Source: Gluconobacter vitians | Lineage (GTDB): Bacteria > Pseudomonadota > Alphaproteobacteria > Acetobacterales > Acetobacteraceae | Direction of reading: 5' to 3' | DNA: 64,000 nucleotides | NCBI RefSeq assembly: GCF_015244565.1 | Contig: NZ_JABCQG010000004.1 | Coordinates: 1 to 64,000 of the forward strand | In this document: positions 1 to 64,000 of the stretch, piece after piece | Layout: each line of letters starts with the position of its first letter | Numbering within the stretch: the stretch's first letter is position 1 | Position numbers and translations under genes: made by a program | Notes under the pieces: model-generated | What the model was told of the DNA's origin: nothing | What the model saw: the letters and a program-made list of their open reading frames with translations, nothing else | The model's database searches: none

Positions 1-2
1 CT

Positions 3-245
3 CTGGGCACCTCCGCGGTCAGTTCCGGAACTGGAATCAATGCCGGGATGGGAACCGTTCCTCTTTGGATCGGTGGCCAGCCAAATTGTAACACGGGGGC
101 CCAGGCAGGCAAGACCGCTGCCCAGACTGGCACAGTGCAGCATGCCTTTACGGGGATCTGGGACTACGCCCTGCCGGATACGGAATTGTCATCCGTCCAG
201 TCTCTGCTGCAGTCCTGGGGCAAGAAATACGGCAAGTCTCTCTGA
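3..245 (+). CDS. C-terminal end of a phage tail/structural protein (partial)
   Basis: The reading frame is open at the left edge of the window, so only the last 80 residues are visible. The end reads like the closing strands of a concanavalin-like (LamG-type) domain: a LWIGGQP strand, a glycine- and threonine-rich loop, then GIWDYALPDTELSSVQSLL, which resembles the usual 'G-x-I-W-x-x-x-L-x-x-x-E-L' ending. It lies directly upstream of the tail assembly chaperone genes, where lambda-like phages carry the major tail protein, so a tail protein with a carbohydrate-binding tail domain is plausible. The family assignment is inference; the missing N-terminus would decide it. Confidence 0.55.
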   Translation: MGTSAVSSGTGINAGMGTVPLWIGGQPNCNTGAQAGKTAAQTGTVQHAFTGIWDYALPDTELSSVQSLLQSWGKKYGKSL

Positions 246-317
246 CTGCCGACAAGCTGATCTTCGGCGGGACTACATCCTGCCAAAACTCTCTCAAAAA
301 ATACTGGAAAAATTAAC

Positions 318-755
318 ATGGCCAAGCTGTCAGCCTTTTCGCGCGATCTCGCCAAGGTTTCCGAAGGCGAGGAAATCGAAGTCGGTCCGGAAGACAACAC
401 CTTCTTCATCACCACACGCGGCTTCACGCCGGCATACCGCGACACGCTCTATGCGCTGCGCCTGGAAGCTGCCCGCGACCTGAACCGCTCGCAGCGTGCT
501 GGTGCCGGTTTCTACACGCCGGATGCCCTACCACCGACCACGGATGACGTCTGCCAGGGCAAGGCAATCGCCCGCCAGTGCGTTCTGGGTGTGCGCGGAC
601 TCGATGGCGCGGATGACCAGCCGGTGAACGTCGATGATTTCCGCGACATGCTGGAAAGTGGCAACTACCCGGCCCTGACCACGCTCGCCATCATGGCGGC
701 TGGCCGCGTCGGCAGCGATCGCGCCAAACAGGCCCAGGCTGCAGCGGGAAACTGA
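318..755 (+). CDS. Phage tail assembly chaperone, G-like frame
   Basis: This encodes a 145-residue acidic protein with no membrane segment. By position (before a short second frame and the tape measure gene) and by the frameshift signal at its 3' end it matches the lambda gpG role: a chaperone that keeps the tape measure protein soluble and recruits the tail tube protein during tail assembly. The last zero-frame codons are GCG GGA AAC followed by TGA, which places a GGGAAAC heptamer exactly before the stop. Most ribosomes would make this 145-residue product and a minority would shift into the downstream frame. Sequence similarity to G itself cannot be shown by eye; the role rests on gene order and the slip site. 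Confidence 0.7.
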   Translation: MAKLSAFSRDLAKVSEGEEIEVGPEDNTFFITTRGFTPAYRDTLYALRLEAARDLNRSQRAGAGFYTPDALPPTTDDVCQGKAIARQCVLGVRGLDGADDQPVNVDDFRDMLESGNYPALTTLAIMAAGRVGSDRAKQAQAAAGN

Positions 756-790
756 TCGCGGCGCTCCAGTGGGAACTGGAGTGGAGCGCC
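746..790 (+). promoter_or_regulatory. Programmed -1 ribosomal frameshift element
   Basis: The slippery heptamer G GGA AAC (746-752) fits X XXY YYZ in the zero frame and is followed at once by the TGA stop (753-755). A spacer of seven bases leads to a perfect 9-bp GC-rich stem, GGCGCTCCA (760-768) with TGGAGCGCC (782-790). An alternative 7-bp hairpin, 764-770 with 775-781, uses part of the same sequence. Slip site, spacer and stimulator all lie at the distances known for lambda G/GT, which uses GGGAAAG. Confidence 0.85.
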
Positions 791-1132
791 TTCGCCGGCG
801 AAAACGAGCATCCGGATATTAGGGAAACGGCCCTGCAATACCGGGTCCTTCCTGATCCGTGGAATGAAGTTCCCTGGCGGGCGTGGCATGAGCTCCAGCA
901 TGACCGCGCCTGGACCATCGATGGGCTCGGCGCATCGATGGGCATGATCCGTGTCGTCTCCCGGCCAGGGCCCATCTCCTGGCTGGCAATCGATCGCTGG
1001 TGTGAAGCCAACGGCGTGTCGGACGAAGACCGGGTTTACGTCCATGACCTGATCCGTGCGCTGGATGCCGTGTTCCTGAGACATCGCAATCAGGCGATCA
1101 CCCAGGACATGCAGACTCTCATGAGGAAGTGA
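752..1132 (+). CDS. Tail assembly chaperone T-like extension, reached by -1 frameshift
   Basis: This 126-codon frame is open from the stop of the upstream chaperone gene and has no ATG until about 185 bases in, with no ribosome binding site near its beginning. It lies in the -1 frame relative to the upstream gene and becomes open exactly at the GGGAAAC slip site. A shifted ribosome would make a 271-residue fusion, the counterpart of lambda gpGT. It is rich in tryptophan and ends DMQTLMRK. An independent protein starting at the internal ATG at 938 is possible but would leave the conserved-looking first half untranslated. Confidence 0.75.
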   Translation: MIAALQWELEWSAFAGENEHPDIRETALQYRVLPDPWNEVPWRAWHELQHDRAWTIDGLGASMGMIRVVSRPGPISWLAIDRWCEANGVSDEDRVYVHDLIRALDAVFLRHRNQAITQDMQTLMRK

Positions 1133-1133
1133 C

Positions 1134-1778
1134 ATGGCGTCTCCGCGCAGTGTGGCCCGCAATATCCGCCTGTTCCGGGATCAGGCGCTGTCTCCGGCCG
1201 CACAGTCCGCACGACTGGCGGCCGTTGCCATCAAGGCGCGGGATCAGGCTGTCCGGAGCGGCGACGCACCGCCGCACTGGGTGACGATTGTGGATGGCCG
1301 GCAGGGTGCGCCGGAGACGTCTGTCCAGCCGGATGGCTTCATTCTCTACAAGTTCAACGTTATGGGGCTGGCGGCCCAAGCGGCGCTCCAGTTGTGCAAG
1401 GACCGCTCTCCGGTGCGATCGGGGCGCTACCGCGACAGCTGGACGGTAGTGGTTGATGGCAGGCCCTTGACGCAGGACGTGGCGGACATCCCGGAAGGCG
1501 TGTCCGTCATGATCGTCAATCCGCAGCCCTATGCGCGCAAGATCGATACGGGTGCGATGAAAAACATGTCGGTGCCTCCAGGCATTGTCGATGCGGTCCG
1601 CAAGCTGGTCCAGCGCAAGTTCCCGACCGTGAACGCGGCCCGCGCCTTTGTGACCATCCCCTCCGGCCTGATGGAAAACGCGCCCTATGTCCTGCGGCGC
1701 AGTGCGGGGCGCAGCAAGAGCCGGGCAGCCGGCACATCCATGACCTATCCGGCCATGATCCTGACAAAACGAATCTGA
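1134..1778 (+). CDS. Phage tail-associated protein (HK97 gp10-like position), function uncertain
   Basis: This encodes a 214-residue basic protein. It starts one base after the preceding stop, with a GAGGAAG ribosome binding site inside the end of the T-like frame, so it is translationally coupled. The middle contains DRSPVRSGRYRDSW, and later NPQPYARKIDTG; the pattern 'SPVRTG...W' followed by 'YA..ID.G' is typical of HK97 gp10-like tail completion proteins. The C-terminus is basic. Its position between the chaperones and the tape measure gene supports a tail role. The gp10-like label is inferred from the motif pattern only. Confidence 0.55.
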   Translation: MASPRSVARNIRLFRDQALSPAAQSARLAAVAIKARDQAVRSGDAPPHWVTIVDGRQGAPETSVQPDGFILYKFNVMGLAAQAALQLCKDRSPVRSGRYRDSWTVVVDGRPLTQDVADIPEGVSVMIVNPQPYARKIDTGAMKNMSVPPGIVDAVRKLVQRKFPTVNAARAFVTIPSGLMENAPYVLRRSAGRSKSRAAGTSMTYPAMILTKRI

Positions 1779-1790
1779 AGGAACGCGACC

Positions 1791-4700
1791 ATGGCAACGG
1801 TTGAAGAGATCGAGGTTTCCTACCGTAGCCAGATCGCCTCGCCAGCCCAGGCTGATGCCGCAGCGCTCGATGCGGTGGCGGATGGCCTGGACAAGGTGGC
1901 CGACAGTGCCGAGGTGACGGACGAGAGGATCCAGCGCAGCACCAAGAGTGCTGTCGGATTTCGTAACAGCCTTGATACGGTCACGAAATCTGCCAATGCT
2001 CTGCAGAATGCCCAGAACAAGCTGGTCGAGGTCCAGCAGGCCGTGTCCGACGGTGTGCGCCGCGGTGAGATTACACAGGCAGAAGCGACACGCACGATCG
2101 ATGCGCAGGCTGCCAAGGTCCAGAAGCTGACGCAGGCCCATGAGGCGGCGGTCCAGTCTTCCAAAGGTGCTACGGCGGCCGTGGCCGAGACGACAGAAAC
2201 GGCCCGCATGTCCAGCCAGCAGATGGGCATCCTGGCAGACGAAGCGCATAAGTTCTTCGACCAGATCATGGCAGGCGGATCAGCGTTCCAGGCAGCCTTC
2301 TACCAGGTGCCGAACATGGTCCAGGTCATGGGCGGGTTTGGCAGCGCGGTCGAGATGGTCACGGGCTTCCTGGTCGGGCCAGCTGGTCTGGCGCTGGCGG
2401 GCGCGGCAGCCGCCGCTGCCGTCTATAAGGTCGGATCCTCGGCCGAGGCCGAGCAGGAACAACTGGCGACGCTGTCACAGCACCTGCGGGCCGCCCGCGA
2501 CGATTACACAGCCATGGCGAACGCAGCCGAGGTGGCGGCGCGCCAGCTCTCTGCCGGCAGCGGCCTGTCGCTCGATGACAGCCGCAGCGTCACCACGACC
2601 TTTGCGGCCGTGCCGACGATCGATAGCTCCAGCCTCACCACCCTGTCGCAGCAGGCGCGGGATCTCGCGGAAGTCATGGGCGAGACCGTACCGGAAGCTG
2701 CCAAGGAAATGGCGGATGCCTATGCTGATCCTGCCAAGGCTGCGCAGGACTTTGCCGACAAGGGTCTGCTGGGCGTGCATCAAGGTCTGGTCACGCAGGT
2801 CAAGGATCTCCAGGACAGTGGCAACCGGATGCAGGCCTGGCAGCTGCTGATGCAGCAGCTCGGATCCGCAACGCAGGGTGCGACCGATCAGGGCCTGACG
2901 CCGTTCCAGCAGGCGCTGCGCAACCTGAAGGATTCCTGGGACGGTCCGATCCAGGGGGCCAAGCAACTGACATCCGCCATCGGTGACGGGATTGTCGCGG
3001 CTGCCACCAAGGGCATCAATGCCCTGGCGTCCATGGGCTCCAGTCTGCAATCCGTCAAAAAATGGATGGATAGCTTCCAGCCGGACCATGTCGCCTATGA
3101 GGCCCATCAGCAGCAGATCCAGCAGGGCAGCAGCTCGGGCATGTCTGGCCTGATCGATACGGTCGGCCAGCAGATTGGCGCGCCTTCGGACGTCATCTCC
3201 CTGGCGCATCGGATCCAGCCAGTCGAGAGCTCGACGGGGCAGTATGATCGCAATGGCGCGGTCGTGACGTCCTCGGCCGGGGCGATCGGTGGCATGCAGG
3301 TCATGCCGTCCAACGCGGCCGGCAATGACCTGACGGATCCGACCGGAAACGTCACGGCAGCCGAACGTCTGCTGGTCCGCCTGTATTCCAAATACAGCGG
3401 CAATGAGCAGCTGGTCGCCATGGCCTATAACTGGGGCGAAGGGAACGTCGACAAATACCTGCAAGGGCAGGCCACGGTGCCGCAGTCCGTGCAGGACTAT
3501 GCCCAGAAGGTGACGGGCGGTCAGACCTATGGCGCGACCACGACGGCGGCCATGCAGGGCAAGGTCGATGATGCTCTGAAGACCTCGGACAGTTCGACGG
3601 CGTCCCAGGTGACGGATCAGACCAATGCCATCAAGCAGCTGACGTCTGCCCAGGAAGCGCTCGATACGCTGCACAAGGCCGGCGCCGTGTCGGATACCGA
3701 TTATGCGGCGAGAACGCAGGATCTGACGCAGCGCCTGATGGCACACAAGGGCGCGCTGAACGAGCTCCGGGATCCGATGCAGGAGCTGGCGCACCAGCAG
3801 CAGCAGGCGACCGATGCCGCCTGGGCTGGCACGGCTGCACAGAAAGCCATGGTCCAGGTCGACCAGCAGGTCGAGGAAGCCGCCCGCAAGATGGGTCAGG
3901 CCCATGCCACGGCAACGCAGATGCTGGAAGCGGAGTCCAACGAACAGCAGGTCCTGACGGGCGAGTTCAATAGCGGCATCGATGCCATGGATCGCAAAAC
4001 GGCGGCCCAGAACACGCTGCTGTCGTCCTATGATGCCAGCAAGGGCAGCCTGGACGACTATCTGCGCTCCGTTGAAGCCTCCGAGACGGTCCAGGCAACT
4101 TCGATCGCGGGTACAAAGGAACAGGCCCGTCAGACGGCCGTTCTCACGGACGCACTCAAGCGGCAAGCCGCAGCGCAGGTGGACATCACGACCGCCCGCA
4201 AGGCCTACAGCCAGAGCCTCGATCTCAGCTATATCAAGGCTGAGACGGATGCGATCGGACAGGATTCCGATGCCGTCTCGGTGCAGATGGCCGTCCTGAA
4301 AGAGCGTAACTCGCTTCTGGAGAACGGCGCGGATCTCACGTCCAAGGCCTCGCAGACCGATCTAGAGAACGTCGCGGCGATCCAGACGGCCACGAACGCC
4401 TACCAGAAGCAGCAGGACACGCTTAACGAACTGACCAGCGATATCTCTTCGGCGGCCGATACGCTGTCGAGCAGCTTCACGCAGGCCCTGGTCAACGCCT
4501 CGAATGGCGGGGTGACGTTCAAGTCCGCCATGCAGGGCGTGGAAAGCCAGATCATTTCCCTGGTCGCCAAGCTGGCGCTGATCAATCCACTGCTGACGGC
4601 AATCGATGGCAAAAGCCGGACGACACTGGGCGATGTCTCGTCCATTCTCTCGGGTGGATCCGCTTCGGGTGTCACCAGCTCGAATGCGATCAGCGCCTAT

Positions 4701-6530
4701 TCCGGAGGCTGGGGCTGGAATCCGGTCAGCTCGGCCGGATCCTCGACCAGTTCTGCCAGCAGCCTTGGCGGTTCGACGTCCTGGCTGTCTTCGGGGCTCA
4801 AGACCAACCTGTTCGGGACTGCCACGGTGGGCAACTCGATTGCTGGGATTGGCGGGGGTATGGCGCTGGGATCTTCTGTCGGCTCGATGATCAACAGCAA
4901 TCATAAAACGGGATCGACTGTTGGAAGTGCCGTTGGATCAGCTGCGGGTGCCGCGATTGGAAGTATCATTCCCGGTGTCGGAACAGTCATTGGAGGTCTG
5001 ATCGGGGGACTTATTGGCGGCGGTGCTGGTAGCCTGTTCGGTGGCCACGCCAAAAACCCGTACACGATCGACCAGGTCATGACGACGGGTGGTTCGCTCT
5101 CGCTCGGAAAGACCTGGAATCAGGCCCAGACCGATCAGATCACGGAACAGCTCAAGTCGGACATCTCGTCCTTCAACAAGGTTCTGTCTGCCGAGGGAGT
5201 AAGCATCGGCGGCGGCGATGGCGGGCTGCTGGGAACGGTCCGCGATGACAAGAACAACAAGGACAAGTCCCTTCAGTCCGTCTCGCTCACGGATCTGCTG
5301 AAACAGGCGACCTACAGCACGTCGGACGCCACGTTCCAGCAGGCCCTGCAGCAGGGACTGCCGAGTGATGCGACCTCGGTGTCGGATTACACAACCGCGA
5401 TCCAGAATCTGAAGACCATGGCTGACACGGTCGATCAACTGGGCGTGGCCGTCTCGAAGTTCAATTCGGACGGCACGGTCACGGTCAGCAATTTCACCCA
5501 GGCGACCGGAGATCTCAAAACGGCACTGGATACCGCGCTCGATGGCAAGACGCTGTCGACTTCAGATCTCCAGACCCAGATCTCCACCATCACCACCTTC
5601 GTCAACACGACCATGCCTGGGCTTCTGAGTGCTACGGTCTCGGGACAGCAGTCCTGGGTCGAGCAGATGACGGCGCTTCGGGCAACCTATGACGCGGCAG
5701 GCTCACAGGCGGCCAGCTACGGGCTCGATGGTTCTGCCATCAACGCGAAGTTCAACAGCCTGTATCAGGAGGGCTTCAATGACCAGCTGACCACGCTCCG
5801 GCAGAGCGATCTGTCCGTCCAGGCGCGCTATCAGACTGCAACGGGTGACGATGAAGGCTCGGCACTGACAAGTTTCGACCTCAGTGCCGACCAGCAGCGT
5901 CAGCAGCTGGCCGACAACTGGAAAAGCTTTCTCGGGGATTCCTATGCGTCCCAGCAGGAATACATCAACCAGTCGGCCGATCTGGAAAAGACCCTCGCGG
6001 CTGAACGTCTGCAGATCCAGGCGCAGTATAACGGCACCTCGATTGCCCAGATGAAACAGTACCAGGACCAGGCAGAACAATCCCTCACGTCGGTTTTCTC
6101 CAGCCTGACAGATTATGCCCGTGGACTGAACACGTCTGACGCATCGCCGCTGTCTGCCCAGGCGCAGTATCAGGCCTCCAATGACAACCTGATGAGCGAT
6201 TATCAGGCGGCTATGGGTGGGGATTATGATGCCCTGTCACGGATCCAGTCTGATTCCAGCACCTTCCTGACTGAGTCGAAAACCTATCAGGGATCTGGCG
6301 TCGGATACGCGAATGACTTTTCGCAGGTTTCGAACATCCTGAGCGCTCTGGGCAAGGCCGACACGGACAAGCTGACGGCTTCCCTGGTCACGAAGCTGTC
6401 CCAGCAGAGCATGGACGTCATGAAGGGCATGTCGGACCAGCTTGGAGATCTCGCAAAAACGGTGGCAACGATGCAGAAACAGATGCAGCTGAAGGCTGTC
6501 ACCGATGCAACCCGACCGAGGGCTGCATGA
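1791..6530 (+). CDS. Tail length tape measure protein with lytic transglycosylase domain
   Basis: At 1579 residues this is the longest gene of the module. The first 450 residues are alanine/glutamine-rich helical sequence with hydrophobic stretches near 190-215. A transglycosylase (SLT-like) domain follows at about residues 460-575: the likely catalytic Glu is E479 in QPVESSTGQYD, followed by GAIGGMQVMPSNA and MAYNWGEGNV. A second hydrophobic, glycine-rich segment lies at about 1021-1085, and the rest is coiled-coil-like. The protein fixes tail length and is ejected first; the enzyme domain should open peptidoglycan during DNA entry. At roughly 1.5 angstroms per residue the tail would be about 240 nm, implying a siphovirus. 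The gene overlaps the next by ATGA. Confidence 0.93.
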   Translation: MATVEEIEVSYRSQIASPAQADAAALDAVADGLDKVADSAEVTDERIQRSTKSAVGFRNSLDTVTKSANALQNAQNKLVEVQQAVSDGVRRGEITQAEATRTIDAQAAKVQKLTQAHEAAVQSSKGATAAVAETTETARMSSQQMGILADEAHKFFDQIMAGGSAFQAAFYQVPNMVQVMGGFGSAVEMVTGFLVGPAGLALAGAAAAAAVYKVGSSAEAEQEQLATLSQHLRAARDDYTAMANAAEVAARQLSAGSGLSLDDSRSVTTTFAAVPTIDSSSLTTLSQQARDLAEVMGETVPEAAKEMADAYADPAKAAQDFADKGLLGVHQGLVTQVKDLQDSGNRMQAWQLLMQQLGSATQGATDQGLTPFQQALRNLKDSWDGPIQGAKQLTSAIGDGIVAAATKGINALASMGSSLQSVKKWMDSFQPDHVAYEAHQQQIQQGSSSGMSGLIDTVGQQIGAPSDVISLAHRIQPVESSTGQYDRNGAVVTSSAGAIGGMQVMPSNAAGNDLTDPTGNVTAAERLLVRLYSKYSGNEQLVAMAYNWGEGNVDKYLQGQATVPQSVQDYAQKVTGGQTYGATTTAAMQGKVDDALKTSDSSTASQVTDQTNAIKQLTSAQEALDTLHKAGAVSDTDYAARTQDLTQRLMAHKGALNELRDPMQELAHQQQQATDAAWAGTAAQKAMVQVDQQVEEAARKMGQAHATATQMLEAESNEQQVLTGEFNSGIDAMDRKTAAQNTLLSSYDASKGSLDDYLRSVEASETVQATSIAGTKEQARQTAVLTDALKRQAAAQVDITTARKAYSQSLDLSYIKAETDAIGQDSDAVSVQMAVLKERNSLLENGADLTSKASQTDLENVAAIQTATNAYQKQQDTLNELTSDISSAADTLSSSFTQALVNASNGGVTFKSAMQGVESQIISLVAKLALINPLLTAIDGKSRTTLGDVSSILSGGSASGVTSSNAISAYSGGWGWNPVSSAGSSTSSASSLGGSTSWLSSGLKTNLFGTATVGNSIAGIGGGMALGSSVGSMINSNHKTGSTVGSAVGSAAGAAIGSIIPGVGTVIGGLIGGLIGGGAGSLFGGHAKNPYTIDQVMTTGGSLSLGKTWNQAQTDQITEQLKSDISSFNKVLSAEGVSIGGGDGGLLGTVRDDKNNKDKSLQSVSLTDLLKQATYSTSDATFQQALQQGLPSDATSVSDYTTAIQNLKTMADTVDQLGVAVSKFNSDGTVTVSNFTQATGDLKTALDTALDGKTLSTSDLQTQISTITTFVNTTMPGLLSATVSGQQSWVEQMTALRATYDAAGSQAASYGLDGSAINAKFNSLYQEGFNDQLTTLRQSDLSVQARYQTATGDDEGSALTSFDLSADQQRQQLADNWKSFLGDSYASQQEYINQSADLEKTLAAERLQIQAQYNGTSIAQMKQYQDQAEQSLTSVFSSLTDYARGLNTSDASPLSAQAQYQASNDNLMSDYQAAMGGDYDALSRIQSDSSTFLTESKTYQGSGVGYANDFSQVSNILSALGKADTDKLTASLVTKLSQQSMDVMKGMSDQLGDLAKTVATMQKQMQLKAVTDATRPRAA

Positions 6531-8149
6531 GGTTCCGGGCTGTCGAAATGGACATCGTGCTGCCGGCTGTCGTTCAGCCTGGCACGGTTCCGGGCTGGGG
6601 CAGCGTTCCATGGGGTGCGCTGACCCAGCTTCCTGATTATCCGGAATCAAAGGAGACCCTGCGGTTCTCGGATGGTGGTTATGTGGATGAAACACATGTC
6701 GCCTATCCGCCCTATGTGACCCAGGCGCTCGATCTGACACGGTCCCTGACCCTGTCAGCCGATGCCATGGGCGGATCCTACTCGATCGGGATCCTGACCC
6801 TGACCAATCCAAACGGCGTGCTGGACGGGCTTCTCCAGACCCGTGTGAACGATCATCTGCCGGTCCGTATCCGTGAGGGTGTGAAGACCTGGGATGCAGA
6901 CCGGCAGATCTGGCTTGATCCTGCCTCCAGCGTGATGCGGCCGGTGTTTGCCGGCCTGGGGAAGAACTGGCAGCCAGGGCTGAACAGCGTCTCCGTGACA
7001 TTGCTCGATGCCACCTACTGGCTCGATGTCACCATGCCCACCCAGGTCTATGGTGGGACGGGCGGGCTCGATGGAGACAGCAACGTCGCGGGCCGGGATA
7101 CGCCTCGTCTGCGCGGCAGGGCGTGCAACATCACGCCGCTTCTGATCGACAGCACGAACTACGTTTATCAGGTCTCTGATGCGCCAGCCGTAATCAGTGC
7201 CCTGTATGAAGGCGGTTTCTCTGGCGGCATCGTCTATGCCGGCGCGGTCGATGACCTCTATGCGGCCTCTCCGGATCCCGGCACCTATGTCGTGCAGTCG
7301 TCCGGGACGGGCACATGGGTCCGGCTTGGTACAAAACCGGTTTACGGCATCACGGTCGATGCAGAAGGGCATTTCCGGTCAGGGGCAACACCCATCAATG
7401 TCCTGGATGTCCTCTATCAAATGCTGATCGAGGATCTGACCCTGCCTGCGGCCTATGTGGACGACGGCTGGTCGGCTGTTTCGCAGAAACTGCCTTACCC
7501 GGCCGGCTGGTACTGGGACGGATCAGACAGCGTGACGGGACGGCAGGCGATCACCACCATGCTGTCCGGGCTCGGGATATCAATGGTTCCGACGCGGACA
7601 GGCACTCTCCTGCCGATCCGCATGTCAGATCCGGCCAGTGCGGGCGACGCGGTCCTCACCCTCACTGCTGACGTGATCTCGTCGATCTCTTCGGTAGCGC
7701 TGGACAGCAGCCTTGATCCCCCGACATGGCGCTGGCGGATTGGATGGCAGCACAACTTCACAGTCCAGACCTCGGGCTCCAATCTCCACCCGCAGGTCTC
7801 GGCTGATCGACAGTCCCTGATTGCAGAAAGCGACCGGGCTTCGATCTGGTTTGATACAGCGGTCAAAGGATCATGGCGGGTTCCAAATGACCCGGCCCTG
7901 ATCACCACGGCGCTGGCCAACCAGGCTGACGGCCAGGCTGTCGCAGACCTGCATGGAGCGCTCTGGGGAAAGCGCCGCCATCTCTGGGCAGTGGATGTCC
8001 CGCAAGCCATTGCCCTGCAGGTCGATCTGGGCCAGCCGGTCCAGCTTCTGGCACCTGTACCGGGAGCTGCAACGGGCGTTCCAGGCATTGTCGTCAGCGA
8101 GCATGTGACGTCTTCGGCAAACACCACCACCCTCACAATACTGGTCTGA
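6527..8149 (+). CDS. Phage tail tip/baseplate protein
   Basis: This encodes 540 residues and starts inside the tape measure stop (ATGA overlap at 6527-6530), so it is translationally coupled. The sequence is beta-rich, with repeated patterns such as ITLLDATYWLD-like strands, a GGTGGLDG glycine loop, and a C-terminal half that sets and reads out values ('QPVQLLAPVPG'), as in distal tail/hub proteins. No signal peptide or membrane segment is visible. The position right after the tape measure gene is where siphoviruses encode distal tail and tail-hub proteins. I do not recognise a specific family, so the name is positional. Confidence 0.65.
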   Translation: MRFRAVEMDIVLPAVVQPGTVPGWGSVPWGALTQLPDYPESKETLRFSDGGYVDETHVAYPPYVTQALDLTRSLTLSADAMGGSYSIGILTLTNPNGVLDGLLQTRVNDHLPVRIREGVKTWDADRQIWLDPASSVMRPVFAGLGKNWQPGLNSVSVTLLDATYWLDVTMPTQVYGGTGGLDGDSNVAGRDTPRLRGRACNITPLLIDSTNYVYQVSDAPAVISALYEGGFSGGIVYAGAVDDLYAASPDPGTYVVQSSGTGTWVRLGTKPVYGITVDAEGHFRSGATPINVLDVLYQMLIEDLTLPAAYVDDGWSAVSQKLPYPAGWYWDGSDSVTGRQAITTMLSGLGISMVPTRTGTLLPIRMSDPASAGDAVLTLTADVISSISSVALDSSLDPPTWRWRIGWQHNFTVQTSGSNLHPQVSADRQSLIAESDRASIWFDTAVKGSWRVPNDPALITTALANQADGQAVADLHGALWGKRRHLWAVDVPQAIALQVDLGQPVQLLAPVPGAATGVPGIVVSEHVTSSANTTTLTILV

Positions 8150-8152
8150 TCA

Positions 8153-8926
8153 ATGGAAAACTGTGGTTTCGGCTGGCAGAATTATCTTCTGTCCGCCACG
8201 CTGACCGGCAATGGCGTGTCCAGCCTGCCCGTCAGCAACCTGCAAAACCAGCAGGGCGCAGCAAGTCTGGCATGGCGCATCACGGGGGAAGGATCGGGCT
8301 GGAGCGCGGATTTCACGGCTAGATTTCCGTCTGTTCTGCCGATCAGGGTGATCAGCCTGCACCGAACAAACCTGTCGTCTAAAGCGCTATGGCGGATCCA
8401 GGTTCATAACGACACGACCGTCGTTTTTGATCAGAACATGCCCTGCCATGTAAGCAACGGGCAGTGCCTGTTTGTCCTTCCAGCTGAAGTCGCAGGAAAT
8501 ACCGTGGAAATCACGGTCTGGAACGTCAGCAACCCGGATGGCTTTATTTCCTTGCCTCTGGCCTATGTTGGCCCGCTCTGGCAGCCGCAGCGCAACTATG
8601 CCTCCAGCAGCACGGAAAGTCTGACGCTCGGTCAGCAGAGCACGACCATGCTGAACGGCGCCGAATTCGTCGATGCCCGTTACGTCCAACGTGGTCTCTC
8701 GATCGTCCACGAGTCCTATGGTGACGCTGACGTTACTGTCCTGCGGCAGATCCAGCAGGCGGCAGCCAGCGGGCAGAACATCCTGTTTCTGCCCGACCCG
8801 TCCCAGGCACCGGCAGATCTGGCCAGTCAGGCAGTTTTCGGCCGCCTCGCGGGCGGGGATCTGTCCAACCCTTACGGCCCGACTGACCGACACGCCCAGA
8901 CCTTCACACTGACAGAGAGGCTATGA
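8153..8926 (+). CDS. Phage tail protein, function unknown
   Basis: This encodes a 257-residue beta-rich protein starting three bases after the previous stop and overlapping the next frame. It has no evident ribosome binding site of its own, so it is probably coupled to the upstream gene. It is rich in Ser, Gln, Val and Asn with few charged residues, as is common in tail-tip proteins. It contains two conserved-looking segments, GAEFVDARYVQRG and NILFLPDPSQAP. No catalytic motif was seen. Placed between the tip protein and the fibre-like protein, it is likely part of the distal tail. Confidence 0.6.
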   Translation: MENCGFGWQNYLLSATLTGNGVSSLPVSNLQNQQGAASLAWRITGEGSGWSADFTARFPSVLPIRVISLHRTNLSSKALWRIQVHNDTTVVFDQNMPCHVSNGQCLFVLPAEVAGNTVEITVWNVSNPDGFISLPLAYVGPLWQPQRNYASSSTESLTLGQQSTTMLNGAEFVDARYVQRGLSIVHESYGDADVTVLRQIQQAAASGQNILFLPDPSQAPADLASQAVFGRLAGGDLSNPYGPTDRHAQTFTLTERL

Positions 8927-8928
8927 TC

Positions 8929-10011
8929 ATGGCAGCTCCACAACTTCTCGATATGGTTCTGGAGACAGTGACCAATCCGGGAACGTCTTCCTTCGTGCTC
9001 AATGGTGCCGTTGCCGATCGTCGCTCTTTTGCAGCAGCCGCTCCTGCTGGCGGTCAGGTCTGCTATTATGCGGATGATGGCACGCAGGCTGAATGGGGTA
9101 TTGGCGTCCTGACACCTGGGAGCCCGAATACGCTCTCCCGCCAGACGGTGATTGGCACGACCCAGAACACGACACAGGCCCTGAATTTCACGGGCACGAT
9201 CCGGGTCTATTCCTTCCTGCCGGCAAAGCTCACCCCGGTTCTGGACAATGATGGCAGCCTGACGCTCGGTACCATGACCGTCACGGCCAAGATGATCGTC
9301 CCGCCCGTGGATGACTGGACCGCGCAGAAAGCTGTCGGCGCTGCTGATGCGGATGGACGATACATTCGCCGATACGCTGATCCGCAGGCTGCCTATATCG
9401 ATCAGATGACCGTGCGCAGTGGCGGTGTCCTGGCGGCTCTGGCGAATGAGACGTGGTTCACCTTTCAGCCAAGCGGCGACTATGCGACGAACGGCGCCCT
9501 CAAAACCGTCTCCGACACGGCATCATCAGCGCTTTCAGCAGCTGGCGGCGCCCAAGGGACTGCCAATGCAGCCCTTTCGGGGGCTCAAAGCGCACTCAAT
9601 ACCAAGCTGAATGCTACGGATGGGACAGCGACCCGCATGGCAATCAGCTACGGGACGATGAAAGCGCAGTTCCAGGACGATGGGACCTTTGTTCTGTATT
9701 CCGGGGACACGCCTGTTTTCAGTGTCAGCAGCAGCGCCATCAACTGGAACGGACAGAGTTTTGCCTTTCTGGACTCGCTGCCCATGGACGGCAGCAAGAA
9801 GATCATCTTCGACCAGGTCGCGGGGGTTGCTGCGGGCGGGCGGGTCAACTTTCCATCCTCGTTTTCTTCGCCTCCCAAAGTCATTGCACAGAACTTCGGA
9901 ACGGGTGATGCCAACTGCCACACGGCCACAACGGATACTGGGGGATTTACCCTGCACATCAACAATGGCGGTTCAACTGACATCACTTACTTTGCGATCG
10001 GCGACAAATAA
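8929..10011 (+). CDS. Tail fibre-like protein with C-terminal lectin-like domain
   Basis: I chose the ATG at 8929 rather than 8923 because AGAGAGG lies eight bases upstream of it; the product is 360 residues. The N-terminal 100 residues resemble the attachment domain seen in many prophage tail proteins (LLDMVLETVTNPGTSSF... NTLSRQTVIGTT). A central Ala/Ser/Gly-rich section would form the shaft. The last 75 residues (FDQVAGVAAGGRVNFPSSF onward, ending DITYFAIGDK) look like an H-type lectin or gp53-like receptor-binding domain. It probably binds a surface polysaccharide of the host. The neighbouring small gene overlaps its stop codon and may be its partner or chaperone. Confidence 0.7.
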   Translation: MAAPQLLDMVLETVTNPGTSSFVLNGAVADRRSFAAAAPAGGQVCYYADDGTQAEWGIGVLTPGSPNTLSRQTVIGTTQNTTQALNFTGTIRVYSFLPAKLTPVLDNDGSLTLGTMTVTAKMIVPPVDDWTAQKAVGAADADGRYIRRYADPQAAYIDQMTVRSGGVLAALANETWFTFQPSGDYATNGALKTVSDTASSALSAAGGAQGTANAALSGAQSALNTKLNATDGTATRMAISYGTMKAQFQDDGTFVLYSGDTPVFSVSSSAINWNGQSFAFLDSLPMDGSKKIIFDQVAGVAAGGRVNFPSSFSSPPKVIAQNFGTGDANCHTATTDTGGFTLHINNGGSTDITYFAIGDK

Positions 10012-10424
10012 TGGCGGACGTAAAAACAGATTACCCGGCCCGATATTATGTCCAGAGCGACAGTACAGGATACATCACGCACTGGTACGATACCTGGGAT
10101 ATGGGAAATATCGAGAGCGTCCCTCCTGCGGCATCGCTGCTGGCCGTCACTGAAGACCAGTGGAACGATCCGACCGTGCATGCCGCCCTTGGCGTCGGTG
10201 TGAAGAATGGTGCGATTGTCGCCATGACCTATGTTGTTCCTCTGGCAACGCAGGCCAAGGAGGAGATGTCCTGGATCAACCAGCAGGCGTCCCTGGCATC
10301 GTCCATGGGAGAGACCTTCACCGATGCCATGAGATCCTACGTCAAAGCCATCCAGGCAATCGCAAACGGATCCGATACGACAAGCACGGCTCTGCCGGCG
10401 CGGCCTGATGTAATCATGGTCTGA
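10011..10424 (+). CDS. Tail fibre-associated protein, possible fibre chaperone
   Basis: This encodes a 137-residue protein whose ATG shares a base with the fibre gene's TAA, implying tight coupling. It opens with KTDYPARYYVQSDSTGYITHWYDTW, a pattern like the short fibre-tip or fibre-assembly proteins in which a compact domain recognises the substrate. The second half is helical (ATQAKEEMSWINQQASLASSM), a feature of tail fibre assembly proteins. It is the last gene before a strong terminator, so it closes the tail transcription unit. Chaperone function is inferred from position and general form. Confidence 0.55.
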   Translation: MADVKTDYPARYYVQSDSTGYITHWYDTWDMGNIESVPPAASLLAVTEDQWNDPTVHAALGVGVKNGAIVAMTYVVPLATQAKEEMSWINQQASLASSMGETFTDAMRSYVKAIQAIANGSDTTSTALPARPDVIMV

Positions 10425-10457
10425 TCATTTCCTGCTCCGCTTTTGACCTTTCTGACA

Positions 10458-10480
10458 GCTGCCTTCGGGCGGCTTTTTTT
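10458..10480 (+). terminator. Intrinsic terminator after the tail genes
   Basis: A 6-bp stem GCTGCC/GGCGGC (one G-U pair) with a TTCG tetraloop is followed by seven T. It lies only 11 bases upstream of the next start codon. Confidence 0.85.
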
Positions 10481-10491
10481 ATGGAAAAACC

Positions 10492-10836
10492 ATGCCTGAC
10501 ACACAAACGGCCGCTCCGGTCGCAAGCTTGCCTGCATCTCTCCCGCCTGCAGAGCGGATCCGGGTTCTCGAAGACCGATGCCTCACTTTGGAGACCAGGC
10601 TCTCCAGCGTCGACAGCAACCAGTCCGACCTGCGGACAGAGATGCGGCATGAAATCGCCTCGCTGCGGAGTGAGATCGAGGCTTTGTCGAAGTCCATGGA
10701 AAACAGCAACCGCCAGATCAACGGCAAGCTTGATCGCCTGTTTGGCGCGCGGGCCGTGGTGACGGCCGCCATTACGCTGCTGACCTCGATCCTCGGCTCT
10801 GGGGTCGTGCATATGGTCGTCTCGATCGGGAAGTAA
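10492..10836 (+). CDS. Membrane-anchored coiled-coil protein (XhlA-like lysis component)
   Basis: This encodes 114 residues. The first 85 are hydrophilic and strongly heptad-patterned (LEDRCLTLETRL, EIASLRSEIEALSKSM), and the last 27 form a single hydrophobic helix (VVTAAITLLTSILGSGVVHMV). That layout, a coiled coil followed by one C-terminal membrane helix, matches the XhlA-type haemolysin/holin-partner proteins of phage lysis cassettes. A GGAA lies just upstream of the ATG. The endolysin gene follows within six bases. The overlapping frame starting at 10481 is Arg/Pro/Ser-rich and was rejected. Confidence 0.7.
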   Translation: MPDTQTAAPVASLPASLPPAERIRVLEDRCLTLETRLSSVDSNQSDLRTEMRHEIASLRSEIEALSKSMENSNRQINGKLDRLFGARAVVTAAITLLTSILGSGVVHMVVSIGK

Positions 10837-10842
10837 GGCGCT

Positions 10843-11346
10843 ATGCACGAAACTGCTGTCGTGCTGGCCACAGCACTCCTCAAGCGCCCTGGCTTCGAGG
10901 GCTTCCGGTCAAAGCCCTATATCTGTCCGGCCGGATGTTGGACCATTGGCTATGGCAGCCGGTGGCTGAAATCAGGGCAGCCCGTCACAGCCAGGACGTC
11001 GCCCATCAGCGAGGCTGATGCGGCAAGCCTGCTACTGCATGCGGTCATGGCCTGTGATGTCAGCTTGTCGCGCCTGGTCCATGTTCCGCTGTCAGACGTC
11101 CAGCGGGCTGCCCTGCTGTCCTGGCAATACAACGTCGGTGCCCCGGCCGTGGAAAGCTCCACGCTGCTGCGGAAGCTGAACGCGGGCGACTATGCCGGCG
11201 CAGCTGACGAGCTGCTGCGCTGGGACAAGGCAACCGTCAACGGCCATCTGGTCGAGCTGGCAGGGCTTACCAAACGTCGCGCCTGTGAGCGGGACGTGTT
11301 CCTGGGCAGGCAATCTGTGCTCACGGCTGATCTCTTGCCTGCCTGA
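10843..11346 (+). CDS. Endolysin, GH24 (T4/P21-type) lysozyme
   Basis: This 167-residue muramidase hydrolyses the MurNAc-GlcNAc bond of peptidoglycan to release phage. The catalytic triad spacing E-8x-C-5x-T is intact: E19 in GFEGFRSKPY, C28 in ICPAGC and T34 in WTIGYGS, followed by the conserved LLSWQYNVGAPA. The first residues (MHETAVVLATALLK) are too short and polar for a classic signal-anchor, so access to the periplasm probably needs a holin from the neighbouring membrane proteins. It is preceded by the coiled-coil membrane protein and followed by a terminator, as in a lysis cassette. Confidence 0.92.
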   Translation: MHETAVVLATALLKRPGFEGFRSKPYICPAGCWTIGYGSRWLKSGQPVTARTSPISEADAASLLLHAVMACDVSLSRLVHVPLSDVQRAALLSWQYNVGAPAVESSTLLRKLNAGDYAGAADELLRWDKATVNGHLVELAGLTKRRACERDVFLGRQSVLTADLLPA

Positions 11347-11354
11347 CTTATGAT

Positions 11355-11374
11355 GCCGCCCTCGAGGCGGTTTT
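11355..11374 (+). terminator. Intrinsic terminator after the endolysin gene
   Basis: A 5-bp stem CCGCC/GGCGG with a CTCGA loop is followed by TTTTC. It lies about 20 bases upstream of the next start codon. The sequence closely resembles the hairpin at 11771-11793. Confidence 0.75.
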
Positions 11375-11394
11375 CTCATATCTGGAGAACTGAA

Positions 11395-11727
11395 ATGGAC
11401 TGGACTTCCCTGTTCCAGACGGTCCTGCCGTATCTGCCTGCGCAGTATGCGGGTGATCTCGTCTCGCTTCTGACCTTCCTGATCGCCGCAGCCGCTCTGG
11501 CGATGCGGTTCTGGAAGCCGCCTGCAGCCGGCAGCAAGCTCGCGCTGCTCTACAAGGCCGTTGCAGAGCTGGCCCAGTCCAAGGGCTGGAACACCAACGC
11601 CTACCAGCCCGATGCCAAGGCCCTGATGATCTCGGCCGATGCTGATCGTACGGCGGCAGCCGTCAGGCTTGGCCTCGATCCAGCCTCCACCCATCCGAAA
11701 GCAGGTGATCCTCCCAAGGCCGCCTGA
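11395..11727 (+). CDS. Small phage membrane protein, candidate holin
   Basis: I chose the ATG at 11395 because TCTGGAGA lies just upstream; the longer frame from 11350 runs through the terminator hairpin. The product is 110 residues with one clear membrane helix (residues about 20-39, DLVSLLTFLIAAAALAMRFW) after a short N-terminal segment, followed by a soluble Ala-rich tail ending in Pro/Lys. Size and position next to the endolysin suggest a holin or a holin-like membrane protein. With a single helix it would be class III-like. It could instead be an inner-membrane spanin-like factor. Confidence 0.55.
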   Translation: MDWTSLFQTVLPYLPAQYAGDLVSLLTFLIAAAALAMRFWKPPAAGSKLALLYKAVAELAQSKGWNTNAYQPDAKALMISADADRTAAAVRLGLDPASTHPKAGDPPKAA

Positions 11728-11770
11728 TCCGAAGGAGACAGGCCCCGCCTGTCAGACCGTTTTTTTTCAT

Positions 11771-11793
11771 GCCGCCCCTGAGGCGGTTTTTTT
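11771..11793 (+). terminator. Intrinsic terminator before the lipoprotein gene
   Basis: Stem CCGCC/GGCGG with a CCTGA loop and seven T. It is followed within five bases by the TCTGGAGA ribosome binding site of the next gene, an arrangement almost identical to 11355-11397. Confidence 0.85.
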
Positions 11794-11808
11794 ATGTCTG
11801 GAGACATC

Positions 11809-12309
11809 ATGCGCAATCGCTTCCTTGCACTCGGCCTCGGCGCCGTCCTTCTTGGTTCCACGGCCGCCTGTACCACGACCCCGACCACGGCCAGCTTCAA
11901 CACGGCCGCGCTCAATAATGACGCCACAGCCATCGCCTATGCCGTCCAGACGATCGAGAGCATTCCGGATCTGGAAAGCCACCTGTCGGCCTCGGACAAG
12001 GCCAAGTTCGACAACCTGGTCGCGCAGATCAAGAGCGTGACGGCCCAGGTGGCGGCTAACTCGAATGGATCCATCACGGTGGCGACCGGCAAGGATTGGG
12101 CCAAGTCGCTCGGCACGGATCTCGAAACCCTGCTGGCGATCGCCACGCCGATCGTGAAGGCCTATTCGCCGTCCGCTGCCACCTACATGAGCACCGTTCA
12201 GGCGATGATCCCGCTGGTCGAGGCGCTGGCCGGTGTCACGGCCGCTCCGTATGCCGCGCCGGCACAGTCTCCGGAACTGATCCGCGCCCGGATCTATCAG
12301 GGCGTCTGA
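11809..12309 (+). CDS. Phage lipoprotein
   Basis: The ATG at 11809 has CTGGAG at the right distance; an in-frame ATG at 11794 sits inside the spacer after the terminator. The product is 166 residues with a lipoprotein signal peptide: basic start MRNR, hydrophobic core LALGLGAVLLG, then STAAC with the lipidated Cys, followed by a Thr-rich linker. The mature part is helical, with no enzyme motif. In a lysis module a lipoprotein may act as an outer spanin, but this one is longer than typical spanins. A role in superinfection exclusion or surface change is equally possible. Confidence 0.65.
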   Translation: MRNRFLALGLGAVLLGSTAACTTTPTTASFNTAALNNDATAIAYAVQTIESIPDLESHLSASDKAKFDNLVAQIKSVTAQVAANSNGSITVATGKDWAKSLGTDLETLLAIATPIVKAYSPSAATYMSTVQAMIPLVEALAGVTAAPYAAPAQSPELIRARIYQGV

Positions 12310-12332
12310 CCATTTTCGCTACGTCCCGAAAA

Positions 12333-12367
12333 AGGGGAGCGGCTTCGGCTGCTCCCCTCTTTTTTTG
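12333..12367 (+). terminator. Strong intrinsic terminator after the lipoprotein gene
   Basis: An 11-bp stem (12333-12343 with 12348-12358) has a TTCG tetraloop and one G-U pair, and is followed by a T-rich tract with seven T. The ribosome binding site CCGGAG of the next gene starts four bases later. Confidence 0.92.
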
Positions 12368-12385
12368 TTTCCGGAGATCCCGCAC

Positions 12386-13153
12386 ATGAGTGCACCTTTT
12401 GTCGGCGACCGCCGCCTGGGCAAGCGTGCCCCCAAACATGACCCGCGCACCTATCGCCTCGGCCGGGTACTGGCCGTGCGTCTGCCAGCCGTTCCGGCCG
12501 AACGCGACTGGTCGCAGAACGTGCCCTATCAGATGTGGGGCAATGACCGCTTCGGCTGTTGTGCCTTTGCCGCGCACGCTGCCCTGGTGGCGACCTGGAC
12601 CAAGGCAGCGCAGGGACTGGTCATGCTCTCGACCGAAACCGTGCTGCAGAACTATGCGCAGGTCACGGGTTTCGATCCGGTCACGGGTGCAAATGATGGT
12701 GGCACCATTCTTCTGGACGAACTGAACGCCTGGCGCCGTAATGGTCTGCATCGACCGGGTCAGACACTCGACTACCTGACGGCCTATGGCTCGATCATGA
12801 CGACCGATGTGCAGGGCATCAAGCGCGCTATCGCCTATCTCGGCGGCGTATTGGCAGGGGTTCAGGTGCCACGAGGCTTCCTTGACCTCGGTCTGGGAGA
12901 GACATGGGACTGGGATGCCATCTCAGACCATACGCCAGCCGGTGGCCATGCCATCGCACTCGTGGGCTATAACGCGGACGGCGTGTTCTTCAACACCTGG
13001 GGCGCTCGCACCTTCATGCCCTGGGCGACCTTCACGCGGATCGCAGACGAAGCCTATGGCCTGCTGTCGCGGGAGAACTGGCTGGGCGTCCCTGGCACGG
13101 CTCCAACCGGTGAAGACTTCGACGCCCTGCTGGCGGAAGTGCAGGCGGCATGA
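12386..13153 (+). CDS. Papain-like cysteine peptidase fold protein of the prophage
   Basis: This encodes 255 residues starting at the ATG with CCGGAG upstream. The order of motifs is that of C1/papain-fold enzymes: a Cys in a CxAF helix start (C58 in FGCCAFAAHA, preceded by Gln49), a His in GGHAIALVGYN (H188) and an Asn in FFNTWG (N203). No signal peptide is present. The N-terminus LGKRAPKHDPRTYRL is basic and looks like the short leader common in this fold. Papain-fold proteins may cut proteins or peptidoglycan peptides; here the target is unknown. Location right after lysis genes suggests a late or moron function. It overlaps the next gene by ATGA. Confidence 0.75.
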   Translation: MSAPFVGDRRLGKRAPKHDPRTYRLGRVLAVRLPAVPAERDWSQNVPYQMWGNDRFGCCAFAAHAALVATWTKAAQGLVMLSTETVLQNYAQVTGFDPVTGANDGGTILLDELNAWRRNGLHRPGQTLDYLTAYGSIMTTDVQGIKRAIAYLGGVLAGVQVPRGFLDLGLGETWDWDAISDHTPAGGHAIALVGYNADGVFFNTWGARTFMPWATFTRIADEAYGLLSRENWLGVPGTAPTGEDFDALLAEVQAA

Positions 13154-13755
13154 GAGCGCTGGCACTCTGCGGGCTTTTGGCTCTCTCGGCCTGCTCGGCC
13201 GGATCCGTTGCGCCCGTCACGATCAGTCAGGCCATCGCTGGCGTACAGGCGGACCTTACGAAAGCTGGCGTCGTCAGTGTGTCCGGAGTCCAAAACTGGA
13301 CAGCTGATCAGGCTGCCCGGTTCGATGCCAACGTACGGGCGCTCCAGTGCGCCCAGCATACGTCTGACCCGGTCGTGGCGATGATTGCTGGTCCGGTGAC
13401 GATGGATCTGTCCGGGAGCTTCAGCCAGTCAGGCCAGTTCTCCGTCTCGGCCTCAAGTCTTACCCCTGTTTTTGGATTGCAGGCCGATGCCAGCCGGTCA
13501 AAAGGCCAGAACCTGAATGTGCCGGTTGAGTTCATGCCGTTATCTGCCCTGCCAGCAGCAGAGGCTGGACGGCAGGTCGGCTATGCTGGGGGCTTACTTG
13601 GCCAGAGTGATGCAGTCAGGGCTGAGACGGGGCAGCGCATCGAAGCTGACCGGAAGGAATTGGCCGCACATGTGGGGCTGCTTATTTCAGGGCACAATGA
13701 CAGCTGCATATCGGCGCCTGAACGCCCATTCGTAGGTTTACATCATGCGATCTGA
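13150..13755 (+). CDS. Prophage lipoprotein at the right end of the module
   Basis: This encodes 201 residues starting within the previous stop (ATGA overlap). The N-terminus MRALALCGLLALSACSAG is a lipoprotein signal peptide with lipobox LSAC, followed by a Ser/Val/Thr-rich mature domain without recognisable motif. The last 30 codons run into the AT-richer gap. This is the last credible phage gene, so it may be a lysogenic-conversion lipoprotein next to the attachment site. Expression seems tied to the papain-like gene through the overlap. Confidence 0.6.
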   Translation: MRALALCGLLALSACSAGSVAPVTISQAIAGVQADLTKAGVVSVSGVQNWTADQAARFDANVRALQCAQHTSDPVVAMIAGPVTMDLSGSFSQSGQFSVSASSLTPVFGLQADASRSKGQNLNVPVEFMPLSALPAAEAGRQVGYAGGLLGQSDAVRAETGQRIEADRKELAAHVGLLISGHNDSCISAPERPFVGLHHAI

Positions 13756-14395
13756 CATCAAATTGTTTTACAAAAGTGTCCTAAGTCATTGATTCTAGGT
13801 GGTGGCAAATCAAGTGTTTTACATTGTAACCGGTTGATTTTATTGAAAAGGTCTATATCTCTCGCGGACACCATTTCCCGGACATGGCGAAAATGGTCAG
13901 GGTCAAATATCGAGCGATCCTCAATGTCTGAACTTGCAAGAAATGCTGATGAGTTCAGCTGCAATCCGCTGCCAGAAGCCAAGATTTAGGTTTGACACTC
14001 CGACGATTCGTGCGTTGACTTTCCGTTGTAGATATTTGACGGTTTGACGCGATAACCCACTGTTTTACATGGGTTTATATAGTTGCGTCAGGTCCACCAT
14101 CACACAAAACTCGACAGCGGATTGTGTATCCCGCTCCGCCATACTGCAAAGAACGCAGATGGCCCGCTCCTGCATGTAGCCATTGCTATGCAATTGCGGA
14201 ACAGTAACCGGAAATATTATGCGATAGACAAAGCATCCGCATTGAAGCCCCCTGCGGGACTTGCGCTTAACCTTTTATAAACCTGCCGCAAATAAATATC
14301 CGTCATGCCCATCGCAAGCTGGCGATAAGATCGCGGCAGACATCGCGCCGCCCTTGCTTGTCAGTTCCAAACCCCTCCCAGAGAGGCCTTGAAGC
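13756..14395. other. AT-rich gap without a convincing gene, probable prophage/host junction
   Basis: Base composition drops relative to both sides. Three direct copies of TGTTTTACA lie at 13764, 13815 and 14061, and TTGAC occurs four times between 13992 and 14048. Three short frames (13789-13989 and 14083-14280 on plus, 13758-13982 on minus) lack a good ribosome binding site and recognisable motif. I therefore read this as non-coding, probably carrying an attachment site or integrase/excisionase binding sites, plus the upstream region of the Hint-domain gene. No integrase is in the window. Confidence 0.45.
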
Positions 14396-17224
14396 ATGAC
14401 GACCGTTTACTGGACTGGTGCCGTATCAGACGATTTTTACGGTATGAATTCTGATGGAAGCCAGTCGAACTGGAGCGACAACTCCATCCCGCAGGCTACC
14501 ATGGGACAGACTGTCGTCATTAGCGGGACTGCAGAATCCCCGGCCACTGCGGTCGCCAGCCAGCCAACTGTCAGGCAGATCCTTGATCTGACAGTCGGCG
14601 ATTACGGCACACTTGAAATTCTTGCAGCTTCGACATCCTCCGCCGCCGGATATGTCTTCTCAACGCATTCTCTGGACATTACCTCCAAAGGAACGGTTGT
14701 CATCAATACTGCGGCACCGGTCGAACTCGGCGCAAGCTGCACAGTCGATGGCACACTGACGATCCTTGATAACGCGCAGTCAATTCTCGATAACGATTCC
14801 ATTTCCGGAAATGGAACACTGAACTTAATCGGCTCTCAGCTGGGTACAGTCAGTCATCCAGTGGCAGTGGCCGGAAACCTTGCGGTTGTCCTGCAGGATA
14901 ATGCCACGTTCTATGCCAGTCTCGCAGGCAGCACCGGATCGGTCACTTTCGACACGAACACCCTAAACACCTTGGTTCTGGACGATAGAGGCGGAACAGT
15001 CGGCACGGCTTTCTATGGCGTTTCCGATAAATCCCTTTTTGCCATAAGTGCTGCGGACGGTGTTGTTCCTGTCTCTACTGTCTGGAACCAGAATCCCGAC
15101 ACCGCTTCCTGGACGGTTCAGATCAACTCGGCCACAGGCACAATCGTAACGCTCAAAGACGTCCATACAGCCAGTGGTTTCATACCCGGAACCGCCACCT
15201 TCAGTCAGGACAGCGCTGGTAACTACATCCTCACCGAGAGCAATGCCTCGGATTCCGGTACCATTGCGAGCGCTGCTCCGTTTACAGATACGACCAATAC
15301 CGCTCCCGCAGGACTGGCCGCCAATTACGATAACACCCACATCCCAAATACCAATCACTTCTGGCCGGCAACAGCCACTACTGCGGATAATCGGGCCGAT
15401 TACGCAGACAGTTCCAATTGGGAACTGAAAACAACGCCATGGGAAAGTCCCGCAAACTCGGATAATTTTGACACCTATGACAAGGCAGTCGTCTATGGCG
15501 TCATTTCCCAGGCCAATTCAGTCCAGATTGCCAGTTTTACCCTCTCGGGCAATGCTGACATCCTGATTTCGGCAAAGACTTCTGGTTCCGGATACGCCTT
15601 TGCCACTGCAAGCACGTCAATTTATAGCGGCTGCACCCTGACCATCGATACACCTTCGGGCGTGGAACTGGGCGAAAGCGTCCAGATCGAAGGTACAATG
15701 AAAATCGAAAACAATCAGGGAAATGTCATCCTTGATACGCAGGGTCTGTCCGGCGGAGGCACCATAGATGTCATAAATTCGACATTTGGATCAGAAAACA
15801 TTCCCGTCGGGCTTTCTGTTTCAACGCTTAATATCCAGCAGAACAGCACTGTCTATTTCAAAGCCCGCTCATTTCCAGATAATGTTATTTTTGATAATAG
15901 CTCAAATACAGTCGTTTTTGACGGAAACGAAAATACGATCTCGGCTTCCTTCCAGAACGTCAGCTCCAAAACATCTTTTATCATTAACAATGAGAGCACT
16001 CTTCCTTGGAATCATACTCCGGTTTCCGCAGCCTATTCGCTCAATGACGATGGAAGCTACACCCTGACAATCACACGCTCAGACGGGAGCACTCTGGTTT
16101 TCAGTGATATTCAGGTCGCCAACGATTTTACCCCGGCAGCGACGGCAGATGTATCCCAGCTCCCCGATGGAGACTGGATCATCTCGACCGCGCGACAGGA
16201 CACCTGTTTTCTGACCGGTACCCTGATCCGTACCAACCGTGGCGATGTGCCGGTTGAAGATCTGCAGATCGGCGATCAGGTGGCTGTGCTTAACGATGAA
16301 AAAGCATTCCGTCCCATTATCTGGACAGGGCATCGCGATACGAGTGTAAGCACGTCGGAGTACAATGAAGAAGCGGGTTATCCCGTGTGTATCCGGGCCA
16401 ATGCCTTTGGAAATCACGAGCCCGCGCGTAATCTTTTTGTTACGCCTGAGCACTGTCTCTATATCGATGGCGGCTTTATCCCGGCCCGAATGCTTGTGAA
16501 CGGGACCAGCATTTTTTACGACCGTTCCATTACACATTATCGGTATCACCATTTCGAAACCGACAGGCATAGTATTGTTCTGGCGGAAAATCTTCCTTCG
16601 GAAAGCTATCTCGACACGGGCAACAGGCAAAGTTTCACGACCGGTGTCTCTCCGCTCTTTGTGCCCGAAAAATCCTGGAACGATGCCGTCGCCCCTCTGA
16701 AAGTCGCACAGGATCAGGTTCAGCCTGTTTATGAACGATTGTGTGAACGCGCAGAGCGGCTGGGCATGGGTCGTCCTGTCATACAGGCCACGACGACCGA
16801 CCCCGGACTTGAAGTCTTCACACTTTCAGGACAGCGCCTGCGCTGCATGCGTCACACCGGTGACCAGTTCCTGTTCGAACTGCCTCCCGGGATCGAAACC
16901 GTCACGATCCGGTCCCGAACGTCCCGGCCCTGCGATGTCGTCGGTCCGTTCTGTGATGACCGGCGCACTCTTGGCGTTCTCATCGGGCATGTAAAACTTT
17001 GGGATTCACGGGAAAGCCGTGGCATCGACACACATCTGAATGCAGACCTGCCCGGATGGCACCCGCAGGAACATCCCTCCCTGCGATGGACCAAAGGCTC
17101 GGCAACCCTGCCTCTGGGATATCGTGAACCGACCGGAAGTGGTGTTCTGTGTCTTCAGATCGTCAACGGTGGCCCGTATCTGCTCGCGTCAGAAGGCCAG
17201 TTGACGCAGGCTCTGAGCGCCTGA
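14396..17224 (+). CDS. Hint-domain surface protein with two tandem beta repeats
   Basis: This encodes 942 residues. Two copies of a roughly 290-residue beta-solenoid-like module can be aligned by eye: residues about 2-290 and 315-600 share a W/N/D-rich start, 'VELGASCTVDGTL' versus 'VELGESVQIEGTM', 'ISGNGTLNLIGSQLG' versus 'LSGGGTIDVINSTFG', and a closing 'SGFIPGTATFSQ' versus 'NDFTPAATADVSQ'. A Hint domain (Hint_2 type) follows from about 600: the start Cys in DTCFLTGTLIRT, GDVPVEDLQIGDQV and VTPEHCLYIDG. Hint domains can cleave themselves at the first Cys. Acetobacteraceae carry many such proteins, thought to be exported. No classic signal peptide is seen. A role in adhesion or the cell surface is inference. 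Confidence 0.8.
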   Translation: MTTVYWTGAVSDDFYGMNSDGSQSNWSDNSIPQATMGQTVVISGTAESPATAVASQPTVRQILDLTVGDYGTLEILAASTSSAAGYVFSTHSLDITSKGTVVINTAAPVELGASCTVDGTLTILDNAQSILDNDSISGNGTLNLIGSQLGTVSHPVAVAGNLAVVLQDNATFYASLAGSTGSVTFDTNTLNTLVLDDRGGTVGTAFYGVSDKSLFAISAADGVVPVSTVWNQNPDTASWTVQINSATGTIVTLKDVHTASGFIPGTATFSQDSAGNYILTESNASDSGTIASAAPFTDTTNTAPAGLAANYDNTHIPNTNHFWPATATTADNRADYADSSNWELKTTPWESPANSDNFDTYDKAVVYGVISQANSVQIASFTLSGNADILISAKTSGSGYAFATASTSIYSGCTLTIDTPSGVELGESVQIEGTMKIENNQGNVILDTQGLSGGGTIDVINSTFGSENIPVGLSVSTLNIQQNSTVYFKARSFPDNVIFDNSSNTVVFDGNENTISASFQNVSSKTSFIINNESTLPWNHTPVSAAYSLNDDGSYTLTITRSDGSTLVFSDIQVANDFTPAATADVSQLPDGDWIISTARQDTCFLTGTLIRTNRGDVPVEDLQIGDQVAVLNDEKAFRPIIWTGHRDTSVSTSEYNEEAGYPVCIRANAFGNHEPARNLFVTPEHCLYIDGGFIPARMLVNGTSIFYDRSITHYRYHHFETDRHSIVLAENLPSESYLDTGNRQSFTTGVSPLFVPEKSWNDAVAPLKVAQDQVQPVYERLCERAERLGMGRPVIQATTTDPGLEVFTLSGQRLRCMRHTGDQFLFELPPGIETVTIRSRTSRPCDVVGPFCDDRRTLGVLIGHVKLWDSRESRGIDTHLNADLPGWHPQEHPSLRWTKGSATLPLGYREPTGSGVLCLQIVNGGPYLLASEGQLTQALSA

Positions 17225-17247
17225 GCGACCAGAGCCTGCTGTGTTTG

Positions 17248-17275
17248 GAAATGACTGCCTGACGGCAGCCATTTC
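17248..17275. terminator. Hairpin between convergent Hint gene and ade
   Basis: GAAATG + CTGCC pairs with GGCAG + CATTTC around a TGAC loop with one A/C mismatch. It sits between the two convergent 3' ends. T-tracts are short on either side, so termination strength is uncertain. Confidence 0.55.
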
Positions 17276-18973
17276 TTACACGATGGTCATGGTCCGGACG
17301 TCGATCATCCCAAAATCCGTGATCTTGAGATGAGGAATAACCGGCAGTGGAAGAAACGCCAGTTGCAGGAATGGTTCTTCCAGAACCACCCCCATGTCCC
17401 TGGCCGCTTTCCGCAGAACGATGAGATCGTCCCGTACCTGTTCGTAAGGCGCATCACTCATCAGGCCGGCCACCGAAAGACGCAGTTCTGCCAGTATCTT
17501 ACCATCGCGAACCGCGACGAAACCGCCACCGGTTTTCTCCAGATGGTTCACCGCACAGGCCATGTCGGCATCGTTAGTTCCAACGACGCAGATATTATGG
17601 CTGTCATGGCCTACGGACGAGGCCAACGCCCCGTCTGTCAGACCAAAACCCCGCACAAAACCCCGCCCGATATTGTCGTTATGTCCATGCCGCGCCACGA
17701 CGCACACCTTGGCGATATCCTGAGCGGGATCGGCCAGAACACATCCATCTTTTTCCGGCAGATCCAGACGCAGGAAATCCGTGATGATTTGCCCCGGAAT
17801 CAGTCCCATAACCGGGCGATCTGCACCGTTCCCTTCGATACGCATGTCCTGCGCCGTGACAGGGTGAGGCAGCTTCACGCTTTCCAACCCGACAGGCGAT
17901 ATGATCTCACGACCGGCAAACAGCGCATCATTCACGAGACGTCCGGCGGAAATGACGTCCGACACCTGACAGCGCTCCAGATCATCGAGCAGGACGATAT
18001 CCGCGCGCTTTCCCGGAGCAATCTGTCCCCGGTCCTTCAAACCAAAAGCCGTTGCGGCAGACAGTGACGCAGCCCGATAGGCAGCCAGCGGCTCAACGCC
18101 AAGCTCGATCGCCCGGCGGATAAGAAAATCCAGATGCCCCTCATGGGCGATTTCAAGCGGATTGCGGTCATCAGTGCAGAACGCGAAGAACGGCGAGGTC
18201 GCGACATTCAGCAACGGCACCAGTGCTTCAAGATCCTTGCAGACCGATCCTTCCCGGATCAGGACCGCCATGCCCTTACGGATTTTTTCCAGCGCTTCGT
18301 CTGCAGCCGTGGCTTCGTGATCAGTTGAAATACCGGCTGCCAGATAGCCGTTCAGGGCCTTGCCGCGCATGAGCGGTGCGTGACCGTCGATATGCCCGTT
18401 CGCAAAAGCGGCCAGCTTTTCCACGCAACCCGGATCACCATTCAGAACACCTGGAATGTTCATGAACTCGGCGAGACCGATCACTTTCGGATGGTCCCGA
18501 TAAGCCAGCAAATCATCCACGTTCAGAACCGCGCCCGATGTTTCCATGGACGTAGCCGGCACGCAGCTTGAGAGATTGACGCGCAGATCCATGATGGTCC
18601 GCTCGGCAGCGGCCAGAAAATAATCGAACGCCGCACGTCCCAGCACATTGGCCATTTCATGCGGATCACAGATGGCTGTCGTCACGCCATGCGGCAGGAC
18701 GCAGCGATCAAACTCGAAGGGTGTGACGAGCGAGGATTCCACGTGCAGATGGGTATCGATGAAGCCCGGAACGGCAATCCGGCCTGCGCCGTCAATCGTC
18801 TGCACGCCTTCGTATTCACCGTAAGTCCCGACAATCCTGTCACCACAGATGGCGATATCGGTCGGGATGAGATCGCCCGTGACCAGATCGAACAGCCGGA
18901 CGTTCCGGATGACCAGATCGGCGGGTTCGTGGCCCTGCCCCTGGGCCACGCGACGCATGATGGTTTTCTGCAT
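17276..18973 (-). CDS. ade: Adenine deaminase
   Basis: This 565-residue amidohydrolase converts adenine to hypoxanthine and ammonia in purine salvage. The N-terminal part has the metal-binding motif in [18 protein letters not shown], then [17 protein letters not shown], and a C-terminal ade-specific part with [21 protein letters not shown] and [13 protein letters not shown]. The length fits the family. A GGAGG lies a few bases upstream of the start, and panC ends 58 bases upstream on the same strand, so the two may share a transcript. No missing key residue was noticed. Confidence 0.95.
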
Positions 18974-19031
18974 GCCTGAAATCCTCCGTACGTCAGCAGT
19001 GCATGCTTATACCGCACGAAGGGTGAGCAAC

Positions 19032-19859
19032 TCAAAGCGGCATGTTGTCGATCAGCCGGACCTCCCCGGCCTGCACAGCCAGAAGCGCCAGCGCGTTATC
19101 GGAACAGGGCTGTTCGCGGCGGAACGTGTCTGCGTTCACAACCGTCGCATAGTCGATATCCGGAAGTCCGGCTTCGGTCAGGACCGCGCGCATGGCATTT
19201 TCCAGAATGTCCACATCACGCTCGCCATTGCGGAACAGGCGCGCGGCTTTCTGCAAAGCCTGAAACAGGGCTGGCGCTTTCTGGCGGTTTTCAGTTGTCA
19301 GGCGTACATTACGGCTGGAACGCGCAAGCCCATCCGCTTCACGCGCGATATCGCAGACCACGATTTCAACCGGAATATCCAGATCCGCCACAAAGCGGCG
19401 CACAACCGCGCATTGCTGGGCATCCTTCTGCCCGAAATAGGCCCGCTGCGGCTGGACGATGTTAAACAGTTTGGTCACCACCGTCGCCACACCGGAAAAA
19501 TGTCCGGGGCGGGACTGGCCTTCGAGTTCATCCGCAACGCCGCCGACTTCAATCCGGGTGACAGAACCGGGCGGATAGAGCACATCGGGCGTCGGCAGAA
19601 ACACCAGATCAGCCCCGGCTTCTTTCAGAAGGGTCAGATCACGCTCGGGATCACGGGGATAGGACGCATAATCCTCATTCGGGCCGAACTGCGTGGGATT
19701 GACGAAAATACTGACAGCCACCGCGCCATTTTCCGCCTTCGCCCGCCGGACCAGCCCGAGATGGCCTTCATGCAGAAATCCCATGGTCGGAACGAAACCC
19801 AAGGTCGGATAAGCCGTCCGCGCTGCACGAAATGCCCCGATTGTCTCAAAAACCTGCAT
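19032..19859 (-). CDS. panC: Pantothenate synthetase
   Basis: This encodes 275 residues. It condenses pantoate with beta-alanine using ATP to make pantothenate, the precursor of coenzyme A. The family motifs are present: GFVPTMGFLHEGHLGLV, where LHEGH is the HxGH nucleotidyltransferase signature, then FVNPTQFGPNEDYASYPR and YFGQKDAQQCAVVRRFV. I chose the internal ATG at 19859, which has AAAGGGA upstream and gives the usual family N-terminus; the longer frame from 19916 adds a non-conserved leader. It is divergent from the flavoprotein gene at 19934, leaving a 74-base promoter region. Confidence 0.95.
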   Translation of the reverse strand: MQVFETIGAFRAARTAYPTLGFVPTMGFLHEGHLGLVRRAKAENGAVAVSIFVNPTQFGPNEDYASYPRDPERDLTLLKEAGADLVFLPTPDVLYPPGSVTRIEVGGVADELEGQSRPGHFSGVATVVTKLFNIVQPQRAYFGQKDAQQCAVVRRFVADLDIPVEIVVCDIAREADGLARSSRNVRLTTENRQKAPALFQALQKAARLFRNGERDVDILENAMRAVLTEAGLPDIDYATVVNADTFRREQPCSDNALALLAVQAGEVRLIDNMPL

Positions 19860-19933
19860 ATCATGTCCCTTTCCCGCCAGAACTGCGGGCGCGGAGCCTG
19901 ACAAACCCTGTTCCACATGGCAATCAGGCGCTT

Positions 19934-21157
19934 ATGAATGCTGCTCCCCCTTCCCCATCCGTTGCTATTATCGGAGCCGGTCCCGCCGGACTGTTCGCGG
20001 CAGAAATCCTGTCCGCGCGGGGATGCAGGGTGCAGGTTTTCGACCGGATGCCGAGCGTAGGACGCAAGCTCCTCATGGCAGGACGCAGCGGCCTGAACCT
20101 GACGCATTCGGAGCCCTTGGACCGCTTTCTGAGCCGCTACGGCAAAGCACGGAACTGGCTCGAACCTGCCATCCGCGCGTTTCCGCCATCCGCTTTGACA
20201 AAATGGGCCGAAGGACTGGGACAGCCCTGCTTTTCCGGCTCCTCAGGACGTGTCTTCCCTACGGCCATGAAAGCCACTCCCCTGCTGCGCGCTTGGCTCC
20301 AGCGGCTGACGGAACAGGGCGTCCAGATCCACACCCGACATCGCTTTAGGGGCTGGGATGGCGTAAGTTTGCTGTTCGAGACGGCGGACGGTCAGATATC
20401 CGTCAGAGCGGATGCGACCATTCTGACAATGGGAGGCGCAAGCTGGTCCCGGCTGGGTTCGGATGGACGCTGGGCGGATTTCATGACGGGTGAGACAGCG
20501 CCTTTCGCTCCCGCGAATTGTGGTTTCCTGCCCGACTGGCCCTCCGATTTCGCGGCGCGGCACGAAGGCAGCGTGCTTCATTCCGTGGGTTTAAACTTCG
20601 GCACGCGCCAGACCCGTGGCGACCTGACCATCACATCCCGCGGGCTGGAAGGCTCGGCGCTCTACGTGCTCTCGGCGGATCTACGGGACAAAATCACGAT
20701 CGAAAAACGCGCAGTTCTTACGCTCGACCTGCGCCCCACGCTTTCAGTGGACGACATTCTGAAACGCCTGTTGGCCCAGCGGGAGCGCGAGAGCCAGAGC
20801 AACCGGCTACGCAAGGCCCTGTCGCTGGATGCCCCCTCCCGCGACCTTCTGAAGTCCGCCACCCCGAAAGACGCTACCCCGCTCCAGCTTGCTCAGACAA
20901 TCAAGGTCCTTCCCCTGCCACTGATCGGTATGGACGCGCTTGATCGCGCCATCTCCACAGCCGGCGGCGTGCGTCAGGATGCCGTGGACGAGCGGTTCAT
21001 GCTGAAATCCCGCCCCGGTGTTTTCGTGGCAGGCGAAATGCTGGACTGGGAGGCGCCCACGGGCGGCTATCTGCTTCAGGGGTGTTTTTCCACGACCCAT
21101 GCTGCGGCAAATGGCGTCCTTGGGTGGCTAGAATCGTCCAATTCCGCTATCGCCTGA
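19934..21157 (+). CDS. HI0933/YhiN-type FAD-dependent flavoprotein
   Basis: This encodes 407 residues. The N-terminus carries the FAD Rossmann motif GAGPAGLFAAEIL, followed by GRKLLMAGRSGLNLTHSE, typical of HI0933-like flavoproteins (TIGR03862-type). The C-terminal GGVRQDAVDERFM and the closing GEMLDWEAPTGGYLLQGCF also fit that family. The reaction and substrate are unknown for the family. I chose the ATG at 19934, which gives the usual compact N-terminus before the FAD motif. The next gene starts four bases after its stop, so the pair is likely one transcript. Confidence 0.85.
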   Translation: MNAAPPSPSVAIIGAGPAGLFAAEILSARGCRVQVFDRMPSVGRKLLMAGRSGLNLTHSEPLDRFLSRYGKARNWLEPAIRAFPPSALTKWAEGLGQPCFSGSSGRVFPTAMKATPLLRAWLQRLTEQGVQIHTRHRFRGWDGVSLLFETADGQISVRADATILTMGGASWSRLGSDGRWADFMTGETAPFAPANCGFLPDWPSDFAARHEGSVLHSVGLNFGTRQTRGDLTITSRGLEGSALYVLSADLRDKITIEKRAVLTLDLRPTLSVDDILKRLLAQRERESQSNRLRKALSLDAPSRDLLKSATPKDATPLQLAQTIKVLPLPLIGMDALDRAISTAGGVRQDAVDERFMLKSRPGVFVAGEMLDWEAPTGGYLLQGCFSTTHAAANGVLGWLESSNSAIA

Positions 21158-21161
21158 CGCC

Positions 21162-22601
21162 ATGACATCCATCGTTCTCGGACAGGGCCGCGACGGCTCC
21201 GACACCTGCATTGATCTGCCGGAACTCCTGGCCACGCGCCTGCTGGTCCAGGGCAATTCCGGCTCGGGAAAATCGCATCTCCTGCGGCGCCTGCTGGAGC
21301 AGACGGCCACCCTCGTCCAGCAGGTCATGATCGATCCGGAAGGCGATTTCGTTACCCTGGCCGACCATTACGGCCATTTGGTGATCGATGTTGAAGACCA
21401 GTCCGAAGCCAGTCTGCGCGCTGCCGGCGAACGCGTGCGCGCCCATCGCGCGTCCGTGGTGCTGAACCTTGAGCAGGTCGAAGCGGAAATGCAGCTTCGG
21501 GCAGCCGGCGCGTTCCTTAACGGCATGTTCGAGGCCCCGCGCGCGCACTGGTATCCGGTTCTCGTCGTGGTCGATGAAGCCCAGCTTTTTGCGCCTGTCG
21601 CGGGCGGCGACACGTCCGACGAAGCCCGACGCCTGTCCCTCGGGGCCATGACGAACCTCATGTGCCGTGGCCGAAAGCGTGGGCTGGCCGGTGTGATCGC
21701 AACGCAGCGTCTGGCCAAGCTGGCCAAGAACGTCGCGGCCGAGGCATCCAACTTCCTGATGGGCCGGACCTTCCTTGATATCGACATGGCGCGTGCGGCC
21801 GATCTTCTGGGCATGGAGCGCCGGGCGGCGGAGTCCTTCCGGGATCTGGCGCGCGGTCAGTTCATGGCACTCGGACCGGCCCTGAGCCGCCGTCCGAAGC
21901 TCGTGACCATCGGTCCCGTCACGACAGCCAGCCATGCCACCGGCCCGGTTCTCGTACCGCTCGAACCGGTCTCGGCCGAAGACCTGCGGGACATCATTCT
22001 CGAACCGGTTCAGGAATTCACGCCCCGTCCCCGCCGAGACTCCCGCCCGCCCCCGCCGGACCTTCTGGCACAGCTCGATGCTTATGGGGCCGAGCGCGAG
22101 GCCGAAGAACCCGCTCCCGCAGCAGCTGCAGTAGAGGCTGATCCCGATCAGCTTTGGGAACTGGTCGCCGAGGTCGTGGGCGGTGAAGGCTCGGACTACA
22201 AGCCGCTGGCCACGCTGTATCAGGACTTCCAGCTCCGGGCACGAATTCAGGGTCTGTCGCGCAATGTGCTGGAACTGGGCCCTTTTCACCGGATGCTGGC
22301 CACCATCCGCGCCGGGCTGAACCGCGAGCGTTCCGAGAGCGATGACTGGAAGCAGGCTCAAACCATCGCTGCGACCCTGCCTGAAGACGTGCAAGGCGTC
22401 TTCCTGCTCCTCGCCCGCACGGCGCTGGACGGCGAAACCTGCCCGGGCGACGAGGCTCTGGCCCGCGCCTATGGCACGCACTCGCTGGGCCGCGCCCGCC
22501 GGCAACTGAACTATCTGGAGGAGCGCGAAGTCATCGTCCTTCAGGATACGCCGTTGGGCCGTCGCGTGGCGATCGTCGGGCTGGGATGGCAGACAGCCTG
22601 A
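21162..22601 (+). CDS. HerA-like/DUF87 P-loop ATPase
   Basis: This encodes 479 residues. A Walker A (QGNSGSGKSHLLRRLLEQ, near residues 31-48) and Walker B (VLVVVDEAQLFAP) are separated as in HerA/FtsK-superfamily ATPases. There is also a conserved RGRKRGLAGVIATQRLAKLAKNV segment that resembles the DNA-translocase sensor region. A Pro/Arg/Ala-rich linker (about 285-325) leads to a helical C-terminal domain. No membrane helix or nuclease motif was seen. It probably moves or remodels DNA, but its partner is unknown. Its stop codon overlaps the edge of the Pho boxes of the next operon. Confidence 0.75.
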   Translation: MTSIVLGQGRDGSDTCIDLPELLATRLLVQGNSGSGKSHLLRRLLEQTATLVQQVMIDPEGDFVTLADHYGHLVIDVEDQSEASLRAAGERVRAHRASVVLNLEQVEAEMQLRAAGAFLNGMFEAPRAHWYPVLVVVDEAQLFAPVAGGDTSDEARRLSLGAMTNLMCRGRKRGLAGVIATQRLAKLAKNVAAEASNFLMGRTFLDIDMARAADLLGMERRAAESFRDLARGQFMALGPALSRRPKLVTIGPVTTASHATGPVLVPLEPVSAEDLRDIILEPVQEFTPRPRRDSRPPPPDLLAQLDAYGAEREAEEPAPAAAAVEADPDQLWELVAEVVGGEGSDYKPLATLYQDFQLRARIQGLSRNVLELGPFHRMLATIRAGLNRERSESDDWKQAQTIAATLPEDVQGVFLLLARTALDGETCPGDEALARAYGTHSLGRARRQLNYLEEREVIVLQDTPLGRRVAIVGLGWQTA

Positions 22602-22641
22602 CTGTCATCATTCTGTCACGCCACGTTCACAGGAGCTTCAC
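22602..22641 (+). promoter_or_regulatory. Tandem Pho boxes upstream of the TonB receptor operon
   Basis: Four 7-base half-sites stand in the same orientation at exact 11-base steps: CTGTCAT (22602), CTGTCAC (22613), CGTTCAC (22624) and GCTTCAC (22635). The first pair, CTGTCAT-N4-CTGTCAC, matches the PhoB consensus CTGTCAT-A/T-rich-CTGTCA closely. A plausible -10 element, GATTAG at 22661, lies about 20 bases downstream, the usual distance for a PhoB-activated promoter. Confidence 0.8.
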
Positions 22642-22709
22642 ACGCAGTTCTTTAAGGAAAGATTAGTTTTCGCCGCGTTCGATCTCTTCTCCTTCCGGAA
22701 AGACTTTCA

Positions 22710-25091
22710 ATGCCACGCAACCTGCTGCGTTCCCGCCTGCTTCTGACCGTTTTCTGCTCGCCATTTGCGCTGGCTGCAGCTTTTTCCCCCTCTGCCGATG
22801 CAGCAACGGCAGCCGCAAAGAAAACCACAGCTGCCCGGCATGATGCCAAACACAGGGCCAAGGCTGAAGCCGTCGCCGGTGGCAGCGAACAGCTCGTCAT
22901 CACTGCACGCCGCACCCGTTCCGAACAGGCTCTGGGCCGTGTGCAGCTCCAGCGGATCCTGCCGGGCGTGAACCCGGTCAAGGCGCTCGAAATCCTGCCG
23001 GGCGTCGTGTTCAACAACGCCGATCCCTGGGGCAACAACGAGCAGAACTCCTCGCTCTACGTCCACGGCTTCAACCAGAACCAGCTTGGCTACACGCTCG
23101 ACGGCATTCCCCTCGGCGATCAGGCCTATGGCAACTATAACGGCCTGTCCCCGCAGCGCGCGGCCATCAGCGAGAACATCGGTTCGGCGTCGGTCTCTTC
23201 GGGTGCCGGTGCGCTTGGCACGGCGTCCACGTCCAACCTTGGTGGTACGCTCCAGTTCACGACGCAGGACCCGCTGAGAAAGCGTGGCGCGCAGATAGAA
23301 CAGGTTTTCGGCAGCTGGTCCACGTTCCGGACCTTCGCCCGCCTCGATACGGGTGAGTTCGGCCACGGCAACTCGGCCTATGTCTCGTTCTCCCGTCAGG
23401 ATGCCCGCGCCTGGGACTTTGCCGGTCATCAGGGTGGCTATCAGGTCAATGCGAAGTTCGTGCACAACAGCGAGCACGATCACTTCTCGACCTTCTTCGA
23501 CTGGTCCCAGAAGGTCGAACCCAATGAAGACAGCGTTACGCTGCCGCAGGGTTACGGCATCTATGTCCGTCCGTTCACCTATCCGAATTTCAACTATGCC
23601 AAGGCCAACGCCAATGCGGTCGGCCTGAACTATCGCAATTACTATTCAGCGGCCCAGCGCGAGGATTTCCTCGCCTATTCCAAGTGGACGCATGATTTCA
23701 GCGAAAACCTGCACTGGGATAACAGCATCTATTATCACCATGATCTGGGTGAAGGTGTCGTGGCCGGTCCGATTTCTGCCGCCGGTCTGCCGACGCTGTT
23801 CGCTGCCTATTATCCGGGTCAGGATCTGAACACCGTCTTCGGTGGTTCGGGATACGCCACACGGACCACGGAATACTGGGACAACCGCGGTGGCCTGATG
23901 TCCACGCTGCGCTACCATCTCGGCAAGCACTCCATCGAACTGGGTGGCTGGTATGAGCGCAACAACAACACGCAGGCCCGTCGCTGGTATCCGCTGGACG
24001 CCAACAACCCGACCACACCTTACGAGCGCCAGCAGAAGGCCCTGATCGACCAGTACACCAACAATTTCTACACCAACACATTCGTCACACATCTGCAGGA
24101 CAACTGGCAGATTTCGAAAAACTTCTCCCTGATGGCGGGCTTCAAGTCCGAGCTGGTCTATACGAACGGCACCCTGCCGGTCGCTGCAAAGCCGGGCTCG
24201 CTCTCCCCGTCCTATGCCGTGACGGCACCGGGTGGCGAGATCGACGCCGCCAAGCCGTTCCTGCCCGCTTTCGGCGCGGTCTGGGACATCACGAAGCATG
24301 AACAGTGGTTCGCCAACATCCAGGAAAACATGCGTTCCTTCCAGGACGCAGGTTACGGCAACGCGACCCCATGGGGCGCCACCAGCCAGGCCGCTTTCGA
24401 AGAATTCAAGAAGAACGGCAAGCCCGAAACCTCATGGACGTATGAGACCGGCCTGCGTGAGCACCGCCAGATCCATCTCGGCCCGCTGACGGCGATCGAA
24501 GGTCAGGTCGAGTACTATCACGTCCACTTCTCGAACCGTCTTCTGGCTGTTGCGACGACGCAGACGCTGTCGTCCATCATCGGCTCGGCCACCACACTTG
24601 CAAATGTGGGCTCGGTCACGACGGATGGTATGGACTTCTCCTTCACCACCCATTTCGGTCCGCATTTCTCGCTGTATAACGCGCTGTCCTACAACAAGTC
24701 CGTTTACAACGATAACTACAGCACGGGCTCCAGCATCATCCATACGGCTGGCAAGAACGTCGTCGGAATGCCGGACTGGTCGGAGAAGTTCGTCTTCACC
24801 ACCAATTGGGGCAACGCCTATGGCCAGTTCATCGGTGATGTCATCGGCAAGCGCTATGCGACCTACACCAACGACATGTGGGCCGCGCCTTACGCCCAGT
24901 TCAACCTGAATGCGGGTTACACCTTCCGAAACATCCCGCATCTGGCATCCCTGAAAGTGCAGGGCAACATTACCAACCTGACAAACACCAAGGGATGGTC
25001 CACGATCAACGCGACCCAGACTTCGGGTCAGTTCTCGGCCTATCCCATCGCGCCGCGCATGTTCTTCCTGAGCATCAGCGCCGCCCTGTAA
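22710..25091 (+). CDS. TonB-dependent outer membrane receptor, phosphate-regulated
   Basis: This encodes 793 residues. A signal peptide (about residues 1-31) is followed by an Ala/Lys-rich linker, a TonB box (EQLVITARR, about 60-68) and a plug domain with NPVKALEILPGV, SLYVHGFNQNQLGYTLDGIPLGDQAYG and GTASTSNLGGTLQF. The rest is the 22-strand barrel, ending in the expected aromatic/hydrophobic pattern MFFLSISAAL. Such receptors import a ligand through the outer membrane using TonB energy. Tandem Pho boxes precede it and a glycerophosphodiesterase gene follows 12 bases after its stop, so the ligand is plausibly a phosphorus-containing compound. The ligand itself is inference. Confidence 0.92.
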   Translation: MPRNLLRSRLLLTVFCSPFALAAAFSPSADAATAAAKKTTAARHDAKHRAKAEAVAGGSEQLVITARRTRSEQALGRVQLQRILPGVNPVKALEILPGVVFNNADPWGNNEQNSSLYVHGFNQNQLGYTLDGIPLGDQAYGNYNGLSPQRAAISENIGSASVSSGAGALGTASTSNLGGTLQFTTQDPLRKRGAQIEQVFGSWSTFRTFARLDTGEFGHGNSAYVSFSRQDARAWDFAGHQGGYQVNAKFVHNSEHDHFSTFFDWSQKVEPNEDSVTLPQGYGIYVRPFTYPNFNYAKANANAVGLNYRNYYSAAQREDFLAYSKWTHDFSENLHWDNSIYYHHDLGEGVVAGPISAAGLPTLFAAYYPGQDLNTVFGGSGYATRTTEYWDNRGGLMSTLRYHLGKHSIELGGWYERNNNTQARRWYPLDANNPTTPYERQQKALIDQYTNNFYTNTFVTHLQDNWQISKNFSLMAGFKSELVYTNGTLPVAAKPGSLSPSYAVTAPGGEIDAAKPFLPAFGAVWDITKHEQWFANIQENMRSFQDAGYGNATPWGATSQAAFEEFKKNGKPETSWTYETGLREHRQIHLGPLTAIEGQVEYYHVHFSNRLLAVATTQTLSSIIGSATTLANVGSVTTDGMDFSFTTHFGPHFSLYNALSYNKSVYNDNYSTGSSIIHTAGKNVVGMPDWSEKFVFTTNWGNAYGQFIGDVIGKRYATYTNDMWAAPYAQFNLNAGYTFRNIPHLASLKVQGNITNLTNTKGWSTINATQTSGQFSAYPIAPRMFFLSISAAL

Positions 25092-25102
25092 GGAGTTCCG
25101 TC

Positions 25103-26209
25103 ATGCTGTCACGCCGCCGCGCACTGGGCCTGCTGACTGCCGGAGTTCCCGCTCTCCACCTGCGGGCGAAGGCGGCGCCGTCACTGGCGCCCAAGCCCCT
25201 CGTGTTCGCCCATCGCGGGGCCTCGGCCCTGCGTCCGGAGCACACCCTGGCCTCCTATGCCCGAGCCATGATGGATGGTGCGGATTTCATCGAGCCTGAT
25301 CTTGTCATGACAAAGGACGGCCACCTGGTCGTCCGCCATGAGAGCAACATCGCCGACACAACGGACGTGGCGGACCATCCGGAATTCGCGTCCCGTCATC
25401 GGACGCTGAAGATCGACGGAAAAAATGAAACCGGCTGGTTCACCACAGACTTCACACTGGCCGAACTCAAGACCCTTCGTGCCCGCGAGCGTCTTTCCAC
25501 GATCCGGGTCCACAACACCCGCTATGACGACCATTTCGAAATCCCGACCTTCGAGGAAGTCATCGAGCAGGTCGCCGCTCAGTCAGCTGCGACGGGCAAG
25601 GTCTTTGGCCTCGTGCCGGAAATCAAGCATTCCACGCATTTCAACAGCCTCGGCCTGAACCCCGAAGCCGCATTCCTGCGGACCATCGCCGCCCATGATT
25701 ACACCCGGCAGGCCCCGCTGGAGCTCCAGTCTTTTGAGACCGGCAATCTGGGCCGCATCCGGGCGGACGTCCTGTCCATCAACCCGCAGGCGCGTCTGAT
25801 GCTGCTTATGGGCGAGCGCAAGGACGTCCCGCCGGATCTTCTGGCAGCCGGCAAGAGCACGACATTCGGGGATCTCATGACGCCGGAAGGCCTCAAGGAA
25901 ATCCGCCGCTATGCCGACGTGATTGGTCCCTCCAACACGGACCTGATCCCGCGTGACAGCAAGGGAGCCTGGCTTGAGCCTTCCACGCTCGTAACGGATG
26001 CCCATAAGGCCGGACTGCTGGTCCATTCCTATACGGCACGGCCGGAAAACCACTTCCTCCCGGCCCAGCTTCGCAGCGATGCCGGAGACGCAGCCCGCAA
26101 CCCCAGAGGCATGATCGCGGAAGTCCGCCGCTATCTGGATATGGGGATCGACGGCTTCTTTACGGATGATCCCGCACTGGGACGCATTGCCGTGAAGGGC
26201 ACGATCTGA
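25103..26209 (+). CDS. glpQ: Periplasmic glycerophosphodiester phosphodiesterase, probably Tat-exported
   Basis: This encodes 368 residues. It hydrolyses glycerophosphodiesters (deacylated phospholipids) to glycerol-3-phosphate and an alcohol. The GDPD core is clear: FAHRGASALRPEHT (the first catalytic His), then DFIEPDLVMTKDGHLVVRHE (metal and second His), and near the end GIDGFFTDDP. The N-terminus MLSRRRALGLLTAG is a twin-arginine signal, so the folded enzyme should reach the periplasm. The AAGGAG ribosome site overlaps the receptor's stop, confirming co-expression. The Pho boxes upstream of the receptor should control it too. It is a GlpQ-type rather than a cytoplasmic UgpQ-type enzyme. 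Confidence 0.93.
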   Translation: MLSRRRALGLLTAGVPALHLRAKAAPSLAPKPLVFAHRGASALRPEHTLASYARAMMDGADFIEPDLVMTKDGHLVVRHESNIADTTDVADHPEFASRHRTLKIDGKNETGWFTTDFTLAELKTLRARERLSTIRVHNTRYDDHFEIPTFEEVIEQVAAQSAATGKVFGLVPEIKHSTHFNSLGLNPEAAFLRTIAAHDYTRQAPLELQSFETGNLGRIRADVLSINPQARLMLLMGERKDVPPDLLAAGKSTTFGDLMTPEGLKEIRRYADVIGPSNTDLIPRDSKGAWLEPSTLVTDAHKAGLLVHSYTARPENHFLPAQLRSDAGDAARNPRGMIAEVRRYLDMGIDGFFTDDPALGRIAVKGTI

Positions 26210-26230
26210 AAGCTGTTGCCCCACAAAAAA

Positions 26231-26265
26231 AAGGAGGCCTCTCTGACCGGGAGAGCCTCCTTTTT
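26231..26265. terminator. Bidirectional terminator between glpQ and the PfpI-like gene
   Basis: An 8-bp stem AAGGAGGC/GCCTCCTT is extended inward by CTCTC/GGGAG-type pairs. It is flanked by an A-run at 26225-26232 and a T-run at 26261-26265. The convergent genes on both sides can each use it. Confidence 0.9.
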
Positions 26266-26283
26266 CGTGACCTGACAGAAATC

Positions 26284-26811
26284 TCAGGCGATCTTGAAAT
26301 GCTTGATGATCGCCTTGTTGAAAGCCGGAATATCATCCGGGCAGCGTGAGAAAACATAAGGTCCATCAACAACGACCTCATTATCCACCCAGGATGCGCC
26401 GGCATTTTCCAGATCCGTCCGGATAGCCGGCCAGGACGTAACGGTCCGACCTTTCAGTTCATTCACTTCAATCAGCGTCTGCGCGCCGTGGCAGATAGCG
26501 GCGATCGGCTTGTTCGCTTTCACGAAAGCACGGGCGAATGCCACGACATCCTTGTTCATCCGTAGCGCATCCGGAGAGGCCAGACCACCCGGAAGCAGAA
26601 GCGCGTCATAATCCTCGGCCTTTGCATCGGCAATTGCCAGATCGGCGCGGATCTTGTTGGACGGATAGATGTCCTTGTTCACGGCCTGGAATTCCCCTGC
26701 CTTAAGGGAAATGACCGTGACGGTCGCACCGGCTTTTTCCAGCGCTTCCTGCGGGCCCGTCAGTTCGATTTCTTCGAGGCCGTCAGTGGCCAGTGCAGCG
26801 ACTTTTACCAT
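26284..26811 (-). CDS. PfpI/DJ-1-family protein (glyoxalase/deglycase-like)
   Basis: This encodes 175 residues, the size of single-domain PfpI/YhbO proteins. The nucleophile elbow Cys is C107 in IAAICHGAQTLIE, with an acidic residue in the N-terminal EIELTGPQEALE segment as in the family, and the LLLPGGLASPDALR loop. Family members detoxify glyoxal and methylglyoxal or repair glycated molecules; peptidase activity has been claimed for some. The gene is convergent with glpQ, and the aldehyde dehydrogenase start is about 1.5 kb upstream on the same strand. Reactive-aldehyde defence would link the two. Confidence 0.85.
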   Translation of the reverse strand: MVKVAALATDGLEEIELTGPQEALEKAGATVTVISLKAGEFQAVNKDIYPSNKIRADLAIADAKAEDYDALLLPGGLASPDALRMNKDVVAFARAFVKANKPIAAICHGAQTLIEVNELKGRTVTSWPAIRTDLENAGASWVDNEVVVDGPYVFSRCPDDIPAFNKAIIKHFKIA

Positions 26812-26867
26812 GATTGCGGTCCTTTCAGAGAATGCGGGCGACGGAAAGGCCGCCGCCCGTCAAAGAG

Positions 26868-28310
26868 TTATGCGTTGAGATAGATGGTCTTGGTCTGGAC
26901 ATAGGCTTCCATACCGTGCTGTCCGTCCTCGCCGCCCAGGCCACTTTCCTTGTAGCCGTGGTGGAAGCCCTGCGGCGCCTCACCACCCGGACGGTTCACA
27001 TAGACCTCACCGAATTCCAGATCGCGGGTCATACGCAGGATCCGGCTCAGATCATTGGTGAAGAGATAGGCCGACAGGCCGTAGCGGCAGTCATTGGCCC
27101 AGGCGATCGCCTGATCGAAATCCTTCACACGGATCAGCGACATGACCGGACCGAACACCTCGTTATGAACGATGTCCATGTCCTGCGTGACATCCGTCAG
27201 CAGCGTCGGGGCATAGAAATAGCCCTTGTCATACACGCCGCCCGTCAGACGCTTGCCACCAATGGCAAGACGTGCGCCCTGACGGACAGCATGCTCAACC
27301 ATTTCATGCACCTTGTTGAGCTCATCCTCGCTCACCTTCGGGCCCATATCCGTGGACGGATCCGTCGGCAGGCCGACCTTCAGAGCCTCGATCTTCTCGC
27401 GGACCTTCTGGACGAACTTGTCGTAAACGGCCTCGTGGATATAGGTGCGCTCGTTGCAGGTGCAGACCTGACCGGCATTGTTGAAGCGCGCCGTGACTGC
27501 GGCATCGGCTGCACGGTCGATATCGGCATCTTCCATGACCATGAACGGTGCCTTGCCGCCCAGTTCAAGCCGGACTTCCTTCAGCGTCTCGGACGCAGCG
27601 GCCATGATCTTCTTACCGGCCGGGGTCGAGCCCGTCATCGTGATGAGCTTGATGTCCTTATGCGCGACCAGCGGCACACCGACATCCTTGCCATCACCCG
27701 TCACGACATTGATGACGCCATGCGGAATCTTGGCTTCCTCGACCAGCTTCGCCAAATGCAAGCAGGCCAGCGGCGTCAGTTCATGCGGCTTGACGACAAT
27801 CGTATTACCCGCGGCCACAGCCGGGCCGATTTTGCGGGCACACAGGGCCAGCGGGAAGTTCCAGGCCGTGATCGCGCCAATAACGCCCAGCGGCACACGG
27901 TCGATCAGGATCTTTTCTTCCGGAGAGCTGCCGGGGATGATCTCACCCTGAAGCCGCAGCACGTTCTCGGCTGAGAAACGCAGCAGACCAATCGCAAAAT
28001 CCACCTCGATCCGGGCTTCCTTCAGCGGCTTACCCATTTCGGACGTTATAATGGCGGCCAGCTTTTCCTTGTCGCGCTTCACTAGATCCTTGAGCGCGTG
28101 GATGTAATCGGCACGCTCGGTTGCCGTACGGCGGCTCCAGCCAATGAAAGCCGATTTTGCAGCGGAAACAGCCGCATCCACATCAGCCTGACCGCCCTTG
28201 GCGACTTCGGCGACGACGGCTTTGGTGGCCGGGTTTTCAACCTTGATCCACTCTCCGCCCTTCGGTGCGACCCAGCTTCCATTGATGAAGAGATTGTTTT
28301 TCTCAGTCAT
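26868..28310 (-). CDS. NAD(P)-dependent aldehyde dehydrogenase, AldA-like
   Basis: This encodes 480 residues, close to E. coli AldA in length and in several segments: NPATKAVV, ITAWNFPLALCARKIGPAV, MTGSTPAGKKIMAAA, ELGGKAPFMVMEDAD and the catalytic Cys in NNAGQVCTCNERTY. The C-terminal GGEDGQHGMEAYVQTKTIYL also matches. AldA-type enzymes oxidise lactaldehyde and glycolaldehyde; the exact substrate here is not fixed by sequence. I chose the ATG at 28310, which has AGGAA upstream; the longer frame from 28367 is non-conserved. It lies directly downstream of a LysR-type gene on the same strand, with a 139-base gap that holds its promoter. Confidence 0.88.
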   Translation of the reverse strand: MTEKNNLFINGSWVAPKGGEWIKVENPATKAVVAEVAKGGQADVDAAVSAAKSAFIGWSRRTATERADYIHALKDLVKRDKEKLAAIITSEMGKPLKEARIEVDFAIGLLRFSAENVLRLQGEIIPGSSPEEKILIDRVPLGVIGAITAWNFPLALCARKIGPAVAAGNTIVVKPHELTPLACLHLAKLVEEAKIPHGVINVVTGDGKDVGVPLVAHKDIKLITMTGSTPAGKKIMAAASETLKEVRLELGGKAPFMVMEDADIDRAADAAVTARFNNAGQVCTCNERTYIHEAVYDKFVQKVREKIEALKVGLPTDPSTDMGPKVSEDELNKVHEMVEHAVRQGARLAIGGKRLTGGVYDKGYFYAPTLLTDVTQDMDIVHNEVFGPVMSLIRVKDFDQAIAWANDCRYGLSAYLFTNDLSRILRMTRDLEFGEVYVNRPGGEAPQGFHHGYKESGLGGEDGQHGMEAYVQTKTIYLNA

Positions 28311-28449
28311 GAAGGTTCCTGCATTTTCTGTGTGGCGACCATGCGCTCCGTGATGAAACAGACGCATCAGCCAACCAGCAGTTCATTCGATGACCGTAAG
28401 GTGCAGGTATTCTTCCATAATAAAAAGTGATGATTCGTAAGCTCAGGAC

Positions 28450-29322
28450 TCACTTTTTGTGAGTGTCCGGATGTGTTGGCGCATGGTCCAGAAATCTCCG
28501 CCCCAGATCATTCATTCCCGGCTCACGCCAGATGAAATAGACCTCGCTGCCCTTCAGATCTTCCGGGTACGCAAACACGATCCCTTCACGGCGCCGTCTT
28601 TTCACCTGCGAGAGGATACTGTGCGGAACGCAGGAAATGCCCAGTCCCGCCTGAACGCAGGCAAGGATGACGTCATAGGATTCGACCGTGTGGATAATCG
28701 CATTCGAGACGCCATGCCGCTCAAGCCAGGTCTCGAAATAGCGCCGGTAAAAGCAGTCGGTGTTGAACAGGAAAACGTGCTGCCCGTCCCGCGCGCCCTT
28801 CTGTCCTTCCGGCATGGCAAGAGCCAGTTTCTCGCGAAAGGCAAAGCGGCTTTCCATCAGGGGATGAACGATCGGCCCGTCCGTCAGCGCAAGATCAATC
28901 TCCCCATCCGCCAGCATCCGCTCCAGCGTGTAGGTCGGGCGCAGGAACATCTTCAGTTCCACGCCGGGACAGGCCGTCAGAAAATCCGGTACGATCTTCG
29001 GCAGATAGCCTTCAAGCGCCACATCCAGCGCGCCAATATTCAGGATCCCGCGGGGACTGCCCTCGGCGAACAGATCTGTCAGGGACTGCGCCCCGGAGAC
29101 GACCGGCAGAGCCTGCCGGTAAAAGAGCCGCCCCTCCGGCGTGAGGATCAGACGCCCCTTTTCGCGCAGGAACAATTCCTGCCCGACCAGAAGTTCCAGT
29201 TCCTTGAGCCGTGCCGTCACATTGGACGCCACGCAGTTCAGCCGGCGGGAGGCCGCGATGACCGTCCCCTCCTCCACGACGGCACAGAACATTTCAATCT
29301 GGGCAAGACGGAGCGGATTCAT
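28450..29322 (-). CDS. LysR-type transcriptional regulator
   Basis: This encodes 290 residues, the usual LysR length. The N-terminal winged helix-turn-helix is clear (RLAQIEMFCAVVEEGTVIAASRRLNCVASNVTARLKELE, given here by position at residues 5-43), followed by the linker and an effector-binding domain with a GALDVALEGYLPKIVPDFL start and a SYDVILACVQAGLGISCVP stretch. Members of the family usually bind a small molecule and control a neighbouring gene. The adjacent aldehyde dehydrogenase gene is the obvious candidate target. The effector is unknown. Confidence 0.88.
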   Translation of the reverse strand: MNPLRLAQIEMFCAVVEEGTVIAASRRLNCVASNVTARLKELELLVGQELFLREKGRLILTPEGRLFYRQALPVVSGAQSLTDLFAEGSPRGILNIGALDVALEGYLPKIVPDFLTACPGVELKMFLRPTYTLERMLADGEIDLALTDGPIVHPLMESRFAFREKLALAMPEGQKGARDGQHVFLFNTDCFYRRYFETWLERHGVSNAIIHTVESYDVILACVQAGLGISCVPHSILSQVKRRRREGIVFAYPEDLKGSEVYFIWREPGMNDLGRRFLDHAPTHPDTHKK

Positions 29323-29374
29323 GGGGAGTCCTCAGCGGGGAAAAGTCATCCGCCGGAAAAACATATCCCCAGAA

Positions 29375-29902
29375 TCAGGGAACATCTCCGGGGAAGGGCC
29401 TGTGGATTGTTTGGGAAGAACTGGGGACCGTTCTGGCCAGGGCAGCTTTCCTGCGGAGTCGCACGATGAGTGTATCGAGTGCGGATAAAAACCGGCTCCG
29501 ATCGGCTTTCCCAAAGGACGGATTATAGGTCGTGACCGTCCCCGTCTCGCGCAGATCCTGCATCAGATCGCGCATGGCCGAGACCATGCCGACAGAGCGT
29601 TCGTCGATTTCCTCGCCATTAGGGCGCAGGACGGAAGCCTGCTTCGCCAGACAGCGCACAGCGAGCGGAATGTCATTGGTGATGACGATATCCGCAGGCG
29701 TTACCTGTTCCGCAATCCAGTCATCCGCCACGTCCGGCCCTTCCGGCACCACGATGCGCTCGATCAGCGGCGATTGCGGAATGTTCATCCAGCTATTGGC
29801 GACAATGATCGTCTTAAGGCCGTAGCGTGCCCCGACCCGGTAGATCTCATCCTTGACCGGGCACGCATCGGCATCCACCAGAAGCTGGGTGGTCTCGGCC
29901 AT
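29375..29902 (-). CDS. yaiI: UPF0178/DUF188 family protein, YaiI-like
   Basis: This encodes 175 residues. The family signature is present: LLVDADACPVKDEIYRVG near the start, ADIVITNDIPLAVRCL in the middle and ERSVGMVSAMRDLMQDLRETG. The fold is PIN-like, with acidic residues lining a possible metal site; function is not established for the family. It is the last gene of the pentose phosphate operon, three bases after gntK's stop. That link is positional only. A Ser/Pro-rich tail (PSSSQTIHRPF) extends past the core. Confidence 0.85.
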   Translation of the reverse strand: MAETTQLLVDADACPVKDEIYRVGARYGLKTIIVANSWMNIPQSPLIERIVVPEGPDVADDWIAEQVTPADIVITNDIPLAVRCLAKQASVLRPNGEEIDERSVGMVSAMRDLMQDLRETGTVTTYNPSFGKADRSRFLSALDTLIVRLRRKAALARTVPSSSQTIHRPFPGDVP

Positions 29903-29905
29903 GGA

Positions 29906-30448
29906 TCAGTCCTCCGCCTGAAAATGCCGGATCAGCTCCTCCAGCACCACATCGGGGTGCTTCTCGCCCGAAACCCGGATCACCGGCTCGTCGTCGCCAG
30001 GAACTTCAAGTGTCGCAAGCTGGCTGGGCAGCAGGCTCGCCGGCATGAAATGCCCTTCCCGGCGCTGCAACCGGTCCGCAAGTTCCTCGGCCGACGTGTC
30101 GATATGCACGAACTCGATCGGCAGATCGTCACCGCGAAGCTGCTCACGATAGGAGCGCTTGAGCGCGGAACAGGTCAACACCGCTCCATGTCCGGCCTTC
30201 ACCTGTTCGCGCAGCCAGTCATGACAGAGCGCAAGCCAGGGGGCACGATCCGCATCGGTCAGCGGCTGGCCGGTGCTCATTTTCTTGACGTTCGCCGGCG
30301 GATGCAGTGCATCGCCTTCCTGAAAATGCCAGCCGAGCCGCGTGGCCAGCCCGGTTGCAACCGTTGTCTTGCCTGTCCCCGACACGCCCATGACCACGAG
30401 AAAACGTGGTTTCAGTCCCATCTGTGTTTCGTGTTCCGTCATCTTCAT
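29906..30448 (-). CDS. gntK: Gluconokinase
   Basis: This encodes 180 residues. It phosphorylates gluconate to 6-phosphogluconate, feeding the oxidative pentose phosphate branch. The P-loop VMGVSGTGKTTVATGLA lies near the start, followed by GDALHPPANVKKMSTGQPLTD and TCSALKRSYREQLRG, all typical of the GntK (shikimate-kinase-fold) family. The ATG overlaps the rpiA stop. Gluconate is produced in large amounts by periplasmic glucose oxidation in Gluconobacter, so the kinase fits the pathway. A Met eleven residues into the frame is an alternative start. Confidence 0.95.
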   Translation of the reverse strand: MKMTEHETQMGLKPRFLVVMGVSGTGKTTVATGLATRLGWHFQEGDALHPPANVKKMSTGQPLTDADRAPWLALCHDWLREQVKAGHGAVLTCSALKRSYREQLRGDDLPIEFVHIDTSAEELADRLQRREGHFMPASLLPSQLATLEVPGDDEPVIRVSGEKHPDVVLEELIRHFQAED

Positions 30449-31140
30449 GGCTCCCAGTGCTCCACGCCGTCTGGTGTCGCCACCAGAACTTCGGACGCCA
30501 TGTTGAGAAACATGCCGTGTTCCACGACACCCACAATCCGGTCGATTTTCTCGGCCAGCTTCTCAGGCTCCTCGATCGGACCGAAATGGCAGTCCAGAAT
30601 CATGTTGCCGGTATCGGTCACAAACAGCGATCCGGCCCGGTCCGTCCTCGGCTTCACGCCACGTGCTCCACAGGCTGCCAGACGTTCTGCCGTGCATTCC
30701 CAGCCGAAGGAAATGACTTCCACCGGCACCGGCGCCCGTTCACCCAGCAGATCCACGGGCTTGGTGCCGTCCACGATCACCACGAACCGCTTGGCCGCCT
30801 GCGCCACGATCTTCTCGCGTAGCAATGCCCCGCCCAGCCCCTTGATGAGGTTGAGCGAACCGCGCTGGACCTCGTCCGCACCATCAATGGCAATATCAAT
30901 CCGGCGATGCGCCCCGAAATCGGTCAGCGGAATCCCGGCCTTGAGCGCCTTGTCCTCGCTGTCATCGGAGGTGGGGATGCCGAAGATCTCCAGACCCTCC
31001 TTAACACGCTCGCCCAGACGCTCAATCATGTAAGCCGCTGTGCTACCCGTGCCGAGACCCACGACCATGCCGCTCTTGACCATGTCCGCAGCTTCACGCG
31101 CTGCCGTGCGCTTGTGAACGTTCATATCCGTTCCGCTCAT
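30445..31140 (-). CDS. rpiA: Ribose-5-phosphate isomerase A
   Basis: This encodes 231 residues. It interconverts ribose-5-phosphate and ribulose-5-phosphate. Family motifs are present: VVGLGTGSTAAYMIERL (phosphate-binding), FGIPTSDDSE, DIAIDGADEVQ (catalytic Asp/Glu) and LIKGLGGALLREKIVA. Overlaps of four bases with pgl and with gntK show tight translational coupling. The protein is about the family length. No odd features. Confidence 0.96.
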   Translation of the reverse strand: MSGTDMNVHKRTAAREAADMVKSGMVVGLGTGSTAAYMIERLGERVKEGLEIFGIPTSDDSEDKALKAGIPLTDFGAHRRIDIAIDGADEVQRGSLNLIKGLGGALLREKIVAQAAKRFVVIVDGTKPVDLLGERAPVPVEVISFGWECTAERLAACGARGVKPRTDRAGSLFVTDTGNMILDCHFGPIEEPEKLAEKIDRIVGVVEHGMFLNMASEVLVATPDGVEHWEP

Positions 31141-31877
31141 GCGCCCTCTCCCACCGCAGCGCGGTCTGCAAGAATGACGATCCGTCCTTCGCTCGTCACC
31201 CGCGCAGACGGGATGGAACTGTCGCCCTCGACCAGACGCTCCAGCATCTCGACCTTGGAGGCTCCCGTCACGAGGAACACGACTAACGCGCTGGACTGGA
31301 TGGCGGGATAGGTCAGCGTGATACGTTCATAAGGTGCTGTGGACGGTGCAGCCGTTCCGACCCAGGCCGTCCGCTCCTTCAGAACCGGCTGCCCCGGAAA
31401 CAGCGAGGCCGTGTGACCATCGGTGCCCAGCCCAAGCATAACCAGATCAAACAGCGGGCGCTCCGGATCGAGCGTCGTTGCGCCATAAGCCATCTGAAGG
31501 GTCTTTTCGTAGGCCTTCGCGTCCTCTTCCGCCGTACCACCAGTCGGTATGGCGTGGACATTCTGCGCCGGCACCGGAACGCGGGACAGCAGTACGGACT
31601 GACCGACCGTGTGGTTGCTGTCAGCATGACCTTCCGGCACGTGTCGCTCGTCGCCGTAGAAAATCTCGACACGCTCCCACGGGATCAGCTTTGCGCGGGA
31701 CGGCGTGGCCAGGATCTCGAACAGACGCTTGGGCGTGGAACCGCCGGACAGGGCGACCCGGAACGGGCCATCCGTCTTGGCCTGGATCCCTTCGACGAGA
31801 AGATCGGCCATCCGCAGGGCAACGGCTTCTGAATCAGGGAGGGTTTCCAGCGTGGCGGCACGGATGTCGGTGGTCAT
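31137..31877 (-). CDS. pgl: 6-phosphogluconolactonase
   Basis: This encodes 246 residues of the DevB/NagB-like 6-phosphogluconolactonase type. It hydrolyses 6-phosphogluconolactone to 6-phosphogluconate. Motifs are FRVALSGGSTPKRLFEIL, ERVEIFYGDERHVPEGHADSN and DLVMLGLGTDGHTASLFPG. It overlaps the HAD gene upstream and rpiA downstream by four bases each. The gene for the preceding enzyme (glucose-6-phosphate dehydrogenase) is not in the window. Confidence 0.95.
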   Translation of the reverse strand: MTTDIRAATLETLPDSEAVALRMADLLVEGIQAKTDGPFRVALSGGSTPKRLFEILATPSRAKLIPWERVEIFYGDERHVPEGHADSNHTVGQSVLLSRVPVPAQNVHAIPTGGTAEEDAKAYEKTLQMAYGATTLDPERPLFDLVMLGLGTDGHTASLFPGQPVLKERTAWVGTAAPSTAPYERITLTYPAIQSSALVVFLVTGASKVEMLERLVEGDSSIPSARVTSEGRIVILADRAAVGEGA

Positions 31878-32734
31878 GGATTGGGAACTCTCGGCAGGAT
31901 GTAGCGCTCGACGGCCTTGGCCCAGCCATCGCGCTCGTTGGTGTCTGTGAGAACCTGCGCGGCGGCTTTCACATCGTCTTCGGCCTGTCCCATCGCAATG
32001 CCCAGTCCCGCGACCGAAAACATCGGCAGGTCGTTATGGGCATCGCCAAGACAGGCAACCTCATGTGGCGCAATGCCATGGGCAAGCGCCAGTTCGCGAA
32101 TAGCCTCGCCCTTGTTGGCCAGGGCCGGTGTCACGTCGAGAAGAATATCGGAAGAGCGCCGCACGCTCGCATCGCCCTGAAGCATGGCACCAAGCTCGGT
32201 CTCGACGTCCTGAAGCAGGCTGGTATCGCTGCTCACGCCCATCACCTTGCCGATCCCTTCGAACTCCTTGCGAAGATCGGGAACCTGATGCGGCGTCAGG
32301 CCGGTAATGCCCTGTTCGTGCTGCACGAAGGGCGTATAGGCGTCCTTCACCATCCAGTAGGACTGGCGCAGGAACCAGGTCTCGATCCCGTGCAGGTGCA
32401 GCATGTCATGCACGATCGACAGCACATCCGGGGACAGAACACGGCTGACGGAGGTGGTGCCGTCGGGTTTGAAAATGATGCCACCATTGAAGCCGGCATT
32501 CTGCCCGGTCAGGCCGAGCTGCCCGATATAGGGAATCATGGCAGCGGGTGGCCGTGCGCTGGCCAGGCAAAGGGGAATCCCGCGCTCCTGAAGCACTTTG
32601 ACCATGGCCACCGTCGAAGGTGCGATGGTCTTGTCTGGCGTCAGGAGAGTTCCATCCATGTCGGACACGACCATCTTGATGGTCTGTGGCAGTGGCGGGA
32701 GAGCCGCATGGATGGCGTCGAGGTCAACGGACAT
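31874..32734 (-). CDS. Cof-type HAD-IIB sugar phosphatase
   Basis: This encodes 286 residues. HAD motif I, VVSDMDGTLLTPDKTI, begins near residue 25, and the later motifs are in LASARPP and CLGDAHNDLPMFSVAG. The Cof/YbiV-type cap is intact. Members dephosphorylate sugar phosphates or nucleotides, and in this operon a pentose or hexose phosphate is a reasonable guess. I chose the ATG at 32734 with AGGGGC just upstream; the longer frame from 32902 runs across the terminator hairpin in the gnd-HAD gap. It overlaps pgl by ATGA. Confidence 0.85.
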   Translation of the reverse strand: MSVDLDAIHAALPPLPQTIKMVVSDMDGTLLTPDKTIAPSTVAMVKVLQERGIPLCLASARPPAAMIPYIGQLGLTGQNAGFNGGIIFKPDGTTSVSRVLSPDVLSIVHDMLHLHGIETWFLRQSYWMVKDAYTPFVQHEQGITGLTPHQVPDLRKEFEGIGKVMGVSSDTSLLQDVETELGAMLQGDASVRRSSDILLDVTPALANKGEAIRELALAHGIAPHEVACLGDAHNDLPMFSVAGLGIAMGQAEDDVKAAAQVLTDTNERDGWAKAVERYILPRVPNP

Positions 32735-32746
32735 AGGAGCCCCTGT

Positions 32747-32775
32747 AAAAACCCCCGTCAGAGTCTTTGCGGGGG
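32747..32775 (-). terminator. Minus-strand hairpin between gnd and the HAD gene
   Basis: On the minus strand CCCCCG pairs with CGGGGG, followed by TTTTT (A-run at 32747-32751). It stands immediately upstream of the HAD ribosome binding site, so it could reduce read-through from tkt-tal/pgi-gnd into the downstream genes. Confidence 0.75.
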
Positions 32776-32840
32776 CTGGCTGGTCATCAATGGCAAAACC
32801 ATACCCTGCCAGCCAGTCATTGCCCATGAGGGGCGCAGGC

Positions 32841-33839
32841 TTATTTCTTCTCGACGTGTCCGCCGAAACCGAAACGCTGTGCCGAGAGAATTTTCTCGGC
32901 AAAATTATTACCCGACCGCGAACGGAAGCGTGTGAACAGCGCAGCCGTCATGACCGGGGCCGGCACGTCTTCCTCGATAGCGGCTTCGATCGTCCAGCGA
33001 CCTTCACCGGAATCCGCGACTTCACCGGAGAACTCGTTGAGCGTCTCCGAACGGGTCAGGGCCTCGGCCGTCAGGTCGAGCAGCCAGGACGACACGACAC
33101 TGCCGCGACGCCAGACTTCCGCAATGTCGCCCATGTTGAGCTCGAACCGGTCCTTTTCCGCAAGGATCGGAGAGTTCTTGCTCTTCATGATGTCGAAGCC
33201 TTCGGCGAAGGCCTGCATCATACCGTATTCGATGCCGTTATGGACCATCTTCACAAAATGGCCCGAACCGGCGGGACCACAATGCAGATAGCCCTGCTCG
33301 GCCCGCGGATCATGGCCCGCCTCATCACGGCCAGGCGTACGCGTCACATCCCCGATGCCCGGCGCCAGCGCGCTGAGGATCGGATCGATGTATTCGGCGG
33401 TCTCTTTCGTGCCGCCGAACATCATGCAGTAGCCGCGTTCCAGACCCCAGACACCGCCTGAAGTCCCGACATCGACATAGGAAATACCCTTTTCAGCCAG
33501 TTCGGCCGAACGGCGGACATCGTCCTTGTAGTAGGTGTTGCCGCCATCGATGATGATGTCGCCACGACCCAGAAGGCCACCGAGCTGCTGGACGCAGTCC
33601 TCGGTGATGGCGCCGGCCGGCAGCATGACCCACACCACACGGTGCTCGTCGCCTTCAAGGAGCTTCGCCATGTCGGCCAGCGTGTCGGCAGGCGTTGCAC
33701 GCCCGGCTTCACACCGTCCGACGACCGAGGTGGTCACTTCCGGCGTGCGGTCATGCACGACGACATCATGTCCATGCCGGGTCAGACGGACGGCAATATT
33801 GCCGCCCATCCGTCCCAGTCCGATGATTCCGATCCGCAT
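32841..33839 (-). CDS. gnd: 6-phosphogluconate dehydrogenase, decarboxylating (short type)
   Basis: This encodes 332 residues, the short GND type rather than the 470-residue form. It oxidises and decarboxylates 6-phosphogluconate to ribulose-5-phosphate. The Rossmann motif [16 protein letters not shown] opens the protein, with [29 protein letters not shown] (substrate binding) and [21 protein letters not shown] (catalytic Lys) in order. It starts three bases after the tal-pgi stop. With tkt and tal-pgi it forms the first transcription block of the pathway. Confidence 0.96.
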
Positions 33840-33842
33840 GAC

Positions 33843-36716
33843 TTATGCTCCTGCCAGTGCTTTGTGGATCGCCGTTTCCAGAGCCTTCAGCCCGTCCTCC
33901 AGCGGTCCATCGATATGAACGCGGAGGGCACGACGACCACGGGCCGCGAGCACCTCGAAATCGCCTCGCGCCTGTGCCGCTTTCACGACACTGAAGCTGA
34001 AGCCATGGCCCGGAACCGGCACATCTGCCGCATCCGTCGCCGTGACCTGCAGGAACACGCCACTATCGGGTCCGCCCTTGTAGGCCTGGCCCGTCGAGTG
34101 CAGGAACCGGGGTCCGAATTCGGCAGCTGTCGCCACCTTCAGCGCGTCCCGAAGCTCCATGCGAACGGACTGTGCCCAGTCCCGTGTCTGCTGGTCGCGC
34201 CTGATATAGGCGAGCAACCCGACATAGTCACCAGCCTTCACGCGATCGAACAGCGCCTTGAGGATGGAAACCGCATCGCTCTTGTTTGCAAAGGCTTCCG
34301 TGTTCTTTTCATCCGCATAGAAGGACAGCGGACCGTCCTTGGCGAATGGTGTTTCCGGCGGCAGCGAACCTGTTTCAGCATAAGCCGAGGTCAGCTTGCG
34401 CGTTTCGAGCTTGCTGAATTCCACATCCGGCTGATCGAACGGGTCGATCCCCAGAACGGCGCCTGCCACAGCTGTGGCAAACTCGAACAGGAAGAAGGCC
34501 TGCCCGATCTGGGCCTTGTCGGCCAGACGGATGGTGACCACCGGCGCACCGGCGGCACGCAGGGCGCCAAGGCGGCTGTCGGGCACATCATCACCCAGCA
34601 GCAGGTCCACGAAGACACGGTCAGTGCCATACATCTCCGGCGTGCCGAGTTCTTCCTCATCAATGGGGATGAGGCCCAGACCTTTTTTGCCCGTGCTCTC
34701 GGCGATCAGCTGTTCCAGCCAAGCCCCAAGTGAGGCAATGCCTTCGGACGCCAGGATCGTGACCTTGTCACGATTAAAGCAGTGCGCGGCATGTCCCAGG
34801 ATCAGACCCAGAACCGCACCCGGATTGGCGGAAGGCGGTGCGCTTCCGTCACAGGACTCCACCATCAGGCGCGTGACCGTCAGCAGCTTGCGGACATCGA
34901 TGCCGCTCGCAGCTGCCGGGACCAGACCGAAGTTGGACAGAACCGAATAGCGGCCGCCGATTTTCGGATCGCCGTAGAAAATGCGCCAGAAGCCGTTTTC
35001 CTCGGCGACCTTCTGCATGTGCGAGCCCGGATCGGTGATGGCGATGAAGCTGTCACCCGGCTTCTTGCCCAGAGCCTGCCCCGCGACCTGCCAGAAATGG
35101 GCGAACAGGATGTTCGGCTCCAGCGTGCCGCCGGACTTGCTGGCCACGATGAACAGCGTGTTCTTCGGATCAATGGCTTTTTCGAATGCCGTAACCTGCT
35201 GCGGGTCCGTGCTGTCGAGCACATGCAGCTTCGGCCAGCCTTCGCGCTTTCCGAACGTCTCAGCCAGCACCTCGGGACCAAGACTCGAACCACCCATGCC
35301 CAGAAGCAGGATGTCCTTGAAGCCGCGACTGCGGACATCGCGGGCCAGAACTTCCAGCTCCTCGATATGCCACAGACGATCCTGCACGACCGTCAGCCAG
35401 TTCAGCCACCCGGCTTCCGGACCGTTCGTCCAGACGGACGGGTCCTTCTTCCAGATGCGACGCAGACCGCCACTATGGCTCCAGTCCTTTTCGGCCGCTG
35501 CGACGTCATCGCGCAGATCGGGCGGAAGGTCGGCGCTGACCCGCAGGAGACGATCACCCAGCACGGCCTCGCGCTTGGTGGCAACGGCCGTCAGCAGCGT
35601 ATCGAACGAAACGCTGAATGCCGCACAACCATCCTTGACCAGCTTGGCCGTGATCCCGTCCAGACCCAGTCCAAGACGCTCGGCTTCAGCCATCACATGC
35701 CGCGCCTGATCGACGTTCTCCGTCAGGCTTGCACGGGACTTGCCGTGATCGCGATAGGCGTCGAACGTTGCTGGCGGAATGGTGTTGACCGTCTCGGGAC
35801 CGATCAGCTCCTCGACATACAGGACGTCGGAATAGGCCTTGTCCTTGGTGCCGGTGCTGGCCCACAGCAGGCGCTGCGGATTGGCGTTCTTCTCGGCCAA
35901 TGCCTTCCAGCGCGGGCTGTTGCGGATTTCCAGATAGTACTGATACGCCATCTTCGCATTGGCGATCGCAACCTTGCCGCGAATGGCCTTCAGGGCTTCG
36001 GCTTCCGGATCACCCGCTGCAACGCGACGGTCAATTTCCGCGTCGATCTTGCCGTCGATACGGCTGACAAAGAACGAGGCCACGCTGGAGATGCGCGAGA
36101 CGTCCTCGCCACGGGCCACACGGGCTTCAAGGCCGGAAATATAGGCTTCCAGAACCGCCTTGTAGGCCTCAAGCGAGAACAGCAGCGTCACGTTGACATT
36201 GATGCCGTCCGCAATGGCCTCGCGGATGGCACCCGTGCCTTCTGCCGTGCCCGGGATCTTGATCATCAGGTTCTGGCGCCCGACCGCTTTCCACAGACGG
36301 CGCGCTTCGGTGATGGTGCCGTGAGCGTCGAAAGCCAGATAGGGCGAGACTTCAAGGCTGACATAGCCGTCCATCCCCTTGGTCTTTTCGAACACCGGAT
36401 CGAGCACCGCGCAGGCTGCACGGATGTCGTCAATCGCCAGATGTTCGTACAGTTCGCCCGGAGAGAGCCCCTCACCTTCGAGCAGCTTGCGGATCTGCGG
36501 ATCGTATTCCGTGCCGTGACCGATGGCCTTTTCGAAGATGGCCGGGTTGGACGTCACGCCACGCAGGCCGTCCTCGTCCACCAGCTTACGGAGGCTGCCA
36601 TTCTCCGTGAAGCTGCGCTGGATGAAGTCCAGCCAGGGAGACTGCCCGTATTTCTCAAGGTCGCGCAGCACGCTGCCGACTTCGTTCAGACCGGTATTGG
36701 AGATTGTGTCTGCCAC
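33843..36716 (-). CDS. tal-pgi: Bifunctional transaldolase / glucose-6-phosphate isomerase
   Basis: This 957-residue two-domain enzyme joins transaldolase (about residues 1-370) to phosphoglucose isomerase (about 400-957). The transaldolase part has GVTSNPAIFEKAIG and the Schiff-base Lys region NLMIKIPGTAEG. The isomerase part has DILLLGMGGSSLGPEVLAETFG, FIVASKSGGTLEPNILF and the C-terminal FEFATAVAGAVLGIDPFDQPDVE. Both active-site regions look intact. The fusion is known in Gluconobacter and some other bacteria and cyanobacteria. It couples sedoheptulose/erythrose recycling to glucose-6-phosphate formation. Confidence 0.96.
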   Translation of the reverse strand: MADTISNTGLNEVGSVLRDLEKYGQSPWLDFIQRSFTENGSLRKLVDEDGLRGVTSNPAIFEKAIGHGTEYDPQIRKLLEGEGLSPGELYEHLAIDDIRAACAVLDPVFEKTKGMDGYVSLEVSPYLAFDAHGTITEARRLWKAVGRQNLMIKIPGTAEGTGAIREAIADGINVNVTLLFSLEAYKAVLEAYISGLEARVARGEDVSRISSVASFFVSRIDGKIDAEIDRRVAAGDPEAEALKAIRGKVAIANAKMAYQYYLEIRNSPRWKALAEKNANPQRLLWASTGTKDKAYSDVLYVEELIGPETVNTIPPATFDAYRDHGKSRASLTENVDQARHVMAEAERLGLGLDGITAKLVKDGCAAFSVSFDTLLTAVATKREAVLGDRLLRVSADLPPDLRDDVAAAEKDWSHSGGLRRIWKKDPSVWTNGPEAGWLNWLTVVQDRLWHIEELEVLARDVRSRGFKDILLLGMGGSSLGPEVLAETFGKREGWPKLHVLDSTDPQQVTAFEKAIDPKNTLFIVASKSGGTLEPNILFAHFWQVAGQALGKKPGDSFIAITDPGSHMQKVAEENGFWRIFYGDPKIGGRYSVLSNFGLVPAAASGIDVRKLLTVTRLMVESCDGSAPPSANPGAVLGLILGHAAHCFNRDKVTILASEGIASLGAWLEQLIAESTGKKGLGLIPIDEEELGTPEMYGTDRVFVDLLLGDDVPDSRLGALRAAGAPVVTIRLADKAQIGQAFFLFEFATAVAGAVLGIDPFDQPDVEFSKLETRKLTSAYAETGSLPPETPFAKDGPLSFYADEKNTEAFANKSDAVSILKALFDRVKAGDYVGLLAYIRRDQQTRDWAQSVRMELRDALKVATAAEFGPRFLHSTGQAYKGGPDSGVFLQVTATDAADVPVPGHGFSFSVVKAAQARGDFEVLAARGRRALRVHIDGPLEDGLKALETAIHKALAGA

Positions 36717-36728
36717 AGGATCTCTCCC

Positions 36729-38786
36729 TTACTTGCCGCGCAGAGCCTGACGCTTTGCCGCGTCATAGACTGCCTCAGGCGTGAAACCGAATTTCGTAAG
36801 AAGTGCAGAGGCCGGAGCCGACGCACCGAACGTGTTCATGGCGATGATCGCGCCACCGAGACCGACATAACGATCCCAGCCGAAGGCCGCGGCCTGCTCG
36901 ACCGCCACGCGACCGATCACATCCGGCGGCAGCACGGAATCGCGGTATTCCTGGCTCTGCTCTTCGAACAGGTCAAAGCTCGGCAGGGACACGACGCGGG
37001 CCCTGACGCCCTCTTCCGTGAGCTTCTCGTAAGCCGCAACCACGAGACCGACTTCCGAACCCGAAGCAATCAGGATCACATCCGGCTTGCCGTCACAGCT
37101 CGCCAGCACATAGCCACCCTTCGCCAGACCGGCGGCGGACGCATATTTCGTGCGGTCGATCGTCGGCAGGTTCTGACGGCTCAGGGCCAGCACGGCCGGC
37201 TTGTGCGTCATCGGGATCAGGGTGCGCCAGGCTTCGGCCACTTCATTGGCGTCGGACGGACGGATCGTCATGATGCCCGGCGTCGCGCGCAGCTGGGCAA
37301 GCTGCTCGATCGGCTGATGCGTCGGTCCGTCTTCACCCACACCGATGGAGTCATGCGTGAAGATGTACAGAACCGGCAGTTCCATGATGGCCGACAGACG
37401 GATCGGGGCCTTCATGTAATCGGAGAAGATCAGGAAGCCCGAGCCATAAGCGCGGATACCCGACAGCGCGATGCCGTTGCAGATGGAGCCCATCGCATGT
37501 TCGCGCACACCGAAATGGATGTTGCGGCCGCCATAGTTGCCATTCCATTTTTCCGGCTGGAAGGAGCCGCCACCCTTGATGTCCGTCTTGGTGGACGGCG
37601 TCAGGTCAGCAGAACCACCGATCATCCAGGGCAGGTTCTTCGCAACCGCGTTCAGCACCTGACCCGAGCTTGCACGTGAGGCAATGCCCTTCGCATCCGC
37701 ATCGAAGGTCGGGATGTCCTTGTCCCAGCCTTCCGGCAGACGATGCTCGATGATGCAGTCGATTTCAGCCGCAAGCTCCGGATGCGCCTCGCGATAGGAC
37801 GAGAACAGCTCGCGCCATTCCGCATGGGCTTCCGCACCACGCTTGCCGAGGCCCTCGGCGAAGTGCTCCTTCACGCCGTCCGGCACATAGAAGTCCGGAG
37901 CATCTTCCGGCCAGCCATAGGCCTTCTTCGCGCCCTTGAGCTCTTCCGCACCCAGCGGCTCGCCATGCGCAGACGCCGTACCGGCCTTCTTGGGCGCACC
38001 ATAGCCGATGACCGTCTTGAGAACGATCATGCTCGGACGGTCCGTCACCGCGCGGGCGGCCTTCAGCGCAGCGATGATGGCATCGACGTCATTGCCGTCC
38101 GTCAGGGTCTGCACATGCCAGCCATAGGCCTCGAAGCGCTTGCCGACATTTTCCGTGAAGGCCAGATCCGTCGAACCTTCGATGGAAATCTGATTGGAAT
38201 CATAGATCCAGGTCAGGTTGCCCAGTGCCAGATGCCCGGCCGTGGAAGCGGCTTCGGAGGCCACGCCTTCCATCATGTCGCCGTCACCACAGAACACCGT
38301 CACATGGTAGTCGAACAGCTTGAAGCCGGGACGGTCATACCGTGCGGACATCCATTTCTGCGCGATGGCCATACCAACGGAATTGCCGCAGCCCTGCCCG
38401 AGCGGACCGGTCGTGGTCTCGACTCCAGCGGTAAAGCGGTATTCCGGATGTCCCGGCGTCTTGGAGTTCAGCTGGCGGAACTGGGAGAGGTCTTCCACCG
38501 TCAGGGAGGGGGCGTCGACAACCTTGCCGTCCTGGATGTCCTTCACGCCCGTCAGGAACAGGGTGGAGTACAGCAGCATGGAGGCATGACCGACCGAGAG
38601 GACGAAACGGTCACGCGCCGGCCAGCACGGATCGGCCGGATCATATTTCAGGTCATGCTGCCACACCGCATACATTGCCGGTGCAAGCGCCATGGCTGTG
38701 CCGGGATGGCCGGAATTGGCACGTTCGACACCTTCCATCGAAAGGGTACGGATCGTATTGATGGCGAGTTGGGGAAGCGTACTCAT
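36729..38786 (-). CDS. tkt: Transketolase
   Basis: This encodes 685 residues. It transfers two-carbon ketol units between sugar phosphates using thiamine diphosphate. Motifs: ANSGHPGTAMALAPAMYAVW, the TPP motif GDGDMMEGVASEA ending in NLTWIYDSNQIS, TGPLGQGCGNSVGMA, and the pyrimidine-binding domain with FTHDSIGVGEDGPTHQPIE. I chose the ATG at 38786; the longer frame adds a non-conserved stretch. It is the first gene of the minus-strand run and diverges from the metallo-hydrolase, sharing a 107-base control region. Confidence 0.97.
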   Translation of the reverse strand: MSTLPQLAINTIRTLSMEGVERANSGHPGTAMALAPAMYAVWQHDLKYDPADPCWPARDRFVLSVGHASMLLYSTLFLTGVKDIQDGKVVDAPSLTVEDLSQFRQLNSKTPGHPEYRFTAGVETTTGPLGQGCGNSVGMAIAQKWMSARYDRPGFKLFDYHVTVFCGDGDMMEGVASEAASTAGHLALGNLTWIYDSNQISIEGSTDLAFTENVGKRFEAYGWHVQTLTDGNDVDAIIAALKAARAVTDRPSMIVLKTVIGYGAPKKAGTASAHGEPLGAEELKGAKKAYGWPEDAPDFYVPDGVKEHFAEGLGKRGAEAHAEWRELFSSYREAHPELAAEIDCIIEHRLPEGWDKDIPTFDADAKGIASRASSGQVLNAVAKNLPWMIGGSADLTPSTKTDIKGGGSFQPEKWNGNYGGRNIHFGVREHAMGSICNGIALSGIRAYGSGFLIFSDYMKAPIRLSAIMELPVLYIFTHDSIGVGEDGPTHQPIEQLAQLRATPGIMTIRPSDANEVAEAWRTLIPMTHKPAVLALSRQNLPTIDRTKYASAAGLAKGGYVLASCDGKPDVILIASGSEVGLVVAAYEKLTEEGVRARVVSLPSFDLFEEQSQEYRDSVLPPDVIGRVAVEQAAAFGWDRYVGLGGAIIAMNTFGASAPASALLTKFGFTPEAVYDAAKRQALRGK

Positions 38787-38893
38787 CGGAATGGGGTCTC
38801 CGGCTTGTGACTGACGGGAAGAAACGCAACGATATCTCCCGTACATTCTGCTGCCACGGCATGACGCGAAGTCGCGCCGGACGCAATGGCTGA

Positions 38894-39928
38894 TTGGTAA
38901 ACCATATTGTGAAACACGCTCTTGTGCTTGATGACAACCTGCCACATTTCGACGGGCGTCATTACCGAAACCCAGAGGCCTGGCGTCCCGACGAGACACG
39001 CATGGCCCGCAAGACATCCCAGCGGATCGGAAACATCTTCAGATGGCAGATGGGGCTGCGTCCCCGCTGGCCGGATGCCCTGCCACCCCAGAAAGCCTAC
39101 CCGCAGGTTACGCCCGCTCCGGGGGAATGCTGCGTTACGTTCATCGGTCATGCGACCGTTCTGCTCCAGTTTGGCCGCACAGGACGCGCGCCCCTGCGGA
39201 TCATCACTGACCCGGTCTTCTCCGAACGCTGCTCCCCCTTCCGCAGTTTCGGTCCCCGTCGCGCCCGTCCGCCCGGCATCACCTTCGATGCCCTACCCCG
39301 CATCGACATCATCCTCGTCTCGCACTGCCATTACGATCACATGGACCTGCCGAGCCTGCGCGCCCTGGCCGAACGGGACGACCCGCTCTGTCTGTCCCTG
39401 CCCGGCAACCGCCGCCATCTGGAAAAGGCCGGTCTGCCGCGCATTGCCGAGCTGGACTGGTGGGAAAGCACGAGCGATGACGGCGCCCGCATCACGGCCA
39501 CCCCGGCCCTGCATGGCAGCGCCCGCACGCCGTTTGATGCCAACCGTGCGCTCTGGGGCGGCTTTACGATCGAGGCGGATGGCCACACGGTGTTTTTCGC
39601 GGGCGATACGGCCTGGGGCAAACATTTTGACGCGATCCACCGCCGCTGGCCACATATCGATCTCGCCATCCTGCCCATCGGGGCCTATGACCCGCGCGAC
39701 CTGATGCGGCGCGTCCACATGTCACCTGAAGAAGCCCTCATGGCTTTCGATACACTCAGGGCAAAACAGGGGCTGCCCATCCATTTCGGGACCTTCCAGC
39801 TGACCGACGAGGCCATTCTGGAGCCCCCAACCCGTCTGGAATTCGCCAGCCGTGGAGCCGGACGTCCTTTCCGGGCACTGGAGAACGGTGAAAGCCTCAC
39901 CCTTCCGCCCGCTGACACAAAAAGCTAA
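38894..39928 (+). CDS. MBL-fold metallo-hydrolase, NAPE-PLD/UlaG-like
   Basis: This encodes up to 344 residues. The zinc motif HxHxDH is seen in LVSHCHYDHMD, with the first-strand TFIGHATVLLQF, the second ligand region FFAGDTAWGKHF and GLPIHFGTFQLTDEA. The N-terminal HFDGRHYRNP is typical of RomA/NAPE-PLD-like enzymes, which act on phospholipid or lactone-type esters; the substrate here is unknown. The start is uncertain: a TTG at 38894, GTG at 38909 or 38924 or the ATG at 39001 are possible, and none has a clear ribosome binding site; the conserved HFDG supports a start upstream of 39001. Confidence 0.85.
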   Translation: MVNHIVKHALVLDDNLPHFDGRHYRNPEAWRPDETRMARKTSQRIGNIFRWQMGLRPRWPDALPPQKAYPQVTPAPGECCVTFIGHATVLLQFGRTGRAPLRIITDPVFSERCSPFRSFGPRRARPPGITFDALPRIDIILVSHCHYDHMDLPSLRALAERDDPLCLSLPGNRRHLEKAGLPRIAELDWWESTSDDGARITATPALHGSARTPFDANRALWGGFTIEADGHTVFFAGDTAWGKHFDAIHRRWPHIDLAILPIGAYDPRDLMRRVHMSPEEALMAFDTLRAKQGLPIHFGTFQLTDEAILEPPTRLEFASRGAGRPFRALENGESLTLPPADTKS

Positions 39929-39979
39929 CCTCTCCTCCGACAACACCCCGCAAGGGGACACCGCCATGTGGAAACCGTC

Positions 39980-40480
39980 ATGAACGCCCAGAACGTCACT
40001 TTCACGTCAGACCAGATCACCGCCCTGTTCATCGACGCGGCCCGTGAAGGCGATACCGACCTCCTGACCCAGTTTCTGGACGCCGGCATGGCCATCGATA
40101 CGCCCGACAGCCGCGGCTACACCGCGCTGATCGTCGCCACCTATAACGGCCATGCGGACGCCACGCGCCTGCTGCTGGACCGTGGCGCCGATACGGAAGC
40201 CACCGATCTCAAGGGCGCTACGGCTCTGTCCGGCGTGGCTTTCAAGGGCCTGACCGACATCGCAACACTTCTGCTCGATCACGGCGCACATGTGGATCAC
40301 GCCAATCATGCCGGCCGCACGCCGCTGATGTTTTCCATCATGTTCAACCGTGAAGACATGGCCAGAAAGCTTCTGGCGGCTGGTGCAAACCCGGATCTGA
40401 AGGACGCGGACGGTGTCTCTGCCCGCGACCTCGCCGAACGCCAGCTCATGACCGGCCTGTTCACCGGAACGCCCGCATGA
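39980..40480 (+). CDS. Ankyrin repeat protein
   Basis: This encodes 166 residues from the ATG at 39980 (a GTG at 39968 gives four more). There are about four ankyrin units, with the signature seen as DSRGYTALIVATYNGHADATRLLLDRGADTEA, split into two at residues 45-105, and GRTPLMFSIMFNREDMARKLLAAGANPD. Ankyrin repeats bind proteins, so it may be an inhibitor or scaffold. The five-codon frame ATGTGGAAACCGTCATGA (39966-39983), preceded by AAGGGGA, ends in an ATGA overlap with this start. The hisC ATG overlaps the stop at the other end. Confidence 0.85.
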   Translation: MNAQNVTFTSDQITALFIDAAREGDTDLLTQFLDAGMAIDTPDSRGYTALIVATYNGHADATRLLLDRGADTEATDLKGATALSGVAFKGLTDIATLLLDHGAHVDHANHAGRTPLMFSIMFNREDMARKLLAAGANPDLKDADGVSARDLAERQLMTGLFTGTPA

Positions 40481-41544
40481 GCCGTTTCTGGAACCGCCGT
40501 GTCCGCGACCTGCACCCGTATGTCCCGGGCGAGCAGCCCAAAGTCGCGGACCTGCTGAAGCTCAACACGAACGAGTCCCCCTACGGCCCGAGCCCGAAAG
40601 TGCTCGATGCCATCCGCAACGCCGCATCCGACGATCTGCGCCTGTATCCGGACCCGACGGCGGTAGTTCTACGCGACACCATCGCCACGCGCTTTGGCAC
40701 AACGTCGGACCGCGTTTTCGTCGGCAACGGCTCGGACGAAGTGCTGGCCCATGCCTTCCGCGCCCTGTTCCACGATGACGCGCCGGTCCTGTTCTCGGAT
40801 GTGACCTACGGCTTCTATCCGGTCTATTGCGGCCTGTTCGAACAGCCGTTCCGTCATATCCCGCTCAATGACGATTTTGCGATCGACATCGACGCCTATA
40901 CCGGCGACTGCGGCGGCATCATCGTCGCCAACCCCAACGCAAACACGGGCATTGCCCTGCCGCTGGAGCAGATCGAGACGCTCCTGAAGCGTCATCCGGA
41001 CCGCACCGTCATCATCGATGAGGCCTATGTCGATTTCGGGGCGCAGTCCGCCATTGAACTGACACACCGGTATGACAATCTTCTGGTGGTGCAGACGCTG
41101 TCCAAGTCCTATGCCCTGGCAGGGCTGCGTGTGGGTTTTGCGATCGGCTCCTCGGAACTGATCGAAGGTCTCATCCGGGTCAAGGACAGCTTCAATTCCT
41201 ATCCCCTCTCCCGCCCGGCACAGGCCGGGGCCATCGCCGCGATCCAGGATACCGACTGGCTTGCGGATATCACGGCGCGCGTTATCGCCAGCCGTGACAG
41301 GCTGGTCCCGGAGCTTGAAAATCTTGGCTTCCAAGTCCTGCCATCCTGTGCCAACTTTGTTCTCGTGCACCACACGGAGCACAGGGCCGGAGACATCGCC
41401 GCCGCACTGCGCGAGCGGGCGATCCTGGTCCGGCATCTCTCAACCCCGCGCATCCAGGACTGGCTGCGCATCTCGATCGGAACGGACGAGGCCTGCATAC
41501 GCCTGACAGACGCTTTGCGGGACATCCTCTCTCCCCGATCCTGA
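40477..41544 (+). CDS. hisC: Histidinol-phosphate aminotransferase
   Basis: This encodes 355 residues. It transfers an amino group from glutamate to imidazole-acetol phosphate in histidine synthesis, with PLP as cofactor. The motifs are LKLNTNESPYGPSPKVL at the start, FVGNGSDEVLAHAFRALF, VIIDEAYVDFG, and the PLP Lys in TLSKSYALAGLRVGF. The length fits the family. The ATG overlaps the ankyrin stop, so the two may be translated together; other his genes are not nearby. Confidence 0.95.
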   Translation: MSRFWNRRVRDLHPYVPGEQPKVADLLKLNTNESPYGPSPKVLDAIRNAASDDLRLYPDPTAVVLRDTIATRFGTTSDRVFVGNGSDEVLAHAFRALFHDDAPVLFSDVTYGFYPVYCGLFEQPFRHIPLNDDFAIDIDAYTGDCGGIIVANPNANTGIALPLEQIETLLKRHPDRTVIIDEAYVDFGAQSAIELTHRYDNLLVVQTLSKSYALAGLRVGFAIGSSELIEGLIRVKDSFNSYPLSRPAQAGAIAAIQDTDWLADITARVIASRDRLVPELENLGFQVLPSCANFVLVHHTEHRAGDIAAALRERAILVRHLSTPRIQDWLRISIGTDEACIRLTDALRDILSPRS

Positions 41545-41551
41545 ATTAACC

Positions 41552-41570
41552 GGACGGTAATACTCCGTCC
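41552..41570 (+). terminator. Short hairpin after hisC
   Basis: A perfect 6-bp stem GGACGG/CCGTCC with a TAATACT loop lies eight bases after the hisC stop. There is no T-tract, so termination is doubtful. Confidence 0.4.
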
Positions 41571-41704
41571 CCCATAATCATGAGCCAGACAGGGCCAGCC
41601 GGGCATGCTTTCGTATGCTCCATCCCGCAATCCCTCGGATGAGCGGGAGGCCTGTGAATGTTTCATGCGGAAAGACAGAACACATGCGTGCATTCCAGGG
41701 ACAG

Positions 41705-41959
41705 ATGTCCGACAATCAGCCTATTCGCCGCAATCAGGCCGAAAAGGAAAAACAGCTCCGGGACCTCAAGGAGACGATCGCGTCCATGAAGTCCCACACC
41801 TCTCCGACACTGAAGGAGAGCATCCAGCGCCGCATCCGCGAACTGGAGGTCGAACTGCGCACCATCGCGCGCGAAAAGGCTGCCAAGGCCGCCAACCCAG
41901 ACGTCCAGTCCGACCGCCAGCGCCGCCCGCAGCGTCGCAACACGATCCGCTCCATGTAA
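41705..41959 (+). CDS. Small basic coiled-coil protein
   Basis: This encodes 84 residues from the ATG at 41705 (CAGGGA upstream); an earlier in-frame Met exists at 41684. The central 45 residues are charged and heptad-patterned (KEKQLRDLKETIASM, RIRELEVELRTIAREKA), and the C-terminus is strongly Arg-rich (DRQRRPQRRNTIRSM). No family was recognised. It could bind nucleic acid or another acidic surface through the basic end. A strong terminator follows. Confidence 0.6.
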   Translation: MSDNQPIRRNQAEKEKQLRDLKETIASMKSHTSPTLKESIQRRIRELEVELRTIAREKAAKAANPDVQSDRQRRPQRRNTIRSM

Positions 41960-41968
41960 TGGCAGCTG

Positions 41969-42008
41969 AAACGGCCGGTGTAGAGTTTTCCTCTGCACCG
42001 GCCGTTTT
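41969..42008. terminator. Bidirectional terminator
   Basis: A 12-bp outer stem AAACGGCCGGTG/CACCGGCCGTTT is extended inward by AGAG/CTCT. It separates the convergent coiled-coil gene and the glycosyltransferase gene and has A and T tracts on either side. Confidence 0.92.
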
Positions 42009-42011
42009 GCA

Positions 42012-42827
42012 TCAGGCGTCCTGCTCGACCGTTTCCCGCGATGCCGCATCCCACGCCGTCGGCCCCATCAGCCGCAGCCGTGCCGGATGAAGACCGTCAG
42101 TCTCGGTCAGCACATAATACGCCGTATATTCGCCGGTCGGCCTGCCCGGCCTGTCCTTCAACAGCCTGAAAACATTCCGGTCCGCCGTCATCTGCGTCCC
42201 GTCTCCAGCCAGAGGCTGGTTCCACATCTCCAGAGCTTCCGGCACCCGCGTCCGGTCGATCATCAGACAGTTCGGATCGACAAATCCGCCATAGCTTTCC
42301 CGGAAAATCCCGCCCCCGATCCCGACAGACTCCCACTGATCCTCGCAGATCGGCATCAGTGTTCGCGGATGTACGAACCAGCGCCCGGCCCAGGCCCAGT
42401 CCTGCCCCTCGATCGCCGTCAGCAGGGAAGACAGGTGATCCGGCGCCCACCAGTTGTCGTCATCAAGATAAGCAATCCGCGGTGCATTCGAGAGCTGACT
42501 GAGCACGCTGCGCAACACGCCCCCATCTTTTGCACGACCAAACCCCCCATGCCTCTGGGACGTGGAATAGCCGGGCCACAGCACTTCTACGACCCAGCCG
42601 ACCGGCCGTCCTTCGACAGCGCGCTGCATCAGGTCGTCAGCACCCTCTCCCGGAGCGCAATCCAGACCGATCATGATCTGGACCCGCAATCCGCCCTGCT
42701 GCGCAAAGATGGACTGAAGTGCCCGGACGATACTCGGTCGCAGCAGGCTCGGCATGACGACCGCAACATCGAATGCTTGCTGGTCTGGTTCGCCGGCATC
42801 GGCGAAAATGTGAAGTCCGGGTTCCAT
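42012..42827 (-). CDS. GT-A glycosyltransferase-like protein
   Basis: This encodes 271 residues. The start has FDVAVVMPSLLRPSIVRALQSIFAQ, the nucleotide-sugar-binding beginning of family-2-type glycosyltransferases, followed by RIAYLDDDNWWAPDHLSSLL with the DxD-like metal motif, and an LPTWE-like end (WAWAGRWFVHP). The acceptor and donor are unknown. The start is the ATG at 42827, but no clear ribosome site precedes it and the frame stays open for hundreds of codons upstream, which is antisense to the aminopeptidase. It is divergent from that gene. Cell-surface polysaccharide work is a reasonable guess. Confidence 0.75.
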   Translation of the reverse strand: MEPGLHIFADAGEPDQQAFDVAVVMPSLLRPSIVRALQSIFAQQGGLRVQIMIGLDCAPGEGADDLMQRAVEGRPVGWVVEVLWPGYSTSQRHGGFGRAKDGGVLRSVLSQLSNAPRIAYLDDDNWWAPDHLSSLLTAIEGQDWAWAGRWFVHPRTLMPICEDQWESVGIGGGIFRESYGGFVDPNCLMIDRTRVPEALEMWNQPLAGDGTQMTADRNVFRLLKDRPGRPTGEYTAYYVLTETDGLHPARLRLMGPTAWDAASRETVEQDA

Positions 42828-42917
42828 GCCGGCGACGATACTGCGCGTCCGCAGACCTGTCACGTCACAGCCTGAGCCCGCGCTGCTCTCTTGCACTTCG
42901 CCGCCACAGGGCACACC

Positions 42918-44201
42918 ATGACGGACATAATGATCACTGCGAAAGAGTCCAACGTGTCCGCTCCTTCCACCTTTTCGCACGAACAGCTGCTTGATCGCCT
43001 GGGCGAGGTTGCTGTCCGCGTTGGCCTGAACATCGCGCCGGGCCAGCAGCTTCTCATCACAGCACCCCTGGCCGCCGTCCCGCTGGTCCGCCGCGTGACG
43101 GAACACGCCTACAAGGCTGGCGCCTCCCTGGTGACGACGCTGTATGCGGATGACGAGACCACGCTGGCCCGCTTCATCCACGCCCCGGACGAGGCCTTCG
43201 ACGTCGCCCCTACATGGCTGGCTGACGGCATGGCACGCGCTTTCCGTGAAGGCGCAGCCCGCATGGCCATCACGGGCGCCAATCCGACCCTTCTGAAAGG
43301 TCAGGATCCCGAGCGCATTTCCCGGGCCAACCGCGCCAATTCCAAGGCCAACCGCCCGGCAATGGAAATCATCACGCAGTTCGCCGTGAACTGGAACATT
43401 ATCGCCTGCGCCACCCCGGTCTGGGCTGCACAGGTCTTCCCGGAACTTCCCGCCGACGAAGCTCTCGCCGCCCTGTGGGACGGAATCTTCAAGGCGTCCC
43501 GCGTCGATGTGGCCGACCCGGTCGCCGAGTGGAAAGCCCATAACGCACGCCTGCACGCCCGGGCGAAATACATGAATGACAGCCGCTTCGAGGCCCTGCA
43601 TTTCAGCGGCCCCGGCACCGATCTGACGGTCGGCCTTGCGGATGGCCATCTCTGGGCAGGCGGCTCGGAAAAATCGGGCAACGGTATTGTCTGCAACCCG
43701 AATATCCCGACGGAAGAAATCTTCACGACCCCCCATCGCGGCAAGGTCGATGGCCGGGTCAGCAGCACCAAGCCGCTTTTCCATCAGGGCACGCTGATCG
43801 ACAACATCTCGGTCCGCTTTGAAAACGGAAAGATTGTCGAAGCATCCGCAAGCCATGGCGAAGACGTGCTCAAGCGCATCCTCAGCACCGATGAAGGCGC
43901 CGCCCGGATCGGTGAAGTAGCGCTCGTCCCGCATTCCTCGCCCATCTCGGCCAGCAAGATCCTGTATCGCAACACGCTGTTCGACGAAAATGCATCCAGC
44001 CATATCGCTCTCGGTCAGGCCTATACGAAGTGCATGGTCGATATCGAAGGCCTGACACCGGAAGAACTGCTGGAGCGAGGCGTCAACGACTCTCTCATCC
44101 ACATTGACTGGATGATCGGTTCGGACAAGATCGACCTTGATGGTCTCAAGAATGGCAACCGCGTGCCGCTGATGCGCGCTGGCGAATGGGTGCAGACATG
44201 A
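42918..44201 (+). CDS. M29-family aminopeptidase
   Basis: This encodes 427 residues. The segments SRANRANSKANRPAMEIITQF, ARLHARAKYMNDSRFEALHFSGPGTDLTVGLADGHLWAGG and the metal region NPNIPTEEIFTTPHRGKVDGRV match the M29 (AmpS/PepS) family, which releases N-terminal residues using two metal ions. It is cytoplasmic. I chose the ATG at 42918; an earlier TTG at 42891 has no support. Its stop overlaps the start of the next gene (ATGA). Confidence 0.92.
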   Translation: MTDIMITAKESNVSAPSTFSHEQLLDRLGEVAVRVGLNIAPGQQLLITAPLAAVPLVRRVTEHAYKAGASLVTTLYADDETTLARFIHAPDEAFDVAPTWLADGMARAFREGAARMAITGANPTLLKGQDPERISRANRANSKANRPAMEIITQFAVNWNIIACATPVWAAQVFPELPADEALAALWDGIFKASRVDVADPVAEWKAHNARLHARAKYMNDSRFEALHFSGPGTDLTVGLADGHLWAGGSEKSGNGIVCNPNIPTEEIFTTPHRGKVDGRVSSTKPLFHQGTLIDNISVRFENGKIVEASASHGEDVLKRILSTDEGAARIGEVALVPHSSPISASKILYRNTLFDENASSHIALGQAYTKCMVDIEGLTPEELLERGVNDSLIHIDWMIGSDKIDLDGLKNGNRVPLMRAGEWVQT

Positions 44202-44761
44202 CATTTCCCCGCATGACAGGGCTCTCGGCCTTTCTCGTTTCCGCTGCAATGCTGCCACTGGTGGTACAGGCGCAGACCTACCCGCCACCCGCCTATCAGG
44301 GCGGCGTCCCGAGCCAGAGCCAGACCCAGATCGACGGAAGTGCCCCCGTTCAGGGTGCTCAGGCCCAGCAGGCCCCGCAGGTCTCACCACAGGTCCGCGC
44401 CGATACGGAACGGGCCATGCACTACCCGCTGCCGCCCGACTTCATGACCCGGGCCGCAGCGACGATCGCCGAACTCCAGGCCCGGAATATCCAGCCCCCC
44501 AACTCCCACGGCACGAGCCTTGGGGACACGATCCGGCAGATCAGTCAGGTTCCGGGTCTGGCACCCGTCCTGCAAAGCCATGGCTTCACACCTGAGACCT
44601 TCGTCATGGGCATGACGGCCTTTGGCATGACGCTCGCCGCCAGCAACGGTCAGCTCCCGACGGGAATGCCAAGCCCCAACCCGTCCAATGTCGCCCTGTT
44701 CAAGGCGCAGCCCGGACAGGTCACGGCCCTGATGCAGGCCATGGGCAACCCGCCGCACTGA
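44198..44761 (+). CDS. Secreted/periplasmic protein of unknown function
   Basis: This encodes 187 residues starting within the aminopeptidase stop. A signal peptide is clear (TGLSAFLVSAAMLPLVVQAQ, cleaved near residue 27), followed by a Pro/Gln-rich stretch (YPPPAYQGGVPSQSQTQ) and a helical domain containing FTPETFVMGMTAFGMTLAASNG. No enzyme motif was seen. The Pro/Gln-rich segment suggests attachment or flexible spacing. A terminator follows. Confidence 0.65.
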   Translation: MTFPRMTGLSAFLVSAAMLPLVVQAQTYPPPAYQGGVPSQSQTQIDGSAPVQGAQAQQAPQVSPQVRADTERAMHYPLPPDFMTRAAATIAELQARNIQPPNSHGTSLGDTIRQISQVPGLAPVLQSHGFTPETFVMGMTAFGMTLAASNGQLPTGMPSPNPSNVALFKAQPGQVTALMQAMGNPPH

Positions 44762-44770
44762 AAACGGCAC

Positions 44771-44807
44771 AGAGGCCGCGCCTTCCGCGGAATGGCCCGG
44801 CCTCTTT
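44771..44807 (+). terminator. Intrinsic terminator
   Basis: An 8-bp stem AGAGGCCG/CGGCCTCT with an inner hairpin is followed by TTTC. Confidence 0.8.
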
Positions 44808-44829
44808 CACCCGCGAACCAAAGATCAGA

Positions 44830-45261
44830 ATGTCCATCAAACTCGACCCCGCGATCCTGCCTGCCCTGGATATTCTCGGCATGGCACAGTCAGGCGCTCT
44901 ACTGCGCGCCGAACGCGAAACGCCACCAAATGGCATCCCGGCTTTCGTGACCCGTGCTGGCTGGGATGAACTGACGGCGACACATGCCGATCAGCACGAT
45001 GCCTCCCATGCAGTGCTTCTTCCGGCACTTGAAAAAGCCGTTGCACGCATCCTGTCACACGCCGCAGAAGCCGCTTCGCGCAATGGCGAAATGACACCGG
45101 TCCTCACAATACCGAGTGATCTCTTTCCCAGCGATCCGGACCTCGTTCTGGCTTTCGTCCGCGACAATACGCATCCTGTCGCCTGCGCCCTGATCGGCAC
45201 GGCAGCCCAGATCGAAGCAGCCTTACGCGGGCACGGATCTCCTCAAGACCGACCGAACTGA
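44830..45261 (+). CDS. Unknown 143-residue protein
   Basis: This encodes 143 residues without membrane helices or known motif. The first 45 residues are mostly helical (LDPAILPALDILGMAQSGALLRAERE) and the remainder alternates helices and strands, with a DPDLVLAFVRDNTHPVACALIG stretch. No family was recognised. It lies alone between a terminator and the convergent fliJ, whose 3' end overlaps it by 19 bases. Confidence 0.6.
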   Translation: MSIKLDPAILPALDILGMAQSGALLRAERETPPNGIPAFVTRAGWDELTATHADQHDASHAVLLPALEKAVARILSHAAEAASRNGEMTPVLTIPSDLFPSDPDLVLAFVRDNTHPVACALIGTAAQIEAALRGHGSPQDRPN

Positions 45262-45668
45262 CGGACCGCGAGCTCGTCCAGAACATTCTGTTCTTTCCTG
45301 AGACCGGCCTGTCGTTCCTCTTCTTTCTGCTCGTCCCGCAGCGTCTTGACGGCCTCCATAGCTGCTCTGGCCGCAATCAGCGCCGAGCGCACGGTCTCGC
45401 GGTCTAGCGCGGCCTCACGACAGCGCGCCTGAGCGTCCGCCACCGCCTTTCGCCCCAGTGGAAGCCAGCGGCTGAATGCCTCAACAGCACCATCCCCCGC
45501 CGTGGGGCTGGAGGCGATCCGCTGCTCGTTCAGAATTTCTTCCTGAACCGCAGCCAGTTTCTCCTCCGCAGCTGCCTCACGCGCCACTGCATCGGCAAAA
45601 TTTCGTTCCACAACGTCAAGTTCCTGCTCCCGCAGGGTGATCAGTGTATCGAGAGGCGAGCGTTCCAT
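45243..45668 (-). CDS. fliJ: FliJ-like flagellar export chaperone
   Basis: This encodes 141 residues that are almost entirely heptad-patterned helix (LITLREQELDVVERNFADAVAREAAAEEKL), the character of FliJ, which links FliI to the export gate and handles unassembled subunits. I chose the ATG at 45668, which has AAGGA upstream; an earlier in-frame ATG at 45692 would overlap fliI's stop. It follows fliI directly on the same strand, as in many bacteria. Sequence conservation of FliJ is low, so the call rests on position and coiled-coil form. Confidence 0.75.
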   Translation of the reverse strand: MERSPLDTLITLREQELDVVERNFADAVAREAAAEEKLAAVQEEILNEQRIASSPTAGDGAVEAFSRWLPLGRKAVADAQARCREAALDRETVRSALIAARAAMEAVKTLRDEQKEEERQAGLRKEQNVLDELAVRQFGRS

Positions 45669-45681
45669 CGTGAGATATCCT

Positions 45682-47040
45682 TCATGCTGCATTCAAGGGA
45701 GCGTTCTGCGGAACAACCTGCATGATCTGCGCCAGTTGTTCGAAGGCCTCCGCACGCGTGGAGCGTTCATCCCGATCCTGAGACAGAAACGCGTTCAGCC
45801 GTGGCATAAGTGCGATGGCTTCATCCACTTCCTGATCCGTGCCGGCCTTATAGGCACCAAGCCGGATCATGTCCGCCATGCGCTGATACGTCGCCATGGC
45901 GGCACGCGCCCGTCGCGTGAGGGCATTTTCTTCCGCCGAATTGCACCGTGGGACGGCACGCGAGAGGGAGCGTAGGATATCAATGGCAGGATAACGCCCC
46001 TGTTCCCCGATTTTGCGGTCGAGAATGATGTGACCGTCCAGAATGCCTCGCACAGCATCGGCGACAGGCTCGTTCTGATCGTCGCCTTCCACAAGAACCG
46101 TGAACAGCGCCGTAATCATCCCCTGATCGGGATATCCTGGCCCAGCTCTTTCCAGAAGTCGTGGAAGCTCGGCAAAGACTGACGGCGGATAGCCACGGGT
46201 CGCTGGCGGTTCTCCGGCAGACAGACCGATCTCACGCAGCGCCATGCAAAAGCGGGTCACGCTGTCCATCAGTAGCAGGACGGATTTGCCCCTGTCCCGA
46301 AAATATTCCGCGATCGCCATGGCGGACAATGCGGCTTCGCGACGCATCAGCGGCGGGGAGTCAGAAGTGGCGATCACCAGCACACTGCGGGCCAGCCCGT
46401 CCGGACCGAGATCGTCCTCGATGAACTCACGGACCTCACGTCCCCGCTCGCCAACCAGCGAAATCACCGCAACGTCACATTCCGCGCCTTTCGCCAGCAT
46501 GGACAGCAAAGTCGATTTCCCGACGCCCGATCCGGCAAAAAGCCCGAGCCTCTGGCCACGACGGCAGGTCGTGAATGTATCCAGGGCACGCACCCCAAGA
46601 TCGATACGCTCACCAAGACGGGCACGGCTGGCCGCATTCGGTGGAGGAGACTGGATCGGCTGCCGTTTGAATGACGGCAGCAGCGGCCCCTTCCCGTCAA
46701 TCGGCTGTCCCAGCGGATCAACAACCCGTCCCAGCCAGCCATCACTCACATTCAGACCACCATCACGACGATTCAGCGGCACCTTCGCCTCACATCCCGG
46801 ACCAATCCCTTCCAGAGAGCCAAAAGACATGAGGCGTGCCACGTCCCCCTGAAACCCTACAACCTCGGATTGTACGGACCGGCCATTCCGTGACTTTATA
46901 GCGACTCGGTCCCCAATCGTAACGAATCCCTCGAGTCCGATAACAGTCACGCACAGACCCACAACGTCTTTCACACTTCCCGTCACCCAGGTGCAGGTCA
47001 TATCGGAAAGCGCTGCAAGAAGCCTGTTATAGTTGCTCAT
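45682..47040 (-). CDS. fliI: Flagellar type III export ATPase FliI
   Basis: This encodes 452 residues. It powers the flagellar export apparatus. The P-loop GSGVGKST lies at about residues 170-177, preceded by GWLGRVVDPLGQPIDGKGPL, and followed by LVGERGREVREFIEDDLG and the arginine-finger region VTRFCMALREIGLSAGEPPATRGYPPSVFAELPRL (split at residues 270-305). I chose the ATG at 47040. The divergent ctrA-like gene shares a 190-base gap in which a CtrA-box-like sequence lies. Confidence 0.95.
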   Translation of the reverse strand: MSNYNRLLAALSDMTCTWVTGSVKDVVGLCVTVIGLEGFVTIGDRVAIKSRNGRSVQSEVVGFQGDVARLMSFGSLEGIGPGCEAKVPLNRRDGGLNVSDGWLGRVVDPLGQPIDGKGPLLPSFKRQPIQSPPPNAASRARLGERIDLGVRALDTFTTCRRGQRLGLFAGSGVGKSTLLSMLAKGAECDVAVISLVGERGREVREFIEDDLGPDGLARSVLVIATSDSPPLMRREAALSAMAIAEYFRDRGKSVLLLMDSVTRFCMALREIGLSAGEPPATRGYPPSVFAELPRLLERAGPGYPDQGMITALFTVLVEGDDQNEPVADAVRGILDGHIILDRKIGEQGRYPAIDILRSLSRAVPRCNSAEENALTRRARAAMATYQRMADMIRLGAYKAGTDQEVDEAIALMPRLNAFLSQDRDERSTRAEAFEQLAQIMQVVPQNAPLNAA

Positions 47041-47102
47041 AGTGCCAGTTTCTCGCCGTATTCTGCGGTTTGATCCCATCCTCAGAACCTACAACCTTCT
47101 CG

Positions 47103-47117
47103 TTAAAACATCCCTAA
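47103..47117. promoter_or_regulatory. Candidate CtrA-box
   Basis: TTAA-AACATCC-CTAA matches the TTAA-N7-TTAA consensus with one mismatch. It lies in the gap between the divergent fliI and ctrA-like genes, where autoregulation or flagellar control would be expected. Short half-sites occur by chance, so this is only a candidate. Confidence 0.45.
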
Positions 47118-47230
47118 TGTTCCCCCATGACGAGAAAAATAATGACAAATTTACGATTTTTGATCCATGTCTATCGACAGATACAACCTTGGGTAGTAAC
47201 CATTGGTTCACCAAGCCGGGAGTTGAGAAC

Positions 47231-47974
47231 ATGCGTATTCTTCTTGTCGATAGCGATCAGTCCGCCGCCGCCAGCCTGTCCCAGATCCTGCGGACCGCCT
47301 CCTTTACCGTGGACCACACACCGTCTGGCGAAGAGGCCATCGAGATGCTCCGTCATTATGATTATGACGTGGTTGTGCTTGAACTGATGCTGAACGACCT
47401 TGAAGGGTATGAAGTCATCCGGCGCGTCCGGACGGCCCGCATCACGACCCCTATTCTCGTCCTGTCTGCCCTGCTGCGCCCCCAGGCCAAGATCCGGGCA
47501 TTCTCGATGGGTGCAGACGACTATATGACCAGGCCCTATGACGCCGGCGAGCTGATCGCCCGTCTTCAGGCCGTCATGCGCCGCTCCCGCGGCTTTGCCG
47601 AACCGAAACTGCGCGTCGGAAATCTGGAACTGGATCTGAACGGCAAGAACGTCACCGTCGATGGGGCGCCGCTGCATCTGACGGGCAAGGAATATGCCAT
47701 CCTTGAGCTTCTGGTCATCCGCAAAGGCTCGGTGCTGACCAAGGACGCATTCCTCAACCACCTTTATGGTGGCATCGATGAGCCGGAAATGAAGATCATT
47801 GACGTCTTCATCTGCAAGCTGCGTCGCAAGCTCCAGAATGTCGGTGCAGGCAACCTGATCGCCACGGTCTGGGGCCGCGGCTACATCCTGCGTGAAGACG
47901 ACAGCCCGACCTCGGCACCTCTTCCGGAGACCGCCCCCCGGCATAATTCTCCGGTCATCGCTGCGACTGCCTGA
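47231..47974 (+). CDS. ctrA: CtrA-family response regulator with Glu at the phosphoacceptor position
   Basis: This encodes 247 residues. The C-terminal OmpR/PhoB-type DNA-binding domain (from about residue 125) is nearly CtrA-like: LHLTGKEYAILELL, VLTKDAFLNHLYGGIDEPE and KIIDVFICKLRRKL. The receiver domain aligns with Caulobacter CtrA without gaps, but residue 51 is Glu (codon GAA at 47381) where CtrA has the phosphorylated Asp, residue 101 is Arg in place of the conserved Lys, and residue 8 is Ser in place of one acidic residue. D51E is a known phosphomimetic in Caulobacter. The start is the ATG at 47231 with GGGAG upstream; the longer frame upstream is not conserved. Confidence 0.88.
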   Translation: MRILLVDSDQSAAASLSQILRTASFTVDHTPSGEEAIEMLRHYDYDVVVLELMLNDLEGYEVIRRVRTARITTPILVLSALLRPQAKIRAFSMGADDYMTRPYDAGELIARLQAVMRRSRGFAEPKLRVGNLELDLNGKNVTVDGAPLHLTGKEYAILELLVIRKGSVLTKDAFLNHLYGGIDEPEMKIIDVFICKLRRKLQNVGAGNLIATVWGRGYILREDDSPTSAPLPETAPRHNSPVIAATA

Positions 47975-47990
47975 TTTCTCTGAAATCAGG
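47970..47990 (+). terminator. Perfect hairpin at the end of the ctrA-like gene
   Basis: CCTGATTT pairs with AAATCAGG around CTCTG and overlaps the stop codon. There is no T-tract, so its termination role is uncertain. Confidence 0.5.
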
Positions 47991-48039
47991 CAAGTCCCTG
48001 CTTATGCCGGGCGCTCGCCTTTTCTGTCGTCAGACAGAT

Positions 48040-49398
48040 TCAGACGTGAGCGATCGCGCGAATGACGTCACAGACATGATCTACGACCTCATTCACCAGA
48101 GCCTCATCCTCTGCTTCTGCCATCACACGGATCAGAGGCTCCGTACCGCTGGCACGGAGGACAAGGCGGCCGCTTCCGGCCAGACGTTCATCCGCCCAAG
48201 CCTTGGCTGCGGCAAGGTCAGGACTTCCCATCGGGCTGGTGCCTGAATAGCGGACATTTTTCAGAAGCTGCGGATAAGGCGTAAAGAAACGGCAGATTTC
48301 GCTGGCCGGCCTTTTGGTCTCAACAGACACGGCCAGAACCTGCAGAGCAGCAATCAGACCATCGCCCGTGGTGGCATAGTCTGACAGAACCATATGTCCG
48401 GACTGCTCGCCTCCAAGATTGGCACCGATTTCCCGCATCCGCTCGACAACATAACGGTCACCGACTGCCGTGCGCTGAAGTTCAAGCCCGTTCTCGGCCA
48501 GAGCCTTTTCCAGTCCCATATTGGACATGACCGTCGTCACCACCGTGTTGCCACGCAGCCGGTCATGCTGCTTCCAGAAAGCCGCGATCAGGCCAATAAT
48601 CTGGTCCCCATCGACAAGATTGCCATTCTCATCCGCAATCAGGACACGGTCCGCGTCACCATCCAGCGCAATGCCAAAATCGGCCCCGTGTTCCCTGACG
48701 GCTGCACACAGAGTTTCAGGATGCGTCGATCCCACGCCATCATTGATGTTCAGACCATCAGGCGAACAGCCGATCTTGATGACTTCCGCCCCCAGTTCCC
48801 ACAAGGCCGTGGGTGCCACGCGATAGGCCGATCCATTGGCGCAGTCGATGACGATTTTCAGGCCATCCAGACGCAGGCCACGCGGAAAAGACGCTTTTGC
48901 ATTCTCGATATACCGCCCGGCTGCATCTGTCAGACGCGACGCCCGGCCAATCTGCGCCGGAGAGGCCAGGCGGCCAGACAGATCCTGCGCCATCAGGTCT
49001 TCGATCTCGCCCTCAACTTCGTCGGAGAGCTTGAAACCATCCGGCCCGAAAAGCTTGATGCCATTGTCTGTAAAAGGATTGTGCGAAGCCGAGACCATGA
49101 CACCCAGATCGGCCCGCAGGGACCGCGTCAGCATGGCAATTGCCGGGGTCGGAAGTGGTCCGACCAGAATGACGTCCATTCCGGCAGACAGGAACCCTGC
49201 AACCAGCGCACATTCCAGCATATAGCCCGAAAGACGCGTGTCCTTGCCCAGAACGACACTGTGGCGACGGTTCTGGCTCCGCATGAAGTACAGCCCGGCC
49301 GCCTGCCCCAGTCTCTGTGCAACCTCAACCGTCATGGGCGCGGTATTAGCCGTTCCCCTGATGCCATCAGTACCGAACAGAGACCTTTTGCTGACCAT
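48040..49398 (-). CDS. glmM: Phosphoglucosamine mutase
   Basis: This encodes 452 residues. It converts glucosamine-6-phosphate to glucosamine-1-phosphate for UDP-GlcNAc and cell-wall synthesis. The active-site Ser is S105 in [19 protein letters not shown], with [14 protein letters not shown] at the start, the Mg-binding [11 protein letters not shown] and the substrate loop [18 protein letters not shown]. It is the last gene of the minus-strand run, 96 bases after ftsH, with the ftsH terminator between them. Confidence 0.97.
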
Positions 49399-49429
49399 AA
49401 TGAAAAATCCTGCCTGTCTGCCAGAAATG

Positions 49430-49471
49430 AAAAAGGCGCGACACCGAGGATGTTCTCCTCAATGACGCGCC
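49430..49471 (-). terminator. Terminator after ftsH
   Basis: On the minus strand GGCGCG pairs with CGCGCC, with an inner GAGGA/TCCTC stem, followed by TTTTTC. Confidence 0.85.
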
Positions 49472-49494
49472 CGCTGGTGCGATTTGCTGCCTGA

Positions 49495-51399
<1,905 letters not shown>

Positions 51400-51570
51400 C
51401 TCGCTCTCTGTCGTCCTTCAGACTGTTCCGTCAGATGCAGTCCGGGGTCCCCCGTCACAACTGGCCGACCGGTCACATTCTGCGTTGACTTCATAACATA
51501 AGCTTCCGCGTCCGCGATCCTACCCCATCACAGGCAGGAAAACGCATTTCTTGCATTTTTGAGGCTCTTT

Positions 51571-52818
51571 TTACGTTCCCAGACGATTTTCTCCGGTCAC
51601 AGGTACCCCGGCCGCCCAGACAAACCCGGCTTCGCCGGCCTTTTCTCCGATCCGGGGCCACAAAATCAGCCGCCCTTCATGCCACACGCCCGGAAGACAC
51701 CGTGCCGCCGCAGACGGAACCCCCAGCCTGCGAAGATCGAGCGCATGGACCGCATCACCAAGAGCGCCGACCAGACTTGCGCTCGGAACATCTGGCGTCA
51801 GCAGGCGCCAGCGCCCATCCCAGACTACGCCTACCCTGGCAGAGATCGGTCCCGTCACCGCTTTTTCTTCCCGAACCAGGATCATCCCGTCACCGAACCG
51901 TCCCGCTGGCCTTACGTGCACGCCCGATAATGTACCCTCACCCTGTTCTATTAGTCGCAGCAGGGCGTCGCGGGCCGGGCGATAGGAACCGCCCGAAACC
52001 AGACGGATCAGCGCCGCCAGCGTCTCTTCACGAACTCCGCTTCGCTCCAGAAACACCCAGCCCTCAGAGTGCCAGACGGCATGACGTGTAAGGCTGATGG
52101 CCAGTTCCGCTTCAAGCCGCTGGCGTTCTTGCACGGCATTGGTCCGCAGCAACGCAGCCTCACGTCGCTGCTCAGACGTCAGATCCTGCCGCCAGCGCAC
52201 ACGTTCGAACCGCCGGTTGGCGTTCGACGGATCCTCGATCCAGGGCAGGTTTTCCGCTTTCAGTGTCTGACGCAGCCGATCCTTGGACAGCGACAGAAGC
52301 GGCCGCACAAGCCTGATCCGTCCGCGCACGGAAACGGGCTGAATACCGCTCAGACCTGCTGGTCCGCTCGCACGCAGACTGCGCATCCATACCGTCTCAT
52401 CCTGATCGCCGGCATGATGCGCAACAAGCAGATCCAGACATCCCGCAACGACGCAGGCCTCTTCCAGCGCCTCAAACCGGGCTTGCCGCGCCCGCTCCTG
52501 CAACCGCCCTTTCGGAAAAGGTGCCAGCGTCAGGAGCCGCGCCGTCACACCCATTTTGGCAAGGCGCCCAACTGTCAGACGGGCTTCGGCGGCTGATTCA
52601 GGCCGCAACGCATGATCGACCACGAAGGCCACAACATTGCGCCGCCAGCGTCGGGCCAGAAACGCGAGCGCCATGGAATCGGCACCCCCAGAGACGGCCA
52701 GACCGACCGGAGCGTCTGAAACATCCGGAACCCAAGGCCCCAGAACTGCCATCAGTCCGGCGAACTCCCGTTCTCCAACAGGCAGAGCGGGATCAGATCC
52801 TACTGAAACGGGCGTCAA
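51571..52818 (-). CDS. tilS: tRNA(Ile)-lysidine synthase
   Basis: This encodes 415 residues. It adds lysine to cytidine 34 of the isoleucine tRNA with the CAU anticodon, using ATP. The N-terminal PP-loop motif is [17 protein letters not shown], followed by [16 protein letters not shown] and [17 protein letters not shown], and [13 protein letters not shown]. The C-terminal part is less conserved, as usual. It overlaps cpoB by four bases. It is essential for decoding AUA. Confidence 0.94.
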
Positions 52819-53690
52819 TGACAGGCAGCGCGGCTCCGGAACGTCGTCTCGGCCGTCTTGACCCGCGGAGCCGGCGTCGGAAACTCCGTCTTGAGCTTGT
52901 CCAGAGCCTGACAGGCCGATCCCTTGTCCCCGAGCGCCAGCATCGAAGCGGCCACACCAAGAAGCGAGTCCTGAGCCTTCAGGGATTTGGGAGCCTTCGT
53001 ATAGGCATCATAATAGGCCACGGCTGACTGACGATACTGCTTCTGCCCTGCCAGAGACTGCGCCAGCAGGAACTGGGCATCCATCTTGCCGGACACGCTA
53101 TGCGCTGTTTTGACAGCAAAGCGCGCATTGCTCTCTGCATCCGTATAGTTGCCGGATTTGAGAGCCGCATTTCCGGTCTTCAGAGCATCCAGAGCCGTTT
53201 TCGGCTGTTCCGATGTGTCGGATGCAGCAGCAGGAGCCTTGTCCTGTGCCGCCTTGGCCGGAGCGGCCGCCGCAGCCGGTGCCGAACCACCGCCATTCTG
53301 CGATGCAAACTGCATGTCGGAGATCTGCTTGGACACGCTGGCCTGATTGTCGCGAACCGAGTTGCTGAGCTGATCCAGTTCGCCACGCATCTGGCGGTTC
53401 TGCTCTTCCAGAGCCGAAACACGTTCCAGAAGCTGCGCTGTCAGATTGCCGTCTCCGACAGAAACCTGAGGCAGTGCCGTTGCACTCGGCGCGCCCAGAT
53501 TGCCCGCCCCATTCTGGACCTGCGAAAGCTGCTGACGAAGGGAGGCGATCTGGTCCTGCAGGGCGATGGCTTCGCGTGAGGAGATTTCCCCGCTGTCAGG
53601 CGCGTCCTGAGCCATGACCGAAACGGCAGGTGACAGGACGGAAAGAGCCGTGCCCAGAAAGACGGCACGCAGGGAACGGGACAGCACCAT
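52815..53690 (-). CDS. cpoB: Cell division coordinator CpoB (YbgF)
   Basis: This encodes 291 residues. A signal peptide (to about residue 28) leads to a coiled-coil region ([37 protein letters not shown]), an Ala/Pro linker and three TPR-like repeats ([37 protein letters not shown]). CpoB links Tol-Pal action to peptidoglycan synthesis at the division site. It sits downstream of pal as in most tol-pal operons. It overlaps tilS. Confidence 0.92.
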
Positions 53691-53771
53691 AACGGATCTC
53701 CTGAGACAGACTCGCAGTCACGGGCACGCAGGCAGGTTTTGCGCGCAACATGGCCCAGTCATAAAACAGAA

Positions 53772-53797
53772 ACGGCCGGGGGATAATCCCCCGGCCG
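53772..53797 (-). terminator. GC-rich palindrome between pal and cpoB
   Basis: CGGCCGGGGGAT pairs with ATCCCCCGGCCG with almost no loop. The following T tract on the minus strand is weak (TTTC), so partial termination or message protection is likely. Confidence 0.6.
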
Positions 53798-53833
53798 CTC
53801 ATCATCTCAGTCCGTACGGGCCGAAACGTCGGT

Positions 53834-54313
53834 TCAGCGAACGGACGTGATGGCGTTACGGTTCTGCGACCAGGACTGCTCGTCATCGCCATCGGCGGTC
53901 GGACGGTCCTTGCCGTAAGAGATCGTCGTGATGCGCGAAGCGCTCACGCCCTTGGCGACCAGATAGTCGCGGGCTGCGTTTGCACGACGCTGGCCGAGAG
54001 CAATGTTGTACTCTTCCGTGCCGCGGTCATCGCAGTTGCCAGCAACCTGGATGCTGACCTGCGGGTACTTGGCGAGCCATGCAACCTGCTTGTCCAGCGT
54101 TGCGCGAGCTTCTTCGGAGAGCTGGGACTGGTTCAGCTCGTAGAAGACGCGATCACCGACATTAGCGACCAGATCGGCTTCGCTGCCGGGCGTCGGGCCA
54201 GCTTCCTGAGCGACGGCGCCTGCGCCGTTGCTGTCACCCTTGTTGGTGTTGCCGTTGGAACAGGCTGCGAGAACAAGCGCCAGACCGAGCGCGCCAAATA
54301 CCTTGAACTTCAT
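53834..54313 (-). CDS. pal: Peptidoglycan-associated lipoprotein Pal
   Basis: This encodes 159 residues. The lipobox is LAAC (C18) after MKFKVFGALGLALVL, followed by a Gly/Asn/Ser linker and an OmpA-like domain: RVFYELNQSQLSEEARATLDKQ, the peptidoglycan-binding NCDDRGTEEYNIALGQRRANAARDYL and SYGKDRPTADG. It anchors the outer membrane to peptidoglycan and works with TolB. Usually it follows tolB directly; here a glycoside hydrolase gene comes between. I chose the ATG at 54313. Confidence 0.96.
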   Translation of the reverse strand: MKFKVFGALGLALVLAACSNGNTNKGDSNGAGAVAQEAGPTPGSEADLVANVGDRVFYELNQSQLSEEARATLDKQVAWLAKYPQVSIQVAGNCDDRGTEEYNIALGQRRANAARDYLVAKGVSASRITTISYGKDRPTADGDDEQSWSQNRNAITSVR

Positions 54314-54459
54314 GTGTCTCAATCCTGAGAACGGCCCCACAACTGGAACCGAATGCGGAAAATGCCGCGTTATTCCGGACCACTTCCTTCCAGATCGAAA
54401 CACTCAGGAATCGGTTGCGATCCTGCGGTGCATCCCCTGAAAAACAGTGGCCATAAGCG

Positions 54460-54489
54460 CCCATACTCATGACTCAAATCATGGGTCAA
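54460..54489 (-). promoter_or_regulatory. pal: Candidate pal promoter
   Basis: On the minus strand TTGACC (54489-54484) and TATGGG (54465-54460) are separated by 18 bases, a plausible sigma-70 promoter. The spacer contains the inverted repeat CATGA/TCATG. It would give pal its own start about 150 bases upstream of the coding region, which is expected if the inserted GH32 gene reduces read-through from tolB. Confidence 0.5.
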
Positions 54490-54581
54490 GTGTCGTGTTA
54501 ACGCCGCTCAGGTGCGAAAAGTTCGATTCATATTCGGAACCAGAAATTTCGGCATAAATGTCACAGATGTCCTGACGAATG

Positions 54582-54597
54582 TGGCAGAATTCTGCCA
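54582..54597. repeat. Perfect 16-base palindrome just past the GH32 gene
   Basis: TGGCAGAATTCTGCCA is self-complementary and starts three bases after the end of the GH32 stop codon. With no T-tract it is unlikely to terminate alone; it could be an operator or RNA hairpin. Confidence 0.6.
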
Positions 54598-54599
54598 TA

Positions 54600-56111
54600 T
54601 CATCGGAACCATTGCGCTTTCACACCTTTGAAACATGCGCTGCCTGCGTAGCAGCCCAGCGTCACGGTCGTGGCATGAGAAGGTGGAAAGATGACCTCTG
54701 TCATCCTCACAAGGCCATCACTGGCGAAAACTTCGACCGAACTGCGATCCACGATCACCCTCAGGCGCACCCGCCCCTCCACCATTGAAAGGGGCGCGAC
54801 ATGCCGCGTCGTGAAGGTTTCGTCAGGCACCGGAACGCCAGAACGACTGCGATCCACGACCAGTTCCTGCCGTCCCGGATCGTAAAGAATTTCCGTACCA
54901 AACCGGCCGTCTGCACTTGCAGCAACGGTCAGGACCGCCGCATCCGTCCCTGGCTCGATGACCAGTTGCAGATCGAGAACAGCATTTGCGAAATCCGTAC
55001 AGTCCATGACACCATCAGGCAGAACCCAGGGTTTCCCCTCCTCGGGACGGATTTCACCTGCCGCAAAGACTTCTTCCGGAGTACCCAGACTGATCGGCTG
55101 CTGTCTCACGACAAGCGTGCCATCCGACTGCCGGGCCAGCGACAGATGTGCCGGCAGGGCCATCTGTCCCCGCCATGGCGACGTCGGCACATGGTTGGCG
55201 TAGTTCCAGTTTCCCATCCAGCCGATGCTGAGCGGCTGCGGCGTGCCCGCAAAGCAGACAATCGCATAATTGTCCGGCCCGTAATCCATCCAGCGATACT
55301 GCCAGGGATCATCCGTCGCCGAAGGCTGATGCGCAGGCGTGAAGACAGTGCCGTCAAAATCACCCACGTAATAGAACGTGCCCGATCCTCCTGTCAGACC
55401 GCCGGGATTGACGCTGACGATCATCACCCAGCCGGTACGCCCGCCCTCACCCTCAATAGGCAGACGCACCAGAACCGGCACCTCCCAGAGCATATCCGGC
55501 GTATGATACCCGGGAGGACGGAAATCGCTCAGAAATTCCCAGTTCAGGAAATCGGTGGAGCGGAAAAGCTTGACCACCTGCTGCTCGGCCTCAACCGTCG
55601 TCAGCACCCAGTAGCCACCCTCTTCGTACCAGCACAGCGCCGGGTCACGGAAATTCTGCGAGGCCGGATCAAGTGTCAGAACCGGATTGTGCCCATAGCG
55701 CGCCCAGTTCGCCCCTCCATCCAGACTGAAAGCGACTGAAACCGCCTGCGTTCCGTCTTCCTGCACCCCGGGCATGTCGCGGAACACGCTGGTATAAAGC
55801 GCCAGAAGCGGTGGTCTTTCCGGCGTTCCCAGTCCGCTGCGATTGTCACGGTCATAAATCACCGTACCGGAATAGATCTGCTCCTGAGGCGTGGACGGCA
55901 ACGCAATCGGCTGTTCTTCCCAGTGCAGAAGGTCGCGGCTGGTGGCATACCCCCAAGAAATATAGCCCATGACGGGCTCAACCGGATTGTGCTGGTAAAA
56001 GAGGTGATACACCCCGTCGATCAGGATCGGCCCGTTCGGATCGTTCATCCAGTTCCGGGCCGGGGCGTAGTGCAGCAGCGGGCGCCACTGCCGTGTCTCC
56101 TGAGGGGACAT
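54600..56111 (-). CDS. GH32 fructosidase (sucrose/fructan hydrolase)
   Basis: This encodes 503 residues with the five-bladed GH32 domain and a C-terminal beta-sandwich. The nucleophile is D24 in NWMNDPNGP, the RDP motif is at 154-157 (NFRDPALCW) and the acid/base Glu is E210 in MLWEVPVL, where most members have E-C-P. There is no signal peptide, so it should act in the cytoplasm on sucrose, sucrose-6-phosphate or imported fructosides. I chose the ATG at 56111 with AGGAGA upstream. It lies between tolB and pal, an unusual place; its start is 105 bases after the tolB stop. Confidence 0.93.
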   Translation of the reverse strand: MSPQETRQWRPLLHYAPARNWMNDPNGPILIDGVYHLFYQHNPVEPVMGYISWGYATSRDLLHWEEQPIALPSTPQEQIYSGTVIYDRDNRSGLGTPERPPLLALYTSVFRDMPGVQEDGTQAVSVAFSLDGGANWARYGHNPVLTLDPASQNFRDPALCWYEEGGYWVLTTVEAEQQVVKLFRSTDFLNWEFLSDFRPPGYHTPDMLWEVPVLVRLPIEGEGGRTGWVMIVSVNPGGLTGGSGTFYYVGDFDGTVFTPAHQPSATDDPWQYRWMDYGPDNYAIVCFAGTPQPLSIGWMGNWNYANHVPTSPWRGQMALPAHLSLARQSDGTLVVRQQPISLGTPEEVFAAGEIRPEEGKPWVLPDGVMDCTDFANAVLDLQLVIEPGTDAAVLTVAASADGRFGTEILYDPGRQELVVDRSRSGVPVPDETFTTRHVAPLSMVEGRVRLRVIVDRSSVEVFASDGLVRMTEVIFPPSHATTVTLGCYAGSACFKGVKAQWFR

Positions 56112-56216
56112 GGGGAATTCTCCTGTCAAAACCGTCCTTGCGACGCCTTACAGGAAAAAGGGTTCCCCACCCTTTTGCAAATCCGCGCTCCCGGACCGGA
56201 AGCGCGGACCATGACC

Positions 56217-57578
56217 TTATCCGTTACGGGGAGACCAGGCTGGGTCGGACGCCCCGGTGGAAATCCGGATCGGACGCTCGTTGAAGCCCGTGATGTCGAT
56301 CGTACCGATACCAGAGGCAAACCCTGCACCGCCCGCACCCGATGCGCTCTGACGGCAGAACGCCAGTACACGGCCGTTCGGGCAGAACGTCGCACCGTCC
56401 ACCGTAAAGCCCTGCGTCAGAATGCGCTCGCCCGTGCCGTCCGGATTCATAACACCCAGCGAGAAGCCACCGCCACCGATCCGGGTAAAGGCGATAAGGT
56501 CTCCACGCGGGGACCAGACCGGGGATCCATACTGGCCACTGCCATAGGAAATCCGCTTCGCCGCCCCGCCGGACGCGCTCATAATGTAAAGCTGCGGGCT
56601 GCCACCACGATCGGAGTTGAATACGATCTGGCTGCCATCCGGGCTGAAGCACGGGCTGGTGTCGATCGCGCCATTGGAGTTGGTGAGCTGCCGCTTCGCA
56701 CGAGACGCCAGATCGACAACGAAGATATCGGACCCGCCACCACGTGTTGCCGACAACACAACCGAGCCACCCGTCGGTGAGAAGCGCGGCGCAAAGGAAA
56801 TGCCCGCGAACTCGCCCAGAATCTGCTGACGGCCAGAGGCCAGATCGAACAGATACACGCGCGGACGGTTGTTAGCGTAAGACATGAACGCGATCTGATC
56901 GCGCACCGGGTTGAAACGCGGCGTCAGCGTCAGCCACTCGCCGCCCGTCAGCATGCGCTCGTTGGCGCCATCCTGATCCATCAGGGCCAGACGCGTGATC
57001 TGGTGATGGCGCGGGCCGGTGCGGGCGATATAGGCGATGCGGGTATCGAAATAGCCCTTCTCGCCCAGCATCCGCTCATAGATCACGTCAGCAATGATAT
57101 GCGCGATCCGGCGCCAGTTGGACGTCGAAGCCGTATAGGCCGTGCCCTGAAGCTGCTGGCCAGAGAGCACGTCCCACAGACGCATCTCGACGCGCACACT
57201 GCCCGAACCGATCGCCTGACCAGCCACAGCCGCACGGGCCCCCTGAGCCTTGAGCGCGCTGAAATCCGGCGTAGAGCCCGGCGGTACACTGCCGCTCATG
57301 ACCTTGAACAGACCGGTGCCGTTCAGATCGGACGTAATCACGCCGGAAATCTGCTCACCCAGTCCCGCGCCGAAATTCGGGATGACAATGGGGATCGGCT
57401 CCTGACGGGCCTGATCGACGGTAATTTCGGCTTCACCGGGGCCGGAGGCCGCACCGGACTGGGCAAAGGCCGCCAGAGGCGTCGCCAGAAGACCACCTGC
57501 GGCGGTGGCTCCCAGAACGGAGCGGCGCGAGAACAGCGCGCTCAGGGCCTCGGCTTCGGTATCGGGAATGAAGGACAT
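56217..57578 (-). CDS. tolB: Tol-Pal system beta-propeller protein TolB
   Basis: This encodes 453 residues. After a signal-like N-terminus (FSRRSVLGATAAGGLLATP), an alpha/beta domain (IVIPNFGAG) leads to a beta-propeller of repeated units such as RFNPVRDQIAFMSYANNRPRVYLFD, APRFSPTGGSVVLSA and SPCFSPDGSQIVFNSDRGG. TolB binds Pal and TolA in the periplasm. The N-terminus has a twin-arginine-like SRRS-VLG motif, which is unusual for TolB. I chose the ATG at 57578 with GAGGAAG upstream. It starts 16 bases after tolA's stop. Confidence 0.96.
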   Translation of the reverse strand: MSFIPDTEAEALSALFSRRSVLGATAAGGLLATPLAAFAQSGAASGPGEAEITVDQARQEPIPIVIPNFGAGLGEQISGVITSDLNGTGLFKVMSGSVPPGSTPDFSALKAQGARAAVAGQAIGSGSVRVEMRLWDVLSGQQLQGTAYTASTSNWRRIAHIIADVIYERMLGEKGYFDTRIAYIARTGPRHHQITRLALMDQDGANERMLTGGEWLTLTPRFNPVRDQIAFMSYANNRPRVYLFDLASGRQQILGEFAGISFAPRFSPTGGSVVLSATRGGGSDIFVVDLASRAKRQLTNSNGAIDTSPCFSPDGSQIVFNSDRGGSPQLYIMSASGGAAKRISYGSGQYGSPVWSPRGDLIAFTRIGGGGFSLGVMNPDGTGERILTQGFTVDGATFCPNGRVLAFCRQSASGAGGAGFASGIGTIDITGFNERPIRISTGASDPAWSPRNG

Positions 57579-57594
57579 GAGACTTCCTCGTGGA

Positions 57595-58590
57595 TTACGG
57601 CCTGAAGACAAAACGCAGTTCATGCGTCTGACCAAGCATCTTGGAGGGGATCGGCAGATGGGCACAGGTGGGGCTCAACACCGCATCCCGCGCCCGCTCC
57701 GCCAGAACGCGATAGGACGGGTCGGACGCCATCTTCGCAGCCGTTTCAGGCGCAAATTTGACAATCCGCGCCTCGCCGGTCGCGTCAACGGTCACAACCA
57801 TATGCGCGACAAAGCTCGCATAGTTCCGCGCTTCGGTGTCTTCGGTATAACAGCGGCGCACGGAGCCACCGATGGCCTTCTGATCCGCCATGGACAGGGA
57901 CTTGGTGATGTCACCATTCGGCACCCCGCCCCCGTTCGGCGCCCCACCCTGCGGCGGATTGGCCTTCGCGGTCGGCGCATGGGTCTGCTTCTGGTCAGCG
58001 CGGAAATTATCCAGCGTCGCCAGCAGCGAATGACTGTCCGCTTCGGTTTTCTTCGCCGCATTCGGCTGCGTCATATGCGAGAATTTCGGCATATCCGGCA
58101 GCTTGTCGGCCTTCTGCGTCTGCGGGCTCGGCGGTGCAACCATCGTCGATTTGGACGGCGGTGACGGCTTGGGCGGCGACGCCGGCACAGGCTCGGGCGA
58201 CTCATCCGTCATCTTCGGCGGCAGCTTGATGTCCGGCAGTTTCTGCGGCGGCGTCTCCGGCGGAGGCGGCACGGGCTGAGGCGGCGGTGGTGGCGGAGGC
58301 GGCTCTTCCGTCGGCGCCTTCAGAGGTGGCGTCGGGGCGGGAGGTGCCTCGTTTTTTACAGGTGCGGGTGCCGGAGCGGGCGCAGGCGCCGGATGATCGC
58401 CCTTGACCGGATGGGTCGGCGGACCTGCCTGCTCGAATTCCATCTGAACCGTGGGAGGCTCAGGAGGCTCGGGCGGTTTTTCGGGTGGAAGCTGCACAAG
58501 CAGATACGCGATCAGCCCCAGGTGAATGGCGGCTGATCCGTAAAGCGCATGACGAAAGCGCCTGTTGTCAGAGCGGCGTGGACGCACCAC
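57595..58590 (-). CDS. tolA: TolA, Tol-Pal energy-coupling protein
   Basis: This encodes 331 residues. A single N-terminal membrane helix (about 14-34, AAIHLGLIAYLLVQL) is followed by a Pro-rich middle (about 35-170, with runs such as PPPPPPPPQPVPPPP), and a C-terminal TolA/TonB-like domain ending with ALVSP-like VLSPTCAHLP and HELRFVFRP. TolA transmits energy from TolQR to TolB-Pal. In many bacteria the middle domain is a long Ala/Lys helix; here it is TonB-like and Pro-rich. It lies 12 bases after tolR. Confidence 0.93.
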   Translation of the reverse strand: MVRPRRSDNRRFRHALYGSAAIHLGLIAYLLVQLPPEKPPEPPEPPTVQMEFEQAGPPTHPVKGDHPAPAPAPAPAPVKNEAPPAPTPPLKAPTEEPPPPPPPPQPVPPPPETPPQKLPDIKLPPKMTDESPEPVPASPPKPSPPSKSTMVAPPSPQTQKADKLPDMPKFSHMTQPNAAKKTEADSHSLLATLDNFRADQKQTHAPTAKANPPQGGAPNGGGVPNGDITKSLSMADQKAIGGSVRRCYTEDTEARNYASFVAHMVVTVDATGEARIVKFAPETAAKMASDPSYRVLAERARDAVLSPTCAHLPIPSKMLGQTHELRFVFRP

Positions 58591-58602
58591 GGCAGCGGCC
58601 TC

Positions 58603-59043
58603 TTACTGGCCGCTCTGGGGCTGCTGCGCGAGAAGCGCAACATGCGTGAAGCCACCCGACGTGATCTGTCCCATGACCTGCATCACCTGCCCGTAGTCGA
58701 TATGCGCATCGGCCCGGACGAAAATACGGTGGGTCGGATCATTCTGCGACTGTGCCTTGAGCTGGTCGATCAGCTGGTCGGACGTGACCGGCTGGTCCCC
58801 CAGATAAAGCGATCCATCCGTCTTCAGGGAGACGGTGATCGGCTTGGAATCCGAATTGACCGGGCTGGCATCCGTCTTCGGCAGATCCACATTGACACCA
58901 CTGGTCAGCATCGGCGCCGTCACCATGAAGATGATGAGCAGCACCAGCATGACGTCCACCAGTGGCGTGACGTTGATTTCCGACGCGGGCCGACGCTTAC
59001 GGCGTCCGCCACCTCCAGCCCGTCCTCCCGCAGACATTCCCAT
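58603..59043 (-). CDS. tolR: TolR, biopolymer transporter
   Basis: This encodes 146 residues. One membrane helix near the start contains the key Asp (D30 in [18 protein letters not shown]), followed by a periplasmic domain with [31 protein letters not shown] and [18 protein letters not shown]. With TolQ it forms the proton channel that drives TolA. It starts three bases after tolQ's stop. Confidence 0.96.
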
Positions 59044-59046
59044 GGT

Positions 59047-59790
59047 TCAGGCCTTCCCGCCGGTCGTATCGTCCGCACGTTCCTCGGACTGACGCGACAG
59101 GATGGCCGCGAACTCGGTGCCGAAGGCTTCCATGCGGTCAGCGAACTTCTCGAAGGAATTGCTCAGACCGTTATAGGCGATATAGGCCGGAATGGCCGTC
59201 ACGAGGCCGATCGCCGTCGCGAACAGGGCTTCGGAAATACCAGGCGCCACGACCGAAAGGTTCGTGTTGTGCATCTGCGCGATGGACGCGAAGGAATGCA
59301 TTATGCCCCAGACCGTTCCGAACAGACCGACGAACGGTGCCACCGGACCAATCGTCGCAAGGAAGATCAGACGGCGCGTCAGACGGTCGTTCTCACGCAT
59401 GATGGTGATGTCGATCGCGCGATCCACGCGCTCACGCACGCCACCCCGCGACAGGTCAATTCCGCCAATCCGGGCCGAACGGCGCCACTCACCCATGGCC
59501 GCACCAAACACGGCCGCCATCGGATGCGTCGGACGCGCCCCATCGGATTCGTAGAGATCGTCAAGCGATCCGCCCGACCAGAAACGGTCCTCGAACTCGG
59601 TCGCCTCACGGTTGACGCGACGGATGAGAATGATTTTTTCCGCGATGATCGCCCATACGCCGGCGCTGCACAGCAGCAGACCCAGCATCACCAGCTTTAC
59701 AACGATGGAGGCGTGCAGGAACAGGTCCAGAGGCGAAAGACCGGCCGCACCGACCGCCCCAAGCGCACTCGAACTTACCTCATGATCCAC
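59047..59790 (-). CDS. tolQ: TolQ, motor channel protein
   Basis: This encodes 247 residues when started at the GTG at 59790, which has AGGAGAG just upstream; an ATG at 59838 gives 16 more residues. Membrane segments lie near the start ([20 protein letters not shown]) and in two later helices; the conserved [16 protein letters not shown] and [23 protein letters not shown] are typical of ExbB/TolQ. It is the first tol gene after ybgC. Confidence 0.95.
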
Positions 59791-59867
59791 TGTTCTCTCC
59801 TGTACAGATCCTGTCCCTTGCGGGTCAGGACTCTCCATTGCACTTCATGACGAAACAGGAAAGTGGG

Positions 59868-60293
59868 TCAGACCTCTCCTGCCTCCAGTTTTCTTACTGC
59901 ATCACGCCACCGGGGCGGAATTTTGGCAGGTTTCATGTCCGCAGCGTTCAGACAGGCCAGCTCAACGTCGATAACCGTAGCCGTTTCGCCACCCCCGGAA
60001 TAATTCCGGACGGTCTGACAAAGTTTCAGCCGTGTCGGAGTCATGGCCTCCAGCGCCGTCTCGATTTCCATCTCGTCATCGAGTCGGAGCGGCGAGCGAT
60101 ACCGGAGTGCGGCCTGACGCACGACGAAGACCAGTCCGAAATCGTTCAGAAGCTCGGTGACGGATGCATCCGCATCCCGCATCGCCTCGCTCCGCGCACG
60201 CTCGGCAAAGCCCAGATAGCGCGCGTGATAGACGATACCGCCCGCATCGGTGTCTTCGTAATAAACCCGGAACCTGATCTTGTGCGTGGCCAT
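59868..60293 (-). CDS. ybgC: Tol-Pal-associated acyl-CoA thioesterase YbgC
   Basis: This encodes 141 residues, a single hotdog domain. The motif VYYEDTDAGGIVYHARYLGFAERAR contains the catalytic Asp of the 4-hydroxybenzoyl-CoA thioesterase type. YbgC hydrolyses short-chain or fatty acyl-CoA and is commonly the first gene of tol-pal operons. It lies 52 bases after ruvB and ahead of tolQ. Confidence 0.95.
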   Translation of the reverse strand: MATHKIRFRVYYEDTDAGGIVYHARYLGFAERARSEAMRDADASVTELLNDFGLVFVVRQAALRYRSPLRLDDEMEIETALEAMTPTRLKLCQTVRNYSGGGETATVIDVELACLNAADMKPAKIPPRWRDAVRKLEAGEV

Positions 60294-60345
60294 ACTGTTT
60301 CTCCAGTCATGGTGCGCCCGGACCCCGAACCGTGTTCAGGGCCTT

Positions 60346-61395
60346 TCAGGGCGCGGAATCGTCCTGCTCCAGCGAGGAGAGCAGATCCACCTGGCTCGCC
60401 GGCGGCGTCAGACCGAGATGATGCCATCCCGCCTCACCCAGCATCCGCCCGCGGGCCGTTCTCAGAACCAGCCCTTCCTGGATCAGGTAGGGCTCGATCA
60501 CGTCTTCCAGCGTATCGCGCGCTTCGGCAAGCCCCGCCGCCAGCGTTTCCACACCGACCGGACCACCATGATGATGCTCGGCAATCCGCTTGAGATAGCG
60601 CCGGTCCATTGCATCCAGCCCGCGCTCATCGACCTCAAGCCGCCCCAGAGCCGCATCCGCCAGCGCCCGGTCCACGACCGCATGCTTCGACACGAGCGCG
60701 AAATCCCGCACCCGGCGCAGCAGACGCCCCGCAATACGCGGCGTCCCGCGGGACCGGCGGGCGATTTCTTCCGCCCCGTCATCCGTCAGGCGCATCCCGA
60801 GCTTCAAAGCCCCGCGCGAGACGATCGCCCGAAGTTCCTCCGGCGTATAGAACACCAGCCGCAGCGGAATTCCGAACCGGTCCCGCAGAGGCGTCGCCAG
60901 CAGACCGGCCCGCGTCGTCGCCGCCACAAGCGTGAATGGCGCCAGATCAATCCGCACGGATCGCGCAGCCGGCCCCTCGCCGATGATCAGATCAAGCTGG
61001 AAGTCTTCCATCGCCGGATAGAGTACTTCCTCGATCGCCGGCTGGAGACGATGGATTTCGTCAATGAACAGCACATCGCGCGGCTGGAGATTCGTCAGGA
61101 TCGCCGCCAGATCGCCCGCGCGCTGAATAACCGGCCCGGATGTTGCCCGAAACCCCACACCCAGTTCCCGCGCCACAATCTGCGCCAGCGTCGTTTTACC
61201 CAGACCCGGAGGGCCGTGCAGCAGCACATGATCCAGTGCTTCATTCCGGGCCCGGGCGGCCTCGATAAAGATCGCCAGATTTTCACGGCTGGCCTTCTGG
61301 CCCGTAAAGTCCGCAAGCGTTTCAGGCCGCAGACTGCCCTCGCCCATATCCTCGGGCTGACGGGCCGGATCGGTTTCGCGGTAGTCGTCGCTCAT
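60346..61395 (-). CDS. ruvB: Holliday junction branch migration helicase RuvB
   Basis: This encodes 349 residues. The AAA+ motor has Walker [15 protein letters not shown], Walker [25 protein letters not shown] and sensor [16 protein letters not shown], then a C-terminal winged-helix domain ([21 protein letters not shown]). It drives branch migration with RuvA during recombination repair. It overlaps ruvA by four bases. Confidence 0.97.
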
Positions 61396-61994
61396 CGCGC
61401 GAGATCCTTCAGGCTCAGCCGGATCGCCAGATCAAGCGTCGCATTCTCGTTCTCGGCCAGCACCTTGCTCAGCACAGGCCAGGCCTCTGCCCGACGGAAC
61501 CCAAGCCCCGCCAGCGCCAGCAGCGCATCATTCTCGACACTCGGCCCCGAGACAACGCCCGGAGCAGATACAGTCCCGCCGCCACCCGGCATTTTCGCCA
61601 CCTTGTTGCGCAGCTCGCTCAGGATCCGGTCCGCCAGACGCGGCCCGACACCGGCCGCCCGCGTCAGCGAGCCCTTGTCTCCGGCATTGATCGCCAGCAG
61701 AAGCTCGCCCGGACTGTTCGCCGACAGGATCGCCAGCGCCACTTTCGCGCCCACACCCTGCACGGTCGTCAACAGACGGAACCAGTCCCGCTCATCCGTC
61801 GTCGCAAAGCCGAAAAGCTGGATCGCATCCTCACGCACGATCGTCTCGATCAGCACGCGGGCCACCGAAGGCGGCTGCGGCAGCGCCGCGAGCGTGCGGG
61901 TGGAGGCCGAAACCACATACCCCACGCCATTGACGTCCACGATGCAGCGCTCGCCTTCAATCTGCCCGACAAGTCCGGTCAGTTGTCCGATCAT
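61392..61994 (-). CDS. ruvA: Holliday junction DNA-binding protein RuvA
   Basis: This encodes 200 residues. An OB-fold start [14 protein letters not shown] leads to helix-hairpin-helix DNA-binding segments ([18 protein letters not shown] and [19 protein letters not shown]), and a small C-terminal RuvB-binding domain. It holds the four-way junction. It overlaps ruvC upstream and ruvB downstream by four bases each. Confidence 0.97.
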
Positions 61995-62497
61995 GCCATG
62001 CGCTTTCCGGCCACGACATGGGCCGCACTTGCCCGATGATGGGCATGACAGATCGCAACGGCCAGCGCATCGGAGGCGTCGGCCTTGCGGATCTCCGCCC
62101 CCGGCAGAAGCCGCTTCACCATCATCGTCACCTGTTCCTTGGTCGCAGACCCGGTCCCGACAACGGATTTCTTGACCGTCATCGCCCCGTATTCCGCAAC
62201 CGGCAGCCCTTCATAGGCGGGCGTCAGCAGAGCCACTCCACGCGCATAGCCGAGCTTGAGCGTCGAGGAGCCGTTACGGTTAACGTAAGTCTCCTCAACA
62301 GCTGCCTCGGCCGGAGCATATTCACGGATCAGCTTCTTGAGTGCGCCATGCAGCTCACACAGACGCAGGGGCACGGATTCGGACCCATCGGTCCCGATCA
62401 CACCCGAGGCCACATGCTTCAGGTGATTGCCGTTCACGTCGATGATGCCCCAGCCCATGAAACGCAGGCCGGGGTCAATGCCCATCAGACGGATCAA
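61991..62497 (-). CDS. ruvC: Holliday junction resolvase RuvC
   Basis: This encodes 168 residues. It cuts Holliday junctions symmetrically. The first acidic catalytic residue is D8 in [14 protein letters not shown]; the second and third are in [18 protein letters not shown] and [15 protein letters not shown]. The ATG overlaps the yebC stop, and the stop overlaps ruvA. The set ruvC-ruvA-ruvB in one operon is the alphaproteobacterial arrangement. Confidence 0.97.
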
Positions 62498-63243
62498 GCA
62501 GCCAGCGCCTCAGCCACGTCGTCAGGAATATCGAAGTTCGCATAGACGGCCTGGATGTCGTCGCTGTCTTCCAGCACGTCGATCAGCTTCATGACCGAAC
62601 GCGCCTTGTCCTCGTCCAGCGTCACGCTGTTTTCCGGACGCCAGTCGAGCTTGGAAGACTGCGCCTCACCAAAACGGCTCTCCAGCGCATCACGCACGGC
62701 AAAGAAGTTTTCCATCGCGCAGGTCACTTCGTGGCCTTCTTCGGTCGTCTCGGCATTATCCGCACCGGCTTCGATCGCGGCTTCCAGCATTTCGTCCTCG
62801 GAAGCCACATCCAGCGGGTAGCTGATCACGCCCAGGCGCTGGAACATGAAGGACACCGAGTTCGTCTCACCCAGTGACCCGCCATGCTTGGAGAACGCCG
62901 CGCGGACTTCACCTGCCGTCCGGTTACGGTTGTCCGTCAGACCTTCGACGATCAGCGCAACACCGGCCGGACCATAGCCCTCGTAACGGACTTCCACATA
63001 GTCGTCCCCACCGGCAGCACCGGAGGCTTTCTTGATGGCGCGCTCGACATTGTCCTTGGGCATGTTGACTTCACGCGCCATGGAAATCGCGGCACGCAGA
63101 CGCGGGTTGGACGCCGGGTCAGGCAGACCCGAGCGCGTCGCAACCGTGATCTCACGCAGGACCTTGGCGAACTGTTTGGCGCGCTTGGCATCCTGCGCAC
63201 CCTTGCGGTGCATGATATTCTTGAACTGTGAATGACCGGCCAT
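62494..63243 (-). CDS. yebC: YebC/PmpR-family regulator
   Basis: This encodes 249 residues. The start [20 protein letters not shown] is the conserved family N-terminus, and [34 protein letters not shown] and [17 protein letters not shown] follow in order. Members are proposed to be DNA-binding regulators or to help translation of proline runs. It is the first gene of the ruv block, overlapping ruvC by ATGA. Confidence 0.95.
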
Positions 63244-63277
63244 CGGTCGCTCCTTCCTCTATCGTCGTGTCAGAGGC

Positions 63278-64000
63278 TCAGGCGAGCCTGCCATGACAGT
63301 GTTTGAACTTCAGACCCGATCCGCACGGGCAAAGGGCGTTGCGCGGCGTTTCCGCATACCAGCGCTGAAGCGTCGCCGCATCAGGCTCCGCACCCGTCGG
63401 AACGGGCTGCGGACGTGGCGGCATCGGAGCAGCGGACGGGAAACCCGCCATCGGCTGCGGCGCCGGAATATCGCCTCCCGTCGTTCCCTGCGCGAACAGT
63501 CCCGCAGGTTCTTCGGACGGACCGGACGTCTCGGTATTGATAACCGGGAACGGCGGCGGCTCAGACACGGCCTGGATGCGGCACATCGTTTCCGTCACGC
63601 GGATACGCATGTCATCCAGCATCGCCGTGAACATCTGGAAGGCTTCCTGCTTGTACTCGTTCAGCGGATCGCGCTGACCATAAGCCCGCAGACCAATGCC
63701 CTGACGCAGCTGGTCTAGCCCGTGCAGATGCTCTTTCCACACCGCATCGAACGTCGTCAGCACGACCTGCTTTTCGATCAGACGCATCAGTTCGGGGCCC
63801 ATATTGGCCGTCCGTGCTGCCTGCGCCTTCGCGGCTTCCGCCTCGATCCGCTCGATCACGCCCTCGGAATCCATCCCGTCTTCCTTCGCCCAGTCCGCAA
63901 TCGGCAGATCCAGGTTCAGGATGCGGGAGACTTCCTTCGTCAGCCCTTCCGTATCCCAGGCCTCGGCAAAGGATTTTTCGGGAATATGCGCATGCACCAG
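63278..64000 (-). CDS. secA: Preprotein translocase ATPase SecA, C-terminal part (partial)
   Basis: This is truncated by the window edge; about 240 residues are visible. The helical wing/scaffold end is seen as EKQVVLTTFDAVWKEHLHGLDQLRQGI and GLRAYGQRDPLNEYKQEAFQMF, then a Pro-rich linker and the C-terminal zinc motif NALCPCGSGLKFKHCHGR. SecA drives proteins through SecYEG. The zinc tail is the SecB/lipid-binding type. The gene starts beyond 64000. Confidence 0.96.
   Translation of the reverse strand: MVHAHIPEKSFAEAWDTEGLTKEVSRILNLDLPIADWAKEDGMDSEGVIERIEAEAAKAQAARTANMGPELMRLIEKQVVLTTFDAVWKEHLHGLDQLRQGIGLRAYGQRDPLNEYKQEAFQMFTAMLDDMRIRVTETMCRIQAVSEPPPFPVINTETSGPSEEPAGLFAQGTTGGDIPAPQPMAGFPSAAPMPPRPQPVPTGAEPDAATLQRWYAETPRNALCPCGSGLKFKHCHGRLA

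Follow-up and report, generated by a model that had tools for sequence, protein, structure and literature searches.

The window considered here is the whole analysed stretch of 64,000 nucleotides from the start of contig NZ_JABCQG010000004.1 of Gluconobacter vitians. On its forward strand, positions 47231..47974 code for a protein of 247 amino acids, an OmpR/PhoB-type CtrA orthologue with a pseudo-receiver, the ATG start of which is backed by the alignment of orthologues. The divergent neighbour on the reverse strand (45682..47079) is fliI, named as the flagellar export ATPase by reading the protein, while the putative genes glmM, ftsH and tilS, equally named by reading, lie downstream of ctrA on the opposite strand. 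With respect to identity, the top NCBIfam match of the ctrA product is the CtrA family NF045991 with 325.9 bits versus 161.8 bits for the next family, a score below the curated cut-off of 350 bits of a model whose name points to Rhodobacterales. In the tree, rooted on the CtrAs of other alphaproteobacteria, the protein is placed among the CtrAs of Acetobacteraceae, and its closest named relatives are those of Gluconobacter species with 85-93% identity. The genome holds 26 receiver-domain matches and no second CtrA, the next-best matches being regulators at about 35% identity, so that the concern of the initial annotation that a standard CtrA might be encoded elsewhere in the same genome falls away. 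Two closely similar OmpR-type regulators are encoded on different contigs of this genome (C35:7440-8165, L030, and C13:6277-6984, L031).

CtrA is a textbook phosphorelay-driven cell-cycle regulator. In this protein, codon 51 (GAA, 47381..47383, forward strand as for all codons given here) specifies glutamate in place of the phosphoacceptor aspartate, codon 8 (AGC, 47252..47254) specifies serine in place of the aspartate that is the second acidic Mg2+ ligand, and codon 101 (AGG, 47531..47533) specifies arginine in place of lysine, all three read directly as the initial annotation had stated. The acceptor pocket of a phosphorelay receiver, composed of Asp51, the acidic pair and the lysine, is consequently not intact, with Glu51, Ser8 and Arg101 in its place. 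The switch residues Ser79 (TCT, 47465..47467; T position) and Tyr98 (TAT, 47522..47524; Y/F position) are retained. The receiver with its Glu51 is matched above cut-off by PF00072 (81.9 bits), and the solved CtrA receiver structure 4qpj gives a match of equal length (query residues 1-118 versus chain residues 35-152, E 1.6e-30).

All 13 other Gluconobacter loci (L043, L044, L072-L082; 11 distinct proteins) combine Glu51 with Lys101. As a consequence, Glu51 is a genus trait and Arg101, highlighted together with it by the initial annotation, is a peculiarity of this one genome among the Gluconobacter read. The presence of Glu51 in each of the 11 other distinct proteins excludes a sequencing error at codon 51, and the broader suspicion of an artefact, be it an error or a paralogue mistaken for CtrA, is refuted by genus-wide Glu51, by the lack of another CtrA in the genome and by the fliI gene adjoining ctrA here as in 6 of the 7 Asp51 loci read; we regard its probability as negligible.

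How far Glu51 extends was assessed in 299 Acetobacteraceae genomes, 268 of which have a CtrA match at E 1e-40. The listed position was lacking for 118 of these 268; 80, mostly with weak or missing ChpT, were placed later and 38 were never placed. The residue was read in 180 genomes, five of them without a readable site 51, which leaves 175. The sample was composed of 60 genomes with the best-scoring loci (17 with clear ChpT), 80 mostly picked for missing ChpT (11 with clear ChpT) and 40 picked for ChpT presence (37 clear, 3 weak), and due to this non-random choice the class totals at site 51, Asp in 101 genomes, Glu in 53, Arg in 11, Ala in 4, His in 3 and Gly, Asn and Ser in one each, are not family frequencies. 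Named relatives with Glu51 are Neokomagataea, Tanticharoenia, Brytella, Acidomonas, Acetobacter musti, three Asaia, two Bombella and the strains ESL0709 and B3987, while three other Bombella/Parasaccharibacter records have Ala51. Judged by the sequences, Glu51 is a clade-wide state within a wider receiver decay in Acetobacteraceae and not special to the genome under study.

Several variants met in this survey deserve mention on their own. The Ala51 CtrAs of Bombella and Parasaccharibacter (L195, L196, L101, L113, L114) retain Ser79, Tyr98 and Lys101 and correspond in nature to the D51A allele, which cannot be phosphorylated. A CtrA-like group of 13 proteins (L217, L219-L221, L224-L229, L231, L233, L236) has a wholly degenerate pocket with Arg51 in 11, His51 in one and Ser51 in one. 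In these proteins position 79 is Ala or Thr, position 98 is Leu, and position 101 is mostly Asp, Ser or Asn. In Bombella dulcis (L111) and in G032 (L223) the ctrA frame matches residues 94-222 only and looks broken or truncated. A CtrA of Acetobacteraceae type (L091) stands in a record titled Acidobacteria bacterium, which is probably mislabelled or a mixed bin.

The phosphotransferase ChpT was searched for with the Pfam model PF10090 in the same 299 genomes, a match being called clear at an E-value below 1e-6; 239 E-values were analysed, of which 171 are under 2e-4 versus 174 genomes above the cut-off of the search itself. The canonical pocket (Asp8, Asp/Glu9, Asp51, Lys101) is present in 84 of the 175 genomes, with ChpT clear in 63, weak in 7 and none in 14, whereas among the 91 genomes with a broken pocket ChpT is clear in one (G133, with Glu51), weak in one and none in 89. 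Relatives with Asp51, which the initial annotation had named as a possible objection, thus do exist in the family, yet 63 of the 64 genomes with a clear ChpT have the canonical pocket. As ChpT diverges fast, a tailored profile was built from ten Acetobacteraceae ChpTs and run on 80 genomes, made up of the 53 with Glu51, the 17 with Asp51 and a broken pocket and 10 of the 21 canonical genomes with weak or missing ChpT by PF10090. It recovers a full ChpT in G133 and, among the ten canonical genomes, three full, one partial and six none. On the other hand, 52 of the 53 Glu51 genomes have no ChpT by PF10090 or by the tailored profile, and neither does the tailored profile find one in the 17 genomes that combine Asp51 with a broken pocket. 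The best scores in these ChpT-negative genomes reach at most 38 bits versus 138-175 bits for the four full ChpTs, and the low-scoring matches, situated in open frames of 385 residues or more, are probably kinases. In the G. vitians genome there is no PF10090 match at E 0.01, and the tailored profile reaches no more than 21.5 bits, within the reading frame of a kinase of 681 residues, which answers the question after ChpT raised by the initial annotation; absence of ChpT throughout holds at the sensitivity of these two profiles.

By the CckA models, two hybrid kinases of the G. vitians genome have a CckA-like catalytic part, the best with 310.6 bits versus a cut-off of 1000 that none of 60 genomes reaches, and many hybrid kinases score alike. 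A cluster of receiver proteins at C3:186832-190499 of this genome includes a kinase that is flanked by receivers at both termini and the catalytic part of which is CckA-like. Two small receivers, the only ones compared with the CpdR model and both from this genome, score far below its cut-off. The SciP and RcdA models, both of which match the Caulobacter control, have no match above cut-off in 60 Acetobacteraceae genomes of all classes, with a single SciP match below cut-off (G037); as they are lacking in all pocket classes, their absence is not tied to Glu51.

The initial annotation had proposed a regulator freed from phosphorelay control. With Asp51, Asp8 and ChpT missing in the G. vitians genome, and with the broken pocket tracking the absence of ChpT through the family sample, this proposal is well supported, and on these sequence grounds freedom of the Gluconobacter CtrA from the known CckA-ChpT-CtrA relay appears very likely. 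ChpT loss in this group is already known, as a degenerate relay without chpT was described for the Rhodospirillales cluster (Brilli et al., 2010; PMC2877005), and in another survey ctrA, gcrA and ccrM are present in 72-82% of Rhodospirillales genomes but chpT, cckA and divL in no more than 27-36% (PMC8116508). The Glu51 change is absent from the literature found, in which no earlier report of Glu51 in the CtrA of acetic acid bacteria came up, the subscription literature lying largely outside this search.

For the trees, the pocket columns of the alignment were masked. The tree of 200 rows omits seven short rows (five without site 51, G109 and G217) and adds 27 named rows; in it, Glu51 marks a group of 72 rows (62 Glu, 6 Ala, 4 Asp) that includes the named acetic acid bacteria and the genus-level groups g43, g60 and g73 and the basal node of which is not starred; since some of the added rows repeat sampled genomes, residue counts are given per genome. 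Separate Glu51 cases are G081/G146, G133, G148, G272 and the g41 group. The Glu label changes 11 times on this tree, at least 10 of these changes being forced by well supported branches, and 10 times, 8 of them forced, on a quick mixture-model tree of 124 rows that agrees in the main groups; these counts give no direction, and long branches blur placements, above all those of G148, G272 and g41. Two Asp51 groups sit inside the Glu51 clade, and the genus-level group g31, with an Acetobacter musti-like genome, has Glu, Asp and His at site 51. Nested among the Glu51 proteins, L177 and L183 (G046 and G126) show Asp51 with Asn8 and Arg101, either a reversion or the ancestral state retained.

For ChpT versus pocket, starred branches provide eight independent pairs, of which typically two agree, none disagrees and six show no difference (median p 0.5), which is too few events for significance; that the losses of ChpT and of the pocket go together stems mostly from a single old event. 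In the neighbouring group g56 and g71, Asp8 is lost, no ChpT was found and Asp51 is retained. G133 (L287; an 88% complete genome) retains ChpT and, apart from its Glu51, an intact acidic pocket, and is possibly an early stage. Both orders of loss may thus have occurred. A bolder reading is that Glu51 arose several times and on every occasion acted as a functioning phosphomimetic lock, by which CtrA, a regulator of the cell-cycle type, could persist without its relay as a level-controlled activator of motility, with G133 at the early stage at which the lock would precede relay loss; it would cover the large acetic acid clade, G081/G146 and G133, and less surely G148, G272 and g41, and we advance it tentatively, as a possibility that is less likely than not.

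Gene neighbourhoods were compared for seven Asp51 loci, picked for the closeness of chpT and ctrA, and for eleven Glu51 loci in stretches of 13.5-14.5 kb. In each of the former, chpT and ctrA are 5.6-6.1 kb apart; fliI adjoins ctrA in six of them, and the one locus read gene by gene has putative che genes between chpT and ctrA. In the latter, fliI adjoins ctrA in 6 of 11 and none has a ChpT match; among the other five, in some the stretch ends near ctrA or glmM lies upstream. The pair of fliI and ctrA is hence common but not universal.

What Glu51 does for the protein is the point at which the readings part. Among the 53 Glu51 genomes, S/T79 is kept in 53, Y98 in 50, K/R101 in 48 and D8 in 4, and counted per tree row the picture is the same (S/T79 in 72 of 72, Y98 in 69, K/R101 in 67, D8 in 5). 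Where site 51 is occupied by another residue than Asp or Glu, in 21 genomes, the corresponding numbers are 8 (S/T79), 6 (Y98) and 3 (K/R101), tallies to be read with the relatedness of the genomes in mind, as 13 of these 21 are one old group. The parts that bind Mg2+ and accept the phosphate are thus lost, while the parts that would read a negative charge at position 51 are retained, and a lock of the receiver by Glu51 appears likely.

The serious and main rival is drift: with ChpT lost, the receiver would have ceased to matter for phosphorylation, Asp51 would have changed neutrally to Glu, and CtrA would work as an unphosphorylated dimer regardless of the residue at site 51. The family provides material for such a view: 21 genomes in which PF10090 finds no ChpT have Ala, His, Arg, Asn, Gly or Ser at this site, and another 17, none of which has a clear ChpT, have Asp51 in a broken pocket. 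Moreover, site 51 is averagely conserved within the Glu51 clade, with 5 changes compared to a receiver median of 7 and 41% of receiver sites at 5 or fewer. Receivers without the aspartate are also reported to have Glu in its position more often than any other residue (PMC4395418, PMC12632262), with 26% of substitutions according to PMC4395418, the Asp to Glu exchange alone is often insufficient for constant activity and ChxR stays active after its natural Glu is replaced (PMC4395418). Against drift speak the 9 synonymous changes between GAA and GAG versus 5 amino acid changes at site 51 in the 72-row clade, in which site 8 changed 12 times, for a rough hand estimate puts the replacements expected under neutrality at several times the number of synonymous changes. 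Furthermore, Glu51 genomes keep the T, Y and K positions far more often than genomes with other residues, with the caveat on the comparison genomes given above. Taken together, we consider drift rather unlikely.

The winged-helix DNA-binding domain (47612..47896, forward strand; about residues 128-222) is strongly conserved with Asp51 CtrAs, having accumulated 367 changes in the Glu51 clade (72 rows) versus 502 in the Asp51 clade (75 rows), whereas receiver changes are about equal (926 versus 877). In a 20-row alignment (A1) of Glu51, Ala51 and Asp51 proteins, the recognition residues K188 I189 I190 D191 V192 F193, C195, K196, R198 and K200 are invariant, which bears out the remark of the initial annotation that this domain is very near to CtrA. 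Among the most accelerated receiver sites in the Glu51 clade are 14, 31, 55, 15, 80 and 8, several of which presumably belong to helix 1 or to loops close to the former active site. Read post hoc, this fits a receiver for which the docking of a phosphate donor has lost its importance.

The altered tempo at sites 14, 15, 31, 55 and 80 could alternatively reflect a receiver still switched by another input, such as a small molecule, a partner protein or another modification, and regulated pseudo-receivers are indeed described, with Rem inhibited by MirA (PMC12632262). As no candidate partner was seen among the neighbours, which are fliI and genes read as housekeeping, and the location of several accelerated sites near the former phosphotransfer site points, again post hoc, to relaxation, we judge such a switch to be improbable.

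As for the targets, the CtrA box is taken here as TTAA-N7-TTAA. A CtrA-like box of the form TTAA-N7-CTAA (47103..47117, forward strand) is located 128 bp upstream of ctrA, and a box with at most one mismatch occurs at -127 to -129 of ctrA in 12 of 12 Gluconobacter loci (two perfect), with a variable spacer. In the G. vitians genome a perfect TTAA-N7-TTAAC is found 42 bp upstream of putative fliO (named by reading), which is followed by fliP. All 26 Gluconobacter genomes have a box upstream of fliO-fliP, 17 of them perfect and 9 with one mismatch, one-mismatch boxes occurring elsewhere too within the compared stretches; the perfect site of G. vitians derives from the genome-wide scan, as the scan of the fliO-fliP loci, in which a contig end shifted the anchor, gave no box for this locus. 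Outside Gluconobacter, one of four loci has a fliO-fliP box, with one mismatch. Perfect boxes number 11 matches (8 places) in the G. vitians genome versus 5 for the reversed pattern, a weak excess that makes the boxes on their own weak evidence, and the window has 4 one-mismatch boxes versus a mean of 1.96 expected, a number that 10 of 100 shuffles reach and that is compatible with chance. Flagellar genes are reported, in the part of the survey available, to be under CtrA in all orders studied (PMC8116508).

Cumulatively, we favour as fairly probable that the Gluconobacter CtrA is a pseudo-receiver regulator outside the known phosphorelay that is biased to the active state, drives flagellar genes and its own gene and is controlled by its amount. 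ChpT would have dropped out of the CckA-ChpT-CtrA relay, and Glu51 would have replaced the phosphoacceptor, in an ancestor common to many acetic acid bacteria and some of their kin. Glu51, along with the retained Ser79, Tyr98 and Lys/Arg101, probably holds the receiver near the active, dimer-forming state without phosphorylation, and the conserved DNA-binding domain may then act on the CtrA-type boxes upstream of ctrA and of flagellar genes such as fliO-fliP, with the output set by the amount of CtrA. The active conformation, the binding to the candidate boxes and the control by level are what we infer from these features. The view of the initial annotation that the regulator is active all the time or controlled by its level is therefore reasonable given the kept switch residues, the kept DNA-binding domain and the conserved boxes, with constitutive activity as its inferred component.

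Compared with the CckA-ChpT-CtrA systems of Caulobacter, Brucella and Rhodobacter, the Gluconobacter protein is alike in orthology by sequence, in its DNA-binding domain, in its flagellar neighbour and in the CtrA-type boxes, but differs by the missing phosphoacceptor and Asp8 and by ChpT, SciP and RcdA not being found. Without Asp51, Asp8 and ChpT it cannot join the known relay in the known way, and annotation of these genes as an ordinary two-component CtrA is misleading. The substitution and the residue are identical to those of laboratory CtrA D51E, used as phosphomimetic allele, as the initial annotation had pointed out and as the available accounts of the work in Caulobacter (PMC12186491) and Rhodobacter capsulatus (PMC6363796) agree. 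In contrast to the laboratory allele, Glu51 of Gluconobacter is natural, clade-wide and accompanied by the loss of Asp8 and ChpT.

Response regulators without a phosphorylation site are likewise represented by ChxR, HP1043 and Rem, the latter a motility activator in Sinorhizobium and Agrobacterium (PMC12632262). Pseudo-receivers commonly have Glu at the place of the Asp and Arg at the place of the Lys, and what switches them on and off is singled out in this review as the main question still to be answered (PMC12632262). The choice between a lock and a product of decay for Glu at this site is treated as an open hypothesis in the available part of a 2025 review of pseudo-receivers. A large culturable group in which CtrA cannot receive a phosphate by the known route illustrates how such a regulator can survive the loss of its relay, and its stages stand side by side in Acetobacteraceae, from the canonical pocket to lost Asp8, Glu51, Ala/His/Arg51 and no CtrA match at threshold, which makes functional lock versus mere decay directly testable. 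By its sequence relationships, the CtrA of Gluconobacter is an orthologue turned into an aspartate-less receiver regulator together with the loss of its relay. In contrast to ChxR, HP1043 and Rem, it is here the CtrA orthologue itself that has changed, and relatives with Asp51 as well as intermediate stages survive in the same family.
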